From positions 1 to 64,000 of the forward strand of contig JAGWBX010000021.1 of NCBI GenBank assembly GCA_021295655.1: 64,000 bases of DNA, in the 5' to 3' direction. The notes under the pieces were generated by a model. It had not been told where the DNA came from. It searched no databases and saw only the letters and a program-made list of their open reading frames with translations. Position 1 is the first letter of the stretch, and every line of letters begins with the position of its first letter. This document shows positions 1 through 64,000 of this stretch, piece by piece. The translations under genes were made by a program, and so were the position numbers. The stretch is from Candidatus Latescibacterota bacterium. Lineage in GTDB: Bacteria; Latescibacterota; UBA2968; GCA-2709665.

Positions 1-29
1 GGCTGAAAAACACTAATTACATGCCCCTT

Positions 30-110
30 CCGAAACCCCAAAATCGCCACTTCCAGGTGGCTCCATTATGCCGATCATCGGTGGCCTGATTAGGGCGATC
101 CGTGACAGTC
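30..110. mobile_element. Possible IS21-family terminal repeat region (element end or remnant)
   Basis: Imperfect tandem ~24-bp units: ...GGTGGCTCCATTATG / CCGATCATCGGTGGCCTGATTAGG / GCGATCCGTGAC. Resembles the multiple terminal repeats of IS21-like elements. No transposase is inside the window. Confidence 0.4.
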
Positions 111-196
111 CTCGAGTCTTGTTAGTTCCAATGGATAGTCGCTGGTCACGCGGCGATGCATCCGCAAGACGGTTTTCAGCTGAATCATCAACGAAA

Positions 197-230
197 AAGC
201 CGAGGCGTTGTTTGCCCCGGCTTCTTTTTT
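197..230 (+). terminator. Rho-independent terminator
   Basis: Stem AAGCCGAGGC / GCCCCGGCTT with 7-nt loop, followed by CTTTTTTG. Confidence 0.75.
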
Positions 231-540
231 GTTTTCACTAAGAGAAGATCAGGTTACAAGAAAGCTCGCCTTCGGCCTGGGTTGCCAGAGTGGGGTCTCG
301 TCAACCGGACGTTTAGCCCCATACGGGTCTCCAAGTCGGTATTTCGCTTTTTTTTCTGATCGACATTTCGAAAGCAAGTCCTGGTTTTTCTCGAAAACTC
401 TTCCTGCATGAGGATTCGTTCGTAGCAGCGGATCAATGTCCAACGTCACTTCCCTCCTTCAGTCGTCGATTGTCCGTATTTCGTGTCTTTACCCGCCGTC
501 AAACGGTAAAATTCCGTATTACGGTGCAGGATCAAAGGTC

Positions 541-1803
541 CTATTTCGAATCCCTGCGTAAATCATCGAAAAAGATCCGCGTCTGTTTGGGCATTACGAT
601 TCTGTCAATCGCTCGGAGGTTTTGCAACGAAGCTGAGCGGACTCTATCGTTGGCACCCAGAATCTCAATCTCGCCTTCACGAAAAAGCTGAAGCACGATT
701 GAATCGAGATCCGAATAACGGGCGGCCGTTCTGTTTGCGAACCTGTGGCGCATCGCGTCAATCGTGACGGGTTCTTCGGATGCCAAACTGAAGAGCTCGC
801 GCGGCAAGGTGTCCAGAAGTTGCGTACGCATTATTTCTTGGTCCATTTCATTAAAGTTAAACAGCGGCACTGTTCCTGGATCTCTCAATGTGTCCCAGCC
901 CAACATCCCAAAATCGCCAGAACCATAGTGTTCAAATGTATTCTGTATCGCCCAATGTACTTGAATCATGACGTCGCGTGCCGTTGGATGTTTTGACAGA
1001 TGGAGAAACCATAAAGCGCGGCGTGATTCTTTTGGACGTATGAAAAAGGGTGTATCGTACGTTGCGCCCGTTACTAGGCGTATTTGCTCGCGCAACGTCC
1101 TTTGAACGAGCGCTCTTCCGGCATTGCCATTCTTGAGTTGAATCAAGTCCTGTATCTGTGATTTAGTCAATTCAAGTGGCGCGACCATCGCGATCATCTG
1201 AGGTGTATTAGCAAGATAATTTGTGAGCGCTTCCGCGGCGAATGTCAAGATAACCTCGGCCGCCGGCAGTTCGCGCAGGATTTCGGCTACAATCGTCAGT
1301 TTCACTTGCGAGAATCCGGTCTGATCCAGAAGAAAGATCGCGCGACCGGCGCGAGGTTGGCGGTGCTTGATTGCGGTCAGGATGTCTTCGACCTCGTCTT
1401 CAAATAGGCAGTTACGGACGGCGATTTTGCCATCATCCAATGCGTAACTTCGCTCACTCAAGACCTTTCGAAGATGATCAGCATGCGTTGCTTCTTTCTC
1501 GATGAAGTAACACTTGTAATCGAATCGCAGGGGCTTGGTGCGGTTTTCGTTCAGCCTATCCGTCGCAGCGTTGGCCTCTTCCAGCATTATCAAGGGGGTA
1601 CCTGATACGATTTTTTCGTCGTTTCGAAATGTACCACCTCCCGCAAAGCCATCAACAAGGTCGATTTTAAATTCTTCACGACTGGGATTGACATTCAGTC
1701 TGTCGAAATAGGCTCGAAGGTAGTTTCGTAGTACATCAAGTTTCGCTTTACTGTGTGGGTCAATAATTGGTGGTCGTTCGTCAGGGTGCCAGTTGAAGTT
1801 CAC
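541..1803 (-). CDS. tcmP: Three-Cys-motif partner protein (TcmP family)
   Basis: N-terminal KIDLVDGFAGGGTF (MTase motif-I-like) followed by SGTPLIMLEEA, then FLLDQTGFSQV; overlaps the adjacent DUF5131 gene. GTG start at 1803 preferred over the longer 1869 ORF. Confidence 0.75.
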   Translation of the reverse strand: MNFNWHPDERPPIIDPHSKAKLDVLRNYLRAYFDRLNVNPSREEFKIDLVDGFAGGGTFRNDEKIVSGTPLIMLEEANAATDRLNENRTKPLRFDYKCYFIEKEATHADHLRKVLSERSYALDDGKIAVRNCLFEDEVEDILTAIKHRQPRAGRAIFLLDQTGFSQVKLTIVAEILRELPAAEVILTFAAEALTNYLANTPQMIAMVAPLELTKSQIQDLIQLKNGNAGRALVQRTLREQIRLVTGATYDTPFFIRPKESRRALWFLHLSKHPTARDVMIQVHWAIQNTFEHYGSGDFGMLGWDTLRDPGTVPLFNFNEMDQEIMRTQLLDTLPRELFSLASEEPVTIDAMRHRFANRTAARYSDLDSIVLQLFREGEIEILGANDRVRSASLQNLRAIDRIVMPKQTRIFFDDLRRDSK

Positions 1804-2542
1804 AGTTCGTCTCCGTTTTTTTGTATACGGGCATAGCGTTGTACTCGATCCCATTGAGGCGCCGCCCACCCGACTTTGATGTGAGTCCGCCCCATTGCTT
1901 GAAGAAGAAATCTACCCCGTTGCGTTCGCAGATTTCCTTGACTTCAATTACCCAACGTTCTTTCATCGGCCTTGCGTTTGGGCCGCTCTCACCGCCTACG
2001 ATTACCCATGATATTCCGTCGAGATTGATTTCCCCCACGGGACCCAAGAGTGGTTCAATTGAAAGGAATCGGATCGGCACCGGTGCCTTCTGAAGGTGCC
2101 GGATCCTAGCGGTTGCGGTATGGTCCTCGACGGACACGCCGCACCAGATGTGACGCGGTGCTGCTCCGTGCCCATATCTTCCCTGCAGATAATTCTGCAT
2201 AAGCGAACTTCGTTTTGTTAGTACCTGGAAAATGTGACGGTCAGCGTGCTCCATCGTGTCGAAGACACGATCTATATAATTCGTCGGGATCTTTTTGTGA
2301 AACAGATCACTCATCGAATTCACAAATACTCTTCGAGGGCGTTTCCAGGAGAGCGGTTGGGAAAGGCGCTCTGGTCGGAGCGTGAGCTCGAATCCGTTCT
2401 CGAATGGATGGTCCTTAACGCCGCGAAACCGTTCGGCAATTCGCTCTGCGTAACAGTTGTCGCAACCACGCGTGACTTTGGTGCAGCCGGTTACTGGATT
2501 CCAGGTTGCGTCGGTCCATTCAATCGCAGACTTGTCGGCCAT
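1781..2542 (-). CDS. Three-Cys-motif protein, phage Gp37/Gp68-like (DUF5131 family)
   Basis: MADKSAIEWTDATWNPVTGCTKVTRGCDNCYAERIAERFRG (CX6CX2C), VFVNSMSDLFH, WVIVGGESGPNARPM, FFFKQWGG: hallmark motifs of this family. Confidence 0.9.
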   Translation of the reverse strand: MADKSAIEWTDATWNPVTGCTKVTRGCDNCYAERIAERFRGVKDHPFENGFELTLRPERLSQPLSWKRPRRVFVNSMSDLFHKKIPTNYIDRVFDTMEHADRHIFQVLTKRSSLMQNYLQGRYGHGAAPRHIWCGVSVEDHTATARIRHLQKAPVPIRFLSIEPLLGPVGEINLDGISWVIVGGESGPNARPMKERWVIEVKEICERNGVDFFFKQWGGLTSKSGGRRLNGIEYNAMPVYKKTETNCELQLAP

Positions 2543-3162
2543 TTTAACAATCCTCTATCGAGTGGAGTCTGTCAACCTGACCTGCGGATCTTTCCAAAGC
2601 GTCCCGTATTCGACGATATTTTCGTCGAATACTCCATACACCCGACTTAAATGCCCTCGATGTTCCATGTGCTTAGGGCCGACTCTCCGTCTGCATCCTC
2701 GTGTGAGTTCTACCGACCTGGGTACGGTTCGTCGTCGGGACAATCTTCGAACACTTCGCCGTCGTGCAATGAGTGTAAAATGTCTTCGAAACTAAAGGTG
2801 GTCGTTCCTGGTTTATTCAACTACATGCATTAATAATGTCTCGGTTTATCAACGACTTGTCTCCATTCTAATGTCAACGCTTGCGTCGTGTTAGGAGCCG
2901 GACGGATTTTGTCCCGTTAAAACGGTATCATGACGTTGAAGCCTTGTCAAGTAAAGGATTCGCACGAGAATCCAGAAAACATCCGCAATTTTCGCGAACG
3001 CTGCCGAAACGCTTGACCTGCGCTACTACGAGACATGCAATCTTCCTTCAAGGAAAAGAAATATACTGCACATCAGTATAGTATTTTTGGGGTCCATTGT
3101 CAAGGTGGGCATTCGAAGAATGCGGAAGGATGCACGGGATGGACGCGTAGAGAACCGGGATC

Positions 3163-5334
3163 TTACAGGTGTTCATCGAACCAATCGAGCATGGCATTGC
3201 ACAGATGCCTGAGCTTCGTGTACTCCCACTCGGGCGTGAAATGATCCGCGCCTTCGTATTGGACCCACTCCACCTTCCGTCCGAGCCGCGACAGGCCGTT
3301 ATACACTTCCTCGGCCTGTTTTGCTGCGGCTGTGTCCTCGCTGCCGTTGACCAGCAGTAACGGCGCCTGAATTGCCTCGGGGTCGCCCCAGGGCGGCTTT
3401 CCCATTCCTCCCTGTCCAGACTCGAACCAGAACCAGTCCTGCTGACCGTAAAAACTCGTTAAGTTCACGATCGGCGCGTTGCATACGGCGGCGCTGAAGA
3501 GCTTCGTCTGAGTAAGGAGCGCCAGCACGGAATAAGCACCGTAGCTGTGACCGTAGAGTCCGATTCGATTCGGATCTATGGTTCCCCGTTCGATCAGATG
3601 CCGGATCACTGGCGTTGTCCTGGCCGCAATCTCGATCATCGGGTCGTGCCCCGAGAGTTCGGTATCCGGGTACACCACCGCGTAACCCCGGTGAGCGAGA
3701 AAGTGGGCATTGTCCTCGGATGGCGTTTCCGTGAATCCAAATCTGTTGATGTCCTCCGAATACGAGTAATCGCCATATACGACGGTGATAGCCGGCACGG
3801 GCCGCTTTCCATCGAAATCCGGAGGCAACATCAGGGCCGCCTTGACGCTTCCCTTTCCGTCTGCCTCGAACTCGACAAGCTCCGGCGTGCCCATCCTGAT
3901 CGCATCGACCGAAGGCAGCGGATCGAAAATGCGCCTGACGTCGCCGCTTCGACTGATTCTGATGATTTCAGGAGGTTTTGTTGCGGTTTCCCGCGCGATG
4001 AATATCGTACCGCCGTCGCTCGACGCCTCGTTCAGCAACGTGCAAGACTGGATGGCTCCGTCTAACTCGAGCATCTCTCGAAACGCCCCGCTTTCAAGGT
4101 CAAGTTCAGCGATACAGAGCGTCTCATCCTTTCGAGTCACGGCGAGGGGCACCTCGCACGTATTCACCACTGGATTTTCTTGCGGTAGCAGCCATGTCGA
4201 CACCCTGTATCCGTCCGGTACCGCCAGTTTTCGTTGCGCCCTTCCGGATGCTTCGAAAACCCAGATACCTCCAGGTACCGGCAGCAGAATTTCCTTCGAA
4301 TCCGGGCGCCATCTTGGAGGCGCTTCGTAGAAGGCATCGATTTTCCTGATGTAAGCACCGCTGTCACCCACAATATCGATCGGGTCGCTGCCTCCATCCT
4401 TCTCAACCACGTGGGGATGTCCGGTTTTCTCCCCTCCCCATGTCAAATAGCATAGCCTCGTGCCATCGGGCGACCAGTTGAATGCGGTCGTGTACGATTG
4501 CACGATGCCGCTGGCGGCACACACAGTCTTCCTGTGGGCGATATCTGTTACCATCAAATCGCAGACGTTCCCACCGGATACTTTATTGTGACCCTTTATG
4601 CGCAAACAGGCAACGTGGTTTCCGTCGGGAGACGGGCGCCAGCATCGAAACGACCAGTTCTCCGCCAGCACCTCGACCTCCCCTGAACTCACATCCACAG
4701 CGACGAGGTTCCCCCTTTTCTCCCAGTTGTCGATCGGCACGACAACAGATTCGGCAGATGTCCGTCGCTGAATTCCATTCTCGCCGGAATCTCCTGCGCC
4801 GGCGGCATGTTTGCCGGGATCTGCTTTTATCAGAATCCGGCGTCCGTCGTTTGTCCACCTTGGGACCTCAAAGCCATAATCGCCGGCGTAATTTACGTTC
4901 TCATACACTTCCGTCGTCGCTGTCTTTCGGTCCCATATCGCCAGGCGGGCCGGATTGTCTCTTTTCTGAATGTACGCTGCGAGACGGCAGCCGTCCGGAG
5001 ACCACTGGGGCGCCCACGAAACTTCGGTTTCACCGAAAGGATGCACGGAATCCGATTCCTCGGTATCGACGACAACAACCGAAGGCCTCATGACTTCCTG
5101 CGGCACGCTTGAATGCTCTCCGGATGTCAATACCGAACGGCTGCGGCCGACGGCAACCATCGTAAGCGCCAGAAAACGCCCATCGGGACTGAGATCAAAT
5201 GGTATTCGCGTAGCCGGGACTTTCAACTGCAGCAGATGTTCCACCGTAAAACGCTCCATAACGGTACTCGCTTGATATGTTCTGGCATCATCGCGCGGGA
5301 TCGATCGCATGGAATATACCGGCTTTTCGAACAT
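3163..5334 (-). CDS. S9 family peptidase (prolyl oligopeptidase-like, beta-propeller plus alpha/beta hydrolase)
   Basis: WD40-like WSPDGxR repeats; GLYGHSYGAYSVLALLTQT (GxSxG nucleophile), LLVNGSEDTAA, EGADHF. Confidence 0.9.
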   Translation of the reverse strand: MFEKPVYSMRSIPRDDARTYQASTVMERFTVEHLLQLKVPATRIPFDLSPDGRFLALTMVAVGRSRSVLTSGEHSSVPQEVMRPSVVVVDTEESDSVHPFGETEVSWAPQWSPDGCRLAAYIQKRDNPARLAIWDRKTATTEVYENVNYAGDYGFEVPRWTNDGRRILIKADPGKHAAGAGDSGENGIQRRTSAESVVVPIDNWEKRGNLVAVDVSSGEVEVLAENWSFRCWRPSPDGNHVACLRIKGHNKVSGGNVCDLMVTDIAHRKTVCAASGIVQSYTTAFNWSPDGTRLCYLTWGGEKTGHPHVVEKDGGSDPIDIVGDSGAYIRKIDAFYEAPPRWRPDSKEILLPVPGGIWVFEASGRAQRKLAVPDGYRVSTWLLPQENPVVNTCEVPLAVTRKDETLCIAELDLESGAFREMLELDGAIQSCTLLNEASSDGGTIFIARETATKPPEIIRISRSGDVRRIFDPLPSVDAIRMGTPELVEFEADGKGSVKAALMLPPDFDGKRPVPAITVVYGDYSYSEDINRFGFTETPSEDNAHFLAHRGYAVVYPDTELSGHDPMIEIAARTTPVIRHLIERGTIDPNRIGLYGHSYGAYSVLALLTQTKLFSAAVCNAPIVNLTSFYGQQDWFWFESGQGGMGKPPWGDPEAIQAPLLLVNGSEDTAAAKQAEEVYNGLSRLGRKVEWVQYEGADHFTPEWEYTKLRHLCNAMLDWFDEHL

Positions 5335-5451
5335 AAGGGAACTCGGGTAGGAACTTACAGTAAGACTTCAAAACCTCGTGCGTTCATATTTCTTCAGGCT
5401 GTCGGCTTGCGAAAGGCGCTGTGATCCCCCCACCGCATCAGCCTTCGCCGG

Positions 5452-5525
5452 CCCCTTCGACAGGCTCAGGGCAGCGCCTCCGACCCTTCGACATTTCAAC
5501 AGGCCCCTTCGACAGGCTCAGCGCA
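5452..5525. repeat. Copies of dispersed repeat CCCTTCGACAGGCTCAG(G/C)GCA
   Basis: Two near-identical copies (5452-5473, 5504-5525), with a third at 28682-28702 and degenerate copies to 28792. Confidence 0.8.
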
Positions 5526-5890
5526 AGCAGCGCAAGCAGCACATGCAGGGCAAGTCTCAGGGGTCGGGTCGGCTTCTGCGACTTCCCCTCAAAGGGGGGA
5601 GTGATTGGACAGCCAGACAGGCTCCGGCGTTCACTTCCATCCATCTGGATGCAGACGAGTTTTCCAAAGTTGGTTTTCTCGCCTTTTCCTGCCCATCCTG
5701 TCCATCCATGTAAGTTTCATTTGGTGTTCCCGAGCCCGCACGGACCCCGATCCGCTGTTTCGGGTTGACAGGGTGTTATCCCCGCCGTACTTTGCCATCC
5801 ATCCTGCTATTTCATGCAATTTTCCGGATCCCTGCGTTGCACCTGACTGACAGGCGTGTAACGCCGGGGCCGGTTTAATGTGGAGACGCC

Positions 5891-7177
5891 ATGATCAGAC
5901 TCGCCACCTTTCAATCCGACGTGACGCCCCCGCTGGGTCACCCGCTCTGCGCGGGGTGGTATCCCTCTGCCAAAGGCATCCTGGACCCGCTGGCCGCCCT
6001 CGGGCTGATCATTGTACCGGACAATGAATCGCCAATGGTTCTGTGCGCACTGGACTGGGCCGAGTTGAGCAATGGCGATTATGACCGATGGCGTGAGGCG
6101 CTGGCCGTGGCCGTGGGCACCGAGGCGGACCGGGTGGCAGTACACTGCACCCACGCGCACGACACCCCCTGGCCGGACCGCGATGCGCAGCATATTCTCG
6201 ATGCCCACGGCCATACCGACGTCATTATGGCCGGAAACTGGTCCGAAAACGTCCGCACACAGGCGGCAAAGGCAGCGGCTGATGCCATGGACAGGCTGCA
6301 GCCCTGCACGCATATCTCGACGGGCGAAGCCAGAGTCGACCGGATCGCCTCCAACCGGCGGGTGATGGGGCCGGACGGCAAGGTGGCCGCCGTTCGCTGG
6401 ACCAAAACGCCCGATCCCGAGGTGCGGGCCGCGCCCGAGGGCGTCATCGACCCCATGCTCAAGACAATCGGCTATTACCATCAGGATACACCGCTCGCCC
6501 TCGTTCATTACTATGCCACACATCCCACCAGCAAGGACGGCACGGGGCTGGTGACGCCCGAATTCGTGGGCCTGGCCCGCAACCGCCGCACGGAGGAAAG
6601 CGGTGTGCCGCACATCTACTTCACAGGCTGCGCGGGTAACGTCACCGCGGGCAAGTACAACGACGGTGTGGCCGACAACCGCGAATTGTTCACCGGGCGC
6701 ATCCATACGGCCATGCTGGAAGCAGAGCAGGCCAGTTCCCGCCAGCCCCTGGAACGGGTGGCCTGGACGGTAGCGCCCGTGCGGCTGCCGCCACGGGAGG
6801 ACCTGGACGAGGAAGACCTGCTGGCGAAAATCTCGGCGGCGCGCATAGGAGCCAAGATTCACAGCAAGCACGCCCTCATGCTGACGTACGTGCGCCGCCG
6901 CGAGCGTCCCATTCCCCTCACCTGCCTGCATCTGAACGACCGGGTGGCGGTGGTCAATCTGCCGGGCGAGATCTTTATCGAATACCAGCTGCACGCGCAG
7001 GCGAGCCGCCCCGACGCCTTTGTCGCCGTAGCGGGATACGGAGACCTGGGGACAGGGTACATCACCATGGAAACTTCCTTTGACGAGGGCGGGTACGAGC
7101 CCACCGACGCCTTCGTGTCCGGGAAGTCGGAGAAAATCGTCCGCGCCGCCATCGACAGAGTCCTGCAAGCCGGTTGA
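5891..7177 (+). CDS. Neutral/alkaline ceramidase N-terminal-domain-like hydrolase
   Basis: DVTPPLGHPLCAGW, VAVHCTHAHDTPWPD, YFTGCAGNVTAGKYNDG, NLPGEIFIEYQ: typical of neutral ceramidase-like proteins. Confidence 0.8.
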   Translation: MIRLATFQSDVTPPLGHPLCAGWYPSAKGILDPLAALGLIIVPDNESPMVLCALDWAELSNGDYDRWREALAVAVGTEADRVAVHCTHAHDTPWPDRDAQHILDAHGHTDVIMAGNWSENVRTQAAKAAADAMDRLQPCTHISTGEARVDRIASNRRVMGPDGKVAAVRWTKTPDPEVRAAPEGVIDPMLKTIGYYHQDTPLALVHYYATHPTSKDGTGLVTPEFVGLARNRRTEESGVPHIYFTGCAGNVTAGKYNDGVADNRELFTGRIHTAMLEAEQASSRQPLERVAWTVAPVRLPPREDLDEEDLLAKISAARIGAKIHSKHALMLTYVRRRERPIPLTCLHLNDRVAVVNLPGEIFIEYQLHAQASRPDAFVAVAGYGDLGTGYITMETSFDEGGYEPTDAFVSGKSEKIVRAAIDRVLQAG

Positions 7178-7452
7178 AACGCGACCGAGCTCAATGCGCA
7201 TCTTGAAGGCTGGAAACATGGATATGCAGGATGAAAAACAACTGGCTCCTTTCAGGTCCATCCCTGCGAGTGTCTTCCAGTAACCGCAATACCGCCACAA
7301 TCCTGATGCAGTCGCATACGGCGTTTCGGGATGCCAGGCCGGACTTTCTGCCGTGGATCTGCAGGAAACAGGCGGCGCCTGAACCTGATAGGTCTATGGG
7401 CGTATCATAACCATTGGTTTTTACTAAAAGAAAACTTTTATCGAAAATTCCG

Positions 7453-7480
7453 TTGACAAATAGAAATCATCAGGTAAATT
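7453..7480 (+). promoter_or_regulatory. Putative sigma70-type promoter of the toxin-antitoxin operon
   Basis: TTGACA (7453-7458), 16-nt spacer, TAAATT (7475-7480); the toxin ATG is at 7487. Confidence 0.5.
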
Positions 7481-7486
7481 TGGTAG

Positions 7487-7747
7487 ATGTACGAAGTCCG
7501 TTATCGGAAGCAGGCCGCACGCCGGCTATTTGGCATGCCTCGCAGCACCGCGCGGCGGATCTGCGCCAGGATCGACGCGATCGCGGCAGATCCGTATGGC
7601 AAACATCCGAACGCAACACAGATTCCGGGCAGAGACAGGGACTTTCGACTAAGGTTGGGTGGTTGGCGCGTGATTTGCTCGATCAACGACGAGCGCGAGA
7701 TATTGCTCGTGGCAAAAATTGATACGCGAGGGCAGATTTACCGATGA
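7487..7747 (+). CDS. RelE/ParE-superfamily toxin
   Basis: MYEVRYRKQAARRLFGMPRSTARRICARIDAIAADPYG...LRLGGWRVICSINDEREILLVAKIDTRGQIYR: RelE fold signature (RLGxWRVIxxIND..I.V..I..R.xIY). Confidence 0.88.
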   Translation: MYEVRYRKQAARRLFGMPRSTARRICARIDAIAADPYGKHPNATQIPGRDRDFRLRLGGWRVICSINDEREILLVAKIDTRGQIYR

Positions 7748-8130
7748 ACGAGCAACAAGTGCAGATCATCGTAAAGGACGGGGCGCCTGAATATGCGGTG
7801 ATCCCGATCGACGCGTACCGTCGCATGGCCGCCGCGCTGGAAGACGCGGACGATGCCGAGGCCATCGACAAAGCATGGGCCGATGACGCGGCGGGCGAGA
7901 CGGTACCTGGCGAGGTCGCTAAAGGTATAATCGACGGAGGACCGCCTTTGCGCGTGTGGCGGAAATACCGCGGGCTCACGCTGGCCTCTCTGGCCGGTCA
8001 GGTTGGCGTTTCGCGGGGGTATCTGTCACAGATTGAGAACGGACACAAGTCCGGCACACTCAACCTGTTTCGAAGACTCGCGACCACGCTCGAAGTGTCG
8101 TTGGACCAACTCGTTGAACCTTCGACATGA
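7744..8130 (+). CDS. Antitoxin with Phd/YefM-like N-terminus and XRE-type HTH C-terminus
   Basis: EYAVIPIDAYRRMAAALED followed by RVWRKYRGLTLASLAGQVGVSRGYLSQIENGHKSGTLNLFRRLATTLEVSLDQL; 4-nt ATGA overlap with the toxin gene. Confidence 0.85.
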   Translation: MNEQQVQIIVKDGAPEYAVIPIDAYRRMAAALEDADDAEAIDKAWADDAAGETVPGEVAKGIIDGGPPLRVWRKYRGLTLASLAGQVGVSRGYLSQIENGHKSGTLNLFRRLATTLEVSLDQLVEPST

Positions 8131-8366
8131 TATACCCCGGTTCGACGGGGAGCGGGCTGATCGCAGCCCGGGAGGGTGCGGACGTTCTGCCTGGCAGGGC
8201 ACGTCCGTTGACACACGCTCAGGTATCGTCCTGTGTCGCAGGCTTTTCTTCTGTCTGTTTACCGCCATTAAGTAAATGATGCGGGCAGACAGGAATATCT
8301 GCCCCACCTTCAGATCGACCTGCTCGACGGGACAGTATTGGCCATAGAAACAAGACAGGAGCAGGG

Positions 8367-8840
8367 GTGTTGCGGCGAATCATCCATGGTGCGTTTGTGT
8401 TCGTGGTGGCGTTTCTCCTGATGGGTCCGTTTTCTCACGCCATGGTCGGAATGTCGGGCTGGCTCCACACGATAGGATTGGGTCTGGGATGGGGGCTGGC
8501 GCTCGGGCTGATTGTGGGCATGGGCAGCGACATCAGCACAGGCGTTGGCATGGTGTTGGGCCTTGGCGCCGGCGCTGGTGTCTACTGGGGCCCGTTCGAC
8601 GGGGTGATTGTCGGATTTGTTGCGGCCATACCGGCGGCCATGGGCGTGGGCCTCGTGTCGGTACTGCTGGACTGGAGCCTGGGAGCAGGGCTCTTCTGGG
8701 GCCTGTCGCTCGGCATCAGCGCCGTATTGCTCGTATTGCTGGAGGGCGGATGGGTGGTTTTTGCCGCCGCAGCAACGGGATGCATAACGGGCCTTGGCGT
8801 GCGGCTTCTGCTGAGGATCCGGTCGGCCCGGCCAGGGTAA
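8367..8840 (+). CDS. Small hydrophobic Gly-rich membrane protein
   Basis: 157 aa, several hydrophobic Gly-rich segments. Confidence 0.55.
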   Translation: MLRRIIHGAFVFVVAFLLMGPFSHAMVGMSGWLHTIGLGLGWGLALGLIVGMGSDISTGVGMVLGLGAGAGVYWGPFDGVIVGFVAAIPAAMGVGLVSVLLDWSLGAGLFWGLSLGISAVLLVLLEGGWVVFAAAATGCITGLGVRLLLRIRSARPG

Positions 8841-8980
8841 GCGGCGGGATTTCTCGAGTTTTACGCAAACCAGGTTGGAGAAATATCGCCAGACGCGCAC
8901 GCGTTCGGTGCCGCCGGCAACCGGTCAATCGCCCCCTTTTTCCAGGACCGGGAACCACATCAACCTGTCAGGAGGACAGG

Positions 8981-11665
8981 ATGCGCCCATTTGTCATCTG
9001 GTTCACCCACATCTTGTTCGTCTGCATTCTGGCCGTAACGGTAGATGCGGAAGAAGCCAAACCCGATACCACGGCGGCGGACACGGCGAAAGTCAAGGCC
9101 AAAGAGACCAGGTCGGACACGACCTCGAAAAAAGACAAGAAGAAAAAAAAGAAGACCTTCGAGGAAGTCACGAAAGACTTCGAAGTTATCCCGGGTCTCT
9201 TTACGATTTACCGAAAAGACGACGAAGCCAAAGTCTACATGGAGATCAAGCCCAGACAGTTCGACAGGCTCTTTCTTTGCGCCGTTACCCGTGAGGCGGC
9301 CGACGGTTATTTCTTCGACGCAACGGCCCTGATTCCCAGCTTTATGAACTACGGTTTTCCCTTCGTTCTCAAACGCGTGGGAAAGAACGTGCAGTTCCTG
9401 CACAGAAACCTCTACTTCCGGGCGGATGAGAACGCTCCGATCGCCGGCGCAGTGGAACGCAGCGTCACCAATTCCATCCTGAGCGTTGCGAAAATCGTGG
9501 ACAGCGAGCCACACCCCGAAAAGAAAAGCATCCTTGTGGATGCGAATGGCTTCTTCCTGCAGGATCTGGCAATGGTGGCGGCCGCGTTCAGAAACCGCAA
9601 AGTGAAGTACCGCTTCGACGGCAAGAACAGCTACTTCGGAAAGGTGAAGTCCTTTCCGCTGAACACCGAGATCGAAGTGGTCCTGCACTTCAATACGCCC
9701 AACCCCGAATTCGAGGCGTACACCTTCCCCGACCCCCGCAGTTTTCAGCACGTCTACCACTTCAGCCTTTCCACCCTGCCCCGGACGGGCTATCGGCCCC
9801 GGCTGGGGGATGACCGGGTGGGCCACTTCCTCACCATGTACCAGGACTACAGCACGGTACAGAAGGAGACGCCCTACATACGATACGTGGAGCGGTGGCG
9901 CCTGGAGAAGGAGAATCCGCGGGCAAGGCTCTCGAAACCCAAAAAGCCGATCGTCTTCTGGCTGGAGAAGACGGTACCCGTGAAATACAGGAAGGCCCTG
10001 AAAAAGGGCCTCCTGATGTGGAATGAAGCCTTCGAGCGCATCGGCTTCAAGGACGCGATCGTTGTAAAGCAGCAACCGGACAACGCGGAATGGGACGCCG
10101 CCGACGCGCGTTACAACATGGTCCGCTGGTTCGTGAACCCCCGAAGGGTATATGCCCAGGGGCCCTCCCGTGCCAATCCGCTCACGGGCGAATTGTTCCA
10201 CGCGAGCATCCGCTTCAGTGCCGATTTTCCGCGTTCGATGTTCCGGGAATACGAGGAATTCGTGGACCCTTTATCTGAAGCCGGCGGCCCGTTTCCGGAG
10301 CAGGATCGAACGAGGGACCATTCGCGGGGATTCTGCGACTATGCAGAAGGCGCCGCCCACCAGGCCGCGTTTACCGGAAACCTGCTGACGGCACGGGGAG
10401 AAATCGACCCTGGGGGTGAGGACGGCCAGGAATTCATCAACGATTATCTGACCATGATCGCCGCGCACGAAATGGGGCACACCCTGGGCCTGCGCCATAA
10501 TTTCCGCGCAAGCACCCTGCATCCCACGGAGCGCCTTCACGACAAGGAGGCCGTCAAGGATCTGGCCAGTTCGGTGATGGACTACCTGCCGCCGAATATC
10601 GCGCCGGAGGGAGAAAGCCAGGGCCACTTCTTTCCCACCACTCTGGGCCCCTACGACAAGTGGGCGATCGAATACGCCTACAGACCCATCGACGCGGAGA
10701 GCCCGGAGGCGGAACGGGAAGAACTGCACAAGATCGCCGCCAAAGTCGCGGACCCCAGGGTCGCCTACGGTACGGATGAAGACGCCTTCGGCGCGCCCCG
10801 GGGCATCGATCCGACGGTCAATCGCTGGGACCTGGGCGCCGATCCGCTGGCTTACCACCGGAATCGCATCGGCCTCGCGAAGGAACTCTGGCGAAAAATG
10901 GAAGGCACGTTCGAGGTTCCAGGCAGGCGCTACCAGAAACTTCGGAGGGTATTCGGCCAGGGCCTCACGGAATACGTCCTCGCTGCGCGCAACATTACCA
11001 AATATATCGGCGGCATCCATCACCGGCGCGACCACGTGGGCGACCCCGGAAACCGGCTGCCGTTCGAACCGGTCAAGGCAGCCAGGCAACGGGAGGCGTT
11101 CGACTTCCTCAAAACGCACGTTTTCGGTCCGGATGCCTTCGACTTTCCACCCGGGCTGATGCGTAAACTCGCCCCCGAACGCCTCTGGGGCTTCACCGGC
11201 GCGGTCTGGCGCATGCAGCGCCTGGACTATCCAATCCACAGCCGGATTCTGAGCATACAGCGCGGCCCCTTGAGCGCGTTGTACCATCCGCTGCTGCTGG
11301 GCCGGTTGCAGGACCTGGAACTCTGGGCCGGCGAAGACATATTTGACATGCCGGAACTCTTCGACGGCCTGCGCGAAACCATCTGGGCGGAACTGGAAAC
11401 CGCCGCCAACATCAACAGCTTCCGACGAAACCTCCAGCGCATGCACCTGGACCACGTCGTTGCCCTGGTCGTGAAGCCGCCCCGCGACGCCCCGGCCGAC
11501 GCCACCTCTCTTGCGCGCACGGACCTGGCGGCCCTTGCAACCGCCATTCGGAACGTGCTATCCAATACCGGCATGGACCGCCAGACCCGCGCCCATCTGG
11601 AGGAGAGCGTCACGCGCATCGATGCCGCTCTCGAAGCAGGCGTGCAACGCCAACTTGGAGGATAA
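8981..11665 (+). CDS. Zinc-dependent metalloprotease (DUF5117/DUF5118-type)
   Basis: Signal-peptide-like N-terminus after GGAGGACAGG RBS; HEMGHTLGLRHNF metzincin motif (HExxHxxGxxH) and SSVMDYLPP Met-turn-like segment. The ORF track start at 8489 is spurious read-through. Confidence 0.88.
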   Translation: MRPFVIWFTHILFVCILAVTVDAEEAKPDTTAADTAKVKAKETRSDTTSKKDKKKKKKTFEEVTKDFEVIPGLFTIYRKDDEAKVYMEIKPRQFDRLFLCAVTREAADGYFFDATALIPSFMNYGFPFVLKRVGKNVQFLHRNLYFRADENAPIAGAVERSVTNSILSVAKIVDSEPHPEKKSILVDANGFFLQDLAMVAAAFRNRKVKYRFDGKNSYFGKVKSFPLNTEIEVVLHFNTPNPEFEAYTFPDPRSFQHVYHFSLSTLPRTGYRPRLGDDRVGHFLTMYQDYSTVQKETPYIRYVERWRLEKENPRARLSKPKKPIVFWLEKTVPVKYRKALKKGLLMWNEAFERIGFKDAIVVKQQPDNAEWDAADARYNMVRWFVNPRRVYAQGPSRANPLTGELFHASIRFSADFPRSMFREYEEFVDPLSEAGGPFPEQDRTRDHSRGFCDYAEGAAHQAAFTGNLLTARGEIDPGGEDGQEFINDYLTMIAAHEMGHTLGLRHNFRASTLHPTERLHDKEAVKDLASSVMDYLPPNIAPEGESQGHFFPTTLGPYDKWAIEYAYRPIDAESPEAEREELHKIAAKVADPRVAYGTDEDAFGAPRGIDPTVNRWDLGADPLAYHRNRIGLAKELWRKMEGTFEVPGRRYQKLRRVFGQGLTEYVLAARNITKYIGGIHHRRDHVGDPGNRLPFEPVKAARQREAFDFLKTHVFGPDAFDFPPGLMRKLAPERLWGFTGAVWRMQRLDYPIHSRILSIQRGPLSALYHPLLLGRLQDLELWAGEDIFDMPELFDGLRETIWAELETAANINSFRRNLQRMHLDHVVALVVKPPRDAPADATSLARTDLAALATAIRNVLSNTGMDRQTRAHLEESVTRIDAALEAGVQRQLGG

Positions 11666-11724
11666 AGATTCACAGAGCTGTAACGGAGCGGCGACCTCGC
11701 CGCGTACCGATCAACGGAGCCACT

Positions 11725-13077
11725 ATGCCGGAACCATCCGATATCCGTATCCAGAACGTCGAACTCGACTTTGAAGCACACCCGTACCGCACGCCGCTCA
11801 AGTTCGGCGGCGTGGTCACCACGCACTGCAAACTGATGAATGTAACCGTCGACGTTGAAAACGGCGCCGGCGTCAGGGCATCCGGGTTCGGATCCATGCC
11901 CCTGGGGAACGCCTGGTCCTTCCCCTCCCAGTCGGTCGGATTCGATGATTCCATGCAGGCGATGGTCCTGCTCGGAAAGCGCATGGTTGCGTTCACCCGC
12001 ACCTATCGGGATAGGGGGCATCCTATAGACATCATGGCCGATCTGGAGTCCCAGTTTCTGAATCTCGCCGTGGAAACCGGCGCGGACCTGAACCTGGGAG
12101 AACCCATTCCCAGGCTCTGTACCCTGGTCACCGCAAGTCCGATCGATGCCGCGCTGCACGATGCCTACGGCAAGGTCAACGGGATCAATGCGTACGACGG
12201 TCTCTCCGCCGAATGGATGAACCACGATCTGGCCTGGTATCTGAACGACGACTTCAAAGGCGAACACCTGGACCGGTACACCCTGCGCGAACCCAAACCC
12301 CGCATGCCGCTCTACCACCTCGTGGGCGCCCTCGATCCACTTACGGACGCGGACGTCGATCAGCGGCTCGACGACGGCCTGCCCGAGACCCTGCCGGAAT
12401 GGATTCGCGCCGACGGCCTGACACATCTCAAAGTCAAACTCAACGGAGACGACCTGGCCTGGGACGTGGACCGCGTATGCGGCATTCACGCCGTTACTGC
12501 CCAGACACAGGCCGAACGCGGCGTATCGGACTGGGCTTATTCACTCGACTTCAACGAACAATGCCGTAACGTAGCCTACCTGATGGACTTTCTTGCGCAG
12601 ATCAGGGAAAAAAGCGGCGGCGCCTTCCAGCGCGTGGCCTACATCGAGCAACCCACGGCCCGCGACCTCCGCGCCAACCCTGAGAACACAATGCACGAAG
12701 CCGCCGGGATCCGGCCCGTGGTGATCGATGAGTCCCTGGAGGACTTCGAGAGCCTGCTGCTCGCCCGTAAACTGGGCTATTCCGGCGTCGCACTCAAGAC
12801 CTGCAAGGGTCAGTCACAGGCCCTGCTCATGGGCGCCGCGGCGGAAAAATACGGCATGTTCCTCTGCGTGCAGGACCTCACCTGCCCGGGGGCCTCGTTT
12901 CTGCACTCCGCCGGCCTGGCCGCGCGGGTGCCCGCGGTTACCGCTATCGAGGGCAACGCACGGCAGTACTGCCCGGGCGCCAACGGCGAGTGGGCGGATC
13001 GCTATCCCCCGGCCTTCAATATGACCGACGGCACCGTGGATACATCCGGCCTGAATGGAATCGGATTGGGTCACTGA
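11725..13077 (+). CDS. Enolase-superfamily enzyme (mandelate racemase / muconate lactonizing-like)
   Basis: LKVKLNGD (KxK), SLDFNE, YIEQPT, VIDESLED, ALKTCKG, in the order expected for the MLE-like subgroup. Confidence 0.85.
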   Translation: MPEPSDIRIQNVELDFEAHPYRTPLKFGGVVTTHCKLMNVTVDVENGAGVRASGFGSMPLGNAWSFPSQSVGFDDSMQAMVLLGKRMVAFTRTYRDRGHPIDIMADLESQFLNLAVETGADLNLGEPIPRLCTLVTASPIDAALHDAYGKVNGINAYDGLSAEWMNHDLAWYLNDDFKGEHLDRYTLREPKPRMPLYHLVGALDPLTDADVDQRLDDGLPETLPEWIRADGLTHLKVKLNGDDLAWDVDRVCGIHAVTAQTQAERGVSDWAYSLDFNEQCRNVAYLMDFLAQIREKSGGAFQRVAYIEQPTARDLRANPENTMHEAAGIRPVVIDESLEDFESLLLARKLGYSGVALKTCKGQSQALLMGAAAEKYGMFLCVQDLTCPGASFLHSAGLAARVPAVTAIEGNARQYCPGANGEWADRYPPAFNMTDGTVDTSGLNGIGLGH

Positions 13078-13118
13078 CGGCCGGCACCTGCCCTGCATCC
13101 GACAGGAAGGAACCGTAC

Positions 13119-14129
13119 ATGAAAGCCAAACAGCTTGTATTTTCCGGGAAAATGGCGGTCGAGACAGTCGAAGTCGAGGTACCGGACCGGCCGGCGCTTG
13201 GAGAAATACTGGTAGAACAACTCTACGGCTTGATCAGCCCCGGCACGGAACTGGCGATGTTTACGCAGACGCACGTGGGCTTCCCCAGGCCCGACTTCGG
13301 CTACGCCAGGTACCCGTTCTATCCGGGCTACGCCTCGGTGGGCCGCGTTCTGCTCACGGGCCGCGGCGTGGACGCCGTCAGTGAGGGCGACCTGGTATAC
13401 GTGCGGGGTAAGCACGCCTCCCACTCGATGATCTCCGCGGACCGGCCCCCGGTGAAACTTCCTGGAAATCTGACACTTGAACACGCCCCCTTTGCCGTCC
13501 TGGCTCAGATCGCGCTGACTGCCGTACGCCTTTCCGGGGTACGCCTTGGCCACAACGTCGCCGTATTCGGTCAGGGCCTTATCGGCAATTTCGCCGCGCA
13601 GTTGATGTGTCTCGCCGGCGCGGGCCGGGTCATCGGTATCGACACGATTCCCGAACGCCTCGCCATTGCCGCGGCCTGCGGCGTCGACGACGGCGTGAAT
13701 CCCCTCGTGGATAACCTGATGGAACGAATCGACAACGTTACCGGCGGCGCGGGATGCCAGATCGTGGTCGAGGCAACGGGCAACCCGCAGGTGGCCCCGC
13801 AGGCGATCAGGGCCGCGGCACAGATGGGGCAGGTTGTTCTTTTGGGCAGCCCGCGGGGCAGCGCCGAAATCGATCTGTATTTCGACCTTCACCGCACCGG
13901 CGTTTCCGTGATCGGCGCGCACGGCTCGAGACAGGCCGACGCCCGCCAGTTCGGCGACCCGGATCCTCACGAACTCATGCTGGACTTCATCGCCCGCGGG
14001 CGCCTGAAGGTCGCTCCCCTGCTTACCCACGTCCTGCCTGCCTCGGGGGCCGCCACGGCCTACCGGGGTCTCCTCGAAGAAAAAGGCGCCTGGCTCGGCG
14101 TCCTCCTGGACCTCACCCGCTGGGAGTAG
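13119..14129 (+). CDS. Zinc-binding alcohol dehydrogenase family (MDR) protein
   Basis: MKAKQLVFSGKMAVETVEVEVP...GLISPGTELAMF...VAVFGQGLIGNFAAQLMCLAGAGRVIGIDTIPERLAIA. Confidence 0.87.
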   Translation: MKAKQLVFSGKMAVETVEVEVPDRPALGEILVEQLYGLISPGTELAMFTQTHVGFPRPDFGYARYPFYPGYASVGRVLLTGRGVDAVSEGDLVYVRGKHASHSMISADRPPVKLPGNLTLEHAPFAVLAQIALTAVRLSGVRLGHNVAVFGQGLIGNFAAQLMCLAGAGRVIGIDTIPERLAIAAACGVDDGVNPLVDNLMERIDNVTGGAGCQIVVEATGNPQVAPQAIRAAAQMGQVVLLGSPRGSAEIDLYFDLHRTGVSVIGAHGSRQADARQFGDPDPHELMLDFIARGRLKVAPLLTHVLPASGAATAYRGLLEEKGAWLGVLLDLTRWE

Positions 14130-14136
14130 CCCGCGC

Positions 14137-15420
14137 ATGCGAATCGTCCGCGCCGATCTGGAAATGCAGCGTCAACCCTTCGCGAAGCCGTTCGCGTTCA
14201 AGGGCGCCGCCTTTCACGAAAAGTGGAACCTGATCGTACGCCTGACGGAACAAGACGGTACCGAAGCCGTGGGTGTGGGCGGCACCGCCGTACTCTGGTC
14301 CGACCCCGACGTGTTTTCGAGCCATACCGAAATCGGCGGTAACATCCTCATGGCCGCGCTTCTGGAATTTGCGCTTCAACAGGCCGTGGACCGGGAGTTC
14401 GTCGACCCGCCCGCCCTGTTGGCGGAACTCGTGCCGCAGGTGCACGACTACGGCAAGACGGTCACCCGGAACCGCGGTCTGCGACTCACGTTTTCTCTGA
14501 TCGCCCTGGTCGCCCTGGACAATGCCGCGTGGATGCTTCATGCGAAGCGTCAGGGAATTACCACGTTCGATCACCTCATACCGGTTGCGTACCGACCCTT
14601 TCTTGCGGACCGCCAGTTCCATCTCGGCCTTGCCCCGGCCGTAGGCTACGGGATGCCCGTGGATGAACTGCAGGCCATCTTGGAAACGGGCGTCTACATC
14701 CTGAAGATCAAGATCGGCCAACCCGGCGCCGAGGCCGACATGGTCAGGAAGGACATCGAATGGCTCGATCGAATCCATCACGTTGCGGCACAATACAATT
14801 CGCCGATGACGGACTCGGGAAAAGTCCTCTACTATCTCGATGCGAACGCGCGATACGCGAAAAAAGAAACCATGGCCCGCCTGCTGGACCATGCGCTCAA
14901 GACCGGGATACACGAGCACATCGTCCTCATCGAAGAGCCCTTTGGGGATCCCGGCGAATTCGACGTGGGCGACCTGCCGGCCAGGTTCGCGGCCGACGAG
15001 AGCGTACAGACGGTGGAGGACGTGGGCACAAGGGCCGATCAGGGGTACGGGGCCATCGCCGTCAAGCCCGCCGGCAAGACCCTTTCGCTCGCGTTCCGGA
15101 TGGTGCGCGCCGCGGCGGAAGCCGGCGTGCCGAGTTTCGTGGCCGATAACGGGTGCATTCCCCTCCTGGTCGAGTGGAACAAGAACGTTGCGGCCCGCCT
15201 GCCGGGATTCCCGGGAATCCGTGGCGGACTGATTGAATCAAACGGGCCTGAGAACTACGGCAACTGGGCCGACCTGCTTGCCGCGTACCCCATCCCGGAC
15301 GCGCCGTGGCTGACGCCCGAATCGGGCGCATTTGTCCTGAACGAGGCCTACTACCGGCACAGCGGCGGCGTTTTCCACGATCCGGTACCCTATTCCCGGA
15401 TGTTCCGAACCTCAAGTTGA
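14137..15420 (+). CDS. Enolase-superfamily enzyme, second paralogue
   Basis: ILKIKIGQPG (KxK), YYLDANARY, LIEEPFGD, FAADESVQT, AIAVKPAGK. Confidence 0.82.
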   Translation: MRIVRADLEMQRQPFAKPFAFKGAAFHEKWNLIVRLTEQDGTEAVGVGGTAVLWSDPDVFSSHTEIGGNILMAALLEFALQQAVDREFVDPPALLAELVPQVHDYGKTVTRNRGLRLTFSLIALVALDNAAWMLHAKRQGITTFDHLIPVAYRPFLADRQFHLGLAPAVGYGMPVDELQAILETGVYILKIKIGQPGAEADMVRKDIEWLDRIHHVAAQYNSPMTDSGKVLYYLDANARYAKKETMARLLDHALKTGIHEHIVLIEEPFGDPGEFDVGDLPARFAADESVQTVEDVGTRADQGYGAIAVKPAGKTLSLAFRMVRAAAEAGVPSFVADNGCIPLLVEWNKNVAARLPGFPGIRGGLIESNGPENYGNWADLLAAYPIPDAPWLTPESGAFVLNEAYYRHSGGVFHDPVPYSRMFRTSS

Positions 15421-17073
15421 ATGACGGAGAATGCCATGCAATCCCCACACGGAATCGGCCACCACGCCTTTCGACCATCGGTGATGGGAAACAACGGGCT
15501 CGTTGCCTCCGGCCATCCCCTGGCATCCCAGGCCGGCATTGCCACGCTGATGGCCGGCGGAAACGCCATCGACGCCGCCGTTGCGACAGCCACAGCGCTG
15601 GGCGTGGTCGAACCTGCCGCATCGGGCGTGGGCGGCGACGGCTATCTGCTTATCTACCGGTCCGATACCGGCGCCGTTTCCGCCGTTAACGCCACCGGCG
15701 CCGCCCCTCGAGCGGCTACACGGGACATCTATCTGGATCGCGGCGGTATTCCCATGAGAGGTATACTCAGCGTCTCCGTTCCAGGCCTGGTGGACGGCTG
15801 GCTTATCGCCCACGAACGCCACGGCCGCCTCGGTCTCGAACGTGTCCTGGAACCGGCCATCTCCCTTTGCGAAGACGGGTTTCCCGTCAGCCACAAGCTT
15901 TCCGGCAGCCTTGCCGGCTGGAGCAGGAACTTCGCTTCCGATCCGTTCACCCGCAACGTGTTCACAAAGAACGGCCTGCCCATCGGACCCGGCGACGTCC
16001 TTCGCCAGAGCGACCTGGGCACCACGTTACGCCGGATCGCCGCGGAAGGCCGGGCGGCGCTGTACGAGGGCGACGTCGCGGAGGCCATCGTTGCATTCAG
16101 CCGTTCACGAGGCGGCCTGCTGACCATGGAAGACCTGGCGAACCACCACGCCCATTGGGCAGACGCCATTCACACCACCTACAGGGGCCACACGGTGTAT
16201 GAAATGCCGCCCAATTCCAGCGGCCACATCCTGCTCCAGGAGCTCAATATCGTGGAGCGTTTCAATCTTCAATCCCTTGGCTGCAACACGGCCGAGAGCA
16301 TCCATCTTATGGTGGAGGCCAAGAAACTCGCGTTTTCAGACAGGGAAGCCTTTGTCGCCGATCCGGACTGGCTGGATATCCCGCTCAGGGGCCTCCTCTC
16401 CAGGTCGTACGCCGAACAGCAGGCGCGGCGAATCGATCCCGAGCGAGCGGCAACCGACGTCCCTGCCGGGCGGCCCGAATCCCACGAGGACACCACGTGC
16501 TTCTGCACGGCGGACCGGTGGGGAAACGCCGTGTGCGTGCTGCAGTCCATCCAGTCCGGGTTCGGCGCCGGCCTGATCGCGGGAAATACCGGCATCCTGC
16601 TCAATAATCGGATGACGTACTGGCACCTGGAAGAGGACCACCCAAACTGTCTCATGCCCGGGAAACGGGTGCGTCACACGATGAACCCGGTCATTGTCAC
16701 CCTGGACAACAAGGCCGTGCTCGTCTGCGGTACGCCTGGCGCGGATACCCAGGTACAGACCAATCTCCAGCTCATCACCCATATGCTGGATTTCGGCATG
16801 ACCCCGCAGGAAGCCGTTGAGGCCCCGCGCTGGCGCAGTCTGCAAAACCCGATGGAGTCCACCGTCCCGCATACCTGCGAAGACGTCCTTCAACTTGAGG
16901 GCAGATTTTCCAAAGACGTCCGCGAGGGCCTCGCCCGGCGTGGCCACGACCTCCGGATCCTGGGCGACTGGGACGGTCCCGGAAGCGCCCAGGCGATCAC
17001 GATTCACCCGGAAACCAACACGCTCATCGGCGGGTCGGACCCGCGCCGGGACGGCTACGCCGCGGCGTGGTGA
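15421..17073 (+). CDS. ggt: Gamma-glutamyltransferase family protein
   Basis: VASGHPLASQAGIATLMAGGNAIDAAVATATALGVVEPAASGVGGDGYLLIY; HEDTTCFCTADRWGNAVCVLQSIQSGFGAG (Thr nucleophile region); TMNPVIVTLDNKAVLVCGTPG. Confidence 0.92.
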   Translation: MTENAMQSPHGIGHHAFRPSVMGNNGLVASGHPLASQAGIATLMAGGNAIDAAVATATALGVVEPAASGVGGDGYLLIYRSDTGAVSAVNATGAAPRAATRDIYLDRGGIPMRGILSVSVPGLVDGWLIAHERHGRLGLERVLEPAISLCEDGFPVSHKLSGSLAGWSRNFASDPFTRNVFTKNGLPIGPGDVLRQSDLGTTLRRIAAEGRAALYEGDVAEAIVAFSRSRGGLLTMEDLANHHAHWADAIHTTYRGHTVYEMPPNSSGHILLQELNIVERFNLQSLGCNTAESIHLMVEAKKLAFSDREAFVADPDWLDIPLRGLLSRSYAEQQARRIDPERAATDVPAGRPESHEDTTCFCTADRWGNAVCVLQSIQSGFGAGLIAGNTGILLNNRMTYWHLEEDHPNCLMPGKRVRHTMNPVIVTLDNKAVLVCGTPGADTQVQTNLQLITHMLDFGMTPQEAVEAPRWRSLQNPMESTVPHTCEDVLQLEGRFSKDVREGLARRGHDLRILGDWDGPGSAQAITIHPETNTLIGGSDPRRDGYAAAW

Positions 17074-17101
17074 GATCCGGGAGAGACAGAAGGAACACGC
17101 C

Positions 17102-17911
17102 ATGGCACACCACGAAGATTACCTGCGTGACGGGTACGTCATCCACCCACGGCCGGTGATTCCCCAAGACCTCGTCCGCCGCGCCATGGACGGCATGGAT
17201 GACGTGCTGGCCGGGCGATACGAGACCGGCATTCCCCCGCAGCCCTCCTATTGGAACCCCGGTGACGACCCGAACAAGCTGGGCAAAGTCGAAATGCCCC
17301 AGCTTGCCAACAGCGCCATATTGGAGCTTGTCAGCCATCCCGCTGTCGGCCGGCTTGCAGCGGCGGTCACCGGCGCAAAAAGGGTCCAGGTCTGGTGGGT
17401 CCAGCTCCTTTCCAAGCCGCCGGTGAGTACGGAATCGGGGTCCGGGGTCAGCGTCGGATGGCACCAGGACCGGCAGTATTGGAAGGCCTGGAAGGAGGGG
17501 AGCGAATTGTTCACCGCGTGGGTCGCCGTATCCGACGTGAGCGCTGACACGGGCCCCATGGCTTTTGTGACGGGCTCTCACAGATGGGGTCTGCTCAACC
17601 AGGGCGAGTTTTACTTTGACGACATCGAAATTCAACGCGAAGAGATCACCCTTCCTCCCGGCCAATCGTGGCGTGAAGAGGAAGCCATCCTTCCGCCGGG
17701 AGGCGTCTCGTTCCACCACTGCCTCACCTTCCACGGAAGCCGTCCTAACCGCTCCGGCGCGCCCAGGCGGAGCTTTGCCATCCACATGCGCACGGAAAAT
17801 TCATGCGCCGCCGCCCCTTCGGAAGGCACCCTCGCCCAGTTCATCCACAACACAGACTATTGTCCGGTCGTCTACGACGGCGCCAGACAGGGGTTGCCGC
17901 CAAAGAGCTGA
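17102..17911 (+). CDS. Phytanoyl-CoA dioxygenase (PhyH) family protein
   Basis: YLRDGYVIHPRPVI..., VGWHQDRQYWKAW (HxD), GPMAFVTGSHRWG, VSFHHCLTFHGSRPNRSGAPRRSFAIHMR. Confidence 0.9.
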   Translation: MAHHEDYLRDGYVIHPRPVIPQDLVRRAMDGMDDVLAGRYETGIPPQPSYWNPGDDPNKLGKVEMPQLANSAILELVSHPAVGRLAAAVTGAKRVQVWWVQLLSKPPVSTESGSGVSVGWHQDRQYWKAWKEGSELFTAWVAVSDVSADTGPMAFVTGSHRWGLLNQGEFYFDDIEIQREEITLPPGQSWREEEAILPPGGVSFHHCLTFHGSRPNRSGAPRRSFAIHMRTENSCAAAPSEGTLAQFIHNTDYCPVVYDGARQGLPPKS

Positions 17912-17949
17912 CACGGGTCGAGGCCATCCCGCAATGGTGCGCCGACTTA

Positions 17950-17995
17950 AAAAGAAAACGCAGCGGCAGGTTTCACTGCCGCTGCGTTTTCTTTT
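17950..17995. terminator. Bidirectional terminator between convergent PhyH (+) and TonB receptor (-)
   Basis: Perfect 20-bp stem AAAAGAAAACGCAGCGGCAG / CTGCCGCTGCGTTTTCTTTT with a 6-nt loop. Confidence 0.9.
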
Positions 17996-18007
17996 GTGGT
18001 TCAAAGT

Positions 18008-18039
18008 GCACCTGCGCGGCATGACGGCCGCGCAGGTGC
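18008..18039. terminator. Second GC-rich hairpin downstream of the TonB receptor gene
   Basis: GCACCTGCGCGGC / GCCGCGCAGGTGC 13-bp perfect stem with short loop, in tandem with the 17950-17995 terminator. Confidence 0.55.
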
Positions 18040-18049
18040 TTTCGCGTTT

Positions 18050-20662
18050 CTAATAGTTGAAGCTGTATTTCGCGTACCAGAACGCGCCGCCGAAACCGAA
18101 CGGGCTGAACTGGCTGTATTTATTGCCCGTCCTGTCCCTGGCTTTCTCGTGTTCGTCCGGATAGGTATTGAAGATGTTCTGCGCTCCGATTGCAATCGTC
18201 GATCTGTAGTCGTCGAACGAGACGCTGGTCTCGGCGTCGAACAGGACCTTGCCGCTGTAGACCTGATCGTCTTCGGAGTCGTACCATTCGCCGAAATAGC
18301 TGATGCGGCCCAGCACGTCCCACCGGGTCGTGAGCTTCTGGGTAAGGGTCAGGTTCCCGCGCTGCTTGGGAAGATTCTCCTCCAGTTCCCTGAGCCGAAG
18401 ATCGTCCAGAATCTCCGGATTGTGGTCCGTAACCTTTGTACCCGTGTAGTTATATGCGATGTTCATCGCGCCCAAGCCCAACGGCACGGAAAATACCACG
18501 TCGATCCCCTGGGTCTGGGTGTTGAAATCGTTGGTGAAGAAGCGAAACTCCTGCAGTCCTGCCGCGCTGGTGATGCCCTCCCTGATGAGTTGCTCCCTCT
18601 CGGCGTCGCTGAGTGAAAAGTCCTGCGAAACCGTCAGGCGGTCATTCACCCTGATGTCGAAGTAGTCGACCGTCATGCTTGCCTTGCCCATATCCAGGAC
18701 GACACCCAGTGAAAGGTTCTTGGACTTCTCGGGCGCCAGGGCTTTGGCCCCCTTCAACGCGGCCGCGCGGCTGGTCGACGGGACCGTTCCGTTGTTCACC
18801 AGATCGTTCTTCTCGAAGTTGAACTCGGTGGTGATATTGAAAGCGTTCTGCTGGCCGGGCGTGGGCGCCCTGAAGCCGGTGCTGTAACTGCCGCGAACCC
18901 GGGCGTTCTCCGATAGGCCTATATTTGTTGCAACCTTATAATTGGAGGTGGCGCCGAAGTCTTCGAAATTTTCGTAGCGCAGGGCAACGGAAACCGCCGC
19001 TCTGTCCGTGGGCTGGATGTCCCCTTCCGCGTACACAGCCGTGTTGTAACGGCTCCATCTGCCGGCGGCCACTTTGCTGAAGCCGGAAAAACCGTTCGTC
19101 GCCGGCTGAAATCCCTGGCTGGCAAGCGGCTGGCCGATAATATAGGACTCGATCTGGCCCTCAACGATTTCAAACGTCTCTTTACGGTATTCCAGTCCCG
19201 CCGCAAGGAAGACCTGGGGGTTCACGGGGTAGGTCACACCGAAGTCCAGATTGACGTCCGACTGGATGTAGGAACCCGGATCGAAATACGTGGGCGTTGC
19301 GGGCCCCATGGAGGCGTTGACCGTATTGAAGATGAAGTAGTCCGCCTCGTGGCGTCCGTAGGACATGCTCAAATCCCAGGATGCGAGCGCCTGCTCCCCG
19401 ATACCGGTGCCCTTAATGCCCATCAGGATGGACTCATCCGTTGTAAATGCACCGAACCGCGGCGTGAATCCGCCGGGAAACATCTTCAGGAAGGAGAAGC
19501 AATTGGGATCGTCGCGAACCTGGAGCCACGCGTTCTGGTCCGGCCTGTTGTCAATAATGGGTACCGGCGGGCATTCGCCGCCCTGATCCAGGCCGTCCAG
19601 ATCGCCGACCAGCAGGGATGCCGTTTCGGCTTCGCCGTCCCCGTCCAGGTCAATCAACGGCCCCTTGAACACGCCGCTACGGGTATGTGGATTCCGGAAA
19701 TAGAACCCGCCCTCCGTTTCCTTGTCGGCATAATTCGCGTGACCGTAGAAATCCACGCTCTCGCCCAGGGTGGCGCCGTAGTTGGCAAAGATTTTCAGGT
19801 CGTCGCGAACGAATGGCTGACCCCAGACCTGGGCGGGATTCGCCACCTCGATATTGCCCGCTGAAATCAGGCCCGCAGCGTCATTGCGCTGCACGGAGCG
19901 GATGGTTTCGCCGGTGTTCCCGTATTCCAGGCTGAGGTTGGCCCAGGTATTCTCGTCGCCCAGGCCGATGTTGAACGCGGCCGTGAACATCTCGCCGTCG
20001 CCCAGGAATTTCCCGTCCCCATCCTGAAAACTCCCCACCTTCACGTTCGCGGCCATACCCTCGTGGTTGTTTTTCAGGCGGAAGTCCAGCACGCCTGCGA
20101 TCGCATCGGATCCATACTGCGCCGAGGCGCCGTCGCGGAGGACCTCCACACGCTTCAGGGCGATGGCGGGGATGGCGGAGAGATCGGGGCCCTGCGCACC
20201 GTCTGCGACGCCGTTGCCCAGCCAGTGGATCACGGCGGCCCGATGCCGGCGCTTGCCGTTAACGAGCACCAGTGCGTGGTCCGGCGCAAGGCCTCTAAGG
20301 TTGGGCGGCCGGACCACCGTTCCGGCGTCGCTGATGGGCTGGGTGTTGACGTTGTAGGAGGGAATCACGTTTCTCAACAGGTCGGTCACATCCGTACCGC
20401 CCTGCTTGACGAAATCCTCACTGGTGACCACATCGATGGGCACGACCGATTTCGTGGCCGAGCGCGGTCGCCGGGACCCAATCACGACCAGCTCTTCCAG
20501 TTCGACAATCTCGTCGAGGATAATTTCCGAGGTGTCGGTTTCGGCCGTCCCCTCGGATTCCTGAGACACCGAGACACCGGTCATGAAATGAAGGATGGAT
20601 ATTGCAAACGCAACGGACCAAAAAACAAACTTCGTGACTTTGAATCTGGAACCGGACTTCAT
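18050..20662 (-). CDS. TonB-dependent receptor
   Basis: Signal peptide; plug domain (VVTSEDFVKQGGTDVTDLLRNVIPSYNV, LRGLAPDHALVLVNGKRRH, IKRVEVLRDGASAQYGSDAIAGVLDF-like); C-terminal beta-barrel ending in aromatic Y. Confidence 0.95.
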   Translation of the reverse strand: MKSGSRFKVTKFVFWSVAFAISILHFMTGVSVSQESEGTAETDTSEIILDEIVELEELVVIGSRRPRSATKSVVPIDVVTSEDFVKQGGTDVTDLLRNVIPSYNVNTQPISDAGTVVRPPNLRGLAPDHALVLVNGKRRHRAAVIHWLGNGVADGAQGPDLSAIPAIALKRVEVLRDGASAQYGSDAIAGVLDFRLKNNHEGMAANVKVGSFQDGDGKFLGDGEMFTAAFNIGLGDENTWANLSLEYGNTGETIRSVQRNDAAGLISAGNIEVANPAQVWGQPFVRDDLKIFANYGATLGESVDFYGHANYADKETEGGFYFRNPHTRSGVFKGPLIDLDGDGEAETASLLVGDLDGLDQGGECPPVPIIDNRPDQNAWLQVRDDPNCFSFLKMFPGGFTPRFGAFTTDESILMGIKGTGIGEQALASWDLSMSYGRHEADYFIFNTVNASMGPATPTYFDPGSYIQSDVNLDFGVTYPVNPQVFLAAGLEYRKETFEIVEGQIESYIIGQPLASQGFQPATNGFSGFSKVAAGRWSRYNTAVYAEGDIQPTDRAAVSVALRYENFEDFGATSNYKVATNIGLSENARVRGSYSTGFRAPTPGQQNAFNITTEFNFEKNDLVNNGTVPSTSRAAALKGAKALAPEKSKNLSLGVVLDMGKASMTVDYFDIRVNDRLTVSQDFSLSDAEREQLIREGITSAAGLQEFRFFTNDFNTQTQGIDVVFSVPLGLGAMNIAYNYTGTKVTDHNPEILDDLRLRELEENLPKQRGNLTLTQKLTTRWDVLGRISYFGEWYDSEDDQVYSGKVLFDAETSVSFDDYRSTIAIGAQNIFNTYPDEHEKARDRTGNKYSQFSPFGFGGAFWYAKYSFNY

Positions 20663-21254
20663 TGCTCAATTCCTTTTGTATCGGGTTTCGCGAATCGGAT
20701 TATTGATCGTAATGATTCGTCCTGTCGGCGGCTGGCAGCAGCGACATCGTTTGTGTTGAATCAGTTCATGAAGACCCACACGGACTCAATATGGTGTTGG
20801 CCGGAAAGACCCGGACGGTGGGACTACTGGATCCGAATCGTTATCGCGACAGAAGGGCGTACAAACAACGCCTCCCTCATCACCATAGGCAGTCTCTCCT
20901 ATTCCGGTATGACAGGATACCATCGAGTATCTCTTGACCGCTACGAGATTCCGGGGAAGGTTGTACCGGCCGCGGTTCAGGAATAAGAGCCCGTGGGAAA
21001 CGTTGCACTGGGGCAGTAGAAGCACTGCAATTCTTCTACTAATATAGTAAAATCGCCGCAAATGGCAATGAACGAGGGAAAAAATAATCCTGTATTTTAC
21101 ACAATTCGAGGCCGGATTCCGGTTTGGGATGACTGCAACTCTGTCCAGCAAGCGCAAATACGCAGCCGGGCATTCGAAACAAGCCGCCGTCTGAACGGGA
21201 ATCCAGCTTGTTTCCTGACGTCGCCGGGCACGGCGTACCAACGCCGGTCGCTTC

Positions 21255-21283
21255 TTGACTTGCGCCATCGAAAGAAATATACT
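21255..21283 (+). promoter_or_regulatory. Sigma70-type promoter upstream of the D-2-hydroxyacid dehydrogenase gene
   Basis: TTGACT (21255-21260), 17-nt spacer, TATACT (21278-21283). Confidence 0.7.
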
Positions 21284-21404
21284 AATGCACATCGGGACCG
21301 CGGATTCGGCTTTTCGGCGCGGCCGGCCGGCGATTCAATCCGCTCGCCTGAACACGGTATCGCCATTTCGGCGTTTTTTGTCCTCCGCTTCGTGAGGGAT
21401 TGCA

Positions 21405-22373
21405 ATGTCAAGTGTTAAGGTTGTAATGATGGCCGGTCCCTGGACCGAATGGCGGGAACAGCTCGAATCCGTTTCGCCGTGCGTGAAGGCGGTCGCCGCG
21501 CATTCCGACGAGGACCTGTTTCGGGAAATTCCGAACGCGGAGGTCGTCTACGGGCGGTTGCCGCGAGCGCCCTTTCTCAAAGCAGAAAAACTCCGGTGGG
21601 TGCAGAGTATCGGCGTGGGATTCGAAACCATGCTGTATCCCGAAATGATCGAGAGCGATGTGGTCATCACCAACACGGCGGGCGCGTTCGACGCCGCGAT
21701 GGCAGAACAGGCCCTTGCATTTATGCTCGCCCACGCGCGCGGGCTGATGTACTTCGAGCGAGACAGGAAAGAGCGCATCTGGGACCGGCACACGGACACG
21801 GTCTCTCAGATCCACGGGAAAACGGCATGCGTGCTGGGCCTGGGTTCCATCGGACGCAGCATCGCCGACCGGCTCAATGCCCTCGGGCTTGCGGTGACCG
21901 CCGTAGACGCTCAGGTCACGAAACCGCCCACCGGCGTGGGACGCCTGTTCAGGGCCGATGAGCTGTTGGATGCCATCGCCGATGCGGACTACGTGATTGT
22001 CGCGCTGCCGCAGACCGAAAGCACCACCGCCCTTGTCGACGGGACCTGCTTCAACCGGATGAAAGAAACGGCCTTTCTGGTGAATGTCGCACGCGGGCCC
22101 ATTGTCAATGAAGCCGACCTGGTCCGGGCCCTCCAGGAAAAACGTATCGCCGGGGCGGGACTGGACGTTTTCGAAGAGGAACCGCTGCCGGATTCCAGCC
22201 CGTTATGGGACATGCCCAACGTCGTGATCGCTCCCCATTCCGCCGGTTACTCCCCCGAGGGTCGCGGAAACATCCTTCGCATCTTCAAGGAAAACCTTCG
22301 GCGCTTCCTGGCTGAAGAACCCCTCATGAACGTGGTGGACAAGCAAAAGGGATATCTCATACAGACAGCTTGA
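21405..22373 (+). CDS. D-2-hydroxyacid dehydrogenase
   Basis: ACVLGLGSIGRSIADRLNALGLAV, FLVNVARGPIVNEADLVRAL, GAGLDVFEEEPLP, VIAPHSAGY. Confidence 0.92.
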   Translation: MSSVKVVMMAGPWTEWREQLESVSPCVKAVAAHSDEDLFREIPNAEVVYGRLPRAPFLKAEKLRWVQSIGVGFETMLYPEMIESDVVITNTAGAFDAAMAEQALAFMLAHARGLMYFERDRKERIWDRHTDTVSQIHGKTACVLGLGSIGRSIADRLNALGLAVTAVDAQVTKPPTGVGRLFRADELLDAIADADYVIVALPQTESTTALVDGTCFNRMKETAFLVNVARGPIVNEADLVRALQEKRIAGAGLDVFEEEPLPDSSPLWDMPNVVIAPHSAGYSPEGRGNILRIFKENLRRFLAEEPLMNVVDKQKGYLIQTA

Positions 22374-22466
22374 AAGCAGGTACCCCAGGGCCTTTACAAT
22401 GCTGTCTTGTGCGACTGCCCGGGTTTCTGACACAACCCGGCGTACGGCAATGTCAATAGAGGAAGC

Positions 22467-23720
22467 TTGATGTCATCCCCTCCCGCCTTCTCCGTGGGCG
22501 AAGCGGTCACCCGCGCCTTCGAAGATCAGCCGATCGTCGATATCCATACCCACCTCTATCCGATTCAAATGGGTCCGCTCTGCCTGATGGGGCCCGACGA
22601 ACTGCTTACCTACCACTACCTCAAGGTCGAAACCTGCCGCCAGCTTCCATCCGGGATCTCCGTCGCACAGTTCAACGCGCTGTCGAAACCCCGCCAGGCC
22701 GACGTGGTCTGGCGCACCCTCTTCGCGGGGAACGGCAGCCCGCTTTCCGAAGCCCAACTCGGCGTGGTGACCGTTATGTCGGCACTGGGCCTGAACCCCC
22801 GGTCGGACAGCCTGGCCGAATTCCGCGCACTGTTCTCACAGACAGACCCCGACGCCTATCTCGATCTTGTTTTCAGCAAGTCCGGCGTCTCCCGGGTTTA
22901 TATGACCAACGATCCCCTGGACGACCTGGAGGGTCCCGTGTGGAAGGCGGGATTCGAGAGGGATCCCCGTTTTGAAGCCGCCCTCCGGCTGGACAGCGCC
23001 CTGGGGGGATGGCCCGAGCCGGTGGCGAAATTAAAGGCGCTTGGTTACGGAGTGGAAGACGATCTCTCGTCCCTGACAATCGCGGAACTTCGACGTTACC
23101 TCGACGACTGGATCGCGCGAATGGATGCCCGTTACCTGGCCATCTCCCTCCCGCCGGACTTCGCCTATCCTTCCGAATCCGCCGTTGCGAAGTTGCTTGG
23201 AACTGCGGCATACCCCGCGGCCCGCGATCACGGAATTCCGGTAGCGCTGATGGCCGGCGTCAGACGCGGGGTCAACCCGCTGCTGCGGGACGGGGGCGAC
23301 GGTATGGGAAATTGGGACGTCACATGTCTCGAGAACATCGCCCGCGAATGGCCGGACGTGAACTTCCTCGTCACACTGCTTTCCCGCGAAAATCAGCACG
23401 AACTCTGCGTTGCCGCAAGAAAATTCCCCAACGTCACGCCTTTCGGCTGCTGGTGGTTCCTGAACAACCCCAGCATCATCCAGGAAATCACGGCCGAACG
23501 CCTCGAACTGCTCGGATCCGGCTTCGTGCCCCAACACTCCGACGCCCGGGTCCTGGACCAGCTGCTCTACAAATGGACCCATTCCATCAGAGCCATCGCC
23601 CCGGTATTCATCCGGAAGTACGAGGCGCTGCGAATCGCCGGCTGGCCGCTGACCGAGCAGGACATCCGGAACGACGTCGCGCGGATGTTCGGCGGCGGCT
23701 CACTCTTTGCAAATTCATAA
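22467..23720 (+). CDS. Uronate/glucuronate isomerase-like amidohydrolase-fold protein
   Basis: IVDIHTHLYP (HxH), LLTYHYLKVE, C-terminal FGCWWFLNNPSIIQEITAERLELLGSGFVPQHSDARVLDQLLYKW. Confidence 0.75.
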   Translation: MMSSPPAFSVGEAVTRAFEDQPIVDIHTHLYPIQMGPLCLMGPDELLTYHYLKVETCRQLPSGISVAQFNALSKPRQADVVWRTLFAGNGSPLSEAQLGVVTVMSALGLNPRSDSLAEFRALFSQTDPDAYLDLVFSKSGVSRVYMTNDPLDDLEGPVWKAGFERDPRFEAALRLDSALGGWPEPVAKLKALGYGVEDDLSSLTIAELRRYLDDWIARMDARYLAISLPPDFAYPSESAVAKLLGTAAYPAARDHGIPVALMAGVRRGVNPLLRDGGDGMGNWDVTCLENIAREWPDVNFLVTLLSRENQHELCVAARKFPNVTPFGCWWFLNNPSIIQEITAERLELLGSGFVPQHSDARVLDQLLYKWTHSIRAIAPVFIRKYEALRIAGWPLTEQDIRNDVARMFGGGSLFANS

Positions 23721-23722
23721 AG

Positions 23723-24910
23723 TCAGCGCAGCCACGACCATCGTGACGGGACTGCAGCCTCCCGGCCGAATCTTTCCCTCAACGCCGCTTTTTCGGCAGG
23801 GGGAGCCGAGAACAGCCCAACCAGCCGGTCGCACGTCAGTTCCACCTCTTCGTCCGTCATCTCCATCGCATCCACGGTGAAATATCCCTCGTCCGTATGG
23901 TGCGCGCGAAGACGGATGGACGGATCTCCCTCCATCATCTCGAGGTTGATCACGGCGGCGCTCAACCCCGTTTTCTCTTCGTCCACAGTGACCCGCGCGC
24001 GGCTGAACGGGTTGCCGTTGGGATCGGGGTCCACGCTGAGACCCACGCCGTCTATACCATCAAGACGCGCCAACACCCTGTTCATCTTCCGGTTCTGCTC
24101 CGTCTCCCAGCCGGCCACGTCCAGACGCATCCGGTATCCCAGGGCCGCCATCGCGCCGATGATTCCCTCTTTGCCCACCTTCATCGGCCTCCCGATCCCC
24201 CTGTTCTGCAGGTTCAGCGCCCGCACCAGGTCCTCCCGGCCGCAGACCACGCCGGCCGTGGTGCCTGAGAGATACTTGTGGCCGCTGCAAACGATCAGGT
24301 CCGCGCCCGTGTCCACGATCTTTCCAATCTGAAACGACTGCGCCGCTCCGTCGACGATCACCGGGACGCCGTGCTCGTGCGCGATCTCGACCACCCGCGC
24401 GAGGGGCAGGGCGCCGTACCGGACAGTATGGTGCGACACCACGAATACCACCGCCGCAGTCCGGTCTCCGATGGCGTGCCTCAGATGCGCCTCGGTGGAA
24501 CGGTGCACCGTGCCGATCTCCACGGCGACGGCGCCGGCCAGCCGGATCATCTGCGTTACCGGGGCGCCGAAGTTCACCGCGTGGCCCTTCTGAATGACAA
24601 CTTCGCTGGCCATCCCGGTTGTGTCCGGAAGCTGCCAGACCCGGCCGAGGGCGTTTCCCGTCATGGACGCAGCCACGCCTAATGTGATGCCGGCCGCGGT
24701 ACAGGCGGTCACGCACCCCCACTGCGCGCCCGTGGCGCGTACAATCACCTCACCCGCGCGCTCCTGGAGTTCATCCAGATCGTAGAAGCAGCCCATCGCG
24801 TGCGTCACCTCTTCGACCACCTCCGGCAATACGACAGCCCCCGCCAGATGCGTCATTTTTCCGCAGGCATTGATGACGCGAGTCAGCCTGTACTTCTCGT
24901 ACAGATCCAT
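23723..24910 (-). CDS. PLP-dependent SelA/DgaE-like (D-glucosaminate-6-P ammonia-lyase-like) protein
   Basis: RVINACGKMTHLAGAVVLPEVVE, VTACTAAGITLGVAA, PVIVDGAAQSFQI, DLIVCSGHKYLSGTTAGVVCG (PLP lysine). Confidence 0.8.
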   Translation of the reverse strand: MDLYEKYRLTRVINACGKMTHLAGAVVLPEVVEEVTHAMGCFYDLDELQERAGEVIVRATGAQWGCVTACTAAGITLGVAASMTGNALGRVWQLPDTTGMASEVVIQKGHAVNFGAPVTQMIRLAGAVAVEIGTVHRSTEAHLRHAIGDRTAAVVFVVSHHTVRYGALPLARVVEIAHEHGVPVIVDGAAQSFQIGKIVDTGADLIVCSGHKYLSGTTAGVVCGREDLVRALNLQNRGIGRPMKVGKEGIIGAMAALGYRMRLDVAGWETEQNRKMNRVLARLDGIDGVGLSVDPDPNGNPFSRARVTVDEEKTGLSAAVINLEMMEGDPSIRLRAHHTDEGYFTVDAMEMTDEEVELTCDRLVGLFSAPPAEKAALRERFGREAAVPSRWSWLR

Positions 24911-25008
24911 TGTCGTTCCTCCGTACAGACAGAAAGCGAGCGACGATCCCGATCGCCCGCCATTCCTCCTGATTCATACCGTTTCAACCCAGCGGTTCAG
25001 GCTCCCGA

Positions 25009-26391
25009 TCAGCTTCCGGCCGCCTGGTCCACGGCCTCGTCTACAGAATCGCCCAATACCGCCAGTCCGTCGGCCACGGCTTCCGCGCTAATGGTCAGCC
25101 GCGGCGAGATCTTCACCGTCTGCCCCCAGGATCCTACCGGCGCGAAAAACAGCAGCCCCTTGTGAAAACAGCGTTCGATCACGTCGAAAGCCAGGTCCGG
25201 GTCCGGCTCTTTCAGGCCCGGCCTGACCATCTGCAACCCCGCAACCAGTCCCTTCCCCGTGCAATTGCCGATCACACGCGGATGACGCGCCTGAATCGCG
25301 CGCAATCCCTCCATCATCACCGGTTCCATCCGGGCGGCATTGCCCGGCAGATCGTCTCCCACGATTTTCTTCAGACTGGCCAGCGCCGCCGCCGAGCAGA
25401 CCGGGTTGCCGGTATGCGTGCTGGTCATGGATCCGGGCGGATATTGATCCATCACTTCCGTCCGGCCGATCACGCCTGAAAGCGGCAGGGAACTGCTCAC
25501 GCCTTTACCGAACGTAATCATATCCGGAGTGACGCCGTAGTGCTCGAAACCCCACATGGTTCCGGTTCGTCCGAACCCCGCCTGGACCTCGTCGAAAATC
25601 AGCAGCGCCCCGTGCGCCCGGCACCATTCGGCCAGGGCCTGCGCGTACTCGACAGGCAGAAAGTCCGGTCCCACACCCTGGTAGGTCTCCACGATCACGC
25701 CCGCGACGTCGTCGGCCTTCATCCCCTTTTCGTTCAGGGTCGTGCAGAAGTGGTCGAAATCGGTATTTCCGGTCCAGTATCCGTCCGGGAAAGCGGTCTG
25801 TACGATGGCGGGATCCTCATTGACGATCCAATCCTTCTGCCCGGGCATGCCGCCGGCCTGCTGCGCCCCGAGCGTTCGGCCGTGGAAACCCCGTTCAAAG
25901 CCCACGATCCCAATCTTGTGGCTCCCGCCCTGCGCGATTCCCCAGGTGCGCGCCAGTTTGATCGCATTTTCGGTGGCCTCCGATCCCGTTGTCAGCAGAA
26001 ACACCTTGTCCAGCCCCTCCGGCGCCAGATGAACCAGAAACGCCGCGAGTTCAGCCCTGGCGGCATTGGGGAACACGTAACTGTGCAGAAGTCCGTTATT
26101 GACCTGGTCCAGAATCGCCTGCCTCACCTCGGGCATCCCGTGGCCCGCGTTGGTCACCAGCACCCCGGAACTCCAGTCCAGCCACATATTTCCATACTTG
26201 TCGTAGACACGGACGTCCTCCGCCCGATCCCACACCACAGGCGGCTGCCCCCGCATGGAAGTCGGCTCGTACGTTCGCAACGCCTCGAGCACGGGAACCG
26301 ACTCCGGATGCGGCAATGGGGATACGATTCGCCTGTATTTCGTGTCCACGCGGGGAACGTGCCGGGGTGTGATATCGAACTCCCTGCCCAT
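25009..26391 (-). CDS. Class-III aminotransferase (aspartate aminotransferase family)
   Basis: SGVLVTNAGHGMPEV, FLLTTGSEATENAIKLAR, FHGRTLGAQQAGG, LIFDEVQAGFGRTGTMWGFEHYGVTPDMITFGKGVSSSLPLSGVIG. Confidence 0.92.
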   Translation of the reverse strand: MGREFDITPRHVPRVDTKYRRIVSPLPHPESVPVLEALRTYEPTSMRGQPPVVWDRAEDVRVYDKYGNMWLDWSSGVLVTNAGHGMPEVRQAILDQVNNGLLHSYVFPNAARAELAAFLVHLAPEGLDKVFLLTTGSEATENAIKLARTWGIAQGGSHKIGIVGFERGFHGRTLGAQQAGGMPGQKDWIVNEDPAIVQTAFPDGYWTGNTDFDHFCTTLNEKGMKADDVAGVIVETYQGVGPDFLPVEYAQALAEWCRAHGALLIFDEVQAGFGRTGTMWGFEHYGVTPDMITFGKGVSSSLPLSGVIGRTEVMDQYPPGSMTSTHTGNPVCSAAALASLKKIVGDDLPGNAARMEPVMMEGLRAIQARHPRVIGNCTGKGLVAGLQMVRPGLKEPDPDLAFDVIERCFHKGLLFFAPVGSWGQTVKISPRLTISAEAVADGLAVLGDSVDEAVDQAAGS

Positions 26392-26477
26392 CGAATCCTC
26401 CTGATAACAAGAAACATGCCGCGAGACGCCGCCCGAACCGGACGTTGCGGCGTCCCACGATCCGCCGCTCCCCTCCG

Positions 26478-27761
26478 CTATATAGCCTTTTTGTAGATTC
26501 GCTGAAAGACCGCTTCCGGCCCCTCGTCTATCCTGCAGGGATCGATTATGGTGATGCCGTCTTCCCCGAACCGGGCCGTCACCGGCGTCCCCCTGCCTTC
26601 CTGGAGATATTTGAAATTCAGGTCCCGCACCCGCCTGGCCGCGTCGACGATCGCAACCGTAATCCGCCCGTCCGCCGCGGTCGGGTAGATCACGTCCACG
26701 TCCTCCCGGGTCTCTCCAAGGAACTTGATGCGGCAGGCGGCAACCAGCCCCACCGTGATGCTGTCCACGCCGTAGCCGATATACGCCTCCGAGCCATCCG
26801 GGCGCCTGACGTCGCGCGTCATGTGGTTGTTCACCGTACGGCTGCCGCCCTCGTTGTACCAGAATCGCAGGCCCCGGTATTGCTGGTCCGATTCCACCTT
26901 GCCGTCGGTACCCACGATTTCATGGCCCTGATTCACCGGCCCCTCGAAATCGTCCGGCGTGATCCAGTTATTGTGGAAATAGATGCTCATGCCGTTGTCG
27001 AACTCCACGCGCACCTGGACCGCGTCGTAGGCGTCGATGCCTTCGCGAACCAGCCGTTTCTTCTGCCCGACAGCGGAAAGCGCAACCGGTTTGCTCCTGA
27101 AATAGTTGTAAATCAGGTCCGTCCAGTGTGGACCCACGTAGCTGAACGGGTCGCTCTGTTCCGCCCACTTGAACGTGCTTGTGGACACCTCCAGCGGTTC
27201 CTCGAGTACGGCCTGGCCGTAGAGCGGCTCTCCGATCCGGCTGGAGAGATCGTGCTGGACGCGCAGATGGTCGGGATCGTATCGCTTGTGCATATCCACG
27301 CAGACCACCAGCCCCTTCGCGTCGGCCAGTTCGATGATCTCGTCCGCCTCCTCGATCGAAAGACACATTGGTTTTTCCATGACCACGTGCGTCCCGTTCC
27401 GCAGCGCGGCCAGCGTCACCTCGGTATGCAGGTGATCCGGCGTGACGACCGCCATGACGTCCAGGTCGGGAAAATCCCGCAGCACGTCCTCCCACGGCTT
27501 TGCTCCCCAGTAGGCGCCCGGCTCGCGACCGGTGGATGCCCTGAAGTTATCGCGAGCCCGTTCCGCCGACGCCCGGGACCGCGTAGCCACGGCCACCAGA
27601 TCGAATTGTACGTCGGCCAGGTCCCGGGCCCACCGGTCCAGCCCCACCCGTCCGAGATTTCCACTGATTCCCATCCGCTGCAGATCGGCGAATGCCCTGG
27701 CATGCACGTCACCGCCGAACATTCCCGCGCCGATCAGCGCAATTTTCATCGTGCGCTGCAT
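26478..27761 (-). CDS. Gfo/Idh/MocA family oxidoreductase
   Basis: KIALIGAGMFGGDVHARAF, VMAVVTPDHLHTEVTLAALRNGTHVVMEKPMCLSIEEADEI. Confidence 0.92.
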   Translation of the reverse strand: MQRTMKIALIGAGMFGGDVHARAFADLQRMGISGNLGRVGLDRWARDLADVQFDLVAVATRSRASAERARDNFRASTGREPGAYWGAKPWEDVLRDFPDLDVMAVVTPDHLHTEVTLAALRNGTHVVMEKPMCLSIEEADEIIELADAKGLVVCVDMHKRYDPDHLRVQHDLSSRIGEPLYGQAVLEEPLEVSTSTFKWAEQSDPFSYVGPHWTDLIYNYFRSKPVALSAVGQKKRLVREGIDAYDAVQVRVEFDNGMSIYFHNNWITPDDFEGPVNQGHEIVGTDGKVESDQQYRGLRFWYNEGGSRTVNNHMTRDVRRPDGSEAYIGYGVDSITVGLVAACRIKFLGETREDVDVIYPTAADGRITVAIVDAARRVRDLNFKYLQEGRGTPVTARFGEDGITIIDPCRIDEGPEAVFQRIYKKAI

Positions 27762-27882
27762 TCGTTACCTCGCTTTCCCCTTTTGACGATTCCGTGCCCT
27801 GAACCACCGGGACGTAACGGTCGGTGCATGGCTCCTGGCCGATTCGGCGGACGCGCATCCGGAAACATGCGCCCGGCGGAGG

Positions 27883-28617
27883 TCATCTGGTAAAGACGGT
27901 CCCTCTCACGTAGTCCGCATCGTCCGAAACCAGAAACGCCAGCACCCTGCCCACACCCTCGGGCTTTCCCAGCCCCGCTCTCATCTCCTCCAGGCGCCGC
28001 CCCTCCAGGTCCGCCTGCTTCTTCAGTACTTCCAGCTTCAGCGGCGTATCAAGACTTCCCGGACACAACGCGTGCACCCGGATTCCCCTCGAGGCCAGTT
28101 GCTGCGCGAGCACCAGAGAGAGACCATGTACGCCCCCTTTGCTCGATCCGTATGCCGCGGACGAACTGCCTCCTCGCACCCCGGCGCCGGAAGACACCAG
28201 CACCAGCACCCCGCCACCGGTCCGCTCCAGAACCGGCGCCACGTGTTTGCACAGCAGAAAACTGCCTTTCATATTCACATCGACTACACGGTCCCAGGTC
28301 TCCTCTTCGAACAAGTCGACCGGGACCAGGGCCCCTTCGAGAATCCCCGCGGAGTGAATCAGACCGTCGATACGTCCGAACGCACGGACCACGTCATCCA
28401 CCATCGCCCGGACCTCGCCCTCGACGCGAACGTCAACCCGGAAACCCCGGGCTTCGCCCCCAGTATCGTCGATGTTACGAACCGTTGCCACAACGCCGCT
28501 GCTGTTGCAATCCGCCACGGCCACTCGAGCGCCTGCTTGTGCGCAGCAGAACGACGCAGCGCGACCGATGCCCGAGGCCCCCCCGGTTACAAGAATTACC
28601 TTCTTCTCCAAAGACAT
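27883..28617 (-). CDS. SDR family oxidoreductase
   Basis: MSLEKKVILVTGGASGIGRAASFCCAQAGA; SSAAYGSSKGGVHGL; RVHALCPGSLDTPL. The upstream 80 aa of the ORF are a translated dispersed repeat (ALSLSKG) and are excluded. Confidence 0.9.
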   Translation of the reverse strand: MSLEKKVILVTGGASGIGRAASFCCAQAGARVAVADCNSSGVVATVRNIDDTGGEARGFRVDVRVEGEVRAMVDDVVRAFGRIDGLIHSAGILEGALVPVDLFEEETWDRVVDVNMKGSFLLCKHVAPVLERTGGGVLVLVSSGAGVRGGSSSAAYGSSKGGVHGLSLVLAQQLASRGIRVHALCPGSLDTPLKLEVLKKQADLEGRRLEEMRAGLGKPEGVGRVLAFLVSDDADYVRGTVFTR

Positions 28618-28681
28618 CCTGTGTTCTGTCCCGGAAATAGGTTGCCGGAATTCGGCTGGCGAGTCGCCTGGCTGGCATAAG

Positions 28682-28792
28682 CCCTTCGACAGGCTCAGGG
28701 CAACGCTCAGGACCCAGCGACTGAGCGCAGGCGGCCTGCGCAAGGCCGGCGAGCGAAGGTACTTCGACAGGCTTGCTTTGACAGGCTCAGCA
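28682..28792. repeat. Dispersed repeat cluster (CCCTTCGACAGGCTCAGGGCA and degenerate copies)
   Basis: 28682-28702 matches 5452-5473; partial copies ACTTCGACAGGCTTGC and TTTGACAGGCTCAGCA follow. Confidence 0.75.
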
Positions 28793-28912
28793 CAGGCAAC
28801 GCAGCCGGACGGGATGGATCGACGGGCGGATGGTAAGATATTTTCGGGACAGGACACCGGACCTCGAGGGTCGAAATATGACTGCCGGGCAAGGCATCTT
28901 TCCCGCCGCGTT

Positions 28913-30340
28913 CTATTCCGCTATTGCGTAAAGCGTATTCCGGGTCCCGATGTACAGCACCCCGTCCTTCGCAACGGGTGTTGTATACACCGCACTGCCC
29001 ATGTTGATTTCGTTGATTTTCTCGAGCTTCGCCGATGCCTTGAAAATCATCACGTCACCGTCTTCGTCGCCAATGTAAACCTTTCCGTCGGCCACGAACG
29101 GAGACCCCCAGATGGCGGCGTAGGCGTCGTAGGTCCAGTGCGGCTTTCCTGTCTTAAGATCCAGACAATAGATGAATCCGCTCAGGTCCGCCACGTACAG
29201 CAGACCGTCGTGGATGGCAACCGTAGACATCGTCCGGTTGAAATCCTTGTCTCCCAGATGCCAGACAGCGTGGGTGCCGGTGACGTCACCCTTTCCGGTC
29301 GCGTCAATCGCCCAGAGATGCCCCACCCCTTCGCCGTGTTCGGGATCCTGCCGAACACCGATGAAGACCTTGTTGTCGTAAATCACGGGCGTGGCGATGA
29401 TCGCGTTTCGCGTGCCCCGTCCGCCAAGCTCCCATACGGAGTCCTTCGGATTGCAATCGAACTTCCAGATTAATTCGCCCGTCTTCGGCGCCACGGCATA
29501 GACCCAGCCGTCCCCGCCGGGAAGAATGACCTGGGGTTCTCCGTTAATGGTTCCGTACGCCGGGTTGGACCACTGCCCGTGCAGGATATTCGTGCCGGGA
29601 TAGGCCTTTTCCCAGACGAGTTCCCCGGTTTTCAGGTTGAGCGCGAGAAAGCTGGGCGCAAACGGCGCGGGGATTGCCACGTGGCCTTCATCCACGCCAT
29701 TGCTGGTTATCACGAACAGCAGACCGTCAGCTCCGACAGGCGAGCAGGTGGCCAGATTGTGCGGGAACACGTCCAGCTCGTTCATCATATCGTACTCCCA
29801 GACGATGTCCACACCAGTGGCGCCGGTCACCTCTTCGTCCCTGTAAGGCCCGTCGTTTTCGGAGTCCAGAAAACCCTCCGTATCCGCGCAGACCACCCGT
29901 CCCTGGTTCGAAACGTAGAACAGACGATCGTCCTGGACAAAAGGTGTGGAGCAGACCCCCTGCAACGGCCAGTCGTTCACCCTTCCGGCGGGCAGCTTGG
30001 GGTGGGCCGACTGCCACAGAAATTCGCCGTCGGATTCACGGAACGCCATCACAACGCCGCGGTCGCCCTTGATATCGGGATTTCGTTCGGCACGGTTGTT
30101 CGTCCCCATATACACCTTGCCGCCAAGCAGCACGGGCCCGGCGTAAGACTGCGAGCCGAGGGCGGCCTTCCACTTGACGTTCTTTCCCGTCTCCGTATTC
30201 CAGTCCGCTGGCAGATTCTTTTCGTCCGATACCAGATTTCGGGAGGGCGTGAACCCCCACATCGAGGTCTCCTCCGCGCCCGCGCCCGACGCCGACCAGG
30301 CCAGAATCACGGCACATCTCATAATCCATTTTGTTTTCAT
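28913..30340 (-). CDS. PQQ-binding-like beta-propeller repeat protein, secreted
   Basis: MKTKWIMRCAVILAWSASGAGAEE signal peptide; repeated LKTGELVWEKAYP / KTGKPHWTYDAYAAIWGSPFVADGKVYIGDEDGDV. Confidence 0.9.
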   Translation of the reverse strand: MKTKWIMRCAVILAWSASGAGAEETSMWGFTPSRNLVSDEKNLPADWNTETGKNVKWKAALGSQSYAGPVLLGGKVYMGTNNRAERNPDIKGDRGVVMAFRESDGEFLWQSAHPKLPAGRVNDWPLQGVCSTPFVQDDRLFYVSNQGRVVCADTEGFLDSENDGPYRDEEVTGATGVDIVWEYDMMNELDVFPHNLATCSPVGADGLLFVITSNGVDEGHVAIPAPFAPSFLALNLKTGELVWEKAYPGTNILHGQWSNPAYGTINGEPQVILPGGDGWVYAVAPKTGELIWKFDCNPKDSVWELGGRGTRNAIIATPVIYDNKVFIGVRQDPEHGEGVGHLWAIDATGKGDVTGTHAVWHLGDKDFNRTMSTVAIHDGLLYVADLSGFIYCLDLKTGKPHWTYDAYAAIWGSPFVADGKVYIGDEDGDVMIFKASAKLEKINEINMGSAVYTTPVAKDGVLYIGTRNTLYAIAE

Positions 30341-30448
30341 CTTTGCCTTTCTCTGATTGCACCCGCGTCTTTGTGTTGCGTTCTGTCGACGGTCAACCAC
30401 GTAACCCGGCCGAATTCGAAAAACGCCGCATCCGGATTTCCGGTCCGG

Positions 30449-32623
30449 TCAATACACGCGCACATTGTCAAAATAGATGTTCGCCGGTGAATAGCCGTAG
30501 AGCCCGGGACTGCCTTCCCGAATGGGAAGCGGGTCCTTCGCCTCGATCGTCCAGGCGTCGGGTTCCGGTTCGCCCCGCTTCCACACTTTACCCCGGACAA
30601 CCCCCCGGCCGTCCTCGACGTCGACCCTCATCTTCATCGTATACCAGACTTCGGAATCCCATTGGAAGGCGACGCGTTGCACCATCCTCAGATCAGACGA
30701 CCAGGACCGGACTTCCAGCCGCTGGTAGGCGCCCTGCAGGTCCAGGATGTATCGGTGGGCGATCAGCCCCATGTCCGGCAGCCAGCGCCTGCGCCTGCCC
30801 CCCATCAGATCGGCCTGGACCGTGTATCCGTTCATATCAGGCGGTCCGATATACAGATTGGACCGGTCCAGCCCGCGCGCCGCGGGCGGCTTCACCAGCA
30901 CCTTGTTTCCGTCCTCTTCCTCAACCCTGAACCCCCTGCCGCCCCATACCCAGTGGCGCGGATTCTTGCCGGCGGGAACCCCCTCGAAGTCCTCGGTCCA
31001 GGGCGTCTCTGGCACCACCCGCACCCATGCCCGAGCGGTCAGCGCCCCGGAGGTGGCAACCACCCATCCGGCCTGTCCCATATTCGCCGGCGTGAATCTG
31101 CCGTTCTCTATCTTGCCCGTGAGTCGATCGAGGGACCACTCAACGTCCACCTCTCCGATCAACCGTCCCCGCGCGTCGTACGTCCGGGCGCCCAGCGCCA
31201 GCGCCTCGTTCGATGTCAGCGTCTTCTCGGCCGGGACCACCAGCAGGGAAGCGGGTTCCGCGCCTGAGGGTGCGCCGGGGCGCCCGACAAATGGCGTGGA
31301 CCCGGGCGTGAACGACGCATCTGTGTTGCCCAGACAGAACAGTCCCGCTTCGGTTGCAAAGTAGACCCTGCCGTACCCCACGGCAACCGAACCGTAGATT
31401 TCCGCGGGCCTCCCGCCGGGCATCCTGATCTTCTGCTCATCCAGTACCCGTGCGCCCGCATCCTCCACTTTGAGAATCCGGAATCCGCCATTGACTTCCG
31501 TGACGTATAACTTTCCGTCGGCCCAGGTGGGAGAACCCTTGCCCACCGTGCCGATATTCTGCTCCCAGTATTTCCGCCCGGACTCCGCGTCCAGGCAGTG
31601 CACGTTCGCCGAATTGTCGATGACGTACAGGCGCCCCGCGTGAAGGGCCGGAGAAGCATACCCCGCCGCGATCCCGTCCTGGCGCCAGATTTCTCTTCCC
31701 GTTCCCGCGTCGAGACAGACAACCCGGCCCATCGTTGTATTGTCCACGTTCTCTTCGCTGTGGGTCGCGTACACGCGATTGTCGGCCGCAACCGGAGAGG
31801 TGTTGATACCCCGCCGGCTTAAGGGGAACCCCCATACCGCTTCACCCGTCGCGGCCTTGAAGGCGAATATCCCTCCGTTTCCGTTCCCTGCGATCAATAG
31901 CCTCCGGCCGTCGATGGTCGCCGCTATCGGCGTGGAGTATACGGTCAGGTCGACCTGCCCGCCCCCGCCCGGCCGCGCCATCCAGACGGTCTCTCCGGTC
32001 CGCTTGTCGAAGGCCATGTACCGGTGGGAGGGCGGCCGGTCCGCCCAGCCCCGGTTTCCCATGCTGATGACGACCAGGTCACCGTCGACTACGGGCGTAT
32101 GCAACCTGCCGCCGTAGCCCGAAAACCTGTTGAACTCCTCGGTCAGGGACCTGTTCCAGAGGATCCTTCCATCGCCGTCGAAACACAGCAGGAGACCGTT
32201 CACCAGGTGCGCGTACACATTGCCGGTTTCCCTGTCGGCGCCCAGGTTCGCCCAGCCCAGCCGGTTGAACGTGATGGTGGAATGCCACACATTGAACTTG
32301 TGCTCCCATACGAGCCGCCCGTTCCCGGCGTCAAAACAGGCGACGTGTTCCTGCCTGGTTACCCCTTCCCCCGTTCTTCCGATCACATAGACCCGCCCGT
32401 TCAGAATCACCGGCGTGGACCGGCCGATGAACTCCGACTGCCAGACCAGGTTTTCTCCGTCCGGAGACCAGCTGGAAATCAGGCCTGTTTCCGGAGACGC
32501 GCCCGTCTGCATCGGCCCGCGCCAGTGCGTCCAATCCGAGGCAGAAGCAGACATCGACCAACCCGTCGGCAGGGCGCCGATCAGGCTGGCGGCAAGAAGA
32601 CAAGTTGCCAGCCGATTTTTCAT
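30449..32623 (-). CDS. PQQ-binding-like beta-propeller protein with C-terminal lectin/LamG-like domain, secreted
   Basis: MKNRLATCLLAASLIGALPTGWSMSASA signal; WTHWRGPMQTGASPETGLISSWSPDGENLVW; C-terminal WTEDFEGVPAG...YGYSPANIYFDNVRVY. Confidence 0.88.
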   Translation of the reverse strand: MKNRLATCLLAASLIGALPTGWSMSASASDWTHWRGPMQTGASPETGLISSWSPDGENLVWQSEFIGRSTPVILNGRVYVIGRTGEGVTRQEHVACFDAGNGRLVWEHKFNVWHSTITFNRLGWANLGADRETGNVYAHLVNGLLLCFDGDGRILWNRSLTEEFNRFSGYGGRLHTPVVDGDLVVISMGNRGWADRPPSHRYMAFDKRTGETVWMARPGGGGQVDLTVYSTPIAATIDGRRLLIAGNGNGGIFAFKAATGEAVWGFPLSRRGINTSPVAADNRVYATHSEENVDNTTMGRVVCLDAGTGREIWRQDGIAAGYASPALHAGRLYVIDNSANVHCLDAESGRKYWEQNIGTVGKGSPTWADGKLYVTEVNGGFRILKVEDAGARVLDEQKIRMPGGRPAEIYGSVAVGYGRVYFATEAGLFCLGNTDASFTPGSTPFVGRPGAPSGAEPASLLVVPAEKTLTSNEALALGARTYDARGRLIGEVDVEWSLDRLTGKIENGRFTPANMGQAGWVVATSGALTARAWVRVVPETPWTEDFEGVPAGKNPRHWVWGGRGFRVEEEDGNKVLVKPPAARGLDRSNLYIGPPDMNGYTVQADLMGGRRRRWLPDMGLIAHRYILDLQGAYQRLEVRSWSSDLRMVQRVAFQWDSEVWYTMKMRVDVEDGRGVVRGKVWKRGEPEPDAWTIEAKDPLPIREGSPGLYGYSPANIYFDNVRVY

Positions 32624-32697
32624 TTGTAAGGTTCCTCTATTGGTGAACAAAGACGAAGTTGATATTCTCCAGCCCGTTGGCGTGGCGCAGAACGAAC

Positions 32698-33135
32698 CTA
32701 CCGAAACGTTCCTTCCGCAATATCCGATTCGCCCACAAATTGCTTGAGATGCTCTATCGCCCTTGCCAGATCGCTCCTGACCCACGGATCTCTTTCCGTC
32801 CGCATCGCGAACTCCAGAACGGCAATGGCCTCGGGCTGTTCGATATGCATAATTGCAACGGCGGCCTGCTGGCGTAGCCGGCGGCTGGTGTCTTTAAGGA
32901 ATGGCACCAGATCGGGAAGCGCTTCGCCGGCGCCCAGCATCCCCAGCGCCCAGACCGCCTTGGCACGCACTTCCGGAACCGTGTCCCGCAGGGCCTGTCG
33001 CAAATGGGGAACCGCCCCGGCGATGCGGTGTGCGCCCAGATATGCCGCCGCATCCTCGCGTTCTCGCGGCGTTCCGGACCGGAGCCGCGTAAAGTGATCG
33101 TTGTCGCCGTCGCATGCCGGCAGACCGAGCGACAA
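32698..33135 (-). CDS. HEAT-repeat protein, possible lipoprotein
   Basis: DTVPEVRAKAVWALGMLGAGEALPDLVPFLKDTSRRLRQQAAVAIMHI; upstream in-frame LLRVILILSLGLPACDG resembles a lipobox, though the start codon is unclear. Confidence 0.7.
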   Translation of the reverse strand: MSLGLPACDGDNDHFTRLRSGTPREREDAAAYLGAHRIAGAVPHLRQALRDTVPEVRAKAVWALGMLGAGEALPDLVPFLKDTSRRLRQQAAVAIMHIEQPEAIAVLEFAMRTERDPWVRSDLARAIEHLKQFVGESDIAEGTFR

Positions 33136-33157
33136 TATGAGGATTACTCTTAAAAGT

Positions 33158-33207
33158 CCGTTGATAAAGTCGCTCCGCAGCCCGCATGGGCTTTTTCAAC
33201 GGGCTGC
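33158..33207. repeat. Nested inverted repeat at the hemL 3' end
   Basis: CCGTTGATAAAG ... CTTTTTCAACGG, with inner GCAGCCCG ... CGGGCTGC and AGCCC-gcat-GGGCTTTTT. Confidence 0.65.
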
Positions 33208-34496
33208 TAAGCCATGCACGCTTTCAGGGCCGTGTATTGGGCTTTAACCGTTCGGTCGATATCCTCATCGGTATGCGCCAGCGAGACAAATGCGGATTCA
33301 AATTGGGAGGGCGCCAGATACACGCCCTGTTCCAGCATCAGACGGAAGTAACGCGCGAAGGTCTCCTGGTCGCACGTCACGGCGGCTTCGTATCGTGTCA
33401 CGTCGCGGTCCGTAAAAAACAGCGTCATCATCGACCCCACCCGGTTCAGGCGAAAGGGCAGCCCGAGCGACTTCAGGTTTTCCCGGAAACCGGTTTCCAG
33501 TGCGGCCGACTTACCCTCGAGCGTTTCATATGCGCCCGGTTCGCGGAGTTGCCTGAGCGTCTCGTAACCGGCCGTCATCGCGAGAGGATTACCCGAAAGC
33601 GTTCCGGCCTGCGATACCCCTCTTCCCAGCGGCGAGATATGAGACATGATCTCCCGCCTGCCGCCGAACGCGCCCACGGGCAGGCCTCCGCCGATGATTT
33701 TCCCGAGCGTGGTCAGGTCCGGCGTAATCCCGTACAACCCCTGGGCGCCGCCCGGATGAATCCGGAAACCCGTTATCACCTCGTCGAAAATCAGCACAAT
33801 GCCGGTATCCAGGGTGAGCTCGCGCAACCCCTTCAGGAACCCCTCCGCCGGGGGAATCACACCCATGTTTCCGGCCACCGGCTCTACGATGACCGCCGCG
33901 ATCCCGTCGGGGTTCTCCGCCACGATCCGCTCTACCGCCTCAAGGTCGTTGAAAGTGGCCGTAAGGGTACCGGACGCTGTTCCGGCGGTCACGCCCGGAC
34001 TGCTGGGTACGCCCATGGTCAGCGCCGACGACCCTGCCTGAATCAAAAAGCTGTCCGCGTGTCCGTGCCAGCAGCCTTCGAACTTGATCACCTTCTCCCG
34101 TCCCGTATACCCCCTGGCCAGGCGCACCGCGGACATGGTGGCCTCCGTGCCGGAGTTCACCATGCGCACCATTTCCACGCCGGGCACGAGTTCGGTAACG
34201 AGCCCGGCCATTACGACCTCGATTTCCGTGGGCGCGCCGAAACTCGTTCCCTGCTCGCAGACCCGCTTGAGCGCCTCGACCACGACCGGCGGCGCGTGGC
34301 CGAGAATCAGCGGACCCCACGAGCAGACGTAGTCGATATATTCCCGCCGGTCCGCGTCATAAACCTTCGATCCGCTTCCTCGCGTCAAAAAAAGCGGCTG
34401 GCCGCCGACCGGGCCGAACGCACGCGCCGGACTGTTCACCCCCCCGGGAATCACCCGCTGCGCCGCCTCGAATAACGCTGCCGAACGGTTTCCCAA
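33207..34496 (-). CDS. hemL: Glutamate-1-semialdehyde 2,1-aminomutase
   Basis: [50 protein letters not shown]-type N-terminus; [70 protein letters not shown]. Confidence 0.96.
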
Positions 34497-34641
34497 GTAA
34501 CACCCTCCTTATTGTGGCGGCTTTCGAATCTCCCCTTGTTGCACACCAGCCCATAATTTTCGGATTTTAACCGCTAAAGTCAAGTGGCGATTTTTGGGCT
34601 TGCGACGCGGCAGTCGAGACGTATATTTGGGCATCGCATTC

Positions 34642-34708
34642 GCGGCAGTCGCTCAAAGGCTGTCTTCGGACCAGACGGTTGGGGGTTCGAGTCCTCTTTG
34701 CCGCACCA
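34642..34708 (+). pseudogene. tRNA-like remnant (possible degenerate tRNA-Arg(TCG))
   Basis: GCGGCAG ... TTGCCGC-A-CCA acceptor pairing, GGGGGTTCGAGTCCTCT T-arm-like, GCTCAAAGG D-loop-like start, CTTCGGA loop; only 67 nt, D-arm 3' half missing, anticodon stem mismatched. Confidence 0.45.
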
Positions 34709-34755
34709 TCCGAAGCCCCGGTCACCCCATCGGGGTTTTGCCTCCCCGATCCTGC

Positions 34756-37508
34756 ATGCCACCCGCCAATAAAGCGATCCGCATAAGGGGCGCCCGCCAG
34801 CACAACCTGCGGGATCTCCATCTCGACGTACCCAAAAACCGGTTCGTGGTCATCACGGGGCCGTCAGGTTCCGGGAAATCCTCGCTTGCATTTGACACCA
34901 TCTACGCAGAAGGTCAGCGCAGGTACGTCGAGGCAACGTCCGCCCATGCGCGACAATTCCTGGAGGTGATGGAGAAACCGGACGTGGACAGCATCGACGG
35001 CCTTTCTCCCGCCGTGGCGATTCAACAGCGGCGGGCCACGGGAAACAGCCGGTCGACGGTGGGGACCCTTCCGGAAATCCCCGAGCATCTAAGAATCCTC
35101 TTCGCGCGCGCAAGTGCGCCAATCCCATTACATCCCGGACCGTGGGCGATATTGTCGACACCGTGCTTGCCCTGCCCGACGGCGCGCGCCTGCGCATTCT
35201 GGCGCCCCTGATTCGAAAACAGAAGGGTCGTTTCAACCAGGAACTGGAACGTCTGCGGCGCGACGGATACGTGCGCGTACGAATCGACGGCAATGAACGT
35301 GCCCTGGACGAAGAATTCCGCCTGGATCCAGCAAAACCGCACACCATCGACGCGGTAGTCGACCGTCTGGTCGTCCGCCCGAAAATTGAACGCCGGCTGG
35401 CCGACTCACTGGAAACCGCCCTGTCCCTTTCCGGCGGTATGGTCGTCCTGGATATTCTCGAAGGCCGCGAGTTGCACTTTTCCACCCGGTTGATCTGCAG
35501 GAATTGTGACGTCGGCTTTGTGGAACCGGCCCCTCGTCTGTTCTCATTCAACAGTCCGCACGGCGCGTGCCCGGCCTGCAACGGAATGGGCGCGAGGACC
35601 GAAATCGACCCTGACAGCGTTGTCCCGGACCCGCAGCGTTCTATTGCCGAAGGCGCGATTGCGCCCTGGGGCGTCCCAAAAGGCCGTGCGACCCTCGAAC
35701 TGCTCCAGCGCCTTGCGGACCGGTTTCGTTTCAATCTCACTGCGCCGTTCGCGTCCCTGCCGCCCGAAGCGAAGGCGGCCATTCTGTCGGGCGATCGTTC
35801 CCTCGGTTTCGACGGAGTAATCCCGTCCCTCAAAAAAAGGCTTGCGGATGCCGGATCGGATCACGCCGGATCAAGGCGGGATCCGTATGCCCGTACCGTC
35901 GACTGTTCCGGCTGCGGCGGCGCCAGATTGAGAATGGAGGCCCTCGCGGTCAGGATCGAGGGCATGAACATCGCGCAGGTCTGTGCCATGAGCGTCGACG
36001 AAGCCATCGATTTCATGGAGCGTCTGGAGGGCAGGCTTCGACCCCGGGAGGTGGCTGACCCCATTCTTCTCGAGATCCGCAACCGGCTTGTTTTCCTGCA
36101 GGAGGTGGGGGTGGGCTATCTCACCCTGGAACGAAACGTCGCTTCGCTCTCAGGCGGCGAAACACAGCGGATCCGCATGGCCACGCAAATCGGCGCCCGG
36201 TTGTCCGGAGTCCTCTACGTTCTGGATGAACCCAGTGTCGGTTTGCACCCCCGGGACAATCGCAAGCTCATCCGTACGCTCGAAACGCTCCGCGACCACG
36301 GTAATACCGTTCTGGTGGTGGAGCACGACCGGGAAACCATGCTGGCAGCGGACCATCTGATCGACCTCGGACCGGGAGCGGGCGAGCAGGGCGGAGAATT
36401 GATGGCCGAAGGTACGGCGCGGGATATTATGGCCGCCGGGGAATGCCTTACAGGCGCGTATCTCTCGGGGCGGAAGACCATTCCCCCGCCTCCCGGCAGA
36501 CGGAAACCCTCCGGCCGCGTGGTATTGAAGGGCGCGCGAGGGCATAATCTCAAGTCCATTGACGTTTCCCTCCCGCTGGGCATTCTTGTCTGCGTCACCG
36601 GCGTGTCGGGGTCGGGCAAGAGCACACTGATCAACGGGACACTCTTTGCGGCACTGGCGAACCGGCTGCACAACGCCTCGGCCATACCACTCGCGCACGA
36701 CGGTATCGAGGGCCTGTCCCAAATCGACAAAATCATTCGAATTGATCAGGCGCCGATCGGCCGCACACCCAGATCAAACCCTGCCACCTACACCGACCTT
36801 TTCTCAGACGTCCGCGATCTCTACGCGCGGCTGCCGGAATCCAGGGTCCGCGGCTATACTCCGGGTCGATTCAGCTTCAACCTGAAGGGCGGGCGATGCG
36901 AGCCCTGCCAGGGCGACGGTCTTCGACGGATCGAAATGCACTTCCTTCCCGACGTCTATGTGACGTGTGACGCCTGCGGCGGCAGCCGGTACAACAGGGA
37001 AACCCTGGAAATCCGCTACAAGGGCTGTTCGATCGCCGACGTTCTGAATATGACCGCGGAGAGGGCGCTCACCTTTTTCAGGGATATTCCGGCCGCAAGC
37101 CGGAAATTGAAGACGCTTGCGGAGGTCGGCCTGGGATACATCCGGCTTGGCCAATCGGCGACCGTCCTCTCCGGAGGCGAGGCGCAGCGCATAAAACTGG
37201 CCGCTGAACTTTCCCGTGTGGCAACCGGAAAAACCATGTATATTCTGGACGAACCGACAACCGGGCTGCACTTCGAGGACATCCGGTCGCTCATTGCCGT
37301 TCTCGACCGGCTGGTGGACAGGGGCAACTCCGTCATTGTAATCGAACACAACCTGGATGTGGTTAAACGGGCGGACTGGATTGTCGACCTCGGCCCGGAC
37401 GGCGGCGATTCCGGCGGCCGGATCGTTGCAGAGGGTCCCCCGGAGCGCATTGCCGCGGCGCCGGCCTCCCATACGGGCCGCTTTCTCAAAGAGGTGATCG
37501 CACAATGA
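34756..37508 (+). pseudogene. uvrA: UvrA (excinuclease ABC subunit A), coding frame disrupted near 35110
   Basis: Frame A (34756-~35109): [82 protein letters not shown]...LFAR. Frame B (~35112-37508): [16 protein letters not shown]...GYIRLGQSATVLSGGEAQRIKLAAELSR...YILDEPTTGLHFEDI. Confidence 0.93.
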
Positions 37509-38146
37509 TCCGCATCGACTTCGGCACCCTGTACGAATTCGAACGGGAAGACAACAATCGCCGGCGGGAAAATCGAAAAAAGATCCAGGACTTTCTCAGC
37601 CTGTGCGAGACCCACCAGGCCACCATCGTCGAACAGCGGGACTGGAATACGCGCGACCTTATCCACTTCCTGGGAATCTCGCCCAACCTGGTCTTCACCA
37701 TCACGATATCGGAAAAATACCTGGGCGTTCAAACCAGCCAGATTCGCGAGAAATTTCAGACGTTCCGGGCCGAATACGTCTCGGTACCCGACCGGCAGGC
37801 GATATCTCTCGAGCAGCCTCCCGCGGAAAAACTGGGCCTGCACGACGTTGTGGGCTGCCCGTCCTGCGGGAAGAACACGCCCTACGACGGGTACTTTCAG
37901 CACTGTGTGCGCTGCGGCGAAAAGCTGGATACCATGGTGAAATCCTGCAAATCATGCAACAACGGCGTCCTGTATCATCCCTCGTATGCCTGCTGCCCCA
38001 TCTGCGGCAGCGGACTGCAGCCGGATTACGACAGCCCCCCTCTGAACGAACTGGACCCCCACGGCCTGATCTGGGGCATCTCCAACAAAGAAGAAACCGC
38101 CGAAGAAGGCGAAGACCTCTTCGGCGGCGGAGGTCCGCTTGGGTAA
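37505..38146 (+). CDS. Uncharacterised protein with tandem zinc ribbons, overlapping the uvrA stop
   Basis: CPSCGKNTPYDGYFQHCVRCGEKL and CKSCNNGVLYHPSYACCPICG; 4-nt ATGA overlap with uvrA. Confidence 0.8.
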   Translation: MIRIDFGTLYEFEREDNNRRRENRKKIQDFLSLCETHQATIVEQRDWNTRDLIHFLGISPNLVFTITISEKYLGVQTSQIREKFQTFRAEYVSVPDRQAISLEQPPAEKLGLHDVVGCPSCGKNTPYDGYFQHCVRCGEKLDTMVKSCKSCNNGVLYHPSYACCPICGSGLQPDYDSPPLNELDPHGLIWGISNKEETAEEGEDLFGGGGPLG

Positions 38147-38228
38147 TATCAGTCGGAATCCGAGGTTCCCGTTACCTTCATTGATACCTGCGTCACCTCC
38201 GTGGAATCACTTTGAACTCGCTTCCATC

Positions 38229-38828
38229 TCACACACCCGCGACCGGATCGTAGACGAAGTTATTTTCGGCGGCGGCCAGCAGGGGCAGCTCCAGGTCCTT
38301 CCTGGACAGGACCGGACTGGAAACCGGCCAGTCGATGCCGATGTCCGGATCGTTCCACAGGATTCCCCGGTCGAGGTCGGGCGCGAACTCCGCCGTGACC
38401 TTGTAAATGAACTCGGCCTCGTTGCTCAGCACGCAAAACCCGTGCGCAAAACCCTCGGGAACATAGAACATCCTGTAATTCCCGCCAGACAGAACCACCC
38501 CTTCCCACTGTCCGAAGGTGGGCGCATTCCTTCGGATATCCACGGCCACGTCGAACACCTCGCCCTTGACAACCCGCACCAGCTTGGCCTGTGCCGCCGG
38601 GTGCATCTGATAGTGCAACCCCCGCAGGACGCCCCTGACAGAGTGGGAATGGATATCCTGCACGAACTCCGCGGAGATTCCGTTCGCCTCGAAATCGGAC
38701 TTCCTGTAGGACTCCATCAGAAAACCGCGATTGTCATCAAAGACCCGGGGTTCCACCAGTACGAGTCCGGGGATTCCCAATCTTTGAAACCGGAACGGCA
38801 TCCAGTTTCCTTTCCCGAATAAGGTCAC
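38229..38828 (-). CDS. rfbC: dTDP-4-dehydrorhamnose 3,5-epimerase
   Basis: PGLVLVEPRVFDDNRGFLMESYRKSDF, FVQDIHSHSVRGVLRGLHYQ, VDIRRNAPTFGQWEGVVLSG, FYVPEGFAHGFCVLSNEAEF. Confidence 0.95.
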   Translation of the reverse strand: MTLFGKGNWMPFRFQRLGIPGLVLVEPRVFDDNRGFLMESYRKSDFEANGISAEFVQDIHSHSVRGVLRGLHYQMHPAAQAKLVRVVKGEVFDVAVDIRRNAPTFGQWEGVVLSGGNYRMFYVPEGFAHGFCVLSNEAEFIYKVTAEFAPDLDRGILWNDPDIGIDWPVSSPVLSRKDLELPLLAAAENNFVYDPVAGV

Positions 38829-38838
38829 ACGACGCGGA

Positions 38839-39873
38839 TCAGGACCGCGCTGACGACACCTGCTTCCAGCCTTCCTCGTCCACGTCCAGGCGATTCAGCA
38901 GGGGTTCCCACCAGTCACGATTCCTGGTGTACCAGAGGACTGTTTCCTTGAAACCGCGTTCAAAGGAAGTCCAGGGACGCCAACCGAGTTGCGTACGCAG
39001 CTTGTTCGAATCCAGAAGGTATCTGCGGTCGTGTCCGGGGCGGTCCGGAACGTAGACCTTGCACGACCCGTCCATCTCCAACACATCCAGAATGGTGTCC
39101 GCAATCGTCTCAACGTCCACCTCAACGCCGCTGCCGACGTTGTACGTCTCCCCGATCTTTCCCTGTTTCAGGATCAGGTCGATCGCCCGGCAGTGGTCCT
39201 CCACGTGCAGCCACTCCCGCCGGTACCGGCTGCTCCGGTAGAGCGTCATCTTCTTCCCGTTCAAGACCTGAGTGACGAACAGGGGAATGACCTTTTCCGG
39301 AAACTGGTAGGGACCGTAATTGTTCGCGCAGTTGGAAATCGTAACCGGCAGCCCGAACGTGAGGTGGTACGCCCGGACCGCCAGATCGGCCGCCGCTTTC
39401 GATGCATTGTACGGCGTACGCGGCTGATAGGGGTCATCCTCGGAAAAGCTGGCCTCCGAATCCAGCGGCAGGTCCCCGTAGACCTCGCAGGTTGAGATAT
39501 GGTGTACCCTGGGCACGCCGGCGTCGTGCGCCGCCTGCAGAAGGCGCTGAGTTCCCAGCACATTGGTTTCGAAGAAGACATCGGGATTGACCACCGCGCG
39601 GCTGTTGTGCGACTCGGCGGCGAAGTTCACAACATAGTCCGGCCGGCGCCGTTCCAGTAGATCCCGGGTCAACTCATAGTTTCCGATATCGCCCTGGACG
39701 AACTCGTACCTGCCGGCACAGGTTGCGGCCACGTCGGCCAGGTTCTCCGGATTACCCGCATACGTAAGCAGATCGTAGTTGATTACGCTGTCGTCCGGGT
39801 ATCTGGACAGCCAGTACCGGACAAAGTTCGATCCGATGAACCCCGCTCCTCCCGTCACGAATAACCCGCCCAT
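38839..39873 (-). CDS. rfbB: dTDP-glucose 4,6-dehydratase
   Basis: LFVTGGAGFIGSNFVRYWL, NFAAESHNSRAVVNPDVFFETNVLGTQRLL, STCEVYGDL, TPYNASKAAADLAVRAY. Confidence 0.95.
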   Translation of the reverse strand: MGGLFVTGGAGFIGSNFVRYWLSRYPDDSVINYDLLTYAGNPENLADVAATCAGRYEFVQGDIGNYELTRDLLERRRPDYVVNFAAESHNSRAVVNPDVFFETNVLGTQRLLQAAHDAGVPRVHHISTCEVYGDLPLDSEASFSEDDPYQPRTPYNASKAAADLAVRAYHLTFGLPVTISNCANNYGPYQFPEKVIPLFVTQVLNGKKMTLYRSSRYRREWLHVEDHCRAIDLILKQGKIGETYNVGSGVEVDVETIADTILDVLEMDGSCKVYVPDRPGHDRRYLLDSNKLRTQLGWRPWTSFERGFKETVLWYTRNRDWWEPLLNRLDVDEEGWKQVSSARS

Positions 39874-39882
39874 AGTGGTCCC

Positions 39883-40860
39883 CTATAAAAACAAAAACCC
39901 CGTTGACGCCAGGTACGCTCCGTAAATCGCGAGCAGCACGAATCCCTCGATCCGGGTCAGACGGTGGCCCGTGCGCATCATGAAAAGCATCGCAAGAACG
40001 ATCACCAGCATCGCTGGAAATGAAAAGTGGATTACCTTTTGCGTTACCACGAGTGGATTGACCACGGCGGATGCACCGGCGATCCAGCAGATATTCAGGA
40101 TATCGGCGCCCAGGATATTCCCGACCACGATCTCGCCGTGTCCTCTCCTGGCGGCCGTCACCCCGGTTGCGATCTCCGGCAAGGACGTGCCGATGGCAAT
40201 CACCGTAAGCGCAATCACCGCTTCGCTGACGTCCAATGCCTTGGCGATGACCACGGCGGATTCCACGATAAAATGACTGGATATCAGTACCCCGACCAGT
40301 CCAACGCAGAACCAGAGCATCAATGTCCCGAGAGCTCTTCCCTTAATGGAAGCCTCGATCTCCTTCAGTTCCTCCATCCGATTCCCCTCGGCCTCGGATG
40401 AACGACGGCGTGTCACGTAGGTAAAGACCGTGTATGCCACGAAGAGGAGGAGCAGTACGCCGCCCTCGATGCGATCCAGCGTGCCGTCGAACGCCATCGC
40501 GTAAGCCGCCAGATCCACGACAATCAGAAAGATCCCTGTCGTCCGCAGCAGGTATGGATTGATGAGGATTGGCGTCCCGGCCACGAGGACGCCCAGCGCA
40601 AGCGCGACGCCGTCGTCCACAATTACCGACCCGATGGCATTGCCCAGCGCCATCTCCGGATGCCCCTCGAGCGCGGCGAGCACGGAAACGGCCAGTTCCG
40701 GTGACGTCGTCGCGAGGCTCACCAGCACGATGCCGATCAGCATCTTCGGTACATTCAGGAATTCGGCAATCCCAACCGCACCGTCCACAAACCATGACGC
40801 GCATTTGGCAAGCACCACGAAACATACCGCGAGAACGCCTATAGCAACCGGTATACTCAC
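39883..40860 (-). CDS. Calcium/sodium antiporter (CaCA family)
   Basis: Two alpha repeats: VSLATTSPELAVSVLAALEGHPEMALGNAIGSVIVD and VIAIGTSLPEIATGVTAARRGHGEIVVGNILGADILN. Confidence 0.93.
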   Translation of the reverse strand: MSIPVAIGVLAVCFVVLAKCASWFVDGAVGIAEFLNVPKMLIGIVLVSLATTSPELAVSVLAALEGHPEMALGNAIGSVIVDDGVALALGVLVAGTPILINPYLLRTTGIFLIVVDLAAYAMAFDGTLDRIEGGVLLLLFVAYTVFTYVTRRRSSEAEGNRMEELKEIEASIKGRALGTLMLWFCVGLVGVLISSHFIVESAVVIAKALDVSEAVIALTVIAIGTSLPEIATGVTAARRGHGEIVVGNILGADILNICWIAGASAVVNPLVVTQKVIHFSFPAMLVIVLAMLFMMRTGHRLTRIEGFVLLAIYGAYLASTGFLFL

Positions 40861-40950
40861 TTGAGAAACAATCCTTTATCAATTTTACACAGACGCTCCG
40901 CACCAGGCCCGTGCGGCCGGGCATCGGATGGCAACGGGCGAAAGTCCGCC

Positions 40951-43272
40951 CTATCTTCCTGCGACCCGGGCCACCCAGATGCTGAATTCGTAGAGCAACA
41001 CCAGCGGCAGCGCCATCATCAGCTGTGAGATCGGATCCGGAGGCGTGAGCAGCGCCGCCAGGATAAAGCCGATCACCACTGCATACCGCCGTCCCCGGCG
41101 CATCCGCTGCGCGGTCAGCAGGCCGATCCGGCTCAGAAAGAACGCCGCGACGGGAAGTTCGAAAACCACGCCGAAGGCAACCAGCAGTCGCAACACGAAA
41201 CCGATGTAGAAGCCGATATCGAACTGGGGGTCGACGCCGGTCCCTTCGCCGATCAGAATAAGGAATCGAAACGACAGCGGCACCACACTCAGATACGCGA
41301 TGGCGCCTCCCAGGACAAAACAGATCGACGATGAGAAGACGATGAATGTTACGTACCGCCGCTCGGTTGTCAACAGACCGGGCGCCACGAAGACCCACAA
41401 CTGATACAGGAGGACCGGCAACGCCAGGATTGCGCCGCCGACAAGGGCAATCTGAAGTTTAACGAGAAACATCCCCATCGGTTTCAAATATATCAGCTTG
41501 ACAGGCGGCTCAACCGGCGACACGCCCAACAGCTTCAGGACCGGGGTCGCTTCCCGGACCGGCAAGACGAGCCACCCCAGAATGGCGTCCGAAGAAACCC
41601 CGCAGATGATGGCGCCCACCGTGAGCGCCGCCAGCCCCTTCAATAATCGCCAGCGAAGTTCCTCCAGGTGATCCAGAAAGGGCATCGCTTTGTCTTCGGC
41701 GGCCGAAGACGGTTCAGGCGCGCGATCTGCAGACGTGGCGGAGTCAGGGGGCAGAATGGAATGGTCCGTATCTACCGTGTGACGGCGGAATGCCAAAAAC
41801 ACCAGAACCGCGCCCAGAATCAGGCACAACTGCGCGAACAGGTCTCCGTATCTCGTATAAAACGTCTTTGCGGTTCGGGGCGCCACCCCTTGCGTCAATA
41901 CTGCCGGATGGAAGATCCCCGTGGTTCCCGACTTCCGGCCATAGGCGTCAATAAACGTGGAAACGCCCGTATTCGCGCAGCGTACCACGGCCCGGCGGTT
42001 CTCTATGGCGCGAAACACCGCGGCCTCGGCATGCTGGAAGGGACCGGAAGATTTGCCGAACCAGCCGTCGTTGGTGATGATCACCAGGAATTCAGCGCCC
42101 AGGTCCACAAATGACCTGACAAATCCAGGAAAGACCGAATCGTAACAGATCAGCGCGGAGAATCTGGCGTCAGGGCCATTGAAGACCGTACGGGTCTCTC
42201 CGGAATCCCAGTTGCCCCCCACGAATCCGCCGCCGGTGAACCGGATCTTTCGCAAGAAGGGAAGTATCTCCGGGAACGGCGCCCGTTCGCCGAACGGCAC
42301 CAGGCGAGTCTTGTCGTAGTATCCGGAGATCCCTTCTCCGGGCGCGAACAGAAAAGAGGAGTTGAAAACCTTCACCGGGTCGCCAACTTCCAGTCTGTAT
42401 GCGCCCGTAAAGACGTAGATCCCGAGCGAGTCCACCATGGCCTGCACCCGCTCGCGATGATGCCGGTACAGTTCCCCTTCAAGGTAGCCGACCGCCGTCT
42501 CGGGCCACACCACAAGCCGTGCCCCCAGCCCCGCGGCTTCCGCGGTCATCGGCTTCAGTTTGCCGAAATTATAGTCGAATCCCCGGTATTCCTTCGCCAC
42601 GGGCGGCATATCCGGCTGGACCACGCCCACGGGCACGGCATGTTCGTCCGGATCGTTCTTCAGCGCCAGATACCCGTTCGCCGCGGGCCCCGTGAATAGC
42701 GCGGCCAATGCAACTGCCCACACCCGGCGGCGCGCCCGGTTCCTCCAGAGCATCAGTACGCTCAGATTGACAAGCACAATCCAGAACGACACCCCGTACA
42801 CGCCCGTCACTTCCGCATATTGTATCAGCCACAGGTAGGCCGTCTGCGAATTTCCCAGCACCACCCAGGGAAACCCCATGTCTCCCAAAGCGTTGAAATA
42901 CTCAAACCCGACCCAGAGGAAGGGAGCGCTCCACATCCCCGCAATACCGTACCGCCTGACCACGCGGGCGAACGTCCACAGGAACAGACCGCGAAACAGG
43001 GACATGTAAATCGCCGCCCCGGCCATGCCGGGCGGCGTGATCCAGCCGATCCAATAGAGTGTCGCTCCGTAGAAAAAAATCCCGTGGGCGAACCCCGCGC
43101 CGAATGCCGCCCGGCCCCGCAGCCGTTGGGCCGAAACCAGCAGCGGGATCAGCGCGACGTAAGACAGGAAACCAAGGGGCAGGGGTGGAAATGCCGCGCC
43201 AAGGACAAGGCCCGAGACCGCCGGAAACAACACCATCCATTTCCAGTCTGTGCCCTGCCGTGCCTCGGTCAT
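40951..43272 (-). CDS. Fused apolipoprotein N-acyltransferase (Lnt) - TatC
   Basis: Lnt part (~41686-43272): PPLPLGFLSYVALIPLL, LVVWPETAVG (E), YYDKTRLVPFGERAPFP (K), SALICYDSVFPGFVR (C), FLVIITNDGWFGKSSGPFQHA. TatC part (40951-41685): MPFLDHLEELRWRLLKG...LLYQLWVFVAPGL...FGVVFELPVAAFFL...RRYAVVIGFILAALLTPPDPISQLMMALPLVLLYEFS. One uninterrupted ORF; upstream in-frame start at 43410 also possible. Confidence 0.93.
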   Translation of the reverse strand: MTEARQGTDWKWMVLFPAVSGLVLGAAFPPLPLGFLSYVALIPLLVSAQRLRGRAAFGAGFAHGIFFYGATLYWIGWITPPGMAGAAIYMSLFRGLFLWTFARVVRRYGIAGMWSAPFLWVGFEYFNALGDMGFPWVVLGNSQTAYLWLIQYAEVTGVYGVSFWIVLVNLSVLMLWRNRARRRVWAVALAALFTGPAANGYLALKNDPDEHAVPVGVVQPDMPPVAKEYRGFDYNFGKLKPMTAEAAGLGARLVVWPETAVGYLEGELYRHHRERVQAMVDSLGIYVFTGAYRLEVGDPVKVFNSSFLFAPGEGISGYYDKTRLVPFGERAPFPEILPFLRKIRFTGGGFVGGNWDSGETRTVFNGPDARFSALICYDSVFPGFVRSFVDLGAEFLVIITNDGWFGKSSGPFQHAEAAVFRAIENRRAVVRCANTGVSTFIDAYGRKSGTTGIFHPAVLTQGVAPRTAKTFYTRYGDLFAQLCLILGAVLVFLAFRRHTVDTDHSILPPDSATSADRAPEPSSAAEDKAMPFLDHLEELRWRLLKGLAALTVGAIICGVSSDAILGWLVLPVREATPVLKLLGVSPVEPPVKLIYLKPMGMFLVKLQIALVGGAILALPVLLYQLWVFVAPGLLTTERRYVTFIVFSSSICFVLGGAIAYLSVVPLSFRFLILIGEGTGVDPQFDIGFYIGFVLRLLVAFGVVFELPVAAFFLSRIGLLTAQRMRRGRRYAVVIGFILAALLTPPDPISQLMMALPLVLLYEFSIWVARVAGR

Positions 43273-43547
43273 CGTCCAGGTTCCTCCAGACCCTTCCGCC
43301 GTTTCCCTGGCGGCCGCGTTTTCCTGTTTCAGGTTGCGGGACAGAAAAACCGGTTGGCCGCGGGCAGCGAGTCCCGCCAACCGGTCCATTGAACCCCGCC
43401 ATAAAATCAAGGTTAGAATATACGCGAATGAACCCTGTTGTCAAACCGGTAGCAATCCCCCTCAACGGCTTGACATGCCATGGGAAATTCCATAATTTCC
43501 GTCCACCGTTCTCCGGTCTCCAACCCCTTTACTACGGTCTCCTTCCA

Positions 43548-44711
43548 GTGCTGCCCCATCTTTCCTCGGAGCTGGACAATCTCAGATCCCGCGGGCTCTA
43601 TCGCAGCCTCCGCCTGGTGGAAGGAGCGCAGGGACCCAGGGTCCGCATCGATGGGAAAGAGCGTCTCCTCTTCTGTTCCAACAACTACCTCGGGCTTGCA
43701 AACCACCCCGTCCTCAAAGACGGCGCGGACGCTGCGCTGCGTTTCTACGGGTTGAGCGCCGCGGCCTCCCGGCTCATTTCAGGAAACATGGAACCCCATC
43801 GCATACTGGAACACCGGATGGCCCGTTTCCTGGGAACCGAATCCGCACTCTGCTTTCCCACCGGCTACATGGCGAACCTGGGCGTTGTGAGCGCCCTCGT
43901 CGGCGCGGAAGATGCGATATTCAGCGACCGTCTGAACCATCGCAGCATCATCGACGCGTGCCGGCTCTCCCGGGCGAAGACTTTCGTCTATCGCCACCGG
44001 GACGTGGACCACCTGGAAACCCTGCTCGGTTCCAGGCGTGAGTACCGGCGCCGGCTGATCGTCAGCGACGGGTTGTTCAGCATGGACGGTGACCTTGCGC
44101 CCCTCCCCGATCTCGTGGATGCCGCGAACCGGCACAACGCCATCCTGATGGTGGACGACGCCCATGGGACCGGGGTCCTGGGTGCTTCCGGCCGGGGCGT
44201 TCCCGAACACTTCGGCATCACACATGGCGTGGACGTTCTGACAACCTCCGGCAGCAAAGCCCTCGGCGCGTACGGCGGGTTCGTCGCCGGAAACGCGAAA
44301 CTCGTCGACCTGCTGATCAATCGGGCGCAGGCCTTTATCTACACCTCGGCCCTGCCGCCGGACGCCTGCGCGGCGGCCACGGCTGCATTGGGCTTTATCG
44401 AAACCCGTCCGGACCTGCGAGAAGCCCTCTGGCGTAACGTGCATGCCGTACAGAACGCCCTGAATGACCTTGGATTCGATCTCATGGGTTCCCAATCCCA
44501 GATCGTTCCGATTCTTGTCGGCGACGCGGCGCGTACCATGGCGATTTCGGACCATCTCTTCGAGGAGGGCATCTATCTCAGCGGCATCCGGCCGCCAACC
44601 GTGCCCGAAGGCGAGAGTCGCCTCCGGCTCACGCTCATGGCCGATCACAGCGAGGATGATATCAACCGTCTCATCCAGGCGATGGCAGATGTTCGCACGG
44701 CCTTTTTTTAG
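43548..44711 (+). CDS. bioF: 8-amino-7-oxononanoate synthase / AKB-CoA ligase family (alpha-oxoamine synthase)
   Basis: NNYLGLANHPVLKDGA, GLSAAASRLISGNMEPHRILE, LIVSDGLFSMDGDLAPLPDLVD, MVDDAHGTGVLG, TTSGSKALGAYGGFVAG. GTG start proposed at 43548. Confidence 0.85.
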   Translation: MLPHLSSELDNLRSRGLYRSLRLVEGAQGPRVRIDGKERLLFCSNNYLGLANHPVLKDGADAALRFYGLSAAASRLISGNMEPHRILEHRMARFLGTESALCFPTGYMANLGVVSALVGAEDAIFSDRLNHRSIIDACRLSRAKTFVYRHRDVDHLETLLGSRREYRRRLIVSDGLFSMDGDLAPLPDLVDAANRHNAILMVDDAHGTGVLGASGRGVPEHFGITHGVDVLTTSGSKALGAYGGFVAGNAKLVDLLINRAQAFIYTSALPPDACAAATAALGFIETRPDLREALWRNVHAVQNALNDLGFDLMGSQSQIVPILVGDAARTMAISDHLFEEGIYLSGIRPPTVPEGESRLRLTLMADHSEDDINRLIQAMADVRTAFF

Positions 44712-45903
44712 TATTCTCGCGGGCTTTTTCGCGCTGCACCTCGTTCAGGCGCCAGCGAACGCGGCGACGTTAGGCGGCACGGTACGGGACAGCGCAACGC
44801 TGGCGCCGTTGCCGTACGCCACGGTCATCCTGCCAGGATTGAAGCGTGGCGACCATACGGACCTTTATGGCCGCTTCACGGTCACGGATCTTCCGCCGGG
44901 CCCGATCAGCGTTCAGGTTTCGCTTGTCGGCTATCGGACCGCACGCCGTGAGATTGTCATACCCGGCATTGCCGGAAGCCGGCCGGACATCCTGCTTTCC
45001 CTGTCTCCGATGACCCTCAAGTCCCACGTTGACATGCCGCGCCCATCCCTGGATACCCTTCTCGAAAAAATCGGTCAGGAACCCCGTGAAAACGTCTTTC
45101 ACGCGCGCTACGCGGACCTCAGATCATATCGATTCGCCCTGGACGGGACCCAGACCCTGTTCGCCGACGGCCACGCCGGCGCCCGCGTCCTGGCACGGAT
45201 CGACTACAACGGTCGGGGATATTACCGGAACCCCGGGGAGATCGTCCAGGATATCACGGCGTACCGGTCGCGTCACGCGCCGGCGCAGCAATTCGGCATG
45301 CACCCCGGCGTGATCGTCAATATCCGGAGCGGCCGCCTCAACGGACGTGATTTCAACGTGGGTCCCCTGCCGCTGGCGTCGGACGCCAGGAGGGACTACC
45401 GCTATCGTCTGGTCAACACCGTACAGATGGGCGACGTGGCGGTTCACAAGATTCACGTCGAACCAAGAAGAAAAAGGCGACCCGGACTTGAGGGGGCCAT
45501 CTGGATTTCCGCAAACGATTTCTCGCTGGTGGGCTACGACCTGCGCCTGAACAAAAAGGGCCGAAATCCCCTCGGCGTCACCGAACTACGCACCTATCAG
45601 CAAAACGCGCTTTATTACGACCGTTACTGGCTGCCGGTTCTTCAAACCGTGCGAATTACGACCGACTCCGGCGCCCTGGCCGAACAGACCACGCGCATCG
45701 GCGGCTACACGTTGAACCCCGTACTTCCCGACTCCATCTTCAACCGGGACGCCTTTTCGATGCGACCGGATGCCACCCGGCGCGGCGTCGCCTATTGGAA
45801 GGCCCGGGAAGACAGCCTGGAGACTGCACAGAGGCGGGCAGTGGAGATGCTGCTCGAAACCAATACCGTTCCCCAGGGGTGGAAACGCCTGTTGAGCGAG
45901 TAG
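44689..45903 (+). CDS. Secreted carboxypeptidase-regulatory-like domain protein
   Basis: Signal FFSILAGFFALHLVQAPANA; LGGTVRDSATLAPLPYATVILPGLKRGDHTDLYGRFTVTDLPPGPISVQVSLVGYR. Overlaps the bioF 3' end by 23 nt. Confidence 0.78.
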   Translation: MFARPFFSILAGFFALHLVQAPANAATLGGTVRDSATLAPLPYATVILPGLKRGDHTDLYGRFTVTDLPPGPISVQVSLVGYRTARREIVIPGIAGSRPDILLSLSPMTLKSHVDMPRPSLDTLLEKIGQEPRENVFHARYADLRSYRFALDGTQTLFADGHAGARVLARIDYNGRGYYRNPGEIVQDITAYRSRHAPAQQFGMHPGVIVNIRSGRLNGRDFNVGPLPLASDARRDYRYRLVNTVQMGDVAVHKIHVEPRRKRRPGLEGAIWISANDFSLVGYDLRLNKKGRNPLGVTELRTYQQNALYYDRYWLPVLQTVRITTDSGALAEQTTRIGGYTLNPVLPDSIFNRDAFSMRPDATRRGVAYWKAREDSLETAQRRAVEMLLETNTVPQGWKRLLSE

Positions 45904-46006
45904 TCGACCGGCCGGGGTGCGGCGCGCCGGACACCCGGCTGACGGGACTCCGGATTTCGAGAACCGGGGATCGACGCCGGCTTCAAGATCGGATAAGGAG
46001 CAACAG

Positions 46007-46768
46007 ATGCGACAACAGACGACCGCACCGGAAGCGCTGAACCGCATCCGCGTTGTCCTCGCGGGCACCAAGGAGCCCGGCAACATCGGGTCCGTGGCGC
46101 GCGCCATGAAGAATATGGGACTCTCGAGGCTCTACCTTGTGGACCCGCCGGACCATACCTGCGGCGACGCCCGAAAGATGGCCCACGGCTCCGGCGAGGT
46201 ACTTTACGGCGCCACAGTCTGCGAATCGCTTGAGGAAGCCCTGTCAGGCACGGTATTTTCGGTGGGAACCACTCACCGGAAACGGGAGCACTTCAACGTC
46301 ATGTACGGACCGCGTCACGTGGCGGAAAAGCTGGTCTCCCTGCCCCGGGACGGCGAAGCCGCCCTCGTTTTCGGCCGGGAAGAAAACGGTCTGACCAACA
46401 ACGAACTGGGCCTTTGCAGCCTGATCGCCAATATCCCCACCGCACACAAATATCCCTCGCTGAATCTGTCGCAGGCCGTCCTCATCTTCGGCTATGAACT
46501 TTACCGCGCGGCGGCGAAGCCACGCGAGCAGCCGGAACTGGACCTGCCGACCTTTGAAGAAATGGAGTCGCTCTACACCCACCTCGACTCCGCGCTGGAC
46601 AAGCTGGGTTTTCCAGCCGACTACATGCCCAAAGCCTTCCCGCGGTCCATCCGCCGTCTCTTCGGCCGCATATCCATGGATCGCCGAGACGTTGCCACCA
46701 TGCACAGGATCTTCCGCCAGATCGACAAATTCGTCGCCGTACACAAAACTGACGCGGAATCAGGATGA
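46007..46768 (+). CDS. trmJ: TrmH/SpoU-family RNA methyltransferase (TrmJ-like)
   Basis: IRVVLAGTKEPGNIGSVARAMKNMGLSRLYLVDP, LVFGREENGLTNNEL, IPTAHKYPSLNLSQAVLIFGYELYR; RBS AAGGAG upstream. Confidence 0.93.
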   Translation: MRQQTTAPEALNRIRVVLAGTKEPGNIGSVARAMKNMGLSRLYLVDPPDHTCGDARKMAHGSGEVLYGATVCESLEEALSGTVFSVGTTHRKREHFNVMYGPRHVAEKLVSLPRDGEAALVFGREENGLTNNELGLCSLIANIPTAHKYPSLNLSQAVLIFGYELYRAAAKPREQPELDLPTFEEMESLYTHLDSALDKLGFPADYMPKAFPRSIRRLFGRISMDRRDVATMHRIFRQIDKFVAVHKTDAESG

Positions 46769-46859
46769 TCCCGCGCCCGAAGGCGTGCTCCCGCCGTGCT
46801 CCGCGTTGTATTGGGCGCCCGGGCGACGCTGCCCGGTTACGCAGTCGCCCGATTCACCA

Positions 46860-47354
46860 TTAAGTGCCCACGACTCTGCTGCGTCGTTCCATCAGGACAA
46901 CGTCTCGCCATACCCCATTCAGCCGGCCCATCCGTTCCTGCCTGCCCACTTCCCGGAACCCGAATGCCTTCTGGAGCGCGATGCTGGCGGCGTTTTCCGG
47001 AAACACCCCGCCCTGAAGGGTCCAGATCCCGGCGCGTTCCGATGCGTTAACGAGTTCCGCCATCAGGGCCTTGCCGACGCCTCTTCCCCTGAAGCCGGAC
47101 CCGACGTACACGCTGACTTCCGCAACGCCCGTATGTACGCACCGGCTCGAGACCGGACTCAGGGCGGCCCAACCCGTAATCTCACCCGCTACCCGGGCGA
47201 CAAGCCGGCACGCCTCCAGATGGCTTCTGTCCCAGGCGTCCCAATCAGGGACTTCCACGTCGAAAGACGCGTGTCCGGTGGCGATGCCTTCCTCGTAAAT
47301 GCGTCGCACCGTCTCCCAGACATCCGGTGTCATCGGCGTGACGATCGGATTCAT
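46860..47354 (-). CDS. GNAT N-acetyltransferase (phosphinothricin/Pat-like)
   Basis: GWAALSPVSSRCVHTGVAEVSVYVGSGFRGRGVGKALM, ALQKAFGFREVGRQERMGRLNGVWRDVVLMERR. Confidence 0.9.
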   Translation of the reverse strand: MNPIVTPMTPDVWETVRRIYEEGIATGHASFDVEVPDWDAWDRSHLEACRLVARVAGEITGWAALSPVSSRCVHTGVAEVSVYVGSGFRGRGVGKALMAELVNASERAGIWTLQGGVFPENAASIALQKAFGFREVGRQERMGRLNGVWRDVVLMERRSRVVGT

Positions 47355-47379
47355 CGGCGGGCTTCCTGTCACGTGAGAA

Positions 47380-48246
47380 TCAAAGGCGGTCGGGGAAGTA
47401 TCTGAAGAGATGCGTCTGCCATTGCGACAGGGGGCTCCGGCCGGTCCGTTCGTAGAACGCCAGGGAGTCCCGCGCATTCATGGCCTGAGAGCGTCGTAAC
47501 GGATTGCAGAATTCATACCCCAATCCTCCCCTGGACTCTTCTCTCGCGTACACCTTCAGACAGTTCAGGAGATCGGTTCGCCCGAGATCGAAGGGGACGC
47601 ACACGCTTCTCGCCAGGATGCCCTCGTGGAAGAACCCGGGGACGTCGCGCTCCAGCCCTGCAATCCTCCGTCTGCCGTACTGATACGAAATGCTCAGGAA
47701 GACCCGGCCGCCGTCGCGAAGATACTTCCTGGCGCCGCAAAGCACAGCCCGCCGGTATCCGAATCCGTCATCGTCCTTGCTTGCGTCCGGATTGGCGATA
47801 AGAAAATCCGCACGCCCGCTGAGCAACTCGAGCGAACGCCTGTCGCCATCCGCGGACGGTGTGTATGAGTCCGAATGCATGAACGCTACTTTTTCTTCGA
47901 CGCCGTTCAACCTGGCGTTCCGCCGGGCGACGGACAGGTTTGTTTCGTCGATCTCCAACCCGACAACCCGGTCGACTCCGGGTGTGCGCGCGGCCATGAT
48001 GGACAGGCAGCCCCCGCCGCTTCCCCAGTCGATGCCGATTCCCGAAAGCAGGTGTTTGTGGCTGCCGATGGCCTCGATGGAAATCATGCTGGCCGGCGTG
48101 ATGGGTGTCGTGCCCGGTGGATGCATTAGCCTGATTTCTCCAAGTCCACCGGTGACGGCATTGTCCAGCGTCGTCTCACCGCGCTTACGCGAAAAGGAAT
48201 CTTTGCTACCGGAAGCAGTTGGTTCGTTTCTCCTGCGCTTCGCCAT
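47380..48246 (-). CDS. Class I SAM-dependent methyltransferase
   Basis: IGIDWGSGGGCLSIMAAR (motif I), VVGLEIDETNLSVARRNARLNGV, ADFLIANPDAS (NPP-like). Confidence 0.8.
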   Translation of the reverse strand: MAKRRRNEPTASGSKDSFSRKRGETTLDNAVTGGLGEIRLMHPPGTTPITPASMISIEAIGSHKHLLSGIGIDWGSGGGCLSIMAARTPGVDRVVGLEIDETNLSVARRNARLNGVEEKVAFMHSDSYTPSADGDRRSLELLSGRADFLIANPDASKDDDGFGYRRAVLCGARKYLRDGGRVFLSISYQYGRRRIAGLERDVPGFFHEGILARSVCVPFDLGRTDLLNCLKVYAREESRGGLGYEFCNPLRRSQAMNARDSLAFYERTGRSPLSQWQTHLFRYFPDRL

Positions 48247-48291
48247 CGCGAAATCTCCGTTCGTAATCTGTCCGACTTATGCGCGCAATAT

Positions 48292-48675
48292 CTATCCGCA
48301 GGTGCCGTCGTTTCTGCGGTGGATGCAGAGCAGGTTCCCCCACGGGTCCTTGATCCATGCCATCCGGCAGCTTCCGCTGTCGGCGGGCTCCATTACGATT
48401 TCCACGCCCTTCCCTCGCAGTTCCTCCACCGCCTCGTCCACGTCGTCCACCGCGAACGCGATGCCGGGACGTCCCGCCTCCTCCTCCCAGCAGACCAGCG
48501 CAAGGCTGACGGGACGCATATCGAACTCCGTCCACGTGTCCCGGCTTCCGTCGCCCTTGAGCACCCTGTCGTTGATGAAATCCTGATCCAGCCCCAGCAC
48601 ATCCCGGTAGAAGCGAACCGCCTCCCTCGTATCGGTCACGTGGGAAATCACGAAGTCGATCGCTTTGACCTTCAC
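48292..48675 (-). CDS. VOC-family (glyoxalase/bleomycin-resistance-like) protein
   Basis: MKVKAIDFVISHVTDTREAVRFYRDVLGLDQDF...GIAFAVDDVDEAVEELRGKGVEIVMEP...WIKDPWGNLLCIHRR. Confidence 0.9.
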   Translation of the reverse strand: MKVKAIDFVISHVTDTREAVRFYRDVLGLDQDFINDRVLKGDGSRDTWTEFDMRPVSLALVCWEEEAGRPGIAFAVDDVDEAVEELRGKGVEIVMEPADSGSCRMAWIKDPWGNLLCIHRRNDGTCG

Positions 48676-48726
48676 GAGTCATACCCTCCTCCCGAAACGT
48701 CGCGTCTGGCGGCGTTCCGGCATTCC

Positions 48727-49209
48727 TCAATCCTTCAGTCGCTTCTCCATCACGATCACATCACGCACGATCCCACACGGAAGCCTCTCCGGAGACCGGT
48801 CTACTTGTGTATATCCGTTGGCGCGGTAGAAGTTGGGCGCCGCGACGTTGTATTCCGTATAACACAACCGGGAGGCGTGATGTCCCGCAAGCTGAATCTC
48901 CTCCTCGGCCACCAGCAATAGAATACTCCCGATTCCACGTCTTTGAAAGGAGGGATGGACCCACAGATCGGCGACTTCGCGGCCATCCGTGCTCGTCAGA
49001 CCGAGGATTCGAGACCGATACGCCGCGACAGTGACCGTCGGCCAGACGTCCGGGAATCGCTTGCTCTCGGAATTCGCTTCCATCCAATCCCACACAGCAT
49101 CCATCGGCGCCAGTTCGCAGTTTCCGGAAAGCCAGGACCGCTGCGCCAGGTCAATGAGCGCCGGGACGTCCGCCTTGACGGCGCGGCGGGCCTTGAATTC
49201 GAGTTTCAT
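48727..49209 (-). CDS. GNAT N-acetyltransferase
   Basis: ADLWVHPSFQRRGIGSILLLVAEEEIQ; NFYRANGY. ATGA overlap with the upstream methyltransferase gene. Confidence 0.87.
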   Translation of the reverse strand: MKLEFKARRAVKADVPALIDLAQRSWLSGNCELAPMDAVWDWMEANSESKRFPDVWPTVTVAAYRSRILGLTSTDGREVADLWVHPSFQRRGIGSILLLVAEEEIQLAGHHASRLCYTEYNVAAPNFYRANGYTQVDRSPERLPCGIVRDVIVMEKRLKD

Positions 49210-49931
49210 TGACTTCTCTCCACGGGTGCCAATGGCTTCATCAGAACCGTCCACGTACCTGGCAAGCCGAGAGCATCGGCGCTCTCCGGACAGACCTTCA
49301 TCGGCCGTAAATCGAGAATCTCGAGAAATCCCGCGAGTATTTCTCTAAGCCTATTCTCGGTATAACCGATGCCCGGAGGCATCTGTCCACGTTCGTATAT
49401 TTCCCAGTCTTCGACGGGTTGACCGCCGGTCGTGTCGAAACAGGTCATGCCGAAGAATCCGTTCGGGTTTATAGCCTGCCGAACCAATTCGAGATAGTAT
49501 GGCCTTCGATGCGGCGGAAGATGATGGAACAGACCGGCGTCGTACGCAACGTCGTAATGGTTGTCACGCAATGTTACGTCAAAGACCGACCCAACGATGA
49601 AATTGGTGCGAACCCCCTCTTCCTCCGCAATCAAACGCCCTCTCGCGATCGCGACCCGCGACAGATCGATGGCGTCAACCCTGAAACCTGCCTTCGCCAG
49701 ATAAATCGCGTTCCGACCGATCCCGCATCCCAGATCAATGGCGTTACCCGACCTGAGGCGCCCGTGATTTACGAAACCGACCAGATTCTCATCCGGGACG
49801 TTCCTCAGAAAAGGCGGCGTCCGCTTTCCCTCCGTGTAGAACGACTCCCAATCAATCTTTCCAGCCAGAGAATGATCGAGAAGCTCCGCGTCTTTGGCGG
49901 TATGGAAGTGACGTCGCGAGATATCTTCCAT
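49206..49931 (-). CDS. Class I SAM-dependent methyltransferase (TehB-like)
   Basis: AIDLGCGIGRNAIYLAKAGFRVDAIDLSRVAIARGR; YDVAYDAGLFHHLPPHRR. Confidence 0.88.
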   Translation of the reverse strand: MEDISRRHFHTAKDAELLDHSLAGKIDWESFYTEGKRTPPFLRNVPDENLVGFVNHGRLRSGNAIDLGCGIGRNAIYLAKAGFRVDAIDLSRVAIARGRLIAEEEGVRTNFIVGSVFDVTLRDNHYDVAYDAGLFHHLPPHRRPYYLELVRQAINPNGFFGMTCFDTTGGQPVEDWEIYERGQMPPGIGYTENRLREILAGFLEILDLRPMKVCPESADALGLPGTWTVLMKPLAPVERSQ

Positions 49932-49977
49932 TCGAAGCACCACATTTGGGGGTGGCGTTGGGCTTTTCAAACCGTCC

Positions 49978-50715
49978 TCAAAAATGAGAATCCCCAAGAT
50001 GCCCCTTCAATTCCAGCCCGATTGCGCCAGCGATTCTTTCTGCAAAGGCGCGTACGCCGGGCAACTCGGTATAGTTGTGCGAAAACACGAGAACGTTCAC
50101 CTTTCGGTGTTTCCCGTACTCCAGCAGATAGAGATTCGTCTCCCCCGTGACGTACAGATCGATATCGTATTGCAACGCGTCCCGTAAACGTGTGGTATAG
50201 ATACCCGCACCCGTTACCGTGCCTACCCTGCGCACGGGACGGTTTGCGTCATGCTCTCTACAGGGCTCCTCTGATAACAATGCGGTCAGTCTCTCGCGCA
50301 CCGCGGTCAGTGGTACGGATCCGGGGAGTTCGCCCACCCTACCCTCCGCATGCTTCAGAACTGCCACCGGTACACAGCCGATCTTCGACAGCAGTGTTGC
50401 AGAGGTCCCGAATTCCGCCAGGTCCAGCGGGAGGTGCGCCCACACGTGCGTGAGTCGGTTTTCCTTCAAGAGAGATTGGACCTCCTCCCGCTGCTCGAAC
50501 ATGAAATCCCAGGCATCATGGTGGGAGACAATGACATCCACGTTCCGATCGACTGCCGCCCGAATCGTCTCCTGCGTAATCGTGGTCGCATAGCCCACAG
50601 TAGACGGATGGTGGCAATAAGCCCCAATGCCCCATTCATCCGGGTGGGCGTCCAGCAGTTCCCTGCCGAATAGGTCATTCAGGATGTCGCGAATCACAGG
50701 TCCTCTTCGTATCAA
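49978..50715 (-). CDS. Nif3-like dinuclear metal center family protein
   Basis: DEWGIGAYCHHPSTVGYATTITQETIRAAVDRNVDVIVSHHDAWDF; GTVTGAGIYTTRLRDALQYDIDLYVTGETNLY; SHNYTELPGVRAFAERI. Confidence 0.82.
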   Translation of the reverse strand: MIRRGPVIRDILNDLFGRELLDAHPDEWGIGAYCHHPSTVGYATTITQETIRAAVDRNVDVIVSHHDAWDFMFEQREEVQSLLKENRLTHVWAHLPLDLAEFGTSATLLSKIGCVPVAVLKHAEGRVGELPGSVPLTAVRERLTALLSEEPCREHDANRPVRRVGTVTGAGIYTTRLRDALQYDIDLYVTGETNLYLLEYGKHRKVNVLVFSHNYTELPGVRAFAERIAGAIGLELKGHLGDSHF

Positions 50716-50818
50716 ACCGAATCGTCTCTCTTAACGCATTCAGCGCCAAACCCATCCGTCGAACCGGATCGACGCCATCTACACACGCAAGTGTGTGTAT
50801 GCTCCAGGGCCCCTGGCG

Positions 50819-51706
50819 TCACAGGACCATCCACACGCCGCCCACACAGAGAACCACGCCCGCCACCAGCGGCAGTGTCAGCTTCTCCTTCAGGAAAATG
50901 ACCGACGTCACCATCCCGAGAACGGGTGACACGGACGCCAGGGTGGCCATCTTCGCCGGCCCGATCCGGGCGATCGCCATCACATATAGCAATGACCCGG
51001 CACCCACGCCCACAATCCCGCTGGCTGCCACAACCATCAGCGCCCGCCGGTCGATATCCCGGATACGCATCACCGGCCCCACCCAGGCACGGGCAAGCAG
51101 GAGAACGGCGGCCGTGAGCGGGACGCGGACGCTGTTGGCCTGTACAGACGTCATATTCGCGATCGCCGGTTTGAGCATCACCGTACTCAGGCCCCACAAC
51201 AGGCAGGCCAGCAGCGCGAGGGAAACGCCAGGGACCAGCCGGTCGGGCCGCCCGCCGGACGGCTGGCGGGCCCGGCTCGAAAGAAAGACCACCCCCGCCG
51301 TAACCAGGCAGATCCCGAGAAAGAACTTCGGGCTGAATGGATTGTCCAGCAGGACCCACTCGAAGAAAAACGTGGAAAGGGGGAAGGTCCCCGACAGCGC
51401 CATCGCGCGGGATACGCCGATCTCCCTGATCGCCGCAAGGTACATCGTTTCGCCCACGGCCATGCCGATCAGCAGACCACCGACCAGAAGCGCCCACTCT
51501 GTTCCGGTTACCACCGAATAGCTGGATAACGGCGGACCGAACGGAAGCAGCGCCCAGAAGAAGACCGTGGCCACGGCGCACCGGATGCCGTTCATCATCG
51601 CCGGCGGGATGGCCTGAGACTGCGTGCGGACCATCAGGCTGTTCACCGCCCAGACCAGCGAGCACGACAGTCCGAAGATCTCGCCTGCAGAGATCGAGAA
51701 CCCCAA
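50819..51706 (-). CDS. DMT-superfamily (EamA) transporter
   Basis: Duplicated hydrophobic domains; SLVWAVNSLMVR, LLWGLSTVMLKPAIA, LASVSPVLGMVTSVIFLKEKLTLPLVAGVVLCVGGVWMV. Confidence 0.92.
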   Translation of the reverse strand: MGFSISAGEIFGLSCSLVWAVNSLMVRTQSQAIPPAMMNGIRCAVATVFFWALLPFGPPLSSYSVVTGTEWALLVGGLLIGMAVGETMYLAAIREIGVSRAMALSGTFPLSTFFFEWVLLDNPFSPKFFLGICLVTAGVVFLSSRARQPSGGRPDRLVPGVSLALLACLLWGLSTVMLKPAIANMTSVQANSVRVPLTAAVLLLARAWVGPVMRIRDIDRRALMVVAASGIVGVGAGSLLYVMAIARIGPAKMATLASVSPVLGMVTSVIFLKEKLTLPLVAGVVLCVGGVWMVL

Positions 51707-51909
51707 TATGATGCCCCACGCGCGTTCTGACGAATCAACACCCGACTATTCGGGGGAGGTGATTTCGAAATTCGATGGCCGGTGACGGCCGTTCGGATGG
51801 AATGGCGCAACCGCCGGCCCGGGCCACCCGTTGACGGGCGAACCCTGCAGGCAAGCGGCGTTCGCGCCGCGCGACAGCAGAGGGCGGACGGTGCGTTTCG
51901 CTGCGCCGA

Positions 51910-52317
51910 TCAGACCTCGTACTTTCGGCTGACAATGGGTACGCCGGGATCGTTGGCGATCACGTAGAAGACCAGGTCGTCGGTGTCGCTGGCGTTCCGG
52001 ATCCGGTGCCGGGTACAGGCCGGCTGCATGAAGCAGTCTCCGGCAACGGCTTCGGTGGATTCCCCATCCCGATCCACCACGGCGCGGCCCGATACGACAA
52101 TGAAGAACTCCCACATCCGGTCGTGCGAATGCACGGGACACGGACGCGCGCCCGGGGGAAGACGGGTCAGTTCCACGTCGAACGGATGCGGCGTTTCCGG
52201 TGTGTTTCCCAGAGCAACCGAGACGTGGCGGCGAAATCGCTCGTACTTTCCGGTCTTCCACGTCCATTCCTGATGTTCTTCAGGCACGTCGTCCAGATTG
52301 ATTTTCCACGGCGTCAT
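51910..52317 (-). CDS. Cupin-domain protein
   Basis: LPPGARPCPVHSHDRMWEFFIVVSGRAVVDRDGESTEAVAGDCFMQPACTRHRIRNASDTDDLVFYVI. Confidence 0.9.
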   Translation of the reverse strand: MTPWKINLDDVPEEHQEWTWKTGKYERFRRHVSVALGNTPETPHPFDVELTRLPPGARPCPVHSHDRMWEFFIVVSGRAVVDRDGESTEAVAGDCFMQPACTRHRIRNASDTDDLVFYVIANDPGVPIVSRKYEV

Positions 52318-52638
52318 GAGTCGCTTACCTCCGGGTATGGTTTGTGACGAAAACCTGGATCACCGAGCTTAGGGCTGGCATGCGCTTCGCGTATCTTCCT
52401 TACTTCCCCCACGACCGAATCTCGCCTAATCACGTCATTCCTCCAGTGGTGCCTGGCCACGGATCTCTGCTTCGCTGTTAGCCGCTGATGAGTGAATTCA
52501 GGATCGAAACATTATCCGTGGCTGCACTCATCGGTCTACAATGTCAATATGCCTGATTCCTCTGCCGAGTTTAGTCAGTAGTCTCTTCGCAAACCGAATG
52601 GACCAACTATCCTGTGTCAGCCAACTCTTCGGCAGACT

Positions 52639-53061
52639 TTAAGAATCCTCCAACCGCTTCAGGAAATCATCTGGCGGGAGAATCTCAATCCCACGAAAGG
52701 GACTCAACGCCAGCAAATCGGCATCACCACTGATGATATGATCTGCTGATCCACTTACAGCCAGTTCGAGGAACTTATCATCTTTTGGATCTCGGCAGAT
52801 CCTGATTTGGGCGCCAGGTTCGATGAATCTTGCACGCCCGACTAACGCTTGAAGGAATTCGTCCCGATCCTCCTCGGTCACATATCGCCGAAATTTCTCC
52901 CGACTCATCACTGCGGCTATTTCCTCTAATGCCGACAGGGATAGCAACACCTGACCGTTTTGAAGCGCATTCCGAAACGCTTGACCCGGCTTCGAATGCT
53001 CAAAAATGAGCGCACTGACAAGCACATTAGTGTCGAAAACATAGCGTGCATTACTGTTCAT
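52639..53061 (-). CDS. PIN-domain toxin (COG1569-like)
   Basis: RYVFDTNVLVSALIF...CRDPKDDKFLELAVSGSADHIISGDADLLAL: PIN acidic residues. Confidence 0.92.
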   Translation of the reverse strand: MNSNARYVFDTNVLVSALIFEHSKPGQAFRNALQNGQVLLSLSALEEIAAVMSREKFRRYVTEEDRDEFLQALVGRARFIEPGAQIRICRDPKDDKFLELAVSGSADHIISGDADLLALSPFRGIEILPPDDFLKRLEDS

Positions 53062-53278
53062 TCAGGATGGACTCCAGAATCTCTGGTGTCATTCCTCGCT
53101 CTCGTGCCTTGCAACTGATCTCGCTCATAACCACTTCAAGGGGCTTTTTTGCCCGTCCCACCTCGCTAAGCTTGAGGCTGAGCAGGGCATTCAACTTGCG
53201 TTGTTCTACTTCGTTTGCGGTCTCGTAAGTTTGAGCCGCTTCAGTGCTGACACGAATTCGAATAACTCTTGTTTCCAT
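53051..53278 (-). CDS. Putative antitoxin partner of the PIN toxin
   Basis: 75-aa METRVIRIRVSTEAAQTYETANEVEQRKLNALLSLKLSEVGRAKKPLEVVMSEISCKARERGMTPEILESILNEQ; directly upstream of, and 11-nt overlapping, the PIN gene. Confidence 0.7.
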   Translation of the reverse strand: METRVIRIRVSTEAAQTYETANEVEQRKLNALLSLKLSEVGRAKKPLEVVMSEISCKARERGMTPEILESILNEQ

Positions 53279-53422
53279 ATCGTTCTCCATTTCAATTTTC
53301 AACTGGTCGAATCTCAAAATACACAGTTCAAATTTACCCTTACGCTCACCGATCAACAAGGCAAATTCCGAGTCAACTAATTTTTCCGGTCCATCCAGCA
53401 CCAGCTATCCCCGGGTCCCGTC

Positions 53423-54157
53423 CTACCGCATCAGGAAGCCAGCGTCCCGCCGATCACGGCGATAGGTTGAACGGTACAGGATCCTGAAACCCGCCGCGGT
53501 CAGTTCCTGTCGATAGCCTTTCAGGCTGCGCGAGCGACCCATCAGGAACACGCTCTTGCCCGGCACGTTCCGCCACCGGTTCTCCTGGCGCTTCAGAAGA
53601 GGGACGCCGCATGTGTTGGCGCCCGTCTTCCTGCAGAATTCAGCGAACGAATCCACTGGCCCTTCATTGGCCTTCGGGTTGTGCGAGCCGAACAGGATGA
53701 AATATCCTCCGTCCCGCATGATCCCCCTAACGTTTCTGAGATAACGCTTCCTGTGAGCGTCGACAACCAGCATATGAAGACAATAGCAGTCGACGACAAT
53801 ATCGAATCCGCTGGTTGGCAACGTGTCCGGATCCAATGCATCCGCGACCCGGAATCCCGCATTTGCACCGGCGTCGGCAGACCGCTGCCTCGCGCGTTCG
53901 ATTGCAGCCTCCGAGACGTCGATACCCAGGTACCGATATCCCAGCCCGGCCAGGAAGATTCCCATCGTACCGTCGCCGCATCCCAGATCCAGTATCCCCG
54001 TTTCAGCCGGCGAGTGCGGGATTCTTCCTAGCATCCCCTTCAGGCGCCGAAGTTCCCCCTGCGATCCCCCTTCACCAAGGAACGCCAGGCCTTCTTCATA
54101 GGCGACGCGATAGTTGTGATCGTATGCCGTATAGTACGACCTGTCGTCGAATTCCAT
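53423..54157 (-). CDS. Class I SAM-dependent methyltransferase
   Basis: ILDLGCGDGTMGIFLAGLGYRYLGIDVSEAAIERARQRS; FDIVVDCYCLHMLV. Confidence 0.9.
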   Translation of the reverse strand: MEFDDRSYYTAYDHNYRVAYEEGLAFLGEGGSQGELRRLKGMLGRIPHSPAETGILDLGCGDGTMGIFLAGLGYRYLGIDVSEAAIERARQRSADAGANAGFRVADALDPDTLPTSGFDIVVDCYCLHMLVVDAHRKRYLRNVRGIMRDGGYFILFGSHNPKANEGPVDSFAEFCRKTGANTCGVPLLKRQENRWRNVPGKSVFLMGRSRSLKGYRQELTAAGFRILYRSTYRRDRRDAGFLMR

Positions 54158-54208
54158 ATGACTTTCCGGTCACCAACAGACTAACGTCCGGAAATCTGCG
54201 GCTTCTTT

Positions 54209-54472
54209 CTATCGAGAATATGAGGTGGACACGCTCTTGTTCCCGATGATCGCTGACAGGATTCCGAGGAACAGGGCCAGCTTCAGTGATGCAAACCACG
54301 AGATTTCACCCGCGATGAGTCCCTGTTCCACCGCCCCGGGAAACAGATCGGGAATGGTCCACGCCCAGAGAATCTTGATCAGGAACAGGGCGGCGAAGAT
54401 GAGCCCCGCCGCCAGCAGGAGAAATCCCTGAAGCCCGGCTGCCACGCCCGCCGCAAGCCATCCTTTTTTCAT
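54209..54472 (-). CDS. Small membrane protein, uncharacterised
   Basis: MKKGWLAAGVAAGLQGFLLLAAGLIFAALFLIKILWAW...FASLKLALFLGILSAIIG: two or three TM segments. Confidence 0.6.
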   Translation of the reverse strand: MKKGWLAAGVAAGLQGFLLLAAGLIFAALFLIKILWAWTIPDLFPGAVEQGLIAGEISWFASLKLALFLGILSAIIGNKSVSTSYSR

Positions 54473-54527
54473 ATTCGTCTCCGTTTCAAAAGACATCTAC
54501 CTTCATTTGCGACCTGGTCTCAACACA

Positions 54528-54553
54528 AAAGCGACCTCGACGTGAGGCCGCTT
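54528..54553. terminator. Rho-independent terminator downstream of the glycosyl hydrolase gene
   Basis: AAAGCG-A-CCTC / GAGG-C-CGCTTT hairpin flanked by A/T runs. Confidence 0.65.
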
Positions 54554-54658
54554 TATCTTTTAATGCAATCCGGTGTATCCGACCCCGGCAACGGGGACCG
54601 ATTGCGCATGCTGTTCCTCGGCTTACCGTGACGATCCGCGCCGCCCGCGGTGAGTCGC

Positions 54659-57600
54659 CTACAACCTGACGGGCTTCAGGGAGTGGGTGCGGGTATCAAA
54701 TTCGCACCCGGTGAGCAACCGGGAAAGCGTGTTTGTCATCCGGACGACAACCCGGTTTTTACCGGGTTTGAGCCACTCGGTCCTGGCCGTCCACTTGTAC
54801 GGCGCCCAGGCTCTCGTTCCCAGGGAGCGGCCATTGATGGCCACCTCGACAATATCGGTAACGTCCTTGAGTTCCTCCTCGAGCGAGAAGACGAACTGCT
54901 CGGACTCGGGAAGCTCCTCAAACGTCATATCCTTTGTATAAACAGTCGTGCCCGCATAGTAGGGCATTTTCTGTTCGTCGAGTTCACCCGGGAAACCACG
55001 GTCCACCGGAGCCACCATTCGCAGATAGTGGCTGAGCCAGCGCCTGACACCGAATTTTCCGAAGAGATAGAAGGCATCGACCAGGCCCTGATTGAGGTCG
55101 TCCAGCTCCACGCGGATCGCGAGGACGTTCCTCCCGGTGTTCACGCGGCGCACCACCGCGCAGGTAACGTTGTTGTGGTCGTAACGAAACGTGGGACGGA
55201 AAGCCTTTCCGGGCAGGCGTTCACCGTTCAGGTAGATCTCGTAATCCCCCAGAATGGCGCTGCGGTCCATCACCAGGGAGAGCTTTGACGGCACGACGTC
55301 GGCTGAGAAAGCCGTTCTGAACCAGCAGACCAGAGGGAATTTGATGTCCGGACCCGCAACCTTGCCCGGGCCGCCGTTATTGAACGTAAAGGGCAGACCG
55401 GAAAGGGTCGGTAGATCACCAATCTGGTCAACCACCGGTTTGGGAGTTACGGACGCCCAGCGGTTGTCCCTGTAGCCCGGCTTGTGCCAGCCCTGCTCGA
55501 TCCCCCTGTTCTGAGGATCGAGTTGCATCTGGAACCTGTCCATTCGAAGACAGTTGTCCTCTTCGGCATCGACTTTCCACGCACCGTTCGCGTCGGGACG
55601 CAAAACGGCTGCCGCTGCCGACTCCGCCGGCTGCTGGGGTTTGTCTTTCGATACAACAATAAGGTGGGATTGCAGGCGATCGAAGTTGAGGGTGAACCTT
55701 ATCCGATCGGCGTCCCGCTCCGCCATCAGCGGGGACCGCCGTCCGGTTTCGAGGTCCCACCGTTCTACCTTTCGCCGATGAGACGGTACCTGTACGGTGA
55801 TCCGGGACGTGAAGGCGTTGCGATCGGTATTGAAAAAGAAAAACAGATCTTCGTTTGTCGTTTCTCTTCTTTGCGCCATGATCGCCGAACCATTCTTCTT
55901 GTCTGTCTCCACGATCACATCGGGAGGAAGAATCCGGTGGAGCAGATCGGCCAGCATACGCGCACCGCGGTTTTTTTCAACGGAACCCCCCGTACGGATG
56001 AAGTAGAGGTCCCCTCTCTGTATGAGATGTACGCCCAGTTCGTGGCCGATATAGTCACGCCGCATTCTGCCGGGTTCCATGTCGGTCAGGCGGGAGAATG
56101 CCTCCGCTACCGAGGGTCCTTCCTGGATGTCTTCTATCGGAAGCAGGCCGAGACAGATCACTTTGCCGCCGGCGTTGATAAACTGCCGGATACGTTCAAA
56201 CGCCTCTCGCTCCAGGTTTGTTATTGGCGGCAGGATGAGCACATCGTAGTCGGCGCTCTCGGTCTGCAGCCGGGTTCCGTCGACGCGCGCAGTGGCCAGG
56301 GTCTCCGGATCCAGGGAGTCGAAATCGCGCTGCATCTGGCAAAGGGACTCGATGAGATACGCCCAATCCGTCGCGAGCCGCTCGGTAAGCTTGGCCTCTT
56401 CCTCATCGTAGCCGATATATTGCCATCCGCGACCCGGGCTGCCGAGGTGGGCCCAAAGGCTCGTCACCGGATCCAGCAGGGCCAGATTGGCGCGTCGGCG
56501 ACCCTGGCTGAGGGCGTATGAAAGACGGCCTGCGTAGTCCGCCAGAAGCCGGAAGTGTTTCCAGTAGGGGTTCTGGTGGAAAATGGACGGTGGATTGTGG
56601 TGCTTGCGCAGCCCGTCGAGGGTGTAGGACAATCCCTGCGCATGGAAGAGGTTGGCGCCAAGGGCGCCCATCCGGTCGATCGTCCACTTCATATCCTGGA
56701 GGGTCAGCGACCACCCGGTATTCTGAAAACACGTGTTGAAAGCGCGGCCGCCGTCGTGGACGGATACGGAGAACCTGGGGTTGCGGCGGTAAGCGGCGGC
56801 ATGCGCGTCCCGATCTCTGAATCCGCCCACCTTTTCACCGCCTCCGCACGTACCGGGAATGTGGACGTTCCGCCTGTGCGCGTTCCTGAAAACCGTCACG
56901 TCAGACGCGTGCAGCACGTTGTGTTTCGCGCACCACGTCTCGAATGCCTTATGGAAATTGTCTCTGAGCATCTCGCTCAGCGTCTGGAAGTAATCGTACC
57001 GGATCCGGGCCGTATTCGGACCGAAATAGGTCATCAGCGCGGGGAGGCAGTTGAGGAGGTCATACTGGTTGCGCTCCTGAAATACCCGGGGCAAAGTGGG
57101 AGACCATGGCCACCTGCCCGGAATGGAAAGTGCCTCGGTGGTCAGAATGCCCTGGATCGCGCCGCCGAAACTGCCTGCCAACCCGCTGGCGTACCTTCCG
57201 TGGGTGGTTTCGAGATAACAGGCGACGGCTTCGGCGTTGAACGGGTCGAAGTGGATTCCATGGGGTTCTTCCGCATCGCTTTCCCTCTGGATGAAGACAA
57301 GCACTCTCCAGCGTCCCGGCGGCGCCTTCCAGAAAAGGCGATGCGTGAGATGGCGGGCAAGAAATCTCTTGTTGTGGTACCCCCCGTCCTCAGCGTGTTC
57401 CCGGTAAATCTCATGAAGCTGGTTCGCGCCGATATAATCCCCGATGTCCTCAACACTCTCCCACAGACACCGGTCCCTTTTGAGCGGCACGGCGAGCGCC
57501 CGCAATACGGTGCCCCACGGCAGTTCCATGTCGACCTGCTGGCCGCCCTGAACCGTAATTTCATCGAAGGTAAGATGTTGACCCCGATACTGGGGATGGC

Positions 57601-57901
57601 CCAGCGATACCCGGCCGCCGCTGATGCCGTGCGGGTGGGGGAATTCGTCGTGCAGCCAGACCTGAAGTCCGCACTCCCTGGCGGTTTCGACCGCGGTCCG
57701 GACCCGATCGAACCAGACTCTGGAAAGGTACGGAATTCGAAGCCCCGGCCCCGCGGAGAGACAGAAGCCACCAAGGCCCTTGTCGCTCATCTCCCGGATC
57801 TGGCGAACGATCTCACCCTCCTCGATTGTACTGTTCCACGCCCAGGAAGGCAGGATCCGATATGGCGCCGTCGGATTCAGGAATGTGCTGGTATCCATCA
57901 T
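54659..57901 (-). CDS. Large glycosyl hydrolase (GH106 alpha-L-rhamnosidase-like)
   Basis: N-terminal PSWAWNSTIEEGEIVRQIREMSDKGLGGFCLSAGPGLRIPYLS, VWLHDEFPHPHGISGGRV; C-terminal jelly-roll-like domain with WTARTEWLKPGKNRVVVRMTNTL. Confidence 0.7.
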   Translation of the reverse strand: MMDTSTFLNPTAPYRILPSWAWNSTIEEGEIVRQIREMSDKGLGGFCLSAGPGLRIPYLSRVWFDRVRTAVETARECGLQVWLHDEFPHPHGISGGRVSLGHPQYRGQHLTFDEITVQGGQQVDMELPWGTVLRALAVPLKRDRCLWESVEDIGDYIGANQLHEIYREHAEDGGYHNKRFLARHLTHRLFWKAPPGRWRVLVFIQRESDAEEPHGIHFDPFNAEAVACYLETTHGRYASGLAGSFGGAIQGILTTEALSIPGRWPWSPTLPRVFQERNQYDLLNCLPALMTYFGPNTARIRYDYFQTLSEMLRDNFHKAFETWCAKHNVLHASDVTVFRNAHRRNVHIPGTCGGGEKVGGFRDRDAHAAAYRRNPRFSVSVHDGGRAFNTCFQNTGWSLTLQDMKWTIDRMGALGANLFHAQGLSYTLDGLRKHHNPPSIFHQNPYWKHFRLLADYAGRLSYALSQGRRRANLALLDPVTSLWAHLGSPGRGWQYIGYDEEEAKLTERLATDWAYLIESLCQMQRDFDSLDPETLATARVDGTRLQTESADYDVLILPPITNLEREAFERIRQFINAGGKVICLGLLPIEDIQEGPSVAEAFSRLTDMEPGRMRRDYIGHELGVHLIQRGDLYFIRTGGSVEKNRGARMLADLLHRILPPDVIVETDKKNGSAIMAQRRETTNEDLFFFFNTDRNAFTSRITVQVPSHRRKVERWDLETGRRSPLMAERDADRIRFTLNFDRLQSHLIVVSKDKPQQPAESAAAAVLRPDANGAWKVDAEEDNCLRMDRFQMQLDPQNRGIEQGWHKPGYRDNRWASVTPKPVVDQIGDLPTLSGLPFTFNNGGPGKVAGPDIKFPLVCWFRTAFSADVVPSKLSLVMDRSAILGDYEIYLNGERLPGKAFRPTFRYDHNNVTCAVVRRVNTGRNVLAIRVELDDLNQGLVDAFYLFGKFGVRRWLSHYLRMVAPVDRGFPGELDEQKMPYYAGTTVYTKDMTFEELPESEQFVFSLEEELKDVTDIVEVAINGRSLGTRAWAPYKWTARTEWLKPGKNRVVVRMTNTLSRLLTGCEFDTRTHSLKPVRL

Positions 57902-58017
57902 GCGGCTATCCGGTTGCTGAAACGAGCGGCGGCTGATGGTTGTCCGTGCAAGAGAACTGGCCGGATTTCCGGACGGACGACCCACCATCGAAAATGGGTG
58001 TACATTCGCCAGGGCTG

Positions 58018-58281
58018 CTAAGTCCGCGCCGCAAAGGTTTCACACAGGTACGTTACGGTCCGATAACGTTCCGCGAGGCGGGTGAGCTTGATCCGGCCCT
58101 CTTTCTCTCCACAGCGCTCGCAGGGACGCTCGAGGCAGGGCTTCGACCCGGCTTCAGGCAACGCTTCGCAGACTTCGCAACGATAAGTGACCTGTTTCTC
58201 GCCATTCAATACCCGGGTGGAGACCCGCGCGGCAGGACGCGTTTTACACGTTTCACAAAGCACCTGAAACGGCTTCTCCAA
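58018..58281 (-). CDS. Small two-repeat zinc-finger protein, McsA-like
   Basis: CETCKTRPAARVSTRVLNGEKQVTYRCEVCE and CERCGEKEGRIKLTRLAERYRTVTYLCETF: two McsA-like CxxC-x(n)-CxxC units, the second degenerate. Confidence 0.6.
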   Translation of the reverse strand: MEKPFQVLCETCKTRPAARVSTRVLNGEKQVTYRCEVCEALPEAGSKPCLERPCERCGEKEGRIKLTRLAERYRTVTYLCETFAART

Positions 58282-58612
58282 AGGCTGACACGGCGCGGTA
58301 TTCGACCTGATTGATATTTTAAAGAAATGTAATGTACTATTTAATGGAAAAAAGTCAAGTCAAAGCGTAAATGGATGCGTTTAATTAATTGTTTTTACGT
58401 TCTTTATGAATAATGAAGTATCGTTCTCGCGGACCTGCCCCCGCAGGGCCGCGGCCGGTGCGTTCGTCTTGTCCCCTGCCATTGAATCAGCTTGACTGTT
58501 GACGATTAAGTGTTTGTTTTTAAACGTGGAGCAACCGCCTGCGCCTGCATTTGAGGCCGCAGGTCAGAAGTTGTGGTCTCACCAGCTTTTTTTTATTATA
58601 CTTGACATTCAA

Positions 58613-59215
58613 ATGAAAAAACGCATCTGCGCGCTTGTTCCGGCTGCCGGGATGTCGACGCGCATGGGGTCTCCCAAACAGCTGTTGCCCTTTGGCGGAA
58701 AGACGGTACTTCAAACGGTGGTCGATACGCTGCTGGATGCCAATCTGGATGGTATCCTGGTCGTGCTCGGCCACCGGGCGGATGCCGTGCGGGAAAGTCT
58801 GGCGGAGCGCCCGGTGTTATTTCACCTGAATCCCGATTATCGCAAGGGCATGTTTTCGAGTATCCTCTGCGGGCTTTCCGTCCTGGGGAAGTCGGCCGAT
58901 GCCGCGCTGATCGCCCTTGGGGATCAGCCGAACGTCCGTGCGCGCGTGGTCAGGAAGGTGGCAGCTGCGTATCGGAAAGGCGACAGGGGAATCGTCGTTC
59001 CGGTTTGCCGCGGCAAACGCGGACACCCGGCCCTCGTGGATCTGGGTCGATATCTTTCGGAGATCCGGTCTCTAACCGGAGAAGACGGGCTTAAACCCGT
59101 GATGCGGGGGCATCCGGACGACACGCTCGAGGTGGAGGTGGAGGACGACGGCGTCTTGAGGGATATCGATACACCGGAGGAATACCGGGCGGAACTGGAC
59201 AGGCTCCAGCCTTGA
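58613..59215 (+). CDS. MobA-like nucleotidyltransferase (molybdenum cofactor cytidylyl/guanylyl-transferase family)
   Basis: ICALVPAAGMSTRMGSPKQLLPFGGKTVLQ, ALIALGDQPNVRARVVRKV, GKRGHPALVDLGRYL. Confidence 0.9.
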   Translation: MKKRICALVPAAGMSTRMGSPKQLLPFGGKTVLQTVVDTLLDANLDGILVVLGHRADAVRESLAERPVLFHLNPDYRKGMFSSILCGLSVLGKSADAALIALGDQPNVRARVVRKVAAAYRKGDRGIVVPVCRGKRGHPALVDLGRYLSEIRSLTGEDGLKPVMRGHPDDTLEVEVEDDGVLRDIDTPEEYRAELDRLQP

Positions 59216-59438
59216 TTCGTAATTCTTCGGCGAAGTAATACCGAATATTTGCAGGTAGAGAAAGGTGATTTAACTTCTGATTACCAGGATACACCAGGTC
59301 ACTGGACGTGAACTGAAGAAACGTCCGGTTTTTGACGACCGGTACGCCCAATTTGAGGGGTTTTCGTCTCGTTGCCGGGTTGCTGTTCTTTCGAATTGGG
59401 GCTGACAGGTGACGCGCTGTTTACCGACCGGTGCCGGT

Positions 59439-60266
59439 CTACGCGGGAGAAAGCTGCGCTCCACCGTCAACTCGCAGGATCTGGCCGCTCACAAAGCTTG
59501 CAAGGGGCGAAACGAAGAACTGCACGGCCCGCGCGATCTCATCGGGATACGCGTAGCGGATCAGCGTGGGCCGGCTCATCGCTTCCATAAATTCCGGGTC
59601 GGCCTGGCCCGTGGCAAGAAACCGGCCGCTTGGGGAGTCGCCCGGCGCAACCATGTTCACGGTGATGTTGTGTTGACGGAGTTGAGCGGCCAGGCAGCGG
59701 GTATAGTGGGTCTGTGCCGCCTTGGCCGTGGCGTAAACGGGGCCTCCTCCGGGTTCACCTGTAAAGCTGTCAACCGAGCCGATGTTTACGATTCTGCCTC
59801 GCCCGCGTTGAATCATGCCGGGAACGACGGCGCGGCAGCAGTGCAGGGTTGTGTCGAAGTTCCTCTTGAACACGGCTTCGACGTCTTCCAGTGGGATACC
59901 GACTGTATCGTTGGGGTTCGGTTTGCCGCCCGCCGCGGCAATGTCGCCCCCGGCGTTGTTGACGAGAATGTCAATCGCGCCGAGTTCGGTTTCGATGTGT
60001 TCAACCGCCGCTTTGACCTGTAGAGGATCTGCAACGTCCGCAAATACGGTGATCACGGTATTGCCCGCTTTGGCGATTTCCCTCGCCGCGTGGGTCGTGG
60101 AGGGGGCTTCGTTGAATTCGGCCGCAGTCCGGTCGGATCTTGCGTGAACAGCGATTGAAGCGCCGCAGCGGGCAAGGCGTTCCGCAATTGCCCTGCCGAG
60201 GCCCCGCGCGGAAGCCGTGACCCAGGCAACCTTGCCGGCCAGGAGTTCAGGATGTACGTATTCCAT
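59439..60266 (-). CDS. SDR family oxidoreductase
   Basis: KVAWVTASARGLGRAIAERLARCGASIAVHAR, ILVNNAGGDIAA, YATAKAAQTHYTRCLAAQL, VSGQILRVDGGAQLSPA. Confidence 0.94.
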   Translation of the reverse strand: MEYVHPELLAGKVAWVTASARGLGRAIAERLARCGASIAVHARSDRTAAEFNEAPSTTHAAREIAKAGNTVITVFADVADPLQVKAAVEHIETELGAIDILVNNAGGDIAAAGGKPNPNDTVGIPLEDVEAVFKRNFDTTLHCCRAVVPGMIQRGRGRIVNIGSVDSFTGEPGGGPVYATAKAAQTHYTRCLAAQLRQHNITVNMVAPGDSPSGRFLATGQADPEFMEAMSRPTLIRYAYPDEIARAVQFFVSPLASFVSGQILRVDGGAQLSPA

Positions 60267-60495
60267 CTGGTCATAACCTCCGCAGGTGACAACGTGCCTC
60301 GCAACTCAGATTCACGATGTCATATCCCTAATGAATCGCTCCGGTGTGACGGGTTGCTGATCGTCCGGAAAAGATACACCGCCCGCGGATTTCGGGCAAG
60401 CCTGGAGGAATCGGCGGCGGGGACTCGCCGCAAAGCCGGCACGGGTACCGCGGGAATGTGCACCAGTTGAACCTCAAGTCCGGGAGGATTCGTCT

Positions 60496-61539
60496 ATGGG
60501 CCAACGGACCATCGGTTTTGCAATGATCGGATGCGGCGTGGTGGCGGATTATCACATCGGCGCCGTGCAGGAAACGGACGGGGCGGAACTGGTCGCCGTA
60601 TACAGCCGAAGCCAAACCCGCGCCAGGACCACTGGCGAGGGGCACGGCGTGCCCTGGTTTACCGATCACGAAGCCGTTCTTTGCCGACCGGAAGTGGATG
60701 TGGTTTGTATCTGCACGCCCAGCGGCGTCCGCATTCCAATTGTCACGGATGCTGCGGATGCTGGAAAACACCTGATTGTGGAAAAGCCTCTGGATGTATC
60801 CATAGAGAACATGGATCGGATCATTCGAGCCGCCGCAAGCGGGGGCGTGAAACTGATGGGCGTGTTCCAGTTGCGGTATGGACAGGCTGTCAACCGGGTG
60901 CGTGACGCTGTCCAGGCTGGCGCTCTTGGTAAAATGGTGCTGGCAGACGCCTATATCAAATGGTTCCGGCCCCAGGCGTACTACGATGCGGACGACTGGA
61001 GGGGCAACTGGGCGATGGAGGGCGGCGGGGCGCTGATGACGCAGGGCAGCCACACGGTGGACCTTCTCCAGTGGATTATGGGACCCGTAAAACGCGTCTA
61101 CGCCAGAATGGGCACGTTGATCCACGATATCGAGGTGGAAGATACGGTGGTTGCCACACTGGAATACGAGAACGGAGCGTTGGGTGTGATTGAAGCGTCT
61201 TCAGCGGCGTATCCCGGGCTGCCGGCACGGATGGAGTTTTCCGGAGACCGGGGTACGGTTGTTGTGGAAGCGGACCAGATAACGAAATGGGACATCGAAG
61301 GTGAGAGCGCGGAGGAAACGGCAGCGGACGCGACGGACGTGGCCAGGGCGGCATCGGATTCAAGAACCTTCGGAACGGAAGGACACAAGGCGCAGATCGC
61401 GGAGATGGTTCATATTCTGAATGAAGGCGGTGAACCAACAATCGACGGGCCGGAGTCGAAGCGGGCAATCGAAATCATCCTGGCGATTTACGAGTCCGCC
61501 AGGTCGGGCAATCCCGTGGCGCTGCCTTTTGGCGGGTAG
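60496..61539 (+). CDS. Gfo/Idh/MocA family oxidoreductase
   Basis: IGFAMIGCGVVADYHIGAVQETDGAELVAVYSRS, DVVCICTPSGVRIPIVTDAADAGKHLIVEKPLDVSIENMDRII. Confidence 0.94.
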   Translation: MGQRTIGFAMIGCGVVADYHIGAVQETDGAELVAVYSRSQTRARTTGEGHGVPWFTDHEAVLCRPEVDVVCICTPSGVRIPIVTDAADAGKHLIVEKPLDVSIENMDRIIRAAASGGVKLMGVFQLRYGQAVNRVRDAVQAGALGKMVLADAYIKWFRPQAYYDADDWRGNWAMEGGGALMTQGSHTVDLLQWIMGPVKRVYARMGTLIHDIEVEDTVVATLEYENGALGVIEASSAAYPGLPARMEFSGDRGTVVVEADQITKWDIEGESAEETAADATDVARAASDSRTFGTEGHKAQIAEMVHILNEGGEPTIDGPESKRAIEIILAIYESARSGNPVALPFGG

Positions 61540-61568
61540 ACCCGCATCTCTATTCTCAGGAGCATTCT

Positions 61569-62558
61569 ATGGAGCCGATCAAGATTGTGGTCACGGATTA
61601 TATTGAGCCCGATCTGAAATGGGAAGAAGAAGAACTCGGCAAATACGGGCACGTCACCTTCGAATACCATCAGCTCAAGTTCAGGCCGGAGTCCGAACTG
61701 GTCGAAAAGATCGTCCACGCGGATATGATTCTGGTGAATATGGTGAAGATGACCGCGGACGTGATCGATCAGCTGGAAAGGTGCAAGCTGATCCTGAGGC
61801 ACGGCGTCGGATACGACAACGTGGACGTGAGTGCCGCAACGAAGAAGGGAATCCGCGTCGCCTACGAGCCGGACTATTGTTCGGACGAGGTGGCCGAACA
61901 CGCTATTACGCTGATGTTGTCCGGATGGCGGAAGCTGAACGTGGGTCGGAAGATTCTGGAGGCGTCGAGCCGGAACGGGATCTGGGATTTCACAGAGGTC
62001 TATCCGGTCTACTCCATCAAGGGCAAGACCGTGGGCATTATCGGATGCGGACGTATCGGTAGCCTGACGCTCCGGAAACTGGCCGGGTTTGAGGTGAATA
62101 TCCTGGTCTGCGATCCGTACCTGTCCGAAGAACGCCAGAATGAACTGGGTGTGCAGGTGGTGGACCTTGAAACGGTATTGAATGAAGCCGATATGATCAC
62201 GGTTCACGCGTCGCTCGACGAGGAATCCTACCATCTCATCGGCGAAAGAGAACTCAGGGCGATGAAGTCCCACGCCTATCTGGTGAATACGGCCCGCGGC
62301 GGTCTGGTGGACGCGGATGCCCTTGCCCGGGCACTGAAGGCGGGCTGGATCGCCGGCGCGGCGGTGGACGTGTACGAGCAGGAGCCGCCCGATCCGGAAA
62401 TGGACCTGTTCAATCTGGAGAATGCGCTCCTGGCGCCTCACCTGGCGTGGTATTCGGAAGAGGCGAACTGGAGCATGCGCGAAAAGGTAATGGAGGACTT
62501 TGTGCGGTTCATCGAAGGGCGGCCGCCACGGTTCCTGATCAACAGGGAACTGGTATAG
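61569..62558 (+). CDS. CtBP-like D-2-hydroxyacid dehydrogenase
   Basis: ILRHGVGYDNVDVSAATKKGIRVAYEPDYCSDEVAEHAI, VGIIGCGRIGSLTLRKL, AYLVNTARGGLVDADALARAL, GAAVDVYEQEPPDP. Confidence 0.94.
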   Translation: MEPIKIVVTDYIEPDLKWEEEELGKYGHVTFEYHQLKFRPESELVEKIVHADMILVNMVKMTADVIDQLERCKLILRHGVGYDNVDVSAATKKGIRVAYEPDYCSDEVAEHAITLMLSGWRKLNVGRKILEASSRNGIWDFTEVYPVYSIKGKTVGIIGCGRIGSLTLRKLAGFEVNILVCDPYLSEERQNELGVQVVDLETVLNEADMITVHASLDEESYHLIGERELRAMKSHAYLVNTARGGLVDADALARALKAGWIAGAAVDVYEQEPPDPEMDLFNLENALLAPHLAWYSEEANWSMREKVMEDFVRFIEGRPPRFLINRELV

Positions 62559-62593
62559 GCGGACGCGAACATCTACCCGCCGGGAGATCTGCA

Positions 62594-63931
62594 ATGGCGC
62601 AGGTGGCAAACGCGATAACGTTGGAAAAGCGAGAGATTCCGGGACCCCGTTCCGCCGAACTGCTTGAGGTTTCCAGGGAATACGAGCCGCCCTGTATGGC
62701 CGATCAGGTGCCGGTGGTGTGGGACCGCGGTGAGGGCGTCTGGGTGTGGGACGTGGACGGCAACCGGTTTCTGGATTTTACATCCGGTGTACTGGTGACC
62801 AATCTCGGTCACTCCCACCCGCGCCACGTGGCGCGAATCCGGGAGCAGGCCGGGCGGCTTATGAACTGTTATTCGTTCCCCACGCCGGAGCGGGTGACGC
62901 TGTCAAAACGCCTGACCGATCTGCTTCCTGACAATATCGATCAGACCTTCCTGCTGACAACGGGAGCCGAGGCCACGGAGGCGGCGATTCGAATTGCAAA
63001 ACGGTTCACTGGCAAGCACGAAGTGCTGTCGTTTTACGGTGGATTTCACGGACGCACTTACGGGCCGATGAGCGTGGCCGGGAATATGAACACGAAGCGC
63101 AGGTTCGGACCGCAGTTGCCGGGTGGCATACTGGCGCCGTTTCCCTATTTCTATCGGGATTTTTACAAAAGCGAGACCGAAGAAGAATGCGCGCACCGCT
63201 GCCTCGACAACCTGGACAGGATCATCGACTCCACGTCCACGGGCGACGTGGGCGCCGTGATCACCGAACCCTACCAGGGAGGCGCGGGTTTCATTTTTCC
63301 GCCCGCCGGCTGGCTGAAGGGGCTTGAAGCGTGGGCGCGGGAGCGGGGGATGGTCTTCATTCTGGACGAGGTGCAGTCGTCGTTCGGGCGAACCGGAAAG
63401 CTGTTCGCGTTGGAATGGGAAGATCTGCAGCCGAATATGGTCTGTCTGGGCAAGGGTATCGGCAGCGGGATGCCGGCTTCCGCGCTTGCGGGCGAAAGTC
63501 GGATTTTCGAGTGTATGGGAACCGGCGAGATGTCCAGCACGTGCGGCGGGAATCCGCTGGCCAGCGCCGCCACCCACGCCGTGCTGGACGTAATGGAAGA
63601 CGAGAGCCTGCCGGAAAACGCGCGACGCGTGGGCGACTATATGATGGCGCGGTTTCGGGCGCTGAAAGAGAATTACCAGGTGTTGGGCGACGTGCGAGGG
63701 CAGGGCCTTGTAATCGGACTGGAGTTCGTACTGGACCGCGACAAGAAAACGCCCGCGCCGGAACTCACGTCAAACCTGCTGTTGAGGGCGGGAGAGCACG
63801 GTCTTCTGCTCGGCAAGGTCGGATTGTATGGAAACGTCGTACGGATCGCGCCGCCTCTGGTTATCACCGAAGAGCAAGCGGGATTGGGCATCGACATCCT
63901 GGACCGTGCGCTCGAAGAACTCGCCGGATGA
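62594..63931 (+). CDS. Class-III aminotransferase (aspartate aminotransferase family)
   Basis: FTSGVLVTNLGHSHPRHV, FLLTTGAEATEAAIRIAKRFTGKHEVLSFYGGFHGRTYGPMSVAG, FILDEVQSSFGRTGKLFALEWEDLQPNMVCLGKGIGSGMPASALAG. Confidence 0.94.
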   Translation: MAQVANAITLEKREIPGPRSAELLEVSREYEPPCMADQVPVVWDRGEGVWVWDVDGNRFLDFTSGVLVTNLGHSHPRHVARIREQAGRLMNCYSFPTPERVTLSKRLTDLLPDNIDQTFLLTTGAEATEAAIRIAKRFTGKHEVLSFYGGFHGRTYGPMSVAGNMNTKRRFGPQLPGGILAPFPYFYRDFYKSETEEECAHRCLDNLDRIIDSTSTGDVGAVITEPYQGGAGFIFPPAGWLKGLEAWARERGMVFILDEVQSSFGRTGKLFALEWEDLQPNMVCLGKGIGSGMPASALAGESRIFECMGTGEMSSTCGGNPLASAATHAVLDVMEDESLPENARRVGDYMMARFRALKENYQVLGDVRGQGLVIGLEFVLDRDKKTPAPELTSNLLLRAGEHGLLLGKVGLYGNVVRIAPPLVITEEQAGLGIDILDRALEELAG

Positions 63932-64000
63932 CCCGGCCGGTTCTTGTCAGCAGCCCGGAATGACGGTCACGCAGTTCCACCAACGGAGGATCCGGCATCA

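Follow-up and report, generated by a model that had tools for sequence, protein, structure and literature searches.

Lipoprotein N-acyltransferase (Lnt), which attaches the final fatty acid to lipoproteins, is known structurally from E. coli and P. aeruginosa (PDB 8b0p and 5n6h), where an eight-helix membrane part is ordered with a nitrilase-like domain bearing the catalytic Glu, Lys and Cys and the supporting residue E343. The window protein described here, encoded within the 64,000-nucleotide stretch of DNA that was analysed (the window), shares this fold, domain order and set of residues; it differs in having a C-terminal TatC, Asp where E. coli has E389 and a residue other than Trp in place of W237. 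TatC, the central component of the exporter of folded proteins, is represented by the structures from Aquifex aeolicus (4hts) and Nitratifractor (TatBC, 9e02), whose six-helix fold and N-terminal DHLEELR segment recur in the window protein, except that its TatC is preceded by Lnt and a linker, so that the N terminus is not free. The Tat core is built of three TatC subunits, and TatB helices pack close to where TatC helix 1 begins (PMC13323110).

Lnt and TatC are normally separate proteins, and each has been found in one chain with another partner. In the Lnt–Ppm1 protein of Mycobacterium (Rv2051c, BCG_2070c; PMC3850990), Lnt is likewise fused to a protein of envelope biogenesis, with split versions in relatives, but the partner there is a polyprenol-mannose synthase and not a translocase. 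A TatA/B–TatC protein encoded in a single frame (genome G086) is a further natural case of TatC preceded by a membrane-protein partner, there a Tat component and not a maturation enzyme. Tat lipoproteins are known, but how Tat export is linked to the enzymes that modify lipoproteins has, to our knowledge, not been established.

Organization of the fusion gene

On the minus strand of the window, the frame at 40951–43410 is open throughout, with no internal stop, and holds both a complete Lnt and a complete TatC (Pfam LNT_N, CN_hydrolase and TatC; Table 1). Scores for both NCBIfam equivalog models lie well above the curated cut-offs (Lnt, TIGR00546, 319 bits against 132.9; TatC, TIGR00945, 197 bits against 132.7), which bears out an earlier sequence-only reading of this frame as a single-ORF Lnt–TatC fusion. 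That reading took the TTG at 43410 as the start, which is probably not the start codon. Translation most likely begins at the ATG at 43272, for a product of 773 residues, because a better ribosome-binding site precedes it and homology begins shortly after it. The consensus scan that located the promoter-like site found three such sites, with 0.9 expected; a match of this kind does not by itself establish a working promoter.

Table 1 Features of the lnt–tatC fusion locus, in window coordinates
Feature	Position	Strand	Evidence
Promoter-like TTGACA-16-TATATT	43417..43444	−	Consensus scan, 11/12 matches
In-frame upstream extension from TTG, probably untranslated leader	43273..43410	−	Most homologues unaligned here
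Shine–Dalgarno-like GGAGGA	43282..43287	−	Sequence; 9 nt before ATG at 43272
lnt–tatC fusion gene, likely CDS	40951..43272	−	773 aa, from ATG to TAG; alignment with relatives begins just past this Met
LNT_N (PF20154), Lnt transmembrane part	42763..43215	−	Pfam
CN_hydrolase (PF00795), Lnt periplasmic catalytic domain	41935..42627	−	Pfam
Catalytic Glu codon (E. coli E267)	42499..42501	−	Invariant, 60 aligned Lnts
Catalytic Cys codon (E. coli C387)	42145..42147	−	Invariant, 60 aligned Lnts
Asp codon at E. coli E389 position	42139..42141	−	Glu in every Lnt examined outside the window's order
Ser/Ala/Pro-rich linker, ~30 residues	41686..41775	−	AlphaFold pLDDT ~40; relaxed selection
Junction ATG (former tatC start or internal Met)	41683..41685	−	Upstream SD complementarity absent, −0.3 kcal/mol
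TatC part, junction Met to last residue	40954..41685	−	PF00902 at 41005–41673, 227 bits; Foldseek

The Lnt half is modelled confidently by AlphaFold and matches E. coli Lnt (8b0p) in Foldseek with a TM-score of 0.82. The catalytic Glu, Lys and Cys read earlier from the translation are all present, as is E343, and all four are invariant among 60 aligned Lnts. The TatC half, modelled with medium confidence (about 70), matches Aquifex TatC (4hts) with a TM-score of 0.86 and has the complete six-helix fold attributed to it before. Inspection of the translation by eye locates the conserved acidic residues of the TatC N-terminal segment (DHLEELR) and of the first cytoplasmic loop (APGLLTTERR). Both halves are under purifying selection, with dN/dS against congeners of 0.13–0.17 for Lnt and 0.07–0.08 for TatC, and both are likely to be functional. 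Selection is much looser on the linker that joins them, which is Ser/Ala/Pro-rich, as first described, and is predicted to be disordered.

The N terminus of TatC lies in the cytoplasm. Because both termini of E. coli Lnt are cytosolic (PMC5500890), a cytosolic Lnt C terminus meets a cytoplasmic TatC N terminus, and the joint is topologically natural. The last Lnt helix would return to the cytoplasm, to be followed by the flexible linker and then by TatC. A covalent TatC dimer has been reported to be fully Tat-active in E. coli (PMC5102672), so a membrane protein joined to TatC should be tolerable. The product is best explained as a single two-domain inner-membrane protein in which a flexible cytoplasmic linker connects an eight-helix Lnt to a six-helix TatC.

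Genome context and Tat lipoproteins

Contig C94, to which the window belongs, comes from a 4.6-Mb assembly in 104 contigs. The nearest relatives of this genome, which are metagenome assemblies (RHO bins), bear the label Gemmatimonadota, and more distant members of the order are labelled Latescibacteria or Latescibacterota, the latter being a phylum of the FCB group. The genome has one copy each of Lnt, TatC, a TatA-family protein, Lgt and LspA; both the Lnt and the TatC function therefore rest on the fusion protein. The lone TatA-family gene sits on a different contig, consistent with the earlier remark that no tatA or tatB adjoins the fusion. The same-strand neighbours encode a Na/Ca exchanger and a sugar epimerase/dehydratase, and an aminotransferase gene lies upstream on the opposite strand; these genes say nothing about the fusion.

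In addition to this one Tat partner, the window genome encodes Tat signal peptides. Counted through TIGR01409 matches only, there are six, and in at least three of them the Tat motif is followed by a lipobox: a DctP-like solute-binding protein, MsrP (408 bits) and a 532-residue frame without an assigned identity. Genome G007 likewise encodes a lipobox MsrP and a lipobox DctP-like protein. Tat lipoproteins thus co-occur with the fusion in the same genome, in numbers too small for a claim of enrichment. MsrP is normally a soluble periplasmic Tat substrate. Since the lipobox is present in the MsrP of both the window genome (L167) and G007 (L184), MsrP is probably a lipoprotein in the window's order.

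Distribution and history of the fusion

The search covered 47 genomes of the class (Latescibacterota), a group of uncultured bacteria, and 64 of the phylum, and the locus was readable in 41. In all 41 of these class genomes lnt is followed directly by tatC on the same strand, as a fused gene in 30 and as separate adjacent genes in 11. The fusion is found in 5/5 members of the window's family (f1), 15/15 of f2 (two of these loci run off the contig end), 0/1 of f3 and 10/20 of f4. The fusion is therefore carried by each of the 20 readable genomes in the window's order (f1 and f2), across diverged genera; the possibility raised at the outset, that relatives always encode two separate proteins, does not describe them. 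In families f5–f9, lnt and tatC lie on different contigs.

No other Lnt–TatC fusion appeared among the matches listed (the best ~150) in a domain-wide sample of 291 and 386 genomes, and no description of one was found in the open-access literature. The fusion is genuine and, as far as these collections reach, previously unreported, as first supposed, with both parts belonging to known families.

Where the class members are unfused, the two genes overlap out of frame, sit close together in different frames or share a frame broken only by one TGA or TAG, so that one small change suffices for fusion. The 11 loci in which lnt directly precedes a separate tatC imply that adjacency came before fusion. 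A tree from the concatenated Lnt and TatC domains (49 rows, 706 columns) requires four changes between the fused and separate states, as do 298 of 300 bootstrap trees. The AU test rejects a single fused clade without later change (p-AU 3.6e-6) and also the grouping of all fused f4 rows (p-AU 3.0e-5); one fusion shared by g10 and G045 is not rejected (p 0.106). If the genes were adjacent at the outset, the simplest course of events has three or four fusions, and there appear to be at least three fused clades; a fused ancestor would demand more splittings.

The fused clades have unrelated linkers: those of f1 are of SILPP type and those of f2 acidic, g13 has Asp/His/Glu repeats, and the G045 linker is rich in Gly, Ala and Pro. 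The g13 linkers (L091, L097, L098, L106 and L109) consist of DHDPE units and vary in length; these repeats are possibly metal-binding, or simply unstable.

Possible role of the fusion

From the fusion alone, the sequence-only reading proposed coupled maturation of Tat-exported lipoproteins. Part of this stands: the fusion exists, is conserved and recurrent and makes topological sense, and Tat lipoproteins are present. The two joined steps are, on the other hand, not consecutive. The reaction order is export, Lgt, LspA, Lnt (PMC3850990), and a direct handover from TatC to Lnt is not supported because Lgt and LspA, both encoded elsewhere, act in between. Coupled maturation is kept here as a hypothesis.

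The best reading, to which we give a probability of about 0.5, is a Tat core that carries its own N-acyltransferase, the benefit lying in co-localisation and fixed stoichiometry and not in handover. Together with the single TatA-family protein, the TatC half would form the Tat receptor core, which in known systems is trimeric, and each core would then carry about three Lnt domains with their active sites toward the periplasm. On leaving the translocase, Tat lipoproteins of the MsrP-like and DctP-like kinds would find Lnt next to them; once the free Lgt and LspA had acted, N-acylation would follow close to the exit. Lipoproteins that leave through Sec, normally the majority, would diffuse to the fused Lnt. 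Against co-localisation speak the small number of Tat lipoproteins, the unfused state of half of the readable f4 genomes and the altered acceptor-step residues described below. A recurrent natural Lnt–TatC fusion, with unfused sister genes as controls, makes a link between Tat export and lipoprotein maturation directly testable.

The main rival, which must be taken seriously and seems to us quite possible though less than even, is a neutral or expression-level fusion of adjacent genes whose halves act independently. Genes arranged like the unfused ones need only lose a stop or acquire a frameshift to be joined, the linkers of the fused clades are fast-evolving as well as unrelated, the intervening Lgt and LspA steps leave no direct chemical link, and the joined ends, both cytoplasmic, would tolerate fusion. 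Such an origin accounts less readily for the retention of the fusion throughout the window's order and for its presence in several clades.

The acceptor side of the Lnt half

Every one of the 20 readable members of the window's order has Asp at the E389 position. Glu occupies it in f3 and f4 members (fused or not), in the other families and in second Lnt copies, and likewise in all 46 Lnts aligned from beyond the order. At the W237 position the order members in the alignment have Glu or Ser, and the window protein has Glu; this position varies in other Lnts too and so does not define an Lnt family. In E. coli, Lnt E389A still forms the acyl-enzyme and does not rescue loss of Lnt (PMC5500890), and W237 is required for the second step only, not for the first (PMC6971011). 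With both positions changed, the acceptor step of Lnt in the window's order may be shifted, and the canonical activity of this Lnt, two of its acceptor-step residues being altered, is not certain. The order-wide E389D exchange points to a specific question on the acceptor side of Lnt.

On the strength of these two positions, the Lnt half could have been repurposed in the window's order, keeping the acyl-enzyme and changing its acceptor, for example to prefer Tat lipoproteins or another amine. We regard this as unlikely: Glu to Asp is a conservative exchange, W237 is not strictly conserved elsewhere, the protein is the sole Lnt of its genome and, since fused f4 members retain Glu, the exchange is not required for fusion. 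Similarly doubtful is an elaboration of the co-localisation reading into a dedicated maturation station, with three Lnts per Tat core and an acceptor site retuned (E389D, W237 replaced) for folded, cofactor-bearing Tat lipoproteins.

Integrity of the junction

A fused frame could still yield separate products if translation began internally at the junction Met, or if proteolysis of the disordered linker released free TatC. Nearly all fused members have the junction Met, and in some it is preceded by strong SD-like stretches (G005, −7.8 kcal/mol; G045, −11.1 kcal/mol), so that internal initiation may occur in some relatives. Compared with the remaining internal ATGs, junction Mets have a slight advantage in score (p = 0.001, for sequences that are not independent). 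The window gene itself lacks an SD-like site at this position, leaving an internal start there unsupported, and fused G022 has ATA in place of the ATG; split products thus seem a rather improbable outcome. An assembly or sequencing error that joined two genes, conceivable for sources that are mostly metagenome assemblies, is ruled out for practical purposes by fused genes in 30 genomes from many projects, among them the single-contig assemblies G007, G010, G037 and G046.

Other TatC and Lnt variants

The TatC proteins of f4 (for example, L091 and L102) carry an insert of roughly 30–60 residues after helix 1, which is missing in f1 and f2. Elsewhere, TatC occurs in long frames in G124, G086, G061 and G062, none of which contains Lnt; that of G061 is merely a long frame overlapping another gene. 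In G124 (L159, minus-strand coordinates 3008–5098), TatC runs in frame into a signal peptide and a protein that resembles outer-membrane-assembly proteins (LptD/OstA-like by eye). The minus-strand frame of L152 (G062, family f5; 553 aa) passes from an iron–sulphur, RnfB/ferredoxin-like part straight into TatC (CVGCGIC-DMPFLDHLEEMRW), and is possibly another TatC fusion or else a truncated neighbour. In G035 (L155, 316–2700, plus strand), a second-copy Lnt bears an α/β-hydrolase-like (lipase-like) tail within one frame of 795 aa.
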